Below are positions 1-40,684 of a stretch of 40,684 nucleotides of DNA, one piece after another. A program made the translations under genes and the position numbers. The stretch spans positions 1 through 40,684 of the forward strand of contig JAGPCO010000070.1 in NCBI GenBank assembly GCA_018058095.1, read 5' to 3'. Below the pieces are notes generated by a model. That model searched no databases. It was not told the DNA's origin and saw only the letters and a program-made list of their open reading frames with translations. The DNA is from Kofleriaceae bacterium (GTDB lineage: Bacteria > Myxococcota_A > Polyangia > Haliangiales > Haliangiaceae). Numbering within the stretch: the first letter of the stretch is position 1; each line of letters opens with the position of its first letter.

Positions 1-614
1 CCGGCGACGTCGAGGCGATTCCGCTCCTGCGCGCGGCCCACGCCGGCGACGTCACCACCGAGGTGCGCGACGCCGCCGGGCGCGCGCTCGGCCGCCTCGG
101 CGACGGCGACATGGTCGACAGCTTCGTCGCCGCGCTGGCGCGCCGGCGCGACGACCACGCCGCCGCCCGCACCGCCGCCCACGCGCTCGGCCAGCTCGGC
201 GACGTGCGCGGCGTCGACGCGCTGCTGGCGGCGTACGAGTCGGCCTGGTTGCCCGAGGTGGTGAGCGAGGCGCTGGTCGCGGTCGGCCCGGCCGCCAGCG
301 CCCAGCTGGTCGCGTTCCTCGAGGACCGGCCCAAGCTGCTCGACCGCTCCACCGCCCGCGCGGTGATCGCCGCCCAGCGCGCGACCGACCTGTTGCCGGC
401 GCTGCAGGCGCGCCTCGACGAGCTGGCCGGCGCGGCCGACTTCGTGCCGCGCGCCACCGTGCTGCTCAAGATCGTCGAGGAGCGCACCGACCTGGCCGAG
501 GCGGTCGCGCTGGCCATCGTCCAGGTCCGCCCCGGCATCGAGACCGAGGCTGGACGCGACGCCGCAACCTTGCGTCGACGCCTCGCCGCCGCCGCTGCCG
601 TCGGCCGCGCGTGA
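1..614 (+). CDS. HEAT-repeat protein, C-terminal part (5' truncated by window edge)
   Basis: The frame is open from base 3 to the TGA at 612-614 (203 codons visible), so the true start lies left of the window. The visible part is a chain of short paired helices of the HEAT/PBS-lyase type, with units such as VRDAAGRALGRLGD and RTAAHALGQLGDVRG, each about 30 residues long. HEAT proteins are usually scaffolds or accessory subunits with no catalytic residues, and no other domain is visible. The last ~80 residues are helical but less repeat-like. The gene converges on the kelch gene across a hairpin-rich gap. The family is clear; the partner and role cannot be told from this fragment. Confidence 0.75.
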   Translation, partial: GDVEAIPLLRAAHAGDVTTEVRDAAGRALGRLGDGDMVDSFVAALARRRDDHAAARTAAHALGQLGDVRGVDALLAAYESAWLPEVVSEALVAVGPAASAQLVAFLEDRPKLLDRSTARAVIAAQRATDLLPALQARLDELAGAADFVPRATVLLKIVEERTDLAEAVALAIVQVRPGIETEAGRDAATLRRRLAAAAAVGRA

Positions 615-886
615 ACGCAGCTCCTGCTGTGGATAGGCGCGGGCCGCGATTCGCCTGCCAATCCCGGATGGAGTGAGACACCCGCCTTCGCCGGGTGGGG
701 TCTCGGATTCGAAAGAATCCGGTTGGGGGAGCCACGGCAGCCCCGGGGAGACCGCTGTGGGCAGGCGCCGTCGCCGTGGCTCGAGTGCCCTCTCGCCGCC
801 TTCACCGGGCGCCTGTCCACAGCGCGAGGCCGAAGGCCGACCCCGGGGCGATCCGAAGTCGATACGGGGTCGGACTCCTAGCCTAT
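615..886. repeat. Convergent intergenic region with several hairpins (REP/BIME-like)
   Basis: This 272-bp gap lies between two converging genes and has no credible ORF. It holds at least four palindromes. A 5+5 bp stem at 675-704 has a GGG bulge. A 7-bp perfect stem with a GAAA tetraloop is at 704-721. A 16-bp stem pairs 754-769 with 808-823, with one G-U pair. A 9-bp perfect stem pairs 837-845 with 865-873. The motif gctgtgg-NN-aggcgc occurs directly at 626-640 and 754-768 and inverted at 809-823. A RAYT gene relic (642-676) sits inside. The 14-mer ggggtcggactcct (866-879) recurs inverted next to the RAYT gene at 40176-40189. REP-like mobile sequence is the preferred reading; a structured RNA or bidirectional terminator remains possible. 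Confidence 0.5.
642..676 (-). pseudogene. Relic of a REP-associated transposase (RAYT) gene
   Basis: These 35 bases match 40472-40506, inside the RAYT gene at the right end of the window, with one difference. On the minus strand they encode HSIRDWQANRG, against HSVRDWQANRG in that gene. Nothing else of the transposase is recognisable around it, so this is a short leftover of a second copy or a fragment carried in with the surrounding hairpins. The one change (I for V) is conservative. Confidence 0.55.
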
Positions 887-1912
887 CTATCGCGGCGTGA
901 GGGCGTCGTGCTGGGCGACCGCGCCGAAGCCGTCGGTGTTGGCGCCGCCGGGGACGTACAGCGTCGGGCCGATGGCGGCGGCGCCCATGCCGTGGCGTGG
1001 GCGCGGCATGGGAGGCAACACGTCCCAGCGCGCGGCCGCGGGGTCGTAGGCCTCGGCCTGGGCGAATACCCCGGTGGCCACCGCCGGGTTGCCCTCGCCG
1101 CCGACGATGATCAGCCGGCCATCGATCACGCCGCAGCCGGCTCCGCCGCGCCCGGTCGGCATCGGTGGCCGCGCCTGCCAGGCGTCGCCGGCGAGCGAGT
1201 AGGCCCACACCTCGGCCGAGGTCGAGGCGATCGCCGCCTGCCGGCCACCGGCGACGACGAGCGCGTCGCCGAGCACACCGCCGCAGGCGTGGTCGCGCGG
1301 CGCCGGCAGGTCGGCCCGCGCCTGCCACTGGTCGAGCGCCGGCGTGTAGGTGTCGACCCAGGCCACCGCACCGCCGGCCAGCCCGCCGGCGACGACGATG
1401 CTGCCGCCCAGCACGCCGGTGACGGCGGCGCCGCGCGGGCGCGGCAGCGGCGCGTGGCTGGCCCAGACCAGCGCGCCGGAGTTCGGGTCCCACGACCACA
1501 CGTCGGCGAGGGGCGAGAAGCTCAGGCCCTCGAGGGCGCCGACCACGTAGATCACACCGTCGACGACGGCGGCGTTGGCGTGGTGGACCGGGCGCGGCAG
1601 ATCGGGCCCGCGCGACCAGGCGTCCGTCGCCGGGTCGTACACCTGCACGAACGGCACGATGCCGGCGTCAGTGTCGAACCCGCCCAGCACGAACACGCGC
1701 CCGCCGACCGCGGTGACCGCGGTCTCCTGCACGGCGCCCTCGGCGACGTCGGCGCGTGTCGCCCACGGCGAGCTCGGGTCGGCGTCGGAGCCGGCGCTGG
1801 CGTCGAGGCCCGGACCGGTCGCGCCGTCGGCCCCGGCGGCGTCGTCGTCGCCGCATCCGGCCAGTAGCGCCGCCAGCACCGCGCCAGCGCCCGCTCGCGT
1901 CCAGGTCCTCAC
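887..1912 (-). CDS. Kelch-repeat lipoprotein
   Basis: This is a 341-aa secreted protein. The GTG start at 1912 is chosen because it gives a signal peptide ending in LLAGC (lipid-attachment Cys at residue 20), followed by a short Asp/Gly-rich linker. It also overlaps the upstream gene's stop by 4 bp (GTGA), which implies translational coupling. Starts further upstream give basic, non-signal sequence. The rest is about six kelch blades, with units such as VFVLGGF, VYDPATDAW and LPRPVHHANAAV, and repeated GG and W...MP signatures. That predicts a six-bladed beta-propeller anchored in a membrane facing the periplasm or outside. Kelch propellers usually bind protein or sugar; the ligand is unknown. 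No catalytic residues of the galactose-oxidase type were identified. Confidence 0.85.
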   Translation of the reverse strand: MRTWTRAGAGAVLAALLAGCGDDDAAGADGATGPGLDASAGSDADPSSPWATRADVAEGAVQETAVTAVGGRVFVLGGFDTDAGIVPFVQVYDPATDAWSRGPDLPRPVHHANAAVVDGVIYVVGALEGLSFSPLADVWSWDPNSGALVWASHAPLPRPRGAAVTGVLGGSIVVAGGLAGGAVAWVDTYTPALDQWQARADLPAPRDHACGGVLGDALVVAGGRQAAIASTSAEVWAYSLAGDAWQARPPMPTGRGGAGCGVIDGRLIIVGGEGNPAVATGVFAQAEAYDPAAARWDVLPPMPRPRHGMGAAAIGPTLYVPGGANTDGFGAVAQHDALTPR

Positions 1913-2700
1913 AGGATCCACAGCGGCTTGCCGCCGGCGAACAGCACCCGCTCCTCGGCCGCGCTGCGGCTGCGCAGCTCGATCTCGATCATCACCCCGC
2001 GCTGCGAGCTGTCGTCGTGCGGGTGAACGTCCTGCACCTCGCCTTCGAGCAGGCGGACGATGATGCCGACACGGCGGCAACCGACCAGGTGCCAGGCGCA
2101 GCCGTACAGGGTCGTGCCCGGGCCGACGTTGCTGAGGTTCTGGTACGGCACGAAGGCGATGGTGACCGGCTGGTCAGCGGCGCGCAGGTACGGCGAGGCC
2201 GACAGCCGCTCGATGAGCCGGCGCTGCTCCTCGCTGCGCTGGTCGAGCTCGGCCAGGCGCCGGGCCAGGGCCGCCTTACGATCGAGCGCGTCGGCCCGCT
2301 CGATCGTCACCTGGTCGATCTGCCGGCGCAGCACCGCGTCATCGGTGGTCTTGATCGGGCCGCGCGCCAGCCCGGCCACGTCGGCCAGGAACTTGTCGTC
2401 GCTCGAGATCAGGCGGTCGAGCTCCTGCCCCTTCGTCTGCGCCTCGACCCGCTCGCCGTCGAGCGCGAGGGCGCGGGCGCGGGCGTCGGCCATCTGCCGC
2501 GCCGCCTCGATCACCTTGGGGTGCTCGGTCGACAGGATGACCGGCCGGACCCAGCTGCGGTTGAAGAAGTAGACGACGTTGACGGTGACGAAGGCGACCA
2601 GGCCGACCAGGATGGCGACCAGGGTGAGGATGCCGGCGATCTTGTAGATCCGGACCAGCGCGGGCTGCAGGACCGGTCGGCGCGGGGGCGAGTCCGACAT
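1909..2700 (-). CDS. Single-pass membrane protein with periplasmic coiled coil
   Basis: This 263-aa protein is not assigned to a named family. After a short cytoplasmic N-terminus (MSDSPPRRP) there is one strong membrane segment at about residues 20-45 (ILTLVAILVGLVAF). A helical, charged stretch at roughly 60-160 (EAARQMADARARALALDGE, ARRLAELDQRSEEQRR) looks like a coiled coil. A small C-terminal domain carries two Cys in CAWHLVGC. The layout resembles membrane-fusion or adaptor proteins, but no HlyD hairpin or lipoyl motif is visible. Its stop overlaps the start of the kelch lipoprotein gene, so the two products probably act together at the envelope. A 126-bp gap separates it from the divergent DUF2279-like gene, and both promoters should lie there. 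Confidence 0.7.
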   Translation of the reverse strand: MSDSPPRRPVLQPALVRIYKIAGILTLVAILVGLVAFVTVNVVYFFNRSWVRPVILSTEHPKVIEAARQMADARARALALDGERVEAQTKGQELDRLISSDDKFLADVAGLARGPIKTTDDAVLRRQIDQVTIERADALDRKAALARRLAELDQRSEEQRRLIERLSASPYLRAADQPVTIAFVPYQNLSNVGPGTTLYGCAWHLVGCRRVGIIVRLLEGEVQDVHPHDDSSQRGVMIEIELRSRSAAEERVLFAGGKPLWIL

Positions 2701-2826
2701 CGACGGCTCGATACCATCTTTGGTCGACCCGAGGCCAGGCGGCAGGAGTCGGCACCGTGTGTCCCGGCTCACGCCTCGTGGTTCTGCGCACTTGTGCCGT
2801 CGGTGAGGCGCTGGTAGACGTGGCGG

Positions 2827-3939
2827 ATGCCCCCTGGCCACGGACGCGGTACGCGTCGGCGCCTCGCCGCCCTCGTCGCGTTGGCCGTGCTCGCGACGTC
2901 GGCACCGGCGCTGGCCCAGGCGCCGGACTCCGTGCCCACGCCCGTGCCCACGCCCGTGGCTCCTGATCCCGTGCCCGTGCCCGTGCCCGTGCCCGTGCCC
3001 GATCAGGGCCCGTCGGATCCCGCGTCGTCCGCACCCACCCCGGCGCCTCCCGCGGACCCAGAGCCCGAGCCCCTGTGCCAGCTGATGCCACCAGCTCCAC
3101 CCCCACCCGACCGCCGCCTCGCCACCGGCGTCGGCCTGGCCGGCATCTACACCGGCCTGTCGGTGTGGGCGTACTTCGCCTGGTACTACAAGGCGCCCGA
3201 GCTCGAGGGCTTCCTGTTCGGCGGCGACGGCTACTTCGGCGAGAACACCTACGCCGGCGGCGCCGACAAGCTCGGCCACGCCTGGGCCACCTACGCTCTG
3301 GCGCGCAGCACCAGCCGGCTCATGCGCTGGGGCGGCATGCGGCCGGTCACCGCGGCCGCGCTCACCTCCGGCCTGTCGCTCGCGTTCTTCACCTTCGTCG
3401 AGGTCAAGGACGGCTACTACTACCAGTTCTCGCCCGGCGACCAGCTGGCCAACACCCTCGGCGCCGGCCTGTCGGCCCTGCTCGAGCTGTCGCCCACGGT
3501 CGACCGCCTGCTCGACTTCCGGGTCCAGTACTACCCCAGCGACGAGTACCTCGACCTCGTCGGCGGCGGTGACGTCGACGTGGCCGAGGACTACTCCGGC
3601 CAGCGCTACCTGCTGGCCGTCCACACCGGCGACGCCATCGACCTCGCGCGCGGGCGCAGCGCGGAGTGGACGCGCTGGCTGCGCCTGGTCGACGTCGCGG
3701 TCGGCTTCGAGACCCGCAAGTACAAGCCCGACCCCATCGACCCCGACGCCGTGCGGCGCCAGCACCTCTTCCTCGGCCTGTCGTTCAACGCCCAGGGTGC
3801 GCTCGACCTCGCCCTCGGCCACCGCGGCGGCGGCGTGCGTCAGTTCGGCCGCAAGTTCGGCCACGGCCTGTTCGAGGCCATGAACCTGCCGTTCACCTCG
3901 GTCGCCGTCGGCGGGGTCAGTCGCTCACCCGACGATTGA
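2827..3939 (+). CDS. DUF2279 (YfiM-like) secreted/membrane protein
   Basis: This is a 370-aa protein with an N-terminal signal sequence (about residues 10-32, ending ALAQA). A Pro/Val-rich linker follows, built on a six-base tandem repeat (cccgtg, about 2930-3000). A domain with ADKLGHAWATYALAR and DGYYYQFSPGDQLANTLGA matches my recollection of the DUF2279/YfiM family of envelope proteins. Those conserved His, Asp and Lys residues are the family signature; their function is unknown. A hydrophobic stretch near 100-120 (GLAGIYTGLSVWAYFAWYY) may be a membrane helix. The C-terminal ~150 residues (FRVQYYPSDEYLD onward) could be beta-rich. The gene stands alone on the plus strand and converges at 16 bp on the next lipoprotein gene. 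Confidence 0.7.
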   Translation: MPPGHGRGTRRRLAALVALAVLATSAPALAQAPDSVPTPVPTPVAPDPVPVPVPVPVPDQGPSDPASSAPTPAPPADPEPEPLCQLMPPAPPPPDRRLATGVGLAGIYTGLSVWAYFAWYYKAPELEGFLFGGDGYFGENTYAGGADKLGHAWATYALARSTSRLMRWGGMRPVTAAALTSGLSLAFFTFVEVKDGYYYQFSPGDQLANTLGAGLSALLELSPTVDRLLDFRVQYYPSDEYLDLVGGGDVDVAEDYSGQRYLLAVHTGDAIDLARGRSAEWTRWLRLVDVAVGFETRKYKPDPIDPDAVRRQHLFLGLSFNAQGALDLALGHRGGGVRQFGRKFGHGLFEAMNLPFTSVAVGGVSRSPDD

Positions 3940-3955
3940 GTCCGGATCGGAGGGG

Positions 3956-4975
3956 CTACGGCCGACCCGGCGGCGTCATGTCCGACTGCTCCCACACCCC
4001 GACGACCAGGTCGGTCAGCTTGCAGTCGAGCGTGATGGCGGTCTGCTTGGTATCGATCACGCCGGTCAGGCGGGCGCTGAGGCTCGCGTCGGCCACGACC
4101 TTGTCGGCGCCCTTGGCCTCCCACCGGGTCAGCTCGAGCTTGACGCTGGCGTCATCGTACGCGGGCACGTTCTTGTAGCCGAGCAGCGCGGCCTTCTTGT
4201 CGTCGCCGTCGGCCGCGCCCGACCACAGCGCCTCGATGCGCTTGTCCTCGACCACGCCGGCCTTGGCCTCGAAGCGGTCGACCGCCAGCACGAGCTGGCG
4301 GGTGTCGGGCTTGTCCTTGGCGTACAGCGAGAACGTGAAGTACGGCTTGCCGCCGCCGTTCATCATCTTGACGCCGTTCTTGTAGTACCCGCCGCCGGTG
4401 CTCGCCAGCAGCGCCGGCCAGGGCGCGCCATCGAGCGTACACGCGGCGGCCCCGGCCGCGACCTCGGCCGCCGCCTTGGCCGCGCTGGACGCGGCCGCCA
4501 CGTCGGCCGGCAGCGCCGCGCCGGCGTCGACCAGGAACAGCTCGCCGCCGAAGTCGCTCATCGACCCGCTGGTGAGCGTGAGGTCGAGCGAGCCCTCCTC
4601 GCCGGCGCGCAGCTCGGGCGCGTCGACCTCGGAGTCGGTGCCGGTGTCGGGGTTGAGCTTGCGCACCTTCACCGTGGTGACCTTGAAGCTCATCCGGTGG
4701 CCGGCGGCGTCGACGCCGTCGATGGTGGCGCCAGCCTTGACGCTGCCGGCATCGACCGTGACCGACGTGAAGTACTTGCCGGGATCGCTGATGAACAGCG
4801 ACGACGTGCTGCTCTTGATGCGCAGGCCGCCGGCGGCGGCCGTCGTCGCGCCGCTCCCCGTCGCGGCCGCGCTACCGACCGCAGGACCGGCCGGCTTGCC
4901 GTCGCTGGCCTTCTTGTCACACGCGGCCGCCGCGGTCGCCAGCAGCACCATCATCAGCGGTGTCGAGGTGTTCAT
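3956..4975 (-). CDS. Lipoprotein of unknown function, two-part
   Basis: This is a 339-aa protein. The ATG at 4975 starts a signal peptide (VLLATAAAAC) with lipid-attachment Cys near residue 19, then a Gly/Ala/Thr linker. The middle (about 50-150) is beta-rich, with alternating hydrophobic and charged residues and an acidic D/E-rich segment. The C-terminal half begins at CTLDGAPWPALLASTGGGYYK and ends near LDCKLTDLVVG. It has the pattern of small beta-sandwich modules found in repeated lipoproteins of myxobacteria. I do not recognise a Pfam family. It follows the frameshifted secreted-protein gene on the same strand with a 4-bp overlap to that gene's dead frame, or about 95 bp from its restored stop at 5070. 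Confidence 0.65.
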   Translation of the reverse strand: MNTSTPLMMVLLATAAAACDKKASDGKPAGPAVGSAAATGSGATTAAAGGLRIKSSTSSLFISDPGKYFTSVTVDAGSVKAGATIDGVDAAGHRMSFKVTTVKVRKLNPDTGTDSEVDAPELRAGEEGSLDLTLTSGSMSDFGGELFLVDAGAALPADVAAASSAAKAAAEVAAGAAACTLDGAPWPALLASTGGGYYKNGVKMMNGGGKPYFTFSLYAKDKPDTRQLVLAVDRFEAKAGVVEDKRIEALWSGAADGDDKKAALLGYKNVPAYDDASVKLELTRWEAKGADKVVADASLSARLTGVIDTKQTAITLDCKLTDLVVGVWEQSDMTPPGRP

Positions 4976-5069
4976 CGGAGAAACGTATCGCCAGTCCCGG
5001 CACCGGGCAATCGTCGGGTCGGGTCGCCGCGTCTCTCATCCGCCCGCCGAAGGTGCTTTCGCGCGAGCC

Positions 5070-5976
5070 TCATGGGTCCGCGACGGGCGCTGCCACGCGA
5101 CGAAGCGTCGCCACGGGGTACTCCTCCCACGCGCTGCCGTTCCAGATGAACGCCTGCGTGACCGTCGGTCCGATCCAGCCGCTGCGGAGCGTCGGGGGCC
5201 TCGCGCCGGGACCTCTGGAGAACGGAGATGTCAGGCCGAGCGTTACCGCTTGGGTCGCGGACGTCGTGACCGCGGCGACCGGTGAGCCTCGTCGTAGCAG
5301 CACGGCGTAGGGGGGGCAACTCGAGCACTTGTAGCCTGCGCCGGGGACGAACGTGTGCATGTGAACGATCACCTCGGTCGACGCGTCGTAGTCGAAGTTG
5401 CCCGCGGCCGGCGAGCTCGTCGATCAGGTAGAAGGTCTGCAAGCCGAGCTCCTCGATGAAGTCGACGGTGTGGTAGGGGGGGGACGATCCATCCAGGGAG
5501 CGGTGCTTCTTCGGAATTCTGACGACCCCCGTCAGCCCATCCGAGAACACGGGCTCGACCTGACGACCGGTGACGACCAACGTCGCGATCTGCAGGCGAG
5601 CCACGCCGGTCTCGACGGCGGCGCGTCGACCCACCTTGCCGGGGTCGAAGTAGAGCTCGATCCAGTCGGCATTGACGACCGCGGTGTCGCCATCACACCG
5701 CACCGGCGTGAGGACCGACGTCAACACGTGTCTTCCTCTGCACGGCAGCGGATATCTGGCTCGATGCCTGCGGCATGGCGTTCGCGCGTCCTTCGGTTCG
5801 GGGCGCAGTTGCGAAATCCACGCCTCGACGGTGTCGCGCAGATCAGACGTCATCCCGCACCTCGGGATCGGGCCCAAGGAACGTGGCCCCGCGAAGCCGT
5901 CAGCTCGCGCCACCCATGGCATGGCGACCAGCACCGCGATGATGACGAACGAACGGATCATCTCGGCAGGACGCAC
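5070..5976 (-). pseudogene. Secreted protein gene broken by a frameshift
   Basis: The first ~190 codons form a sensible protein: signal peptide FVIIAVLVAMPWVARA, Cys pairs, and segments such as DTAVVNADWIELYFDPGKVG and DGLTGVVRIPKKHRS. At about 5400-5410 (inside GGCCGCGGGC) the reading turns into an Arg-rich random-looking tail. The frame one base further on continues naturally with NFDYDASTEVIVHMHTFVPG, CSSCPPYAVLLRRG and QAFIWNGSAWEEYPV, stopping at 5070. One inserted base (or two lost) explains it. The product was secreted, about 300 aa, with no family recognised. Start could be GTG 5976 or ATG 5961. The stretch is less GC-biased than its neighbours. A sequencing error would look identical. 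Confidence 0.7.
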
Positions 5977-6050
5977 GACCGGACTTCCCGTTAACAGGAG
6001 ATCGACAAGACCGGCCCGGCCTCGACAGCGTGCCGTGCTACCGCTGTGGC

Positions 6051-6653
6051 ATGTCCAGTCAGGAAGACCTGCTCACGTTCTGGTTCGGCCCGGTGCAGGA
6101 CGACGGCACCGCGCGGGACGAGGTCGTGGCCCGCTGGTGGAACAAGAACGACGCCTTCGATGCGGAGTGTCGCGCGCGCTTCTTGCCCAGCCTGGACGCG
6201 GCGATGGTGGGTAGACACGACGCCTGGGCCCGTACGCCGGCCGGGCGGACCGCGCTGATCGTCCTGACCGATCAGCTGCCCCGCAACGTCTTCCGCGGCA
6301 CCCCGCGCGCCTTCGCCACCGACGCGCTTGCGCTCGAGCACAGCAAGCGCGCGGTCGCCGCGCGTGAACACCTGCAGGTGCCGGTCTGCTACGGCTACTT
6401 CCAGTTGATGCCCTTCATGCACTCGGAGGCCCTCGCCGACCAGGAGCGCGGCGTCGAGCTGTTCCAGGAGCTGACGGACCACACTCCCGCCGGCCCCGCC
6501 CGCGCGTCCGTCGCCCCCGCCGTGGACTTCGCGGCGAGACACCGCGACATCGTGCGCCGCTTCGGGCGTTTCCCGCACCGCAACGTCATCCTGGGTCGCG
6601 ACAGCAGCCCGGACGAGCTCGAGTTCCTGACGCAGCCCGGTTCGAGCTTCTGA
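6051..6653 (+). CDS. DUF924 family protein
   Basis: This 200-aa cytoplasmic protein has the DUF924 (COG3803) signatures. These are LLTFWFGP near the start, then WWNKNDAFDAECRARF, the central LIVLTDQLPRNVFRGTPRAFATD, FQLMPFMHSEALADQE, and GRFPHRNVILGR close to the end. Family members are all-helical, possibly TPR-like; no reaction is established. I chose ATG 6051 because it begins six residues before the conserved LLTFWFGP, as family members do. The longer frame from 6030 adds only MPCYRCG. It stands alone on this strand and converges on the next lipoprotein gene with 7 bp between the stops. Confidence 0.9.
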   Translation: MSSQEDLLTFWFGPVQDDGTARDEVVARWWNKNDAFDAECRARFLPSLDAAMVGRHDAWARTPAGRTALIVLTDQLPRNVFRGTPRAFATDALALEHSKRAVAAREHLQVPVCYGYFQLMPFMHSEALADQERGVELFQELTDHTPAGPARASVAPAVDFAARHRDIVRRFGRFPHRNVILGRDSSPDELEFLTQPGSSF

Positions 6654-6660
6654 CCGCGGA

Positions 6661-7101
6661 CTACCGGGAGCCGGTCACGGATGCCTTCGACCGGCAGCGG
6701 TTGTCGACGCAGACGCCGTCGACCAGCTGGGCCCCGGTCGCGACCATCAGGCCATCTTCCGTGGACAGCGGGCCCATCGCGCAGCCGCACGCCGGGAACA
6801 TGGCCGCGCACTGCGCCTCGGCCGCCCAGAACGCCTCGCCCCCACTGGCGCCAATGGCCACGGCGGCGGCGTTGCCGCAGCAGTCGGTCTGGTGGATCAC
6901 CAGGATGCAGTCGCTCGCGGTCGTGCACGACTTGTCGAGCGGCGGGAACGTGACCGCGCCCGCGCTACACGTGAAGGTCTGCACCTGTGGATCGGCGCCA
7001 GCGTCGACAGATGGCGTCCCGCCGCCATCGGCGGAGGGTGCCCCGCCGTCGTCGCCGCAGCCACCGAGGAGCAGGACCGCGGCCACGATGATGCCTCTCA
7101 T
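6661..7101 (-). CDS. Small Cys-rich lipoprotein
   Basis: This is a 146-aa predicted lipoprotein. ATG 7101 gives signal peptide MRGIIVAAVLLLGGC with lipid-attachment Cys at residue 15, followed by a GDDGGAPSADGGG-type linker. The remaining ~100 residues carry eight or so Cys (SCTTASDCILVIHQTDCCGN, CAAMFPACGC, VCVDNRC), suggesting a compact disulfide-bonded domain outside the cytoplasm. Short Cys-rich lipoproteins of this layout are numerous in myxobacterial genomes, but I cannot name a function. It is the first minus-strand gene after DUF924 and lies 25 bp downstream of the recD2 stop, so it may be read from that operon. Confidence 0.75.
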   Translation of the reverse strand: MRGIIVAAVLLLGGCGDDGGAPSADGGGTPSVDAGADPQVQTFTCSAGAVTFPPLDKSCTTASDCILVIHQTDCCGNAAAVAIGASGGEAFWAAEAQCAAMFPACGCAMGPLSTEDGLMVATGAQLVDGVCVDNRCRSKASVTGSR

Positions 7102-7126
7102 GGTCGGCAGCATACGACGGAACGGC

Positions 7127-9381
<2,255 letters not shown>

Positions 9382-9385
<4 letters not shown>

Positions 9386-9696
9386 GGCACCGGCTGCAAC
9401 CGGTGTGGCTCGCCGCGTGCGACCTGCCGGCCATCGACGAACTCGACCGTGTCGCGGCAGCTCAGGCGCTCGAACTCGGCCAGCGAGATCTCGTCGGCGA
9501 AGACCTCGGCGCACTCGGCCACGCAGCGGGCGTGGCTGGCGTCGTCGCGGTCGTCCTTGCACTCGAGGTAGTGCTCACAGGCGCCGTCGCAGGTGCCGGT
9601 GGTGCGCGGGCCGAACACGCGGCGCACCACGCAGCCGCCGCTGGCGGCCAGCCAGCCGGCGACCAGCACGGCGAGCAGCACGACGCCGCGGTTCAT
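9382..9696 (-). CDS. Small Cys-rich membrane-anchored protein
   Basis: This 104-aa protein starts at ATG 9696, overlapping the crotonase stop by 4 bp; its own stop overlaps the recD2 start in the same way. Residues 3-22 ([19 protein letters not shown]) form a signal sequence with a possible lipid-attachment Cys at 22. The mature part has paired Cys ([27 protein letters not shown]). Paired CxxxC units in a helical context suggest a disulfide-bonded helical hairpin outside the cytoplasm. No family is recognised. Its place between a cytoplasmic enzyme and a DNA helicase does not point to a shared task. Confidence 0.7.
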
Positions 9697-10481
9697 CCGC
9701 CACCGCCGTCGTCGTCGCCGCTGCCGGCCTGACCCCCGTGCCGCCCGGCTCCGGCGGCGAAGCGGGCGGCGCCGCGCGCGGCGTCGGCCATGGCGCCCAG
9801 GCCGTGGCGCAGCTCGCCGGCCAGCGCGGTGGGGAGGTCGAGGTCGTGCTGCTGGTAGGCGCTCATGCGGTCGCCGCGCAGCGCGGCCTGTGGCAACGCC
9901 GCCAGCTCGTGCGCGAGCGCCTCGGCCGCGGCCCGGGCCTGGCCGGGTGGGACGACGCGGTTGACCAGGCCCATCGCCAGCGCCTCGGCCGGGTCGACCG
10001 CGCGCCCGGTGAGGATGAGATCGAGGGCCCGGCTCAGGCCGATGAGGCGGGGCAGGCGGATGGTGCCGCCGTCGATGAGCGGCACGCCGAAGCGGCGGCA
10101 GAACACGCCGAGCACGGCGTCGGCCTCGGCCACCCGCAGGTCGCACCACAGCGCCAGCTCGAGCCCGCCGGCGACGGCGTGGCCGGCGATGGCGGCGATG
10201 ACCGGCTTGCCCAGCACCATGCGGGTCGGCCCCATCGGCCCATCGCCGTCGGGCGCGACCCGGTTGCCGCCGCCGCTGATCATCGCCTTGAGGTCGGCCC
10301 CGGCGCAGAAGGTGCCGTGGTCACCCCACAACACGCCGACCCGGGCGCCGTCGTCGGCGTCGAAGGCGCGGAACGCCTCGGCCAGCGCCTCGGCGGTGGC
10401 GCGGTCGACCGCGTTGCGCCGCGCCGGCCGGTCGAGCACGACCGTCGTCACGTGCCCCTGGCGCTCGACCCGGACCGACAT
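9693..10481 (-). CDS. Crotonase (enoyl-CoA hydratase/isomerase) family protein
   Basis: This is a 262-aa protein. The oxyanion-hole segment FCAGADLK is at 58-65 and the second backbone contributor AGGLELALWCD is at 104-114, so a CoA thioester fold is secure. Glu108 matches the first catalytic Glu of rat enoyl-CoA hydratase. The segment holding the second Glu reads VFCRRFGVPLIDGG (126-139), with Cys128 where that Glu would sit. The CRR-GVPLIDGGT variant occurs in actinobacterial and myxobacterial crotonases annotated as hydratases. The reaction may therefore be isomerase- or thioesterase-like rather than classical hydration. The C-terminus is low-complexity (Gly/Asp). It lies 35 bp after the phosphofructokinase stop and is coupled (ATGA) to the next gene. 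Confidence 0.88.
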   Translation of the reverse strand: MSVRVERQGHVTTVVLDRPARRNAVDRATAEALAEAFRAFDADDGARVGVLWGDHGTFCAGADLKAMISGGGNRVAPDGDGPMGPTRMVLGKPVIAAIAGHAVAGGLELALWCDLRVAEADAVLGVFCRRFGVPLIDGGTIRLPRLIGLSRALDLILTGRAVDPAEALAMGLVNRVVPPGQARAAAEALAHELAALPQAALRGDRMSAYQQHDLDLPTALAGELRHGLGAMADAARGAARFAAGAGRHGGQAGSGDDDGGGG

Positions 10482-10516
10482 GACCCGACGATGCCACAAC
10501 CGCCGTGGCAAGGGCC

Positions 10517-11635
10517 TCAGATCTCCAGCATCGCCTTCTCGACCTCGTCGAACGCGCCGGCCCGCCAGCGCGCCAGCGGGCTGCGCCCGGCCAGCAGGTT
10601 CTCGGTCTCGGCCAGCGCGGCGGCCAGATCGACCATCCAGCAGTACGGGTCGGCGCTCGACCGGGTCGCGATCTCCTCGGGCAGCTCGACCGCCGGCATC
10701 CACGCCGCCATCTTGCGGGTGGCCCCGGCCAGGAGCGCGCGCACCGCGGCGTTGGCCAGGCGGCTGCCGAGCAGGCGGTCGAACGCCGACGGTCGGCCGC
10801 CGCGGACGACGTGGCCGAGCACGGTGACCCGGGTCTCGATCGAGGCCGGGTCGCTGGCCGGCAGGCGCGCGCGCAGGCGGGCGTCGACCTCGAGCTTGAG
10901 CCGCTCGACGGGCACCGCCACGCCCTCGGCCTTGATGACGATGACCCGGCGGTTCTTGCGCGAGCGTCCGCGCGCGGCGATGACCGCGTCGACGATGCCG
11001 TCGATGATCGCGTCCTCGCTGCGGCCGGCCTCGGGGAACAGCGCCAGGTCGGCGCCGACGGCGATGGCCGCGGTCATGGCCAGGTAGCCGCAGTCGCGCC
11101 CCATCACCTCGACGATGAAGGTGCGGTCGTGCGCGGTCGCGGTGTCGGCGATCTTGTCGCACGCGTCGACGATGGTGTTCATCGCCGTGTCGACGCCGAT
11201 CGACAGCCCGGTCAGGCCGAGGTCGTTGTCGATCGAGGCCGGCACGCCGATGACCCGCAGCCGCTGCGGGCCGAGCTCGTCGGGGTCGGTCAGGTGCATG
11301 GCCCCGGTCAGCGAGCCGTTGCCGCCGACGACGATGAGGCCGTCGATGCCGCGCCCGGCCAGGTTGGCGCGGGCCCGGTCGCGCACCTCGCGCTGGTGGA
11401 ACTCCTTGCACCGGGCCGAGCCGAGGATCGTTCCGCCCTCGCGCAGGATGGGCGCGACCTCGTCGGCCGACAGCGGGGCGATGGCGTCGTCGAGCAGGCC
11501 GCGGTAGCCGCGTTCGACGCCGAACACCTCGGCGCCGAGGGCGTGGCCGATCAGCGCGGTGGCGCGGATGGCGGCGTTCATGCCGGGGGCGTCGCCGCCG
11601 CTGGTGAGGATGGCGAGGCGGGGTCGGTCGCTCAT
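10517..11635 (-). CDS. pfkA: 6-phosphofructokinase, ATP-type
   Basis: This 372-aa enzyme phosphorylates fructose 6-phosphate in glycolysis. GGDAPGMN is at 13-20, GGNGS at 104-108, the catalytic SIDND at 134-138 (Asp136 as base), and MGRDCGYLA at 178-186. Gly at the position that is Asp in PPi enzymes (GGDDT), and no Lys before the SIDND motif, argue for an ATP-dependent enzyme. Asn106 replaces the Asp of the canonical GGDGS, and Ser134 the usual Thr. The C-terminal ~70 residues (after VVRGGRPSAFDRLLGSRLA) are regular for the family. ATG 11635 begins MSDRPRLAILTSGGD, the expected N-terminus. It heads the minus-strand row of crotonase, Cys-rich protein and recD2. Confidence 0.95.
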   Translation of the reverse strand: MSDRPRLAILTSGGDAPGMNAAIRATALIGHALGAEVFGVERGYRGLLDDAIAPLSADEVAPILREGGTILGSARCKEFHQREVRDRARANLAGRGIDGLIVVGGNGSLTGAMHLTDPDELGPQRLRVIGVPASIDNDLGLTGLSIGVDTAMNTIVDACDKIADTATAHDRTFIVEVMGRDCGYLAMTAAIAVGADLALFPEAGRSEDAIIDGIVDAVIAARGRSRKNRRVIVIKAEGVAVPVERLKLEVDARLRARLPASDPASIETRVTVLGHVVRGGRPSAFDRLLGSRLANAAVRALLAGATRKMAAWMPAVELPEEIATRSSADPYCWMVDLAAALAETENLLAGRSPLARWRAGAFDEVEKAMLEI

Positions 11636-11680
11636 GCCCCGGTTGTAGCAGCGCCGGGCCGCCGGGGTGCGCCGGCCGGG

Positions 11681-13963
<2,283 letters not shown>

Positions 13964-14154
13964 GGCGGCAAGCCTACCAGACCAGACCTGGCCACGCCCG
14001 TCGCGGCCGAGGATGTGCGCGGGGTTCGCGCCGTCCGCCTGGCGCCAGTGTCCGGTCGGCGGCGCCGGGCGACCGAGAGCCGGCCGTGGCCGCCGCCAGG
14101 GATGCGGAACCAGGCGCGTGTGCACCTGGCATCCGGCTTGCTGCGGCCCGGCAC
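13964..14154. other. Divergent intergenic region (kinase / radC)
   Basis: These 191 bases separate the divergent zinc-ribbon kinase and radC starts and should hold both promoters. I see no convincing -10/-35 pair, operator palindrome or small ORF. Longer radC starts (from 14086) would eat into the region but add Ala/Arg/Gly-rich sequence outside the family. Confidence 0.5.
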
Positions 14155-14880
14155 ATGGCCCCTCGCGCTCGTGATCACGACGACTCCCGGGCGGCGGCCC
14201 TCGCCTCGGAGGTGCGCCCGCTGGCCGAGCGCCCGCGCGAGCGGCTGTGGGCCGATGGGGTCGGCCGCGCCAGCGATCGCGATCTGGTCACGCTGGTGCT
14301 CGGCGCCGGCACGCGCGGTCGCCCGGTCGGGGCCGTCGCCGACGGGCTGCTCGCCAGCGCCGGTGGCCTGGTCGCCCTGTCGCGGGCGGCGCCCGGCGAG
14401 CTGGCCCAGGCCCCGGGCGTCGGGGCGGCGCGTGCGGCCCAGCTGGTGGCGGCGTTCGAGCTGGGCCGGCGAGCGGTCGGTGCGGCCGGGGCCCGGCCCC
14501 TGGTGTTGCGCCAGGCCGCCGACGTGTTTGCGCGGGTCCGGGCCCGGCTGGCCGGGGTGCCGCAGGAGCTGTTCCTGGCCCTGGCGGTCGACGCCCGCAA
14601 CGGCCTCATCGACGAGGTCGAGGTCGCGCGCGGCCACCTCACCAGCGTCGAGGTCCACCCGCGCGAGGTGTTCCGCCCGCTCATCCGCGCCGCCGCCGCG
14701 GCCGCGGTCGTGGTCCACAACCACCCGTCGGGCGACCCGACGCCGAGCAGCGAGGACCTGGTGCTGACCCGGCGCCTGCGCGCGGTCGGCGAGCTGGTCG
14801 GCATCCCCATCCTCGACCATGTCATCGTCGCCGGCGACCAGTTCCGGTCCATCGCCGAGTGGCTGGGGACCGAGTTCTGA
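14155..14880 (+). CDS. radC: RadC/JAB-domain protein
   Basis: This 241-aa protein has the RadC plan. A helix-hairpin-helix region is at about 60-100 (APGELAQAPGVGAARAAQL). A JAB/MPN domain carries the metal-site motif HNHPSGDPTPSSED near residue 185, with the helper Glu upstream in the LIDEVEVARGH segment and LGIPILDHVI-like VGIPILDHVIVAGD near the end. Despite the old name, RadC has no proven role in recombination repair; the domain resembles metalloproteases and is often found in mobile DNA. ATG 14155 is chosen because the conserved LAERPRERLW follows at the family's usual distance. It is the first gene of the plus-strand row; the next begins 49 bp on. Confidence 0.92.
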   Translation: MAPRARDHDDSRAAALASEVRPLAERPRERLWADGVGRASDRDLVTLVLGAGTRGRPVGAVADGLLASAGGLVALSRAAPGELAQAPGVGAARAAQLVAAFELGRRAVGAAGARPLVLRQAADVFARVRARLAGVPQELFLALAVDARNGLIDEVEVARGHLTSVEVHPREVFRPLIRAAAAAAVVVHNHPSGDPTPSSEDLVLTRRLRAVGELVGIPILDHVIVAGDQFRSIAEWLGTEF

Positions 14881-14929
14881 GCCCCCGCTGTTTTCTTGCC
14901 TGGGCCGGCCCGGGCTGGGACAGTGGGGC

Positions 14930-15859
14930 ATGCGCCTCCCCCTCGTGCTCGGCGCGACGTCGGTCGTCGTCGCCACCCTGACCGTGAGCCAGGCCCCGGT
15001 GCGGGCCGAGGCGGATGGCCTGACCGACGCCCTCGGGCCGCGCGAGCTGGCGGTCGGCGATGCCCTGCGCGCCGGCGCGATCGGCGCCAGCGCCGCCCTG
15101 CTCAACCCGGCCGCGCTGACGCTGACCCGGGAGATGGTGTTCGAGGGAGGGTACGGCTACCGCGGCACCGACGCCGCGTCGGTGTTCGCGCTGGCGGCGT
15201 GCGACTCGACCAACGCCCTGCCGGGCTGCTTCTACTACAACTACCTGTCGGCCAGTCCCGAGGTCGGCGGCATGACGCTGTCGCGCCGGGCCCACACCGC
15301 TGGCTACACCATGGCCCGCGCCATCTCGCCCCGGGTCAGCATCGGCACCGGGGTCAAGTACTTCAACGTCAAGTCGGACATGGCCGACGAAGGCGACGCC
15401 AAGGGGGTCACCTTCGACGCCGGCGCGGCCTTCACGCTGACCGACTCGGTCAACCTCGGCGTGGTCGGCTACAACCTGTACGGCGCCGACGCCGCCCAGT
15501 TCCCGCGCGCGGTCGCGGTCGGCGGGTTGTTCCGGCCGATGCCCAAGCTGACCGCCAGCTTCGACGCGCTGTGGAACCTCGACCGCGACGCCGACCAGCT
15601 CCGCTACGGGGGCGGCCTCGAGTACTTCATCGCGACCCAGCGTGGTCAGGCCGGCTACCCGCTGCGGGCCGGCGCGGTCCACGACGCTGGTCAGGACGCG
15701 ACCTACATCAGCGGCGGTCTGGGCATGGCGACGATGAAGTTCGGGGTCGACGTCGGCGCGCGCCGGCAGATCGGCAGCGGCGACGAGCTGGTCGTCACCG
15801 CCGGCCTGCGCTTCTACGGGCCGCGGATGGCCACCGACAGCCCCGGCGCCGGGTTCTGA
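14930..15859 (+). CDS. Outer-membrane beta-barrel protein (PorV/UPF0164-like)
   Basis: This 309-aa protein begins at ATG 14930 with signal peptide MRLPLVLGATSVVVATLTVS, cleaved near VRAEA. The start of the mature part, LRAGAIGASAALLNPAALTLTREM, is the 'Asn-Pro-Ala' opening seen in PorV/FadL-type and UPF0164 proteins. About a dozen amphipathic strands follow, ending in aromatic-glycine pairs (FEGGYGYRG, GVKYFNVKSD, VTAGLRFYG). This predicts a 12- to 14-strand barrel in the outer membrane. A CxxxxxxxxC pair near 100-110 may form a loop disulfide. The neighbouring PEGA-domain kinase gene begins 67 bp downstream. Transport cargo is unknown. Confidence 0.8.
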   Translation: MRLPLVLGATSVVVATLTVSQAPVRAEADGLTDALGPRELAVGDALRAGAIGASAALLNPAALTLTREMVFEGGYGYRGTDAASVFALAACDSTNALPGCFYYNYLSASPEVGGMTLSRRAHTAGYTMARAISPRVSIGTGVKYFNVKSDMADEGDAKGVTFDAGAAFTLTDSVNLGVVGYNLYGADAAQFPRAVAVGGLFRPMPKLTASFDALWNLDRDADQLRYGGGLEYFIATQRGQAGYPLRAGAVHDAGQDATYISGGLGMATMKFGVDVGARRQIGSGDELVVTAGLRFYGPRMATDSPGAGF

Positions 15860-15926
15860 GCCCCGACCGTTTGCGGCGTGGCGCGGCGCCAGATCGCCGA
15901 CGCCTGCGTGGTACGGTACCGGCGGG

Positions 15927-18110
15927 ATGCCGGCCGCGCAGCGCATCGGCAAGTACGAGGTCGTGGCTCACCTGGCCGCCGGCGGCATGGGCCAGGTCTA
16001 CCTGGGCAAGGTGGTTGGCCCCGGCGGGTTCGAGCGGCACTGCGTGGTCAAGACCCTCGACGCCACCTCGATCGAGGGTGACGACGCGGTGGCGATGTTC
16101 CTCGACGAGGCTCGCCTGGTCGGGTCGCTCCACCACCAGCACATCGGCCAGGTCGTCGAGGTCGACCGCGACGCCGACGGCCGCTACTTCCTGGTCATGG
16201 AGTACGTGCACGGCGAGACCGCCGAGCACGTGCTGGACGCCGCCGCCAAGGCCGATCACATCCTGCCGCTGGGGTTCGGGCTGAGCGTGGTGTCGGCCCT
16301 GGCCGCCGCGCTGCACTACGCCCACGAGCGGTGCGGCAGCGACGGCCGGCCGCTGCAGATCGTGCACCGCGACGTCAGCCCGTCCAACGTGATGGTCGGC
16401 TACGACGGCGGCATCAAGCTGATCGACTTCGGGATCGCCAAGGCGACCGATCGGTCGAGCCGGACCCAGGCCGGGTTCATCAAGGGCAAGATCGGCTACA
16501 TGGCGCCGGAGCAGCTGCTGTCGCGGCCGCTCGATCGCCGGACCGACGTGTTCGCGCTCGGCATCGTCCTGTACGAGCTCACCACCACCGCGCGTGCCTT
16601 CAAGGAGCCGAGCGAGCTCGAGACGATGCAGCGGCTGCGCGACGGCGTGTTCAAGCCGCCGGGCCAGCTGGTGCGCGGCTACCCCGAGGATCTGGCCCGG
16701 GTGGTCGAGACCGCGCTGGCCGTCAACGTCAACCGGCGCTACCAGTCCGCGGCCCAGCTCGGGGCTGCGGTCGAGGCGGTGGCGGCCCGGCTCGGGCTGG
16801 TGCTGGGCGAGGCGGCGGTGGTCGAGACCATGACCAACCTGTTCGGGCGCCGGCCGGAGCCGTGGATCGTCGAGCGGGCCGATTCGATCCCGGAGATCGT
16901 CGAGGAGGCGGCGACGCGGCCGCTGGCCATGGCGCCGGAGGCGTCGGGGATCACGCTCGAGGCGTCGCTGGGTGAACTCGACGCGCTGATGGCTCAGGTC
17001 CGGGGCGAGGACCTGTTCGACGGTCGCCCGCGCGCCGCCTCGGTGACCCAGCCCGACGCGGCGCCGGCCGCGGGCGAGCGGCAAGAGGCGGTGACGGTCA
17101 CCGCCGTGCCGGGCTACGAGGCGCAGCTCGAGGCGCGGATCGAGGCCGAGCGGCGCCAGCGCCGGGCCGCCGCCGGCGAGGTGTCGAGCGGCGAGCACGC
17201 CAGCGTGGTGGTCGCGGCGGACACGGGCGCCGGCGGCTCGACCAAGCCGGCGCCGCTGCCGGCGCGGCCGAGCGGGGCCCAGCCGGCGGTGAGCGCGGCG
17301 GTGCCGCCGGCGCGATCGAGCGCGGCGATGCCGGCGGTGCCGCCGGCGCGATCGAGCGCGGCGATGCCGGCGGCGAGGTCGAGCGCGGCGATGCCGGCGG
17401 CGAGCGCACCAGCGGCGAGCGGCGGCTCTACCTCACCGGCGCCGACCCGACCACGGCCCGCGGCGACGGCGCTGGTGGCGCGGCCCGACCCGGCGACGGC
17501 GGCCGAGCCCCAGGCATACGCCGGCGCCGGCTGGAAGCGCGGCCTGCTGGCGGCGGTGCTGGTGTTCGCCGGCGTGCTGGCCGGGCTGTGGTGGTGGTCG
17601 CAGCGGCAGCGCACCACGCCCGTCGCCGGTGATGGGCCGGTGGCCGGCGCGACCTCGGACGCGGCCGCGCTGACGGCGCCGCGGGTCGACGCGAGCCAGG
17701 TCGCGACGAGGCCTGCGGCGCAGGGCGACGCGAGCGACGTGCCGACCTCGCAGGATCTGGCGGTGGCGACGGACGCCGCGGTGGCGGCTGACCCGGCCGT
17801 GCCCGATGGCGGCGCGACGGTGGCGCCGGCGACCGACCTGGTCTGGCTGCGGATCGAGACCAACCCGGACGACGCGACCGTCCTGCTCGACGGGGTCCGC
17901 CTCGGGCACACGCCGTTCGCGCAGCAGGTGGCCCGGGGCGGCGCCGCCACCGTCAAGCTCCGGCGACGCGGGCACAAGAGCCGGCGGGTGCCGGTCGATC
18001 TGTCGGCCGACGTCACCCTGTCGGTCTCGCTGAGCGGCAGCGACGGCGATGGGGCGGGCAGCGACGGCAGCGGCGCGGAGCCCGATCCCGAACCGGCACC
18101 CGCTCCCTGA
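15927..18110 (+). CDS. Ser/Thr protein kinase with PEGA domain
   Basis: This is a 727-aa membrane kinase. The kinase domain is at ~8-290: AAGGMGQVYLG, Lys42, HRDVSPSN 147-154 (the VSPSN form frequent in myxobacteria), DFG 167-169, GYMAPEQ 190-196. A long Ala/Pro/Ser-rich linker includes a 36-bp tandem repeat (VPPARSSAAMPA twice, then shortened copies, about 17300-17405). One membrane helix is at ~537-557 (GLLAAVLVFAGVLAGLWWW). A PEGA domain at ~640-700 (WLRIETNPDDATVLLDGVRLG, HTPFAQQV) lies outside the membrane, and the tail is Gly/Asp/Pro-rich. PEGA modules bind surface or wall components, so this probably senses an envelope signal. An ECF sigma factor gene follows 107 bp downstream; a functional link is inference. 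Confidence 0.93.
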   Translation: MPAAQRIGKYEVVAHLAAGGMGQVYLGKVVGPGGFERHCVVKTLDATSIEGDDAVAMFLDEARLVGSLHHQHIGQVVEVDRDADGRYFLVMEYVHGETAEHVLDAAAKADHILPLGFGLSVVSALAAALHYAHERCGSDGRPLQIVHRDVSPSNVMVGYDGGIKLIDFGIAKATDRSSRTQAGFIKGKIGYMAPEQLLSRPLDRRTDVFALGIVLYELTTTARAFKEPSELETMQRLRDGVFKPPGQLVRGYPEDLARVVETALAVNVNRRYQSAAQLGAAVEAVAARLGLVLGEAAVVETMTNLFGRRPEPWIVERADSIPEIVEEAATRPLAMAPEASGITLEASLGELDALMAQVRGEDLFDGRPRAASVTQPDAAPAAGERQEAVTVTAVPGYEAQLEARIEAERRQRRAAAGEVSSGEHASVVVAADTGAGGSTKPAPLPARPSGAQPAVSAAVPPARSSAAMPAVPPARSSAAMPAARSSAAMPAASAPAASGGSTSPAPTRPRPAATALVARPDPATAAEPQAYAGAGWKRGLLAAVLVFAGVLAGLWWWSQRQRTTPVAGDGPVAGATSDAAALTAPRVDASQVATRPAAQGDASDVPTSQDLAVATDAAVAADPAVPDGGATVAPATDLVWLRIETNPDDATVLLDGVRLGHTPFAQQVARGGAATVKLRRRGHKSRRVPVDLSADVTLSVSLSGSDGDGAGSDGSGAEPDPEPAPAP
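17301..17405 (+). repeat. 36-bp in-frame tandem repeat in kinase linker
   Basis: The unit gtgccgccggcgcgatcgag plus 16 more bases occurs twice at a 36-base offset (17301 and 17337), then in 27-base shortened copies. It encodes VPPARSSAAMPA-type segments of the linker, so copy number may vary between strains without breaking the frame. Confidence 0.75.
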
Positions 18111-18217
18111 GCCGGTCCGGCGGCCGCGGTCGCCTGCGGCGGGTGGCGCAGGTGCGCACGCAAGCACGCCATGCAACCGGGACCGGCCGACGGCGTCGGG
18201 TATGCTGAGGCCTGGCC

Positions 18218-18793
18218 ATGGATCCGGAACGCTCGCTGCTCCGCCGCCTCCGTGAGCGGGACGAGCGCGCCTTCCGCGAGCTGGTCGAGGCCCACAAGAC
18301 CACCGTCTACAACCTCAGCTTCCGCATGCTCGGCAACCGGGCCGAGGCCGAGGACGTGGCGCAGGAGGTCTTCATCAGCGTGTTCAAGACGATCGACACC
18401 TTCCGCGAGGAGTCGAAGTTCTCGACCTGGCTGTACCGGGTCGTCGTCAACCACTGCAAGAACCGCATCAAGTACCTGTCGCGCCGACACGACCGCAAGC
18501 AGGACGAGCTCGACGAGACCACCCACGGGACCGGCACCGGGGGAAGCGACGGCGCGCCGTCGCACCCGCGCCGGCCCGATCGCGCGCTCGAGGGGGCCGA
18601 GCTCGAGCGCCTGATGCAGGAGGCCATCGCCGCGCTCGACGAGGAGCACCGCACGCTGGTGGTGCTGCGCGACGTCGAGGAGCTGTCGATCGAGGAGATC
18701 TGCGAGATCACCGGCCTGCCCGACGGCACCGTCAAGTCGCGCCTGCACCGCGCCCGCCTGGTCCTGCGCAAGAAGCTGCAGCGCCACCTGTAG
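18218..18793 (+). CDS. ECF RNA polymerase sigma factor (RpoE-like)
   Basis: This 191-aa protein has sigma region 2 at ~20-90: ERAFRELVEAHKTTVYNLSFR, then the RAEAEDVAQEVFISVF core that binds polymerase and -10 DNA, then FREESKFSTWLYRVVVNHCKNR. A Gly/Thr/Ser linker (~105-120) precedes sigma region 4 at ~128-188 (LDEEHRTLVVLRDVEELSIEEI, GLPDGTVKSRLHRAR), the -35 helix-turn-helix. There is no region 1 or 3, so it is a group-4 (ECF) factor, likely controlling an envelope regulon. ATG 18218 is natural for the family. The next gene, a small membrane protein 44 bp downstream, is the expected place for its anti-sigma factor. A weak -35/-10-like gcaacc...cgtc lies upstream at about 18173-18198. Confidence 0.95.
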   Translation: MDPERSLLRRLRERDERAFRELVEAHKTTVYNLSFRMLGNRAEAEDVAQEVFISVFKTIDTFREESKFSTWLYRVVVNHCKNRIKYLSRRHDRKQDELDETTHGTGTGGSDGAPSHPRRPDRALEGAELERLMQEAIAALDEEHRTLVVLRDVEELSIEEICEITGLPDGTVKSRLHRARLVLRKKLQRHL

Positions 18794-18837
18794 CCCGACC
18801 ACCACGTCCGCCACGCCCCTCACGCAAGGAGAGCCCG

Positions 18838-19302
18838 ATGCCCGCGCCCGAACTTCCCACCTGGTCCGACGAGGAGCTCGAGGCCAAGCTCTTCGACTAC
18901 CACGAAGGGAAGCTGGCGCCCGAGGTCCGGGCCCAGGTCGAGCGGGTCATGGCCGCGCGCGGCGAGCCGCTCGAGGAGGCCGGGCCGGCGTCGGGGGTGT
19001 TCGACTCCGGGCTGGTCGCGCTCCGGCGCAGCAAGGCCGAGGCGCCGGCCGACTTCACCGCGGGCGTGGCCGAGACCATCCACCGCCGCTCGGGCGGGCG
19101 CTTCTTCGGCCGCCGCACGCTGGGCGACCGGGTGCCGTTCGGCGTGCTGCTGGTCCTGGCGCTGGTGGTGCTGGCCATCATCGCCGCGCTGATGTGGAGC
19201 TCGGGCACGGGCTCGCTGCGCCGCCCACCGGCCGCGCCGGCGCCACCGGCCGCGCCGGGTGGCGTGGTGCCGGCGCCGGGCGGCGTGGTGCCCGCGCCGT
19301 AA
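18838..19302 (+). CDS. Small membrane protein, candidate anti-sigma factor
   Basis: This is a 154-aa protein with a good ribosome site (AAGGAG at 18826-18831). The N-terminal ~50 residues are acidic and helical (TWSDEELEAKLFDYHEGKLAPE), recalling the 'D-x-L-D-G-E-L' opening of many anti-sigma factors. A basic stretch (~60-98) leads to one membrane helix at ~100-120 (FGVLLVLALVVLAIIAALMW). The tail is Pro/Ala/Gly-rich with a PGGVVPAP repeat. The zinc-binding HxxxCxxC of classical ZAS anti-sigma factors is absent. The anti-sigma role rests on position after the ECF gene and on topology. The stop codon falls exactly at the edge of a downstream inverted-repeat element, so the tail may have been altered by that insertion. 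Confidence 0.65.
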   Translation: MPAPELPTWSDEELEAKLFDYHEGKLAPEVRAQVERVMAARGEPLEEAGPASGVFDSGLVALRRSKAEAPADFTAGVAETIHRRSGGRFFGRRTLGDRVPFGVLLVLALVVLAIIAALMWSSGTGSLRRPPAAPAPPAAPGGVVPAPGGVVPAP

Positions 19303-19462
19303 GGGCCCGCGAAGGGGCAAGTCGATCGGAGCTCGTGAACGAGGCGCCCCGCGGGCAAGGCGCGACGAGGGAGCAGACCCGTCGGTACGTGACCGAGGAG
19401 CAACGCAGCCCCCGGGGATGGATCGTGCGCGAGAACGATTGAGTTGCCCCTTCGCGGGCCCT
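19302..19462. mobile_element. MITE-like element with 26-bp terminal inverted repeats
   Basis: The left end (19302-19327) and right end (19437-19462) are inverted copies with 24 of 26 bases matching; the outer 19 are perfect. The interior continues as a weaker palindrome, and it encodes nothing credible. The total is 161 bp. The 5-mer cgccg flanks both sides (19295-19299 and 19463-19467), which could be a target duplication but is a common word in such GC-rich DNA. It lies between convergent genes directly after a stop codon. A large RNA hairpin or terminator is the alternative. Confidence 0.45.
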
Positions 19463-19466
19463 CGCC

Positions 19467-19570
19467 GGATGCTGAAGAAGCATCCTGCTAGGCATCTTCG
19501 ATCTCGCCGCCTGCTGAAGACACGGAGCCCGTCCCGTCGGCAGGAGCCGCCGGCACGGGTTCTTCAGCAG
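19467..19570. repeat. Compound hairpin downstream of the SDR gene
   Basis: There are two nested signals. ggatgc...gcatcc (19467-19485) is a 6-bp stem around tgaagaa. ctgctgaaga (19511-19520) pairs perfectly with tcttcagcag (19561-19570), with an inner cccgt/acggg stem. The motif tgctgaagaa (19470-19479) also pairs with ttcttcagca (19560-19569), so alternative folds compete. The outer stem lies 12 bases past the SDR stop, fitting a terminator without a clear U-tract, or a second small mobile repeat. Confidence 0.4.
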
Positions 19571-19581
19571 CCTGCTCGTGG

Positions 19582-20565
19582 TCACGCCCCGGTCGGGTTC
19601 GGCTGGTCGAGCCGGGCCGGCGTCGGCGTCGGCGCCAGGGCGGCGTGGACGTGCTTGCCGGCGAGGAAGCTGAACTGCCGCATGCTCCAGTCCCACACCC
19701 GGGTCGGCGTGACCGCCTTGGCCGCCAGCACCAGCGCGGTCCGGCGCGGCGCGATGTAGCGAGCCGACGGCCGGCGCGCGCGGATGGCGCGGGTGATGGC
19801 GCGGGCGACGTGTTCGGGCCCGACCGCGGTGGCCTCCATGCGCGCGCGCAGCTGGTCGGCCTTGCGCAGCGAGGCGGCATAGGCCGAGCTGGTGCTGGCG
19901 TCGAGCCCACCCATGGCGGTGTCGGTGAAGTTGGTGCGGATCACGCCGGGCTCGATCAGCACGACGTCGACGCCGAACGGGCGCAGCTCGAAGCGGAGCG
20001 CGTCGGACAGCGACTCGACCGCGTACTTGGTCGAGTTGTACGCGCCCATGAACGGGAAGGTCATGCGGCCGCCGACGCTCGACACGTTGATGACCCGGCC
20101 GCGCCGGCGCGCCATCATCGTCGGCAGGAAGGCGCGGGTCACCGCCATCAGGCCGAACACGTTGGTGTCGTACTGCCGGCGCAGGCCGGCGTCGTCGACC
20201 TCGACCAGCGGGCCGATCAGGCCGAAGCCGGCGTTGTTGACCAGCACGTCGAGGCCGGCCCCGCCGGTCAGCGTGTCGACCGCGCTGGCCGCGGCGGCGA
20301 TCGAGCTGGCCGAGGTGACGTCGAGCGACAGGGTGTCGAGGTCGGCGCCCGCCGCGCGCGCCTCGGTCGCCAGCGCCTCGAGCTCGTGCACCTTGCGGCC
20401 GGTGGCGATCACCCGGTAGCCGGCGCGGGCCAGGTGCAGCGCGGTGGTGCGGCCGATGCCGGCGGTGGCGCCGGTGATGAGGACCCAGGCGCCGGCGCCA
20501 CGGCCGGACGAGGAGGTGGCTGCGGTGCGAGCGGACGAGGTGCGGGCGGTCGACGACGTGGACAT
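19582..20565 (-). CDS. Short-chain dehydrogenase/reductase
   Basis: This is a 327-aa classical SDR. The NAD(P)-binding TGATAGIG is at 31-38 and NNAG at 110-113. Catalytic Ser is in VSSVGG (162-163), with Tyr176 and Lys180 in YNSTK. An Arg at the end of beta-2 (ATGRK) favours NADPH over NADH. The ~25-residue Ser/Thr/Ala-rich N-terminus is an addition to the usual start. The C-terminal ~60 residues (RYIAPRRTALVLAAKAVTPTRVWDW) resemble SDRs acting on lipids or sterols. Oxidoreduction of a hydroxy/keto substrate is expected; the substrate is unknown. A palindromic operator lies 32 bp upstream of the start, and the TetR gene upstream has a matching site, so the SDR is probably the TetR target. Confidence 0.92.
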   Translation of the reverse strand: MSTSSTARTSSARTAATSSSGRGAGAWVLITGATAGIGRTTALHLARAGYRVIATGRKVHELEALATEARAAGADLDTLSLDVTSASSIAAAASAVDTLTGGAGLDVLVNNAGFGLIGPLVEVDDAGLRRQYDTNVFGLMAVTRAFLPTMMARRRGRVINVSSVGGRMTFPFMGAYNSTKYAVESLSDALRFELRPFGVDVVLIEPGVIRTNFTDTAMGGLDASTSSAYAASLRKADQLRARMEATAVGPEHVARAITRAIRARRPSARYIAPRRTALVLAAKAVTPTRVWDWSMRQFSFLAGKHVHAALAPTPTPARLDQPNPTGA

Positions 20566-20596
20566 CTGGAGGGCTCCTGGGATGATGAAGGGTTAG

Positions 20597-20612
20597 GAAT
20601 GAACGTTCATTC
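20597..20612. promoter_or_regulatory. TetR operator upstream of the SDR gene
   Basis: gaatgaacgttcattc is a perfect 16-bp palindrome, 32 bp upstream of the SDR start. Its core TGAANNTTCA recurs at the start of the adjacent tetR gene (21409-21422), with only the two central bases differing. Two near-identical palindromes at the two ends of a tetR-target pair are strong evidence for an operator. Confidence 0.8.
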
Positions 20613-20704
20613 TGTGGCGATGCGAAGAGAAGGCAGAGGGGGAGGTGGTGCCGTCCGAGGAGGTCCGCCGGCGCAATACGCCACCGGAGCCACCGCCGCG
20701 GCCA

Positions 20705-21421
20705 TCAGCTGCGGACGGCCTCCCAGGCACACTGCTCGGCCAGGGCCCAGGTGTCCGCGGTGAGCGGTTGCCGGTACTCCCAGGCCCAGCGCACGACGCC
20801 GGTGAAGGCGCCGAGCACCACGCCGATGAGCAGGCACGGCGGCGCCCGGCGCAGCTCGCCCCGGGCCTGGGCCTGCTCGATGAAGCGGGTCATGAGGTCG
20901 TGCATGCGCCCCTCCATGGCCCGGCTGCGGTCGTCGAGATACGCGGCGTGGTGGTGCAGCTCGAGGAACGCAAACGCCTTGGGCTGATCGTCGACGAACT
21001 CGCTCATGCGCGCCCACAGGCCGCGGAAGGTCTCGCGCGCCGGCCCACCGACGACGAAGCCGCGCAACAAGCGACCGGTCAGGTCGAGCTTGAGCTGCTG
21101 GTACAGCGTGTTGACCAGCGCCTCTTTCGAGGCGAAGTAGCGGTAGATGGTGCCGGCGCCGACCCCGGCCCGCGCGGCCACCTCGGGCACCGCGGTGCCG
21201 TGGAAGCCGCGCTCGACGAACAGCTCGAGCGCCGCGGCCATGATGGCGTCGCGCTTGTCGGCCGGGGCCTCGGCGCGACCAGCTCGACCGGCCGGGCGAC
21301 CGGCGCGACCGGTGTGGCCGGCCCGACCACCGGCGCGACCGCCGCGCGGGCGGGCTGTCGGTGCCGGCGTGTTGGCCGGGTCGGGGATGGGGCTCCGTGG
21401 CACGAGGGAATGAATATTCAT
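20705..21421 (-). CDS. TetR/AcrR family transcriptional regulator
   Basis: This protein is about 238 aa. The helix-turn-helix is RDAIMAAALELFVERGFHGTAVPEVAARAGVGAGTIYRYFASKEALVNTLY in outline; key parts are GTAVPEVAARAGVG and TIYRYFASKEAL. The C-terminal domain (~110-238) is the ligand/dimer part (HHHAAYLDDRSRAMEGRMHD). The N-terminus is long (about 60 residues) and Gly/Arg/Ala-repetitive before the fold. No shorter start (only TTG, ATG 21421 or GTG 21403) removes it, so it may be an extra DNA-contacting basic tail. Repression of itself and the SDR gene is predicted from the paired operators; the inducer is unknown. Confidence 0.88.
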   Translation of the reverse strand: MNIHSLVPRSPIPDPANTPAPTARPRGGRAGGRAGHTGRAGRPAGRAGRAEAPADKRDAIMAAALELFVERGFHGTAVPEVAARAGVGAGTIYRYFASKEALVNTLYQQLKLDLTGRLLRGFVVGGPARETFRGLWARMSEFVDDQPKAFAFLELHHHAAYLDDRSRAMEGRMHDLMTRFIEQAQARGELRRAPPCLLIGVVLGAFTGVVRWAWEYRQPLTADTWALAEQCAWEAVRS

Positions 21422-21422
21422 T
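21409..21422. promoter_or_regulatory. TetR operator at the tetR start
   Basis: aatgaatattcatt is a perfect 14-bp palindrome that contains the ATG at 21419-21421. It shares AATGAANNTTCATT with the SDR operator. Bound repressor here would block transcription or early elongation of tetR. If translation really begins at GTG 21403, the site lies just upstream of the coding region. Confidence 0.75.
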
Positions 21423-21439
21423 TCACGTTCGTTCCGCAA

Positions 21440-21490
21440 CAGGAAAGTTGTAACTATACGAAACTACGCAGTTGATTCCGTGATTCAACG
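21440..21490 (-). promoter_or_regulatory. AT-rich candidate promoter for tetR
   Basis: This is one of the most AT-rich stretches in the window, directly upstream of tetR on its strand. TATAGT (21453-21458, minus strand) is a fair -10 box; no good -35 hexamer stands 17 bases away. The operator palindrome follows about 30 bases downstream, where it could block RNA polymerase. Confidence 0.35.
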
Positions 21491-21536
21491 GCGGCGTCGT
21501 CAATGGCCTGGTGGTGATCGCCGCCGGCGGTAGCCG

Positions 21537-22655
21537 TCACGGCGGGGCCTCGGCCCGGGCCGGGGCCAGCAGCTGCCCCAGGCGCGGGTTGGCGGCGCGC
21601 CGCCACAGGAAGGCGTCGAGCACGTAATGGGTGAGCTGCGGGACGATGAGCAACGGCACCAGCAGCGCGGTCACCCCACCACCGAGCTCGTCGCCCAGCC
21701 CGAACAGCCAGGGCCGGTCGTGCCACACCATCCGATCCCACAGCAGCTCCTCGACGTAGGCCAGGGCCCAGCAGGTGGCGGCGAAGGCGAGGAAGCCACG
21801 CTGGACGATGCTCGCGCCCAGGCCGCGCGAGCGCGGATCGACCCGGGCCGCCGTCCGCGTGTACACGAACACCAGCACCAGGTACGGCACGCCGTGGATG
21901 AACACGTTGGTGACGGTGAAGGCGAAGTCGCTGTTGGTGGCGACGATGCCCACGTACCAGCACGCCGCGGTCGACAGCACGACCAGGTGCTTGCCCCAGC
22001 TGACCTGGCCTCGCCACGCCTGCCAGCCAGCGCGGCCGAGGTACGCCGCGCCGATCAGCAGGTACAGCACCGCGGCGGCGTCGGCGATCTTCGCCGGCAG
22101 GCCGGCCGCCAGATCGCCCTCACGCATCCACCAGAACGCCCGCGGTAGCTGGGTGTGCCAGACCACCAGCGGGTACAGCGTGGCGGCGTACACCGCGGCG
22201 GCGTCGATCCACCGCCCGAGGCGATCACGCTCGCCGTGACGGGCCCGGTACAGCGCGACCCAGCCCCACTGCTGGCGCACGAAGTGGAAGATGGCCAGGT
22301 AGGCCACGCCGCGCCAGAACACCTCGGCCCCGAGCTGGTAGCCGATGACGCCGACCAGGTAGCAACCGATCGGCACCAGCGCGTACAGGCGTGGCCGGCG
22401 CTGCCGCTCGAACGGGTCGAGGTACACCACGAACACGGTCGACCAGACGTGGGCGACGTCGACCAGCAACACGCCGACGATCCAGCTCCACTCTGGCGAG
22501 GCCCCGCTGGTCACGCCGAGGTGAGGCGCCAGCAGCACGGCCAGCAGCGCCAGCGCCGCGGTGCCGCCGAACACCAGCAGGTCGATCACCGGCGAGAACA
22601 GCCAGCCGGATCGACCTGGCGGCGGCGCGGCCGGGGCCGGCGCCGGCGTGGTCAC
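21537..22655 (-). CDS. Polytopic membrane protein of unknown family
   Basis: This is a 372-aa protein with about nine or ten membrane helices, among them PVIDLLVFGGTAALALLAVLLAP, SWIVGVLLVDVAHVWSTVF and LYALVPIGCYLVGVIGY. Recurrent polar motifs are DVAHVWSTVF, FHFVRQQWGW, VLYLLIGAAYLG, NVFIHGVPYLVLVF and LTHYVLDAFLWR. His residues sit inside helices (AHVW, FHFVRQQ, FIHG, THYVLD), which may bind a metal, heme or substrate, as in membrane hydroxylase or desaturase folds; this is inference. GTG 22655 overlaps the upstream oxidoreductase stop by 4 bp (GTGA), so the two are co-translated. It is the last gene of the operon. Confidence 0.75.
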   Translation of the reverse strand: MTTPAPAPAAPPPGRSGWLFSPVIDLLVFGGTAALALLAVLLAPHLGVTSGASPEWSWIVGVLLVDVAHVWSTVFVVYLDPFERQRRPRLYALVPIGCYLVGVIGYQLGAEVFWRGVAYLAIFHFVRQQWGWVALYRARHGERDRLGRWIDAAAVYAATLYPLVVWHTQLPRAFWWMREGDLAAGLPAKIADAAAVLYLLIGAAYLGRAGWQAWRGQVSWGKHLVVLSTAACWYVGIVATNSDFAFTVTNVFIHGVPYLVLVFVYTRTAARVDPRSRGLGASIVQRGFLAFAATCWALAYVEELLWDRMVWHDRPWLFGLGDELGGGVTALLVPLLIVPQLTHYVLDAFLWRRAANPRLGQLLAPARAEAPP

Positions 22656-24283
22656 GCCACCCTCGCGGCGATGATCTCGCGCGCGGCGCGCAGGCCGTGA
22701 TCGAAGGCCTCCTCGAACAGGGCCAGGCCCGACAGGTCGGTGTGGGCGAAGTGGAGCCGACCGATCGGCTCGGCGCGCTGGCGCCGGGTCGGATCGAAGA
22801 TGCGGCCGACGCCGGGCCGCGGCATGCCGTGGCCCCAGAAGGCGACGTCGACGCGGCTGACCAGGTCGCGCAGGTCGGGGTGTGGCCGCTCGAGGTCGGC
22901 CAGCACCACCTCGGCCCAGTCGGCCCGGGTCGCGCTCTCGAGCTGGCGCCGGTGGTCGGCCGAGACTCCCTCGGTGAACGGGTAGTACCAGGTCCACACC
23001 GTCGGCCCGTGGTCGGCGCCAGCCTGGTGGGTCGCGCTGACGTAGCCCAGGCTGGGGCTGTCGTACAGGACGTTGTCCCACGCCGGCGGCGCCTCGCCGC
23101 CGCGCGGGCGCGGGCGCGCGCGCAGGGTCAGGTTGGCCACCGCCCAGGCGCCGGTGTCGGGCGGCGGCAAGGCGCGTGCGGCCAGCGCCGGCACCAGGCG
23201 GCGGGCCACGAAGGCCGGGGTGGCGATGACCGCGTGGCGGGCCGCGACCGCGAACGGACCGGCCGTGCCGACGCCGCGCGCGACCACGCCGTCGGCGTCG
23301 GCCTCGAGCGCGGTGACCGCCGCGCCGGTGACGACCTCGACGCCGGCGGCGAGCTGGCGCACCAGCGGCGCGTTGCCGTCGGGCCAGGTCACCACCGCCT
23401 GGGCCTCCGCGCCCGGCGCCGGTCGTCGCGACGCGAAGTAGAACAGGCCGGCCCAGGCGCTGGTCCCGGCCGCGGTCAGCGCGTAGTCGTCACGGCAGGC
23501 GTAGTCGGCCAGCCAGCGCAGGCGGGGCGAGGTCAACCCGCGCCCGTCGAGCCAGGCCGCGAACGAGAGCTGGTCGAGCGCGGCGACCTCGGCGTCGGCC
23601 GAGCAGGCCGAGACCGGCGAGGTGAAGGCGCGCCGGCCGGCGCCGTCGCGCCAGCCGGCCCAGCGGTCGACCTCGGCCTCGAACGCGCGCAGCTGGGCCA
23701 CGTCGTCGGCGCTGGCGCCGGCGCCCTGGTACAGGCCCGGGTACCAGCGGCCACGGTAGTACAGCCGCTCCTCCGGCTCGCGGCAGCGCAGGGCCTCGTC
23801 GACGATGGCCGTGCCGTCGCTGGTCCAGCCCTCGATGGCGCCGAGCTCACCCAGCAGCGCGACCAGGTCGTGCTGCTCGCGCTGCGGCGCGACGATGTAG
23901 TGCGCACCCCACGGCGCCGGCGTGACCGGCCCGGGGTGGGCGCGCGCGGTGCCGCCGATCACGTCGTCGAGCTCGAGCACCAGCAGGTCGCGCACGCCGG
24001 CCCGACGAAGGGCCCAGGCCGCGGCCAGCCCGGCCACGCCGCCGCCGATGATGACGACCTCGCACCGGCGGGTCTGGTCCGGCCCGGCCGGTGGGCCGGC
24101 GGATGGGCCGGCGTCGCGCACCGCAGCGTGGCCACGTCGTCGCCCGGTCTCGATCAGCTCACCGTCGGGCAGGGCCGGGCGGCGCGAACAGCCCAGGCCG
24201 GCGCCGACGCCGGCCAGCCCGGCCGCGACCGGCGCGCCGAGCAGCAGGGCGACGAAGTCGCGGCGGGTGGCCCCGGTGCTCAC
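22652..24283 (-). CDS. Tat-exported FAD-dependent oxidoreductase (amine-oxidase-like)
   Basis: This is a 543-aa protein. GTG 24283 gives a twin-arginine signal (TRRDFVALLLG) followed by a possible lipid-attachment Cys at 32 (AGLGC), so the folded flavoprotein is likely exported and membrane-anchored. The FAD-binding GxGxxG is IGGGVAGLAAAWALRRAG (79-96), then the ELDDVIGGTAR segment of the flavin amine-oxidase/phytoene-desaturase fold. The middle (SFAAWLDGRGLTSPRLRWLADYACRDDY) and C-terminal (HFAHTDLSGLALFEEAFDHGLRAA) parts match NAD_binding_8/amine-oxidase proteins. The partner upstream is an aminopropyltransferase-like protein, so a polyamine-type amine as substrate is attractive but unproven. 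Overlaps of 4 bp occur at both ends. Confidence 0.85.
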   Translation of the reverse strand: MSTGATRRDFVALLLGAPVAAGLAGVGAGLGCSRRPALPDGELIETGRRRGHAAVRDAGPSAGPPAGPDQTRRCEVVIIGGGVAGLAAAWALRRAGVRDLLVLELDDVIGGTARAHPGPVTPAPWGAHYIVAPQREQHDLVALLGELGAIEGWTSDGTAIVDEALRCREPEERLYYRGRWYPGLYQGAGASADDVAQLRAFEAEVDRWAGWRDGAGRRAFTSPVSACSADAEVAALDQLSFAAWLDGRGLTSPRLRWLADYACRDDYALTAAGTSAWAGLFYFASRRPAPGAEAQAVVTWPDGNAPLVRQLAAGVEVVTGAAVTALEADADGVVARGVGTAGPFAVAARHAVIATPAFVARRLVPALAARALPPPDTGAWAVANLTLRARPRPRGGEAPPAWDNVLYDSPSLGYVSATHQAGADHGPTVWTWYYPFTEGVSADHRRQLESATRADWAEVVLADLERPHPDLRDLVSRVDVAFWGHGMPRPGVGRIFDPTRRQRAEPIGRLHFAHTDLSGLALFEEAFDHGLRAAREIIAARVA

Positions 24284-25848
24284 TGCCAGTGCGCCCACTC
24301 GGTGTCGTAGTAGCGGACCAGGGCCTGGCTATCGAGCCGGTTGATCTCGACCGGGACCGGGCCCATGTCGGCCGCGAAGCTGAACATCGCCACCAGCGCG
24401 GCGTCGTCGAGGAAGCGCCGCCCGGGCGGGGCCGTCACCGGCGGCGCGAACGCCGACTGCTTGGCCAGCGCGAAGCCCCACACCCCGAACGACGGCACCG
24501 CGACCTGGTACGGGTGGACCACGAAGCCGGCCGCGCGCATGGTCTCGATCACGCACCAGTACGACCGGCGCGCGAACAGGGGCGAGGTGGCTTGCACGGA
24601 GATGGCCGCCCCGGGCGCGAGCCGGGCCCGCAGCCGCTTGTAGAACAGCGTCGTGTACAGCTTGCCGAGGGCGTAGTTGTTGGGGTCGGGGAAGTCGACG
24701 ATGACCGCGTCCCAGCCGCCGGGGGCGCCGGCCAGCCAGGTCATGGCGTCCTGGTTGATCACCGTGACCCGCGGGTCGTCGAGCGAGCCGCGGTTGAGGG
24801 CGGCCAGCGGCGCCAGCTTGCGGGCCAGCCGGGTCATGGCCGGGTCGAGGTCGACCAGGGTGACGTGCTCGACGCTGGGGTGGGTCAGGATCTCGCGCAC
24901 GGCCAGGCCGTCGCCGCCGCCCAGCACCAGGACCCGGCGCGGCGGCGCGTCGGCCGCCAGCATGGCCGGGTGGACCAGGGCCTCGTGGTAGCGGTACTCG
25001 TCGGCCGAGGCGAACTGCAGGTTGCCGCCGAGGAACAGGTTGAAGCCGGCCCGGTTGGAGGTGACGACGATCCGCTGGTACGGCGAGGTCTCGGCGTACA
25101 CCACCTCGTCGGCGTACATCTGCGCCTCGGCGGCGTCGGTCAGGCGGCCGGCCTGGGTCAGCGCCAGCACCATGAGCAGGCACACGGCGCCGGCGCGCAC
25201 GCGAAGGCCGAGGGTGGCGCGGCCGAGCAGGGGCGCCAGCAGCCAGGTGCCCCACAGGCCGACCAGCGCGTTGCCCAGGCCCATGACCAGCGAGGTGCGG
25301 ATGAGCCCGAGCTGCGGCACCAGCACCAGCGGGAACAGCAGGGCGGCGGCCAGCGCGCCGATGTAGTCGAACGTCAGGACCCGCGACACCACGTCCTTGA
25401 ACGGCAACCGCTTCTCGAGCAGCCGCATCAGCAGCGGGATCTCGAGGCCGACCAGCGTGCCGATGAGGAACACCACCGCCAGCAGCAGCAGCTGGAAGTT
25501 GCGCACGGTCGGGAACAGCATGAACAGCGCCGGGGCGGAGGCGCCACCGACGAGGGCCACCGCCAGCTCGACCTCGATGAAGCGGCGGGCCAGGCCGCGG
25601 TCGAGGAAACGCGACAGCCAGGCGCCGAAGCCCATGGCCGACAGGTACAGGCCGATGACCAGCGAGAACTGCGTGACCGAGTCGCCCAGCAGGTAGCTGC
25701 CGAGCGTGCCGGCCAGCAGCTCGTACACCAGGCCGCAGGTGGCGACGACGAAGACGTTGAGGAACAGCAGCGCCGCCGGCAGCGGCCGGACCGGGGCCTC
25801 GGCCGCGCCGCCGTCGTCGGGGCGGGCCGCCGGGGCCTCCTCAGCCAT
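24280..25848 (-). CDS. Membrane-bound spermidine-synthase-like aminopropyltransferase
   Basis: This is a 522-aa two-part protein. Residues ~25-230 form about seven membrane helices (LFLNVFVVATCGLVYELLAG, LLLLAVVFLIGTLVGLEIPL). Residues ~245-520 form a spermidine-synthase domain: DEYRYHEALVHP (283-294), GGGDGLAVRE (310-319), LVDLDP (331-336) and VDFPDP (384-389), which keeps both Asp of the DSSDP-type active site. It should be able to bind decarboxylated SAM or SAM-like donor and an amine, but the real acceptor is unknown. Membrane fusions of this kind are widespread in bacteria and mostly uncharacterised. It overlaps DUF350 by 8 bp at its 5' side and the oxidoreductase by 4 bp at its 3' side. 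Confidence 0.93.
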   Translation of the reverse strand: MAEEAPAARPDDGGAAEAPVRPLPAALLFLNVFVVATCGLVYELLAGTLGSYLLGDSVTQFSLVIGLYLSAMGFGAWLSRFLDRGLARRFIEVELAVALVGGASAPALFMLFPTVRNFQLLLLAVVFLIGTLVGLEIPLLMRLLEKRLPFKDVVSRVLTFDYIGALAAALLFPLVLVPQLGLIRTSLVMGLGNALVGLWGTWLLAPLLGRATLGLRVRAGAVCLLMVLALTQAGRLTDAAEAQMYADEVVYAETSPYQRIVVTSNRAGFNLFLGGNLQFASADEYRYHEALVHPAMLAADAPPRRVLVLGGGDGLAVREILTHPSVEHVTLVDLDPAMTRLARKLAPLAALNRGSLDDPRVTVINQDAMTWLAGAPGGWDAVIVDFPDPNNYALGKLYTTLFYKRLRARLAPGAAISVQATSPLFARRSYWCVIETMRAAGFVVHPYQVAVPSFGVWGFALAKQSAFAPPVTAPPGRRFLDDAALVAMFSFAADMGPVPVEINRLDSQALVRYYDTEWAHWQ

Positions 25849-26059
25849 GGACGGCTGCGCTGATGATCAGCGCGATGCCGATCATCACGCCGGCGATGAT
25901 GATCGCCAGCGCCACGTTGTGATCCTCCTCGATCTCCTTGCGGATCGAGAACGGGGTGACCTGCTTCATGATCAGGAAGGCCACTCCGAACACCACGAGG
26001 CCGACCCCGGCGAAGGCCGCCGAGGTCACGATGGTTTCGCCGAGGTTCTCGAGCTTCAT
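25841..26059 (-). CDS. DUF350 small membrane protein
   Basis: This is a 72-aa protein with two membrane helices (TSAAFAGVGLVVFGVAFLIM and ALAIIIAGVMIGIALIISAAV). The polar loop between them is TPFSIRKEIEEDHNVAL, the EED-N pattern of the DUF350 family (E. coli YjfL relatives). ATG 26059 is preferred over GTG 26062 because GGAGG lies six bases before it and only three before the GTG. DUF350 genes recur beside polyamine-related synthases (for example YjfL near YjfC, a glutathionylspermidine-synthase homologue), which fits this neighbour. Its stop lies 8 bp inside the aminopropyltransferase gene, and its start touches the upstream stop by one base. Confidence 0.88.
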   Translation of the reverse strand: MKLENLGETIVTSAAFAGVGLVVFGVAFLIMKQVTPFSIRKEIEEDHNVALAIIIAGVMIGIALIISAAVHG

Positions 26060-26331
26060 CACTTTCCTCCCATGTAGCCGGTGTGCCAGAAGTGGTAGGC
26101 GCGGTAGCCGCCCGGCGAGCTGCGGACGCTGGTCGGCACGTTGTCGCGGCTGGTCGACCCGCCGGTGTCCCAGCCGATGAAGCTGAGCACCAGGTAGCCG
26201 CCGACGACGGCGGTGGCCAGGCCGAGCGTGATCCAGGTGCCCAGGCCGCGCCGGGTGGTCGGCAGCGGCGGCTGGTCGGCCGCGGGCGGATCGACGGCGG
26301 TGCGGGCGCCGGTGGTGGGGTCGTGGCTCAT
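26059..26331 (-). CDS. Small single-pass membrane protein
   Basis: This is a 90-aa protein. The soluble N-terminus (~30 residues, Pro/Ala/Thr-rich) precedes one helix (WITLGLATAVVGGYLVLSFIGW, ~33-54). The outer tail is Gly/Ser-rich and ends SSPGGYRAYHFWHTGYMGGK, with aromatic and His residues that could bind metal. No family is recognised. ATG 26331 overlaps the DUF4178 gene's stop by 4 bp. Its place between DUF4178 and DUF350 suggests it is a small subunit of the same membrane complex; small unknown membrane proteins are often found at this spot (inference from similar operons). Confidence 0.7.
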   Translation of the reverse strand: MSHDPTTGARTAVDPPAADQPPLPTTRRGLGTWITLGLATAVVGGYLVLSFIGWDTGGSTSRDNVPTSVRSSPGGYRAYHFWHTGYMGGK

Positions 26332-28322
26332 TCGTCGTCCTCGTCGTCGCTGGAGTTCGAGGCCAGGCCGGCCGGCGCCAGGTCGCTGGTCGACCAGCGC
26401 CGGCGCTCGAACGAGTAGGCCAGCAGGAGGATGACCAGGGTCGGCAGGCCGAGGGCGCCAGCCGCGACCAGCGCGTGCATCCAGCGGAACACGTCCTGCT
26501 TCACGACCACGCTCATCTCGGGATGGCCGGTCGAGTCCGCCGGCAGCGTGGCCTCGAGGCGCAGCACGTACGAGCCGGCCGGCACCGCGGGCAGGTGGAC
26601 GTCGGTGGTGTGCGAGCCCTCGGTCCAGGCCTCGCCGTCGTAGCCGGAGTAGAACTCGATGTCGCGGTCGAACATGACGTAGCGACCGGTGTCCTCGTGG
26701 ATCAGGTCACCGCCGATGGCCACCCACGAGTTGGACACGTCGGCGGTCAGGGTGATCTGCACGTTCTGCAGCGAGCGCAGCGCGAACGGCTGGCTGAAGT
26801 ACACCAGCTGGCCGGTCGGCGGCGGGGCCCAGGCGCCCGGCTCCTCGTCGGGGCTGGCCTCGGCCACCATCGGCGACATCCGCACCGGGCTGGTCATCAC
26901 CGTGCGGTTCTTGGCGACGACGCCGCGCACGACCAGGGCGGCGACCAGGGCCAGCATCGACCAGCCGAGCACGCGGGCCGGGCCGCTCCACGGGTTGGGC
27001 TGGTGCGGGCCGACGCCGACCCGCGACGGCAGCGGGATGGAGATCGGGCCGAGCGCGGCGGCCAGCGCCTTGCCGTCGAGGTAGGTCCCGAGCGACCAGT
27101 TGAGCTCGGCGCTGGAGCGCTCGCTCGACAGCATGGCCGGCGCGGAGACGTAGTCGCTGGCCGACACCTCCTCGCCAACCTCGACCTTCCAGTAGAACTC
27201 GCCGACGACCCAGCGCACCGTCAGCGTCGCGTACTGGAAGGGTTTGAAGGCCTGGCCGCGGTAGGTGATCGCGCCCCCGGTGCTGACCGCGGCCGGCGCC
27301 ACCGGCTGCACGTAGCTCCAGTGCCCGTCCGACTCGACCAGCCAGCGAAACCCGAGCTCGGGGTGATGCAGCAGGTACTCGGTGAACGGGTAGGTCGTGC
27401 CGTCGACGATGGCGCCGCGTCCGACCGTGCCGATCAGCGTCAGCTCGCGGCCCTCGAAGGTCACCTTGCTGCCGAGCGGCAGGATCGACGGCGCCTTCCA
27501 CGGCGTGCCCTCGAGCTTGCTCAGGATCTGCAGGGCCGGGGTGGTGGCGTCGAGCATGGCGCCGCAGAACGGGCACACCACGCGCATCGACGAGTCGGGC
27601 GCGCGCAGGTCGAGCGAGCCGTCGCAGCTCGGGCAGGCCAGCTTGCGGGCGACCGCGGGCAGGCGGGCGGCGCCGACGCCGGCGTCCTCGCCGCCCTGCA
27701 GGCCGAGGTCGGCCGGGGTGACCTGGCGGCCGAGGTACACGGTGGGCGTGGTCGGCGGCTGGCCGGCCACGCCGTAGTCGATGGTGGCGAAGCGGCCGTC
27801 GGGGTCGCCGAGGTCGGCGAACCAGAACTGGGCGCCCGGCTGGAACCGGTACGGCACCTCGCCTTCGGCCGCCAGGTACTGGCCGGTGGCGCGCTCGTTG
27901 ACGGTGTACATGCGGGGCACGCCGTCGAGCAGCGGCACGATGGCGCCGGGCTGGAGCTGCTGCCACGCGGGCACCGTGCCGGCGCCGGGGCTCTCGAAGG
28001 TCAGGTACATCCGCCCCTGGGCCTCGGCCAGCCAGCCCCAGCGGCCGTCGTCCATCTTGGCGTACCACTCCTGCCAGGTCCCGCCGGCGCTGTGGCGGTG
28101 CTGGGTGCGGCCGATGACGATGAAGCCGACGCCGGCGAAGCGGCCCTCGGTGAACAGCTTGAGCGGCGACGGCAGGTCGGCCAGATCGGCGACCTTGCCG
28201 AGCGACTCGACGCCGCGGTCGGTGCGGAGGATCGACGACCGGCACGACCCGCACACGCGGACGAACGAGTCGTCGTAGCGGAACTCGAGCTCAGCGCCGC
28301 AGAAGGGGCAGTTGGTCTTCAC
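26328..28322 (-). CDS. Duplicated zinc-ribbon/DUF4178 membrane protein
   Basis: This is a 664-aa protein. Two similar halves each open with a four-Cys zinc ribbon: C5PFC8 with C24GSC27, and later CPSC...CPFC. Each ribbon is followed by a beta-rich DUF4178 domain, the first with GTWQEWYAKMDDGRWGWLAE, the second with TYPFTEYLLHHPELGFRWLVE. After them come a membrane helix (LGWSMLALVAALVVRGVV), an outer beta-sandwich of ~120 residues (ENVQITLTADVSN-like) and a second helix (ALVAAGALGLPTLVILLLAY). Start is GTG 28322, with AAGGTGAG about 12 bases before it. DUF4178 proteins often occur with DUF350 and spermidine-synthase genes; no function is proven. It is the first gene of the coupled group, 44 bp after the nth stop. 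Confidence 0.85.
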   Translation of the reverse strand: MKTNCPFCGAELEFRYDDSFVRVCGSCRSSILRTDRGVESLGKVADLADLPSPLKLFTEGRFAGVGFIVIGRTQHRHSAGGTWQEWYAKMDDGRWGWLAEAQGRMYLTFESPGAGTVPAWQQLQPGAIVPLLDGVPRMYTVNERATGQYLAAEGEVPYRFQPGAQFWFADLGDPDGRFATIDYGVAGQPPTTPTVYLGRQVTPADLGLQGGEDAGVGAARLPAVARKLACPSCDGSLDLRAPDSSMRVVCPFCGAMLDATTPALQILSKLEGTPWKAPSILPLGSKVTFEGRELTLIGTVGRGAIVDGTTYPFTEYLLHHPELGFRWLVESDGHWSYVQPVAPAAVSTGGAITYRGQAFKPFQYATLTVRWVVGEFYWKVEVGEEVSASDYVSAPAMLSSERSSAELNWSLGTYLDGKALAAALGPISIPLPSRVGVGPHQPNPWSGPARVLGWSMLALVAALVVRGVVAKNRTVMTSPVRMSPMVAEASPDEEPGAWAPPPTGQLVYFSQPFALRSLQNVQITLTADVSNSWVAIGGDLIHEDTGRYVMFDRDIEFYSGYDGEAWTEGSHTTDVHLPAVPAGSYVLRLEATLPADSTGHPEMSVVVKQDVFRWMHALVAAGALGLPTLVILLLAYSFERRRWSTSDLAPAGLASNSSDDEDDE

Positions 28323-28366
28323 GGGCGCCGGCGCTCACCTTACGACGCGCCTGCCCGTCGGTGCAA

Positions 28367-29115
<749 letters not shown>

Positions 29116-29119
<4 letters not shown>

Positions 29120-30600
29120 GGCGATCCGTCCGGGCCGGGCTCGGCACCGTCGGGCGCGCCGGCGCCACCAGCGCTGGCGAGGGCGCGCTCGACGGCGGCC
29201 AGCTCGGGGTGAGCGGGCTCGCGCTGGCGAGCCTCGGCCAGCGCGACGCGCGCCTCGGTCGGGCGCCCGGCCCGCGCCAGCTGCCGGGCCAGCTCGACCA
29301 GCGCCCGCGCCTTGGTTGGCTCGAGCGCGGCGGCGCGCCGCAGCGCGGCCTCGGCCGCGGCCGGGTCCTGGCCCGCGCCGGCCTGGGCCAGCAGGCGGCC
29401 ACGCTGGTAGTACCCGCCCGGGTTGGTCGGGTCGACCTCGGTCAGGCGCTGGTAGGCGTGGAGCGCGCTGGCCCGGTCACCCAGCCGGCGGGCCGAGCCA
29501 CCCCAGAACCGGTAGTAGTCGCTGACCACGTCGTGGCTACGCGCCAGGTACGCGACCAAGCCGGCCGCGAGCAGCGGGGCCAGGCCGGTGGCCAGGCGCG
29601 GCCGGCGCGGCCGCTGGCGAGCGAGGTCGGTCCCGACCACCAGCACCACGCCGACGAGGGCGCCGGCCAGCGCGCCGGGCACGTCGACGACGAGGCCGAC
29701 GATGACCACGGCGGCGAGGGCGCCGGCCAGGCCCAGCCATCGCAGCGCCGGCGCGCTGGCGGCGGGCCAGGCCGCGCCGACGCGGCGGGCGGCGGTCAGC
29801 GCCGGCGCCATCCAGCGCTCGGGCACGACCAGGAGGTACATCGCCAGCATGAGCCAGGCGAACACGCCGATCTCCAGCCCCGACAGGATGATGCCGACGT
29901 GCAAGGCGATGCCGACCGGCAGCGCGACCGGCCACAGCCGCGGCACGGCGACGGTGACGGCGAGGACCAGCTCGATCAGGACGATCAGCTTGGCGCCGCG
30001 GGCGACGCCGATCCACTCGAGCCCTTCGCGCGCCAGTCCGGGCGCGATCTGCCGGGCCACGGTCGAGCCGTCGAGCCAGGGCCCCTCCAGCTTGGCCACC
30101 GCGGCCCACGCGTACATGATGGCCAGCTGCAGCAGGATCAGCCGCACGGCCCACGCCGGCTCGGGCCCAGCCGGGGCGGTGCTCGGCGCCTGGGCGTCAG
30201 CCCGGAACCACGGCACCGCCGTCGACACCAGCAGGAACAGCATGACCAGGTAGTGGTGCTGGTACGAGTCGAGCTGACTCGACAGGTAGACCCAGGCGTA
30301 GGTCGCCGCGGTCACGCCGACCAGCAGGCGCGAGCCGACGCCGACGGCGATCGCCGCCAGCGCCAGCGCCAGCACGACCTGAGCGACGGCGAAGCCGACC
30401 CGGCCGGGTGCCAGCGCGTCGAGCCCGGGCACGTGGGCGACGTTGAAGCCCGCGCCGTAGCGCGGGGCGTGGCGCAGCTGCAGCACGGCGTCGACCGCGA
30501 GCACGCCGAAGATGGCCAGCCGGGCCAGCGCCAGCTTCCCGCGCGACACGGCGAAGTCGGCGAAGAACGACGGCAGCGCGGGCGTGGCGCCGCTGCTCAT
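29116..30600 (-). CDS. HTTM (vitamin-K-carboxylase-like) membrane protein with TPR tail
   Basis: This is a 494-aa protein. About eleven membrane helices fill residues ~25-385; among them YLSSQLDSYQHHYLVMLFLL and LQLAIMYAWAAVAKLEGPWLDG are the HTTM signature of the gamma-carboxylase-like family. Tetratricopeptide-like helices occupy ~400-480 (RASALHAYQRLTEVDPTNPGGYY, LEPTKARALVELARQL), and the tail is Gly/Ala/Pro-rich. HTTM proteins are thought to be quinone-linked membrane enzymes; bacterial substrates are mostly unknown. TPRs on the C-terminus suggest docking of a substrate protein. ATG 30600 overlaps the preceding gene by 4 bp. The gene before it supplies a small piece resembling the C-terminal part of the same family. 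Confidence 0.82.
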
Positions 30601-30992
30601 AGCCGCTCGGCGATGCACATGTCGCGGCCGCCGTAGGTCCGGCTCGAGCCATCCATGTAGCGGCAGGTGAGCGTGAGGTGGACGTCGACGCCGGCGCGCT
30701 GGCCACACAAGCGGGCCGCCATGGCCTCGAGCACGACGAAGCGGCCGCGGTTGGCCAGCTCGAGCCAGGCCTCGTGGAACTGGCCGAGGATCCGCACCGG
30801 CTGGTCGTCGACGGTGAAGCGGGCCTCACACGTCGCCATCCGCATCGGCGAGAACATGCGCCAGGCGAAGCGCTCGTCGTGCGGGTCGCGATGCCACAGG
30901 TAGTAGCGCAGCGGCAGCAGGAGCTGGACCAGCAGGAAGGCGACGACGACGCGCCCGGTCCAGCTCGACAGCATCTGGCGCAGCGCGATCAC
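30597..30992 (-). CDS. Small membrane protein, HTTM-partner (carboxylase C-terminal-like)
   Basis: This 131-aa protein has one membrane helix near the N-terminus (TGRVVVAFLLVQLLLPL, ~12-28). It then has LRYYLWHRDPHDERFAWRMFSP, which resembles the 'PLR...W...FSWRMM' stretch found after the membrane domain in vitamin-K-dependent carboxylase-like proteins. The rest is a small beta domain with two Cys (LCGQRAG, LTCRYMDG, RDMC). The start is GTG 30992; ATG 30974 is possible but removes only six residues. It overlaps the HTTM gene start, so the two probably form one split enzyme. It heads the long minus-strand run; 69 bp separate it from the preceding BNR lipoprotein gene stop. Confidence 0.72.
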   Translation of the reverse strand: MIALRQMLSSWTGRVVVAFLLVQLLLPLRYYLWHRDPHDERFAWRMFSPMRMATCEARFTVDDQPVRILGQFHEAWLELANRGRFVVLEAMAARLCGQRAGVDVHLTLTCRYMDGSSRTYGGRDMCIAERL

Positions 30993-31061
30993 GGCGCGCC
31001 GATGCTAGCAGGCCAGTGGCGGCCGCGGCGCTTCCTGCCCGGTGCCCGTGCCCGGCGGTCG

Positions 31062-32201
31062 CTAGCAGCCGCCGGCGGCGCGGACGAAGGCGACGTGGGT
31101 GATGGGGTGGCTGGCGACGAAGGCGGTCGCCGGCAGCTCGGTCCAGGTCGCGCCGTCGCTGCTGGTGTAGAAGCGCTGCAGGGCCGGGTCGCCTGGCCAC
31201 GGGTTCCGCACCATCACGAACGCCCCGGTAGCGGGATCGGCGGCGACCACCCCGACCGGGTGGGTGCTGGCGAACTCGGTCCAGGTCGCGCCGCCGTCAT
31301 CGCTGCGCCAGCCGCGATCGTCGCGATAGGCGACGAAGCCGCGGCCGTCGAACACCGGCCCGGCCAGCTCGCCCGCGCCTGGCACCGTGTGCGCCACCTG
31401 CCAGGTGTCGCCGCCATCGGTCGACCGGCACAACGCGCCGCCCGGGCCCCACAGGTGGACCCAGGCGCTGGCGCCGGTCGCCATGCCGACGATGCCGCGA
31501 TCGCGGCACGCCGCCGGCAGGGTGGTCGGGTGCACGAAGGTCGCACCACCGTCGGCGCTGATGGTGGTGTCGGCCCAGTCCCCGCTGCTCGACAGCAGGG
31601 CGATGCGGCCGCCGGCGGCGCCGGTGTACGCGACTCGGCGCGCGTTGGGCCACACCGCCTCTGGCTTGTCGTAGGCCGGCCAGTCGGACGCGGTGAACGT
31701 CGCGCCCCGATCCATCGAACGGCGCGGGGTCACGTCGCCGCCGATGAGGCGATCGCCAGCCCAGGCCACGCCGGCGAAGGAGAAGCCACGCTGGTCGTAC
31801 ACGGTGTCCCACGTCGCGCCGTCGTCGCTGCGCAGGATCCGGGCCGGGTGATCGCCCCAGCCATACGAGGCGTAGATGGTGCCGTCACCCGCGGTCAGCC
31901 CGGTCGATGAGCCGGCGTGGTGGTCGCAGTCGATGCCGACGCAGCTTGCGCCGTCGTCGTCGGAGCGGTTGAAGGTCCAGGTCTGGCCGCCGTCGCACGA
32001 GCGGGTGATGCGCCCGATCTTGCCGATGGCCACCACCATCGGCACCCCACCCGGGTCGGCGTCGGCGCGCGGGGCGTCGCCACCACCACTCCCGCCGCCG
32101 TCGCCGGTCATCCCACCATCGGCGCTGCCGCCGGGTTCGGTCGCACCGCCGCAGGCGGCGGCGGCGGCGAACAGGAGCCCGAGCCAGCCGTGCGCGCTCA
32201 C
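31062..32201 (-). CDS. BNR/Asp-box repeat lipoprotein (sialidase-like propeller)
   Basis: This is a 379-aa protein. GTG 32201 starts signal peptide WLGLLFAAAAAC, with lipid-attachment Cys near residue 18, then a Gly/Asp/Ser linker. The body has seven Asp-boxes (S-x-D-x-G-x-T-W type: SCDGGQTW, SDDGATW, SMDRGATF, SADGGATF, STDGGDTW, SDDGGATW, SSDGATW), each closing a propeller blade. The Arg triad and Tyr of true sialidases were not found, so binding or scaffolding is more likely than glycosidase activity. It overlaps the DUF1552 stop by 4 bp (GTGA) and is the last gene of that operon. Confidence 0.85.
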   Translation of the reverse strand: MSAHGWLGLLFAAAAACGGATEPGGSADGGMTGDGGGSGGGDAPRADADPGGVPMVVAIGKIGRITRSCDGGQTWTFNRSDDDGASCVGIDCDHHAGSSTGLTAGDGTIYASYGWGDHPARILRSDDGATWDTVYDQRGFSFAGVAWAGDRLIGGDVTPRRSMDRGATFTASDWPAYDKPEAVWPNARRVAYTGAAGGRIALLSSSGDWADTTISADGGATFVHPTTLPAACRDRGIVGMATGASAWVHLWGPGGALCRSTDGGDTWQVAHTVPGAGELAGPVFDGRGFVAYRDDRGWRSDDGGATWTEFASTHPVGVVAADPATGAFVMVRNPWPGDPALQRFYTSSDGATWTELPATAFVASHPITHVAFVRAAGGC

Positions 32202-33703
32202 GCGAACAGCCCGTCGATGCGGCGCGGCCGACCGACCTTGGTCAGGTAGCCACGCAGGCCGAAGTCGGACACCGGAGCGCCGGCGTCGTCGGTCACGCCG
32301 GCCATGTCGAGGATGGAGTTGAGGAGCTGGTTCACGTCGTAGGTCGACGGCGTGTAGATGTCCGAGTTGGGCGCGCACTGCAGGTGGTAGTCGCGCCGGG
32401 CGCCGAGCAGGTTGCCGGCCAGGATGTAGCCCATCTTGCCGTGGTAGTGGCCCAGGCCCTCGCCCAGGTCCGTCGCCAGGATGACCAGCGAGTTGTCGAG
32501 CACGGTGGTGCCCTCACCCTCGGGGTACAGGTCGAGCTCGGCCAGCAGGTTGGCGAACTGCTGCACGAAGAAGCGGTAGCCGGCCTGCAGGCGCTCGTCG
32601 TAGGTGGTGACCGACGCGACCCGGCCCGGGCGCAGGTAGGCGTCGCCCGGCGTCCCCGGCAGCGGGTCGCCGTGCACCATCGCGTGCCAGTCGTAGTTGG
32701 ACACCGAGTTGAGCGTGTCGTCGAGCAGCGGCACACCGAAGCGCGGCGACTGCTGGTTGGCGAACTCGAGCCGGCCGACCGGGGCCAGGTTGCAGGCCAT
32801 GGCCTGGGCCAGCTGGCGGATCTGCAGGCTGGCGATGGTCGCCATGTTGGCGCCGTTGACGGTGGTGATGCCGGTCGGGCGCGCGCAGCCGCCGCCGACG
32901 GCGTCGATCTCGATCTGGCGGATGCGGGCGGCGTGTTCGTCGAGGCGACGCCGGTCGTCGGTGCCGAGGTCGCGCGCCAGGTCGCCGAAGCTGGTCCTGA
33001 CCGCGTCGAGCACGCTCTTGTTGCGGGTGCGCAGGGCGCGCAGCGCGGCGATGGCCTCGACGTCGTTCGGATCGGGGATCTGCGCGAAGTAGCGATCGAA
33101 CGCCGCGCGCGGGTCACCATCGAGGCTGACCGCGGTGTCGCGCCCCTCGAACGAGAAGCGGCTGGCGACGATGCCGGGGCTGGCACCGTGGACGATGTCG
33201 CCGTCGACGGCGAGGTCGACCGACGGAAACGGCTCGGTCGTGCGCAGGAAGCGGCCGATGCGGGTCTCGACCGACTCGGCGTTGGCGCCGCCCTCGGTCA
33301 GCGCGTTGGCCAGGATCTGGTCGACGTGGTTGCTGTTGGTGGTCGGGAACGCACCCGACGTGAGCGTCCCGGTCAGGGCCGCCTCGCTCTTGCCGGGGTG
33401 GCCGTGGACGAAGCCGCCGCCGCCCTCCTCCAGCATCGGGTTGTCGAGGTCGGACACGAACAGGCACCGGTTGCGGAACGGCTCGAGCGGCGCGGTCACG
33501 TACGGCAGGGTGAACGCCGACGGGGCGGATGGGCGCCACACCCCGCCCGGCACACCCATGGCGTAGGTGACGACGATGACCCGGCGTGGGCCGCCGGGCA
33601 CGGGGGCGGCGCCGGCGCGACGCGAGAAGTGCTCGAGCCAGGGCAGGCCGAGGGCGAGGCCGCCGAGGCCGGCCAGGAACTTGCGACGAGTGAAGGTCGG
33701 CAT
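32198..33703 (-). CDS. DUF1552 protein, Tat-exported
   Basis: This 501-aa protein has a twin-arginine signal (TRRKFLAGLGGLALGLPWLE). The mature part has RRVIVVTYAMGVPGGVWRP, FVSDLDNPMLEEGG, LVILATDLGEGLGHYHGKMGYILAG and similar stretches of the DUF1552 family. That family is alkaline-phosphatase-superfamily-like and almost always sits next to DUF1592 genes in Planctomycetes, Verrucomicrobia and Myxococcota. The reaction is not established; a hydrolase fold is suggested. ATG 33703 lies 4 bp from the DUF1592 stop, with GGGGAG inside that gene's end as ribosome site. A single export and translation unit with its neighbours is likely. Confidence 0.92.
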   Translation of the reverse strand: MPTFTRRKFLAGLGGLALGLPWLEHFSRRAGAAPVPGGPRRVIVVTYAMGVPGGVWRPSAPSAFTLPYVTAPLEPFRNRCLFVSDLDNPMLEEGGGGFVHGHPGKSEAALTGTLTSGAFPTTNSNHVDQILANALTEGGANAESVETRIGRFLRTTEPFPSVDLAVDGDIVHGASPGIVASRFSFEGRDTAVSLDGDPRAAFDRYFAQIPDPNDVEAIAALRALRTRNKSVLDAVRTSFGDLARDLGTDDRRRLDEHAARIRQIEIDAVGGGCARPTGITTVNGANMATIASLQIRQLAQAMACNLAPVGRLEFANQQSPRFGVPLLDDTLNSVSNYDWHAMVHGDPLPGTPGDAYLRPGRVASVTTYDERLQAGYRFFVQQFANLLAELDLYPEGEGTTVLDNSLVILATDLGEGLGHYHGKMGYILAGNLLGARRDYHLQCAPNSDIYTPSTYDVNQLLNSILDMAGVTDDAGAPVSDFGLRGYLTKVGRPRRIDGLFA

Positions 33704-33707
33704 GGGC

Positions 33708-35360
33708 TTACTCCCCGCTCCGGCGATAGAGGAAGGCGTCGGTCTGGGTCAAGGCGACGAGCAGCTCGCGCAGGTCGCCCCCGGTCTCGGCCACCAGCTC
33801 GCGCAGGGTGGTGACGCTGCACGTGTCCTCGGCCACCTCGGTGCGGCCGTTGCCGGCGCGATACCACTGCAGCGCGTAGCAATCCTGGACCTTGCGGCTG
33901 TCGGCCAGGCGGGCGGCCAGGTCGGCCGGCCCGGTGAAGCTGACCCGGCCGGCGCCGAGGTCGAACTCACCGGACGCGTCGATGGTCGTGCCGTTCTCCT
34001 GGTCGCGCCAGCGCCCACCCGCGTCGAAGTTCTCGAACGCCAGGCCGAGCGGGTTCATCTGCCGATGGCAACCCGAACACTGGCTGTTGCTCAGCAGCGG
34101 GGCCAGCCGCTCGCGCGCGGTCGGCAGGTGGGCGGTGGCCTCGAGCGGCGTCGAGATGTCGACGTTGGCCGGGAACACCAGCTGCGGCTCGCACAGCACC
34201 GCCGAGCGGAAGAAGTTGCCGCGGTGGATGGGGGAGCTGGTGGTGGCTCCCGACAGGGCGGCCTGCACGCCGCCGAGCTGCAGGATGCCGAGCCGCCCCG
34301 GCATCGGCACCCGGTGCCACTGCCCGCTGGCCGGCGCCGGCACGCCGTAGTAGGCGGCCAGCACCGAGTCGACCGGGAACTCCGACGCCAGCAGCAGGCT
34401 GCGTAGCGAACCGTCGCCCTCATCGACCACGTGGCGCACCAGCTCACCGGCCTCGCGGTTCATGCTGGCCATGACCTCGGCCGAGTACCCGGGCACCACG
34501 GTCGGGTCCTTGATGCCGGCCTCGTGCAGGTGCATCCAGTCGTTGTGGAAGGCGGCCAGCACCTCGTAGAAGCGCGGCGAGCTCATCAGGCGGCGGGCCT
34601 GGGCCTCGACCTGCTCGGCGCTGGCCAGCTCGCCGGCGTCGGCCGCGCGGCGCAGCTCCTCGTCCGGACCGCTGTCGGTCAGCAGGAAGGACAGGCGGCT
34701 GGCCAGCTCGTGCGGCGTGAGGGTGACCAGGGCCGGCTTGCCGGGCGGCGCGGTCTGGGTGCCGCGCTCGACCCGGTACAGCAGGGCCGGAGCCTGGACG
34801 AAGAACTGGACGACGCTGGCCCAGGCCTGCGTCGCGGTCTGGGTCGCGCGGACCTCGGTGAACACCCTGCGGGCCAGGGCCGCCTCGGCCGCGTCGATGG
34901 GTCGTCGATAGGCCCGGCTGCCGAAGGTGGTCACGAACTGATCGATGCAGGCGTCGATCTCGGCGTCGGCGATGGGGCTACCGAGGGTGCACGGCACGAG
35001 GGCCCGCAGCCACGGCTCGGGGCTGGCGATGATGGTCCGGGCGATGCGCTCGGCCTCGTCCTCGATCGCGTTGCTCTGCCGGGTGTTGACGGTGTTCTGG
35101 TCGGCGTCGGCGCTGAAGCCCGCCGTGACCACCGTCGGCGGGAACAGCGAGCCGGCCCGCAGCGGGCCCGCCAGCGCCGGCCCGAACAGGTCGCTGATGA
35201 CGTTGTGGTACTGGGTCGACGACAGCCGGCGCAACGGCTGCACCGGCAGGGTCCGCTCCTCGCAGCCGGGCAGCTCGGCGATGGAGGCGTCGCCGATCTT
35301 GCCCCAGCACCCGGCCAGGCTGGCGATCGTGACGGCGATGGTGGTGCAGCGAACTAACAT
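33708..35360 (-). CDS. DUF1592/DUF1588-type lipoprotein with c-type heme motif
   Basis: This is a 550-aa protein. Signal peptide IAVTIASLAGC puts the lipid-attachment Cys at residue 18. The domains run in the usual order: DUF1587 (PLRRLSSTQYHNVISDLFG), DUF1595 (FVTTFGSRAYRRPID), DUF1592 (LASRLSFLLTDSGPDEEL through DWMHLHEAG), DUF1588 (SPIHRGNFFRSAVLCEP), then DUF1585. Within DUF1588, CSGCH (428-432) is a CxxCH covalent-heme site, making it cytochrome-c-like. Such proteins are exported and thought to be large redox enzymes of polymer-degrading bacteria; substrates are unproven. A GGAGG lies a few bases upstream of ATG 35360. It is the first of three coupled genes (DUF1592, DUF1552, BNR). Confidence 0.92.
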   Translation of the reverse strand: MLVRCTTIAVTIASLAGCWGKIGDASIAELPGCEERTLPVQPLRRLSSTQYHNVISDLFGPALAGPLRAGSLFPPTVVTAGFSADADQNTVNTRQSNAIEDEAERIARTIIASPEPWLRALVPCTLGSPIADAEIDACIDQFVTTFGSRAYRRPIDAAEAALARRVFTEVRATQTATQAWASVVQFFVQAPALLYRVERGTQTAPPGKPALVTLTPHELASRLSFLLTDSGPDEELRRAADAGELASAEQVEAQARRLMSSPRFYEVLAAFHNDWMHLHEAGIKDPTVVPGYSAEVMASMNREAGELVRHVVDEGDGSLRSLLLASEFPVDSVLAAYYGVPAPASGQWHRVPMPGRLGILQLGGVQAALSGATTSSPIHRGNFFRSAVLCEPQLVFPANVDISTPLEATAHLPTARERLAPLLSNSQCSGCHRQMNPLGLAFENFDAGGRWRDQENGTTIDASGEFDLGAGRVSFTGPADLAARLADSRKVQDCYALQWYRAGNGRTEVAEDTCSVTTLRELVAETGGDLRELLVALTQTDAFLYRRSGE

Positions 35361-35479
35361 GGCGTCCTCCCGCGCTGGCGAACGACCAGTCTACGCAGCA
35401 CCACATGTAGGTAGGAAGCCCCGCGTGTTGTCCTGGGGCGTCAACGTGATGGCGCGTCACGCGCCGGCGGGCGATCGAC

Positions 35480-40117
<4,638 letters not shown>

Positions 40118-40175
40118 CGCCCGAATCTAGCAGCGGGCGAGGTCGCTGTAAATTTGTTCAGGCCCGGTCACCCCA

Positions 40176-40229
40176 AGGAGTCCGACCCCCGCCGCGATGA
40201 GGCCGGACTGAGTCCGGCCCGTCGCGGCG
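40176..40229. repeat. REP-like palindrome next to the RAYT gene
   Basis: aggagtccgacccc (40176-40189) repeats, inverted, at 866-879 at the other end of the window. The hairpin after it pairs cgccgcga (40190-40197) with tcgcggcg (40222-40229) and ggccggact (40201-40209) with agtccggcc (40211-40219), all perfectly, with a TGA/CG internal loop. There is no T-run, so a classical terminator is unlikely. It lies 18 bp past the RAYT stop, the place where RAYT genes carry their REP substrate. Confidence 0.6.
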
Positions 40230-40247
40230 CCCAGAATACGGGCACCG

Positions 40248-40684
40248 TCATCGCGCGCGTGGAGGCCGTGGAGGCCGTCGGTCCAGCAGCTCGGCCGGGT
40301 CGATCGGCCCGCCAGCGCGGAGCCAGCCCTCACGCGCGAGCCAGGTCTTCGGAGCGCTCAACGGGGAGCCCGCGGGAGGCGGCGACCCGTCGATGACCCA
40401 GACACCCGACTTCGTCGGGTGCCCTGACGACCAGCGGTCGGGCTCGAAGAAGCGCAGGCGCTGGCGTAGCTGGCCGCGATTCGCCTGCCAATCCCGGACG
40501 GAGTGACTCAGGTGATTGAAGAGCACGTAGCGCAGGGTGTTGCGCATCTGCGTCGGCGAGGTGACCGGGCGGGCGTGGTAGCGGTCGGCGAAGACCCGGC
40601 CGCGCCGGGCGAAGGCCTTGTTCCAGCCGCGGGCCAGGCGGATCGCTAGCCCCTTCATGCCGCGCGAGAGCGCGGTGTCATCGT
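40248..40684 (-). CDS. REP-associated tyrosine transposase (RAYT), C-terminal part, truncated by window edge
   Basis: The frame is open to the right edge, so ATG 40658 is probably internal. Visible residues include DDTALSRGMKGLAIRLARG, RRGRVFADRYHARPVTSP and NTLRYVLFNHL, the segment after the HUH motif in Y1/REP transposases. Then come HSVRDWQANRG, the FFEPDRWSSG and KTWLAREGW tail, and a Pro/Arg-rich end. The HUH metal site and catalytic Tyr should lie upstream, outside or at the edge. RAYTs are single-copy HUH enzymes that move REP palindromes and do not cut themselves out like insertion sequences. The REP-like palindrome at its 3' side and a relic of a related gene at 642-676 support activity in this genome. 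Confidence 0.82.
   Translation of the reverse strand, partial: DDTALSRGMKGLAIRLARGWNKAFARRGRVFADRYHARPVTSPTQMRNTLRYVLFNHLSHSVRDWQANRGQLRQRLRFFEPDRWSSGHPTKSGVWVIDGSPPPAGSPLSAPKTWLAREGWLRAGGPIDPAELLDRRPPRPPRAR

Follow-up and report, generated by a model that had tools for sequence, protein, structure and literature searches.

A widespread membrane operon in a Kofleriaceae genome joins an aminopropyltransferase with a small lysine-ending protein, its candidate acceptor

The window, a stretch of 40,684 nucleotides from contig JAGPCO010000070.1 of a Kofleriaceae bacterium (assembly GCA_018058095.1), carries a set of six overlapping open reading frames, all on the minus strand, whose previously given coordinates were confirmed when the sequence and its translations were re-read. 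The genes and the features discussed in the text are the following.

26328..28322, minus strand: gene A, DUF4178 protein of 664 aa with zinc ribbons and two membrane segments predicted near residues 451-469 and 617-635
26059..26331, minus strand: gene B, 90-aa single-TM "lysine-tail" protein, based on the alignment of relatives
26062..26118, minus strand: conserved C-terminal tail of gene B, residues 72-90, ending in Gly-Gly-Lys and then the stop
25841..26062, minus strand: gene C, half-length DUF350 with two predicted TM segments, 72 aa from the ATG at 26059 or 73 from the GTG at 26062
24280..25848, minus strand: gene D, membrane aminopropyltransferase of 522 aa (NF002956 match; model pLDDT 92.2)
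25156..25776, minus strand: gene D residues 25-231, seven predicted membrane helices (model and loop charges)
24283..25116, minus strand: gene D residues 245-522, aminopropyltransferase domain carrying the motifs YHE, GGGDG, and DxPDP
22652..24283, minus strand: gene E, 543-aa member of the FAD amine oxidase family with a Tat signal
21537..22655, minus strand: gene F, polytopic protein of 372 aa; four invariant His, each on a different predicted helix

Re-reading the junctions showed that the original prediction was correct in describing six genes on one strand with an overlap at every junction. Genes A and B meet in ATGA (4 bp), genes B and C in TGATG, with one base shared if gene C starts at ATG 26059 and 4 bp if it starts at GTG 26062, genes C and D overlap by 8 bp, and the D/E and E/F junctions are both GTGA (4 bp each). 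Gene A matches DUF4178 (PF13785) with 95.1 bits against a cut-off of 25, and gene C matches DUF350 (PF03994) with 53.8 bits against a cut-off of 26, its 73 aa spanning positions 3-66 of the 133 in the profile, which corresponds to half the length and not to the full two-repeat form. No Pfam or NCBIfam family was matched by the small TM protein B or the polytopic protein F.

Among 30 loci of relatives, tblastn recovered all six genes in the same order at 14; a large part of the remaining loci end at contig edges, and the same arrangement was also met in other phyla. Chance or an annotation artefact as the origin of the operon was discarded, since both junctions and gene order recur. The named loci referred to below are the best 80 of 572 relatives from a genome scan, with phyla taken from record titles, and counts based on them come therefore from a sample biased to nearer homologues. 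Within these best 80, 67 loci show linkage between DUF4178 and the membrane aminopropyltransferase. The linked loci with enough sequence contained an AdoMet decarboxylase in 44/52 cases, and among those testable the FAD amine oxidase was found in 49/54 and the polytopic gene in 22/48, the latter appearing also in 7 of 8 Bacteroidota loci. The five testable linked loci lacking gene E (L089, L093, L110, L125, and L141) weigh against the explanation that we favor below. The expectation that DUF350, DUF4178, and spermidine-synthase-like genes recur together was thus borne out in relatives and in other phyla, and the suggestion that the FAD enzyme and the polytopic protein may be lineage-specific additions was contradicted by the same counts. 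Judging from sequence, the six genes represent the Myxococcota version of a membrane operon with a wide distribution rather than a lineage-specific one, the full set comprising an AdoMet decarboxylase, DUF4178, a lysine-tail microprotein, DUF350, a 7TM-aminopropyltransferase, an FAD amine oxidase, and an optional polytopic His protein.

The AdoMet decarboxylase, usually the head gene of the set, was absent from the original prediction. It lies at most 40 bp upstream of DUF4178 in 13 of the 56 genomes searched, and in the window genome it is unlinked, on another contig (G000:C83). Its presence in 26 of 30 genomes with gene D, versus 3 of 26 without it, ties the supply of decarboxylated AdoMet (dcSAM) to D. 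The window genome contains speA as well, together with one further, borderline aminopropyltransferase match and nspC, which belongs to another spermidine route and was over the cut-off here and in 22/30 genomes with D, so that the acceptor of D need not be putrescine.

Gene D matches NF002956 (PRK03612, polyamine aminopropyltransferase) over residues 17-521 with 654.1 bits (cut-off 472) and Spermine_synth (PF01564) with 118.1 bits. The spermidine synthase fold is seen in the C-terminal half of D (VIA-align against 1uir_A, Z 35.5, rmsd 1.8, 268 residues), and the Foldseek and VIA-align matches listed for the whole model correspond to this catalytic domain. The GGGDG and D-x-x-D-P motifs first noticed by eye proved to be fully conserved: YHE, GGGDG, and DxxDP are retained in the alignment to 3anx, and the catalytic Y287, H288, E289, G310-G314 (including D313), D385, D388, and P389 are invariant in 45/45 aligned sequences. 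Seven predicted membrane helices precede the catalytic domain, so that D is not a stand-alone soluble protein. Loops 2-3, 4-5, and 6-7 of D contain Arg and Lys, and these charges, together with the predicted helices, would place its catalytic domain outside, where the FAD protein is exported by its Tat signal. An adduct made on one face of the membrane and oxidized on the other had been envisaged; an amine-oxidase-family FAD protein does accompany D, but the predicted helices and loop charges would put the catalytic domain of D outside as well. Such an outer catalytic domain would require dcSAM outside the cytoplasm, a demand that we count against our proposal.

Gene E matches Amino_oxidase (PF01593) over residues 83-538 with 81.3 bits (cut-off 19.8), and its Tat signal, already recognized in the original prediction, has an RR pair invariant in 17 aligned FAD proteins. 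A loose Tat regular expression applied across phyla was discarded because it matched almost anything. The best profile matches are to spermidine dehydrogenase and putrescine oxidase. SpdH (7d9j, 7d9f) is the best of them and includes the N-terminal signal region, its match spanning positions 2-105 only, and that of putrescine oxidase 2yg6 spans 61-351 with a similar E-value. Several Acidobacteriota and Gemmatimonadota E proteins have no lipobox Cys. The intramembrane His suspected in gene F turned out to be four, His 69, 124, 254, and 343, which are invariant in 26/26 aligned sequences and located on four different predicted helices; as a guess, they might hold a heme or a di-metal site. The F model (pLDDT 90.6) gave no Foldseek match at E 0.001 among solved structures, its best VIA-align match being an unconvincing one to sensory rhodopsin II (Z 6.6, rmsd 4.5, 165 residues), and profile searches gave 0 matches among PDB sequences and single-member chance matches only in Pfam.

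The most constant feature of gene B is its end. Gly-Lys closes 23/23 aligned relatives (Gly-Gly-Lys in 22), and in the 67 linked loci from the best 80 of 572 relatives the small TM protein, or the tail fused to DUF4178, has Lys as its last residue, preceded by Gly or His, in every case (67/67). In this set gene B was identified by its position between A and C, with the exception of L112, which was found via its Lys ending, and the tails of L116, L153, and L160 either form a fusion with DUF4178 or overlap it. The terminal Lys is kept across at least eight phyla (record titles, best 80 of 572) while the rest of the tail diverges. A Lys-ending tail was also present in 9/9 readable DUF4178 neighborhoods of genomes in which D is unlinked and in 12/13 plasmid records. 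As controls, terminal Lys was counted in C (0/68), D (2/80), the decarboxylase (1/51), E (1/52), and F (2/23) from the same best 80, and in background TM open reading frames (106/1246). Two plasmid tails ending in Val-Lys, and another Lys elsewhere in 39/68 tails from the best 80, weigh against the Lys as an acceptor. The net charge of the flanks favors an outside tail in 51 of these 68 proteins, is neutral in 12, and goes against it in 5; counting Lys and Arg only, no bias is seen (25/23/20), a point against the explanation proposed below. The original prediction did not mention this obligatory C-terminal Lys. In the open-access literature searched, no such rule was found in the available parts of the papers, including PMC11237479, PMC7298707, PMC11107197, PMC10407285, PMC12568646, PMC12506659, and PMC12270671.

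Operon conservation, the lysine rule, the intact catalytic residues, and the Tat signal are facts at the level of sequence. The explanation that we favor, with a probability of roughly 0.48, is that D aminopropylates the C-terminal Lys of B and that the product is in turn acted on by the exported FAD enzyme. The decarboxylase would provide dcSAM, whose passage across the membrane may be the task of the 7TM portion of D or of another component, for instance DUF350. With the tail of B and the catalytic domain of D both predicted to lie outside the inner membrane, D would transfer an aminopropyl group from dcSAM to the terminal Lys, at its side-chain amine, leaving a spermidine-like side chain. 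We infer that E would oxidize this modified Lys, either as a reversal or as a step to an aldehyde, perhaps handing the electrons to F, and that DUF4178 and DUF350 would form a membrane assembly carrying or reading the tail. A Lys conserved in all linked loci at the end of an otherwise divergent tail is a concrete acceptor candidate, one that could be checked with a single peptide, each aminopropyl group adding about +57.06 Da. If true, this would be a new protein modification and an enzyme for which dcSAM serves as an extracytoplasmic substrate. If wrong, the Lys rule would still be useful to find and annotate a microprotein with no Pfam match, the Lys itself being left unexplained.

To our knowledge, no acceptor has been established for membrane-fused spermidine-synthase-like enzymes. 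Li, in 2019, reportedly dealt with MFS-spermidine synthase fusions accompanied by class 1b AdoMet decarboxylase, said to have a role outside polyamine synthesis and an acceptor that was left unidentified. These fusions represent the same enzyme kind as D, with the same partner; what is added here is a candidate for the acceptor and the prediction of an outward-facing catalytic domain. The kind of operon is already published. The available portion of Ravi et al. (2024; PMC11237479) describes PspA-associated operons in which, as here, DUF350 and DUF4178 accompany a spermine synthase-like protein with a 7TM fusion. Unlike in those operons, neither PspA nor CesT/Tir was found among the six window proteins by the family scan, the DUF350 is a 2TM half-length form and not an 8TM one, and the microprotein with the terminal Lys takes the place of the Ctha_1186 lipoprotein. 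Neither a terminal Lys nor a polytopic His protein is mentioned in that portion of the paper, and the terminal-Lys rule is a new fact of this work. The Pseudomonas ISS-locus SpeE2, according to the accessible part of PMC7298707, resembles D in that its spermidine-synthase-like domain is joined to TM domains and its gene lies in a multi-gene locus, but has altered catalytic residues E624, T556, and P627 (numbering of that paper) where D, by motif correspondence, has the invariant Asp D385, D313, and D388.

A parallel is also found in E. coli, where YgiB and YjfM end in Gly-Gly and lie beside YgiC and YjfC, annotated in RefSeq as peptide-spermidine ligases. Like the window operon, yjfIJKLMC includes a DUF350 gene (YjfL), and both yjf and ygiBC combine a membrane-anchored or secreted protein with a Gly/Ser/Arg-rich tail (YjfM, YgiB; anchoring judged from sequence) with polyamine chemistry. 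These annotations and the title of Pederick 2023 indicate that the joining of peptides to polyamines has a known precedent next to a DUF350 gene, in the yjf operon. The tails and enzymes differ, being Gly-Gly with an ATP-grasp peptide-spermidine ligase in E. coli and Gly-Lys or His-Lys with an aminopropyltransferase in the window set. Looking for such tails beyond enterics, DUF1190 (PF06693) was found in 0/20 genomes searched, so that the Gly-Gly parallel rests on the three sequences compared (YgiB, E. coli YjfM, and Salmonella YjfM). With somewhat less than even odds, we suggest that this is a new post-translational modification, in which an outward-facing membrane enzyme would aminopropylate the C-terminal Lys of an extracytoplasmic tail using exported dcSAM and an exported flavoenzyme would act on the mark, and that Gly-Lys/His-Lys and Gly-Gly tails would be two convergent ways to polyamine-cap a DUF350-associated envelope protein. 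Polyamine-capped envelope tails would then be a common logic linking these operons with E. coli yjf/ygi.

Among other explanations, D may aminopropylate a different non-putrescine acceptor of the envelope (a lipid, peptidoglycan, or a small molecule), with the Lys tail serving D, DUF350, or DUF4178 as a tag for assembly or recognition. We regard this as unlikely, although it would fit the intact catalytic residues of D and the alternative spermidine route present in many of these genomes. Two genomes, G005 and G008, have decarboxylase and D alone, with no lysine-tail gene found nearby, which speaks for such an acceptor and weighs against the terminal Lys. Ravi et al. (2024; PMC11237479), in its available portion, also mentions "aminopropylation of other substrates", crediting Li 2019. 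However, a tag would usually allow Arg or one extra residue, and Lys is last in every linked locus of the best 80 and across at least eight phyla. Synthesis by D, at the membrane, of ordinary free spermidine or of a polyamine related to it, with A, B, and C for sensing or transport and E for degradation, would agree with the NCBIfam name and its score, the full spermidine synthase fold, the co-occurring decarboxylase, and the speA of the window genome. Yet it seems improbable: spermidine does not need D where nspC is present, as in the window genome and most genomes with D, and the terminal Lys would be left unexplained. Such fusions are also said, in the 2019 work of Li, to fail to replace spermidine synthase in E. 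coli, which we count against free spermidine as the product.

The chances are slim that the terminal Lys is a substrate of E alone, cross-linking the tail to the envelope through a lysyl-oxidase-like aldehyde while D has a separate role. E is Tat-exported, of the amine oxidase family, and usually adjoins D (49/54, best 80 of 572), but the Lys is retained in the five loci of that set where E was not found and also in L050 and L052. Very improbable is a Lys codon kept by pressure on DNA or stability, be it the ribosome-binding site of the next gene or shielding from tail-specific proteases. In the window GGA GGA AAG directly precedes the DUF350 start, and among the best 80 a Shine-Dalgarno-like core appears in the last 12 nt of 34/68 genes, with GGA commoner at the penultimate Gly (17/48) than upstream in the tail (36/284). 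Shielding, in turn, would accept Arg, Asp, or Glu too. A ribosome-binding site may shape the Gly codons but was rejected as the origin of the Lys, which persists in 24/24 loci (best 80 of 572) where the next DUF350 start is 17-884 bp away (>14 bp) or absent, with AAA and AAG both in use and often as CAY AAR, which does not resemble a ribosome site.

The six genes lie on the minus strand at window positions 21537–28322, and re-reading of the open reading frames and junctions has borne out the originally predicted number, extent, strand and overlaps. In transcription order they are:

A, minus strand, first: DUF4178 protein, 664 aa
B, minus strand, second: single-TM protein, 90 aa
C, minus strand, third: DUF350 protein, half-length
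D, minus strand, fourth: membrane aminopropyltransferase, 522 aa
E, minus strand, fifth: Tat-signal FAD protein of the amine oxidase family, 543 aa
F, minus strand, sixth: polytopic protein, 372 aa

The next gene upstream (28367–29119, minus strand, 44 bp from A) is endonuclease III-like by eye and may share a transcript with the operon; at 29116–30708, also minus, there is a polytopic protein that by eye looks HTTM-like, with a TPR-like C-terminus.

Among 56 genomes (the window's own plus others of its genus, family, order and class), D is encoded in 30, A in 26 (E 1e-20 or better) and F in 27, four of these being weak matches. The complete ordered set was found by tblastn in 14 of the 30 loci, and many of the rest end at a contig edge. 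By the same search, E and F are absent from two loci (L050 and L052), and D is present without the other five genes in four (L036, L037, L058 and L059). Two of the latter, from two species of one genus, carry a two-gene unit of AdoMet decarboxylase and D (L036:1162-3031 and L037:787-2653) adjoined by a divergent small TM gene, with an AAA ATPase-like gene (by eye) also in L036; no lysine tail was found at either unit. The decarboxylase (PF02675) was detected in 29 of the 56 genomes, namely 26 of the 30 with D versus 3 of the 26 without it. In 13 genomes its match coordinates put it at most 40 bp upstream of A, and it lies just upstream of D in two further ones (G005 and G008). The sole match in the window genome stands alone on another contig, unlinked to the operon (G000:C83:10922-11242), and because it outscores the linked copies (131 bits versus 78–90 bits) two decarboxylase kinds seem to serve this system.

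To cover other phyla, named genomes were scanned once with an alignment of D, keeping the best 80 of 572 relatives, whose neighbours were called with home-made profiles and whose phyla were taken from record titles. Within these best 80 of 572, A is linked to D in 67 loci, DUF350 being present in 66 of the 67 and the decarboxylase in 44 of 52 testable ones; for E and F the counts are 49 of 54 and 22 of 48, respectively. The 67 loci span at least eight phyla (Myxococcota and other 'Deltaproteobacteria', Acidobacteriota, Planctomycetota, Gemmatimonadota, Bacteroidota, Pseudomonadota, Verrucomicrobiota and Elusimicrobiota), and with E and F recurring in these loci, the suggestion that these two were lineage-specific additions did not hold. 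In Pseudomonadota, an SPFH-domain gene (annotated in L167) or an ORF with a SHOCT-like ending (by eye) is located upstream of DUF4178 (L167:1586-2581; L181–L190).

The C-terminus of B is Gly-Lys in 23 of 23 close relatives, 22 having Gly-Gly-Lys, and in all 67 A-linked named loci (best 80 of 572) Lys is the last residue of the ORF that separates A from DUF350. Among the 67 are three tails that are fused to A or overlap its end (L116, L153 and L160) and one, between two pieces of A, that was picked by its Lys ending (L112). Adding L159 gives 68 of 68, with 48 Gly and 20 His in the penultimate position. The remainder of the tail varies from phylum to phylum. As a control, Lys is last in 0/68 C, 2/80 D, 1/51 decarboxylase, 1/52 E and 2/23 F proteins of the named loci (best 80 of 572), in 5/100 A proteins, a count that includes fused tails, and in 106/1246 background TM ORFs. 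At the DNA level, GGA GGA AAG ahead of the DUF350 start resembles a ribosome-binding site. This source of the terminal Lys was rejected, as Lys is kept in 24 of 24 loci where the next DUF350 start is 17–884 bp off or absent, Lys is encoded by AAA (39) as well as AAG (29), and a His-Lys ending does not resemble such a site.

Thirteen plasmid records matched D by tblastn, and 12 have a Lys-ending TM or lipoprotein tail beside DUF4178, DUF350, decarboxylase or D (Gemmatirosa, three Novosphingobium, three Burkholderia, two Tritonibacter, both ending Val-Lys, Ensifer, and two Alteromonas, the second counted by identical protein accession); the thirteenth, Rhodovulum, has a D fragment only, the other operon genes being absent. 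In Alteromonas a 510-aa lipoprotein-like protein (lipobox by eye; L171:10228-11760), flanked by DUF4178 and a long DUF350 gene, ends Ser-Gly-Lys and is otherwise unlike B. In 12 genomes with unlinked D (ten of them the genomes of named loci, the others being G005 and G008), DUF4178 occurs elsewhere in 11, nine of which have a His-Lys-ending tail that either follows it immediately or is fused to it. The DUF4178 neighbourhood is interrupted by a contig end in L183, no Lys-ending tail was found at the DUF4178 of G005, and G008 gave no DUF4178 match.

The catalytic residues of D are invariant in 45 of 45 aligned sequences. In its model (pLDDT 92.2) seven long helices precede a catalytic domain that aligns structurally with Thermus aminopropyltransferase (Z 35.5, rmsd 1.8, 268 residues). 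This domain is predicted by the positive-inside rule to lie on the outer face, because Lys+Arg are concentrated around loops 2-3, 4-5 and 6-7 (means 2.8, 3.7 and 3.4, versus 0, 0.8 and 1.0 around loops 1-2, 3-4 and 5-6; 45 sequences); the stretch following helix 7 is net negative in the same set. The orientation of B is harder to call: net flank charge points to an outside tail in 51 of 68, is neutral in 12 and against in 5, and Lys+Arg alone give 25/23/20, i.e., no bias. The Tat RR of E is invariant (17/17 aligned). In profile comparison with solved structures, E scores best against spermidine dehydrogenase SpdH, over positions 2-105 only, and against putrescine oxidase, over 61-351.

The simplest reading joining these facts, to which we give a probability of roughly 0.48, is that on the outer face D would aminopropylate the C-terminal Lys of B, whose side chain would then resemble spermidine and be acted on by E. 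It is unlikely, though worth considering, that D modifies another envelope acceptor, and still less probable that it makes a free polyamine. In the window genome PF01564 matches D (121.2 bits) and one borderline protein (24.7, cut-off 22.9), and both nspC, of the carboxyspermidine route (453.8, cut-off 409.05), and speA (781.8, cut-off 624.1) are present. Since nspC also exceeds its cut-off in 22 of the 30 D-bearing genomes, free spermidine can, judging from gene content, be made without D.

Neither B nor F matched a Pfam or NCBIfam family in profile searches, nor did any Pfam model match the F family; profile and structure searches with F (model pLDDT 90.6) found no convincing solved structural relative. 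Four His, Q128 and D347 are conserved without exception in 26 relatives, and likewise in all 25 members of a cross-phylum set including the window protein. As four of the 26 lie outside the operon and keep these residues (L068:7726-8772, L069:8257-9303, L070:1399-2475 and L071:2818-3921), F also has an existence independent of it. In the portion of the open-access literature searched, no mention was found of the lysine rule, of an outer topology such as that predicted here, or of the cross-phylum F gene.

A parallel to the proposed modification of B is offered by the yjf and ygi operons of E. coli, in which YjfM and YgiB end Gly-Gly; both the annotation and the title of Pederick (2023) identify the enzymes YjfC and YgiC as peptide-spermidine ligases. 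YgiB and YjfM of E. coli and YjfM of Salmonella have this ending beside a glutathionylspermidine-synthetase-family ligase (L172:1245-1916, L084:10388-11026 and L173:4001-4639), and it is possible that Gly-Gly is a rule for this operon type too.
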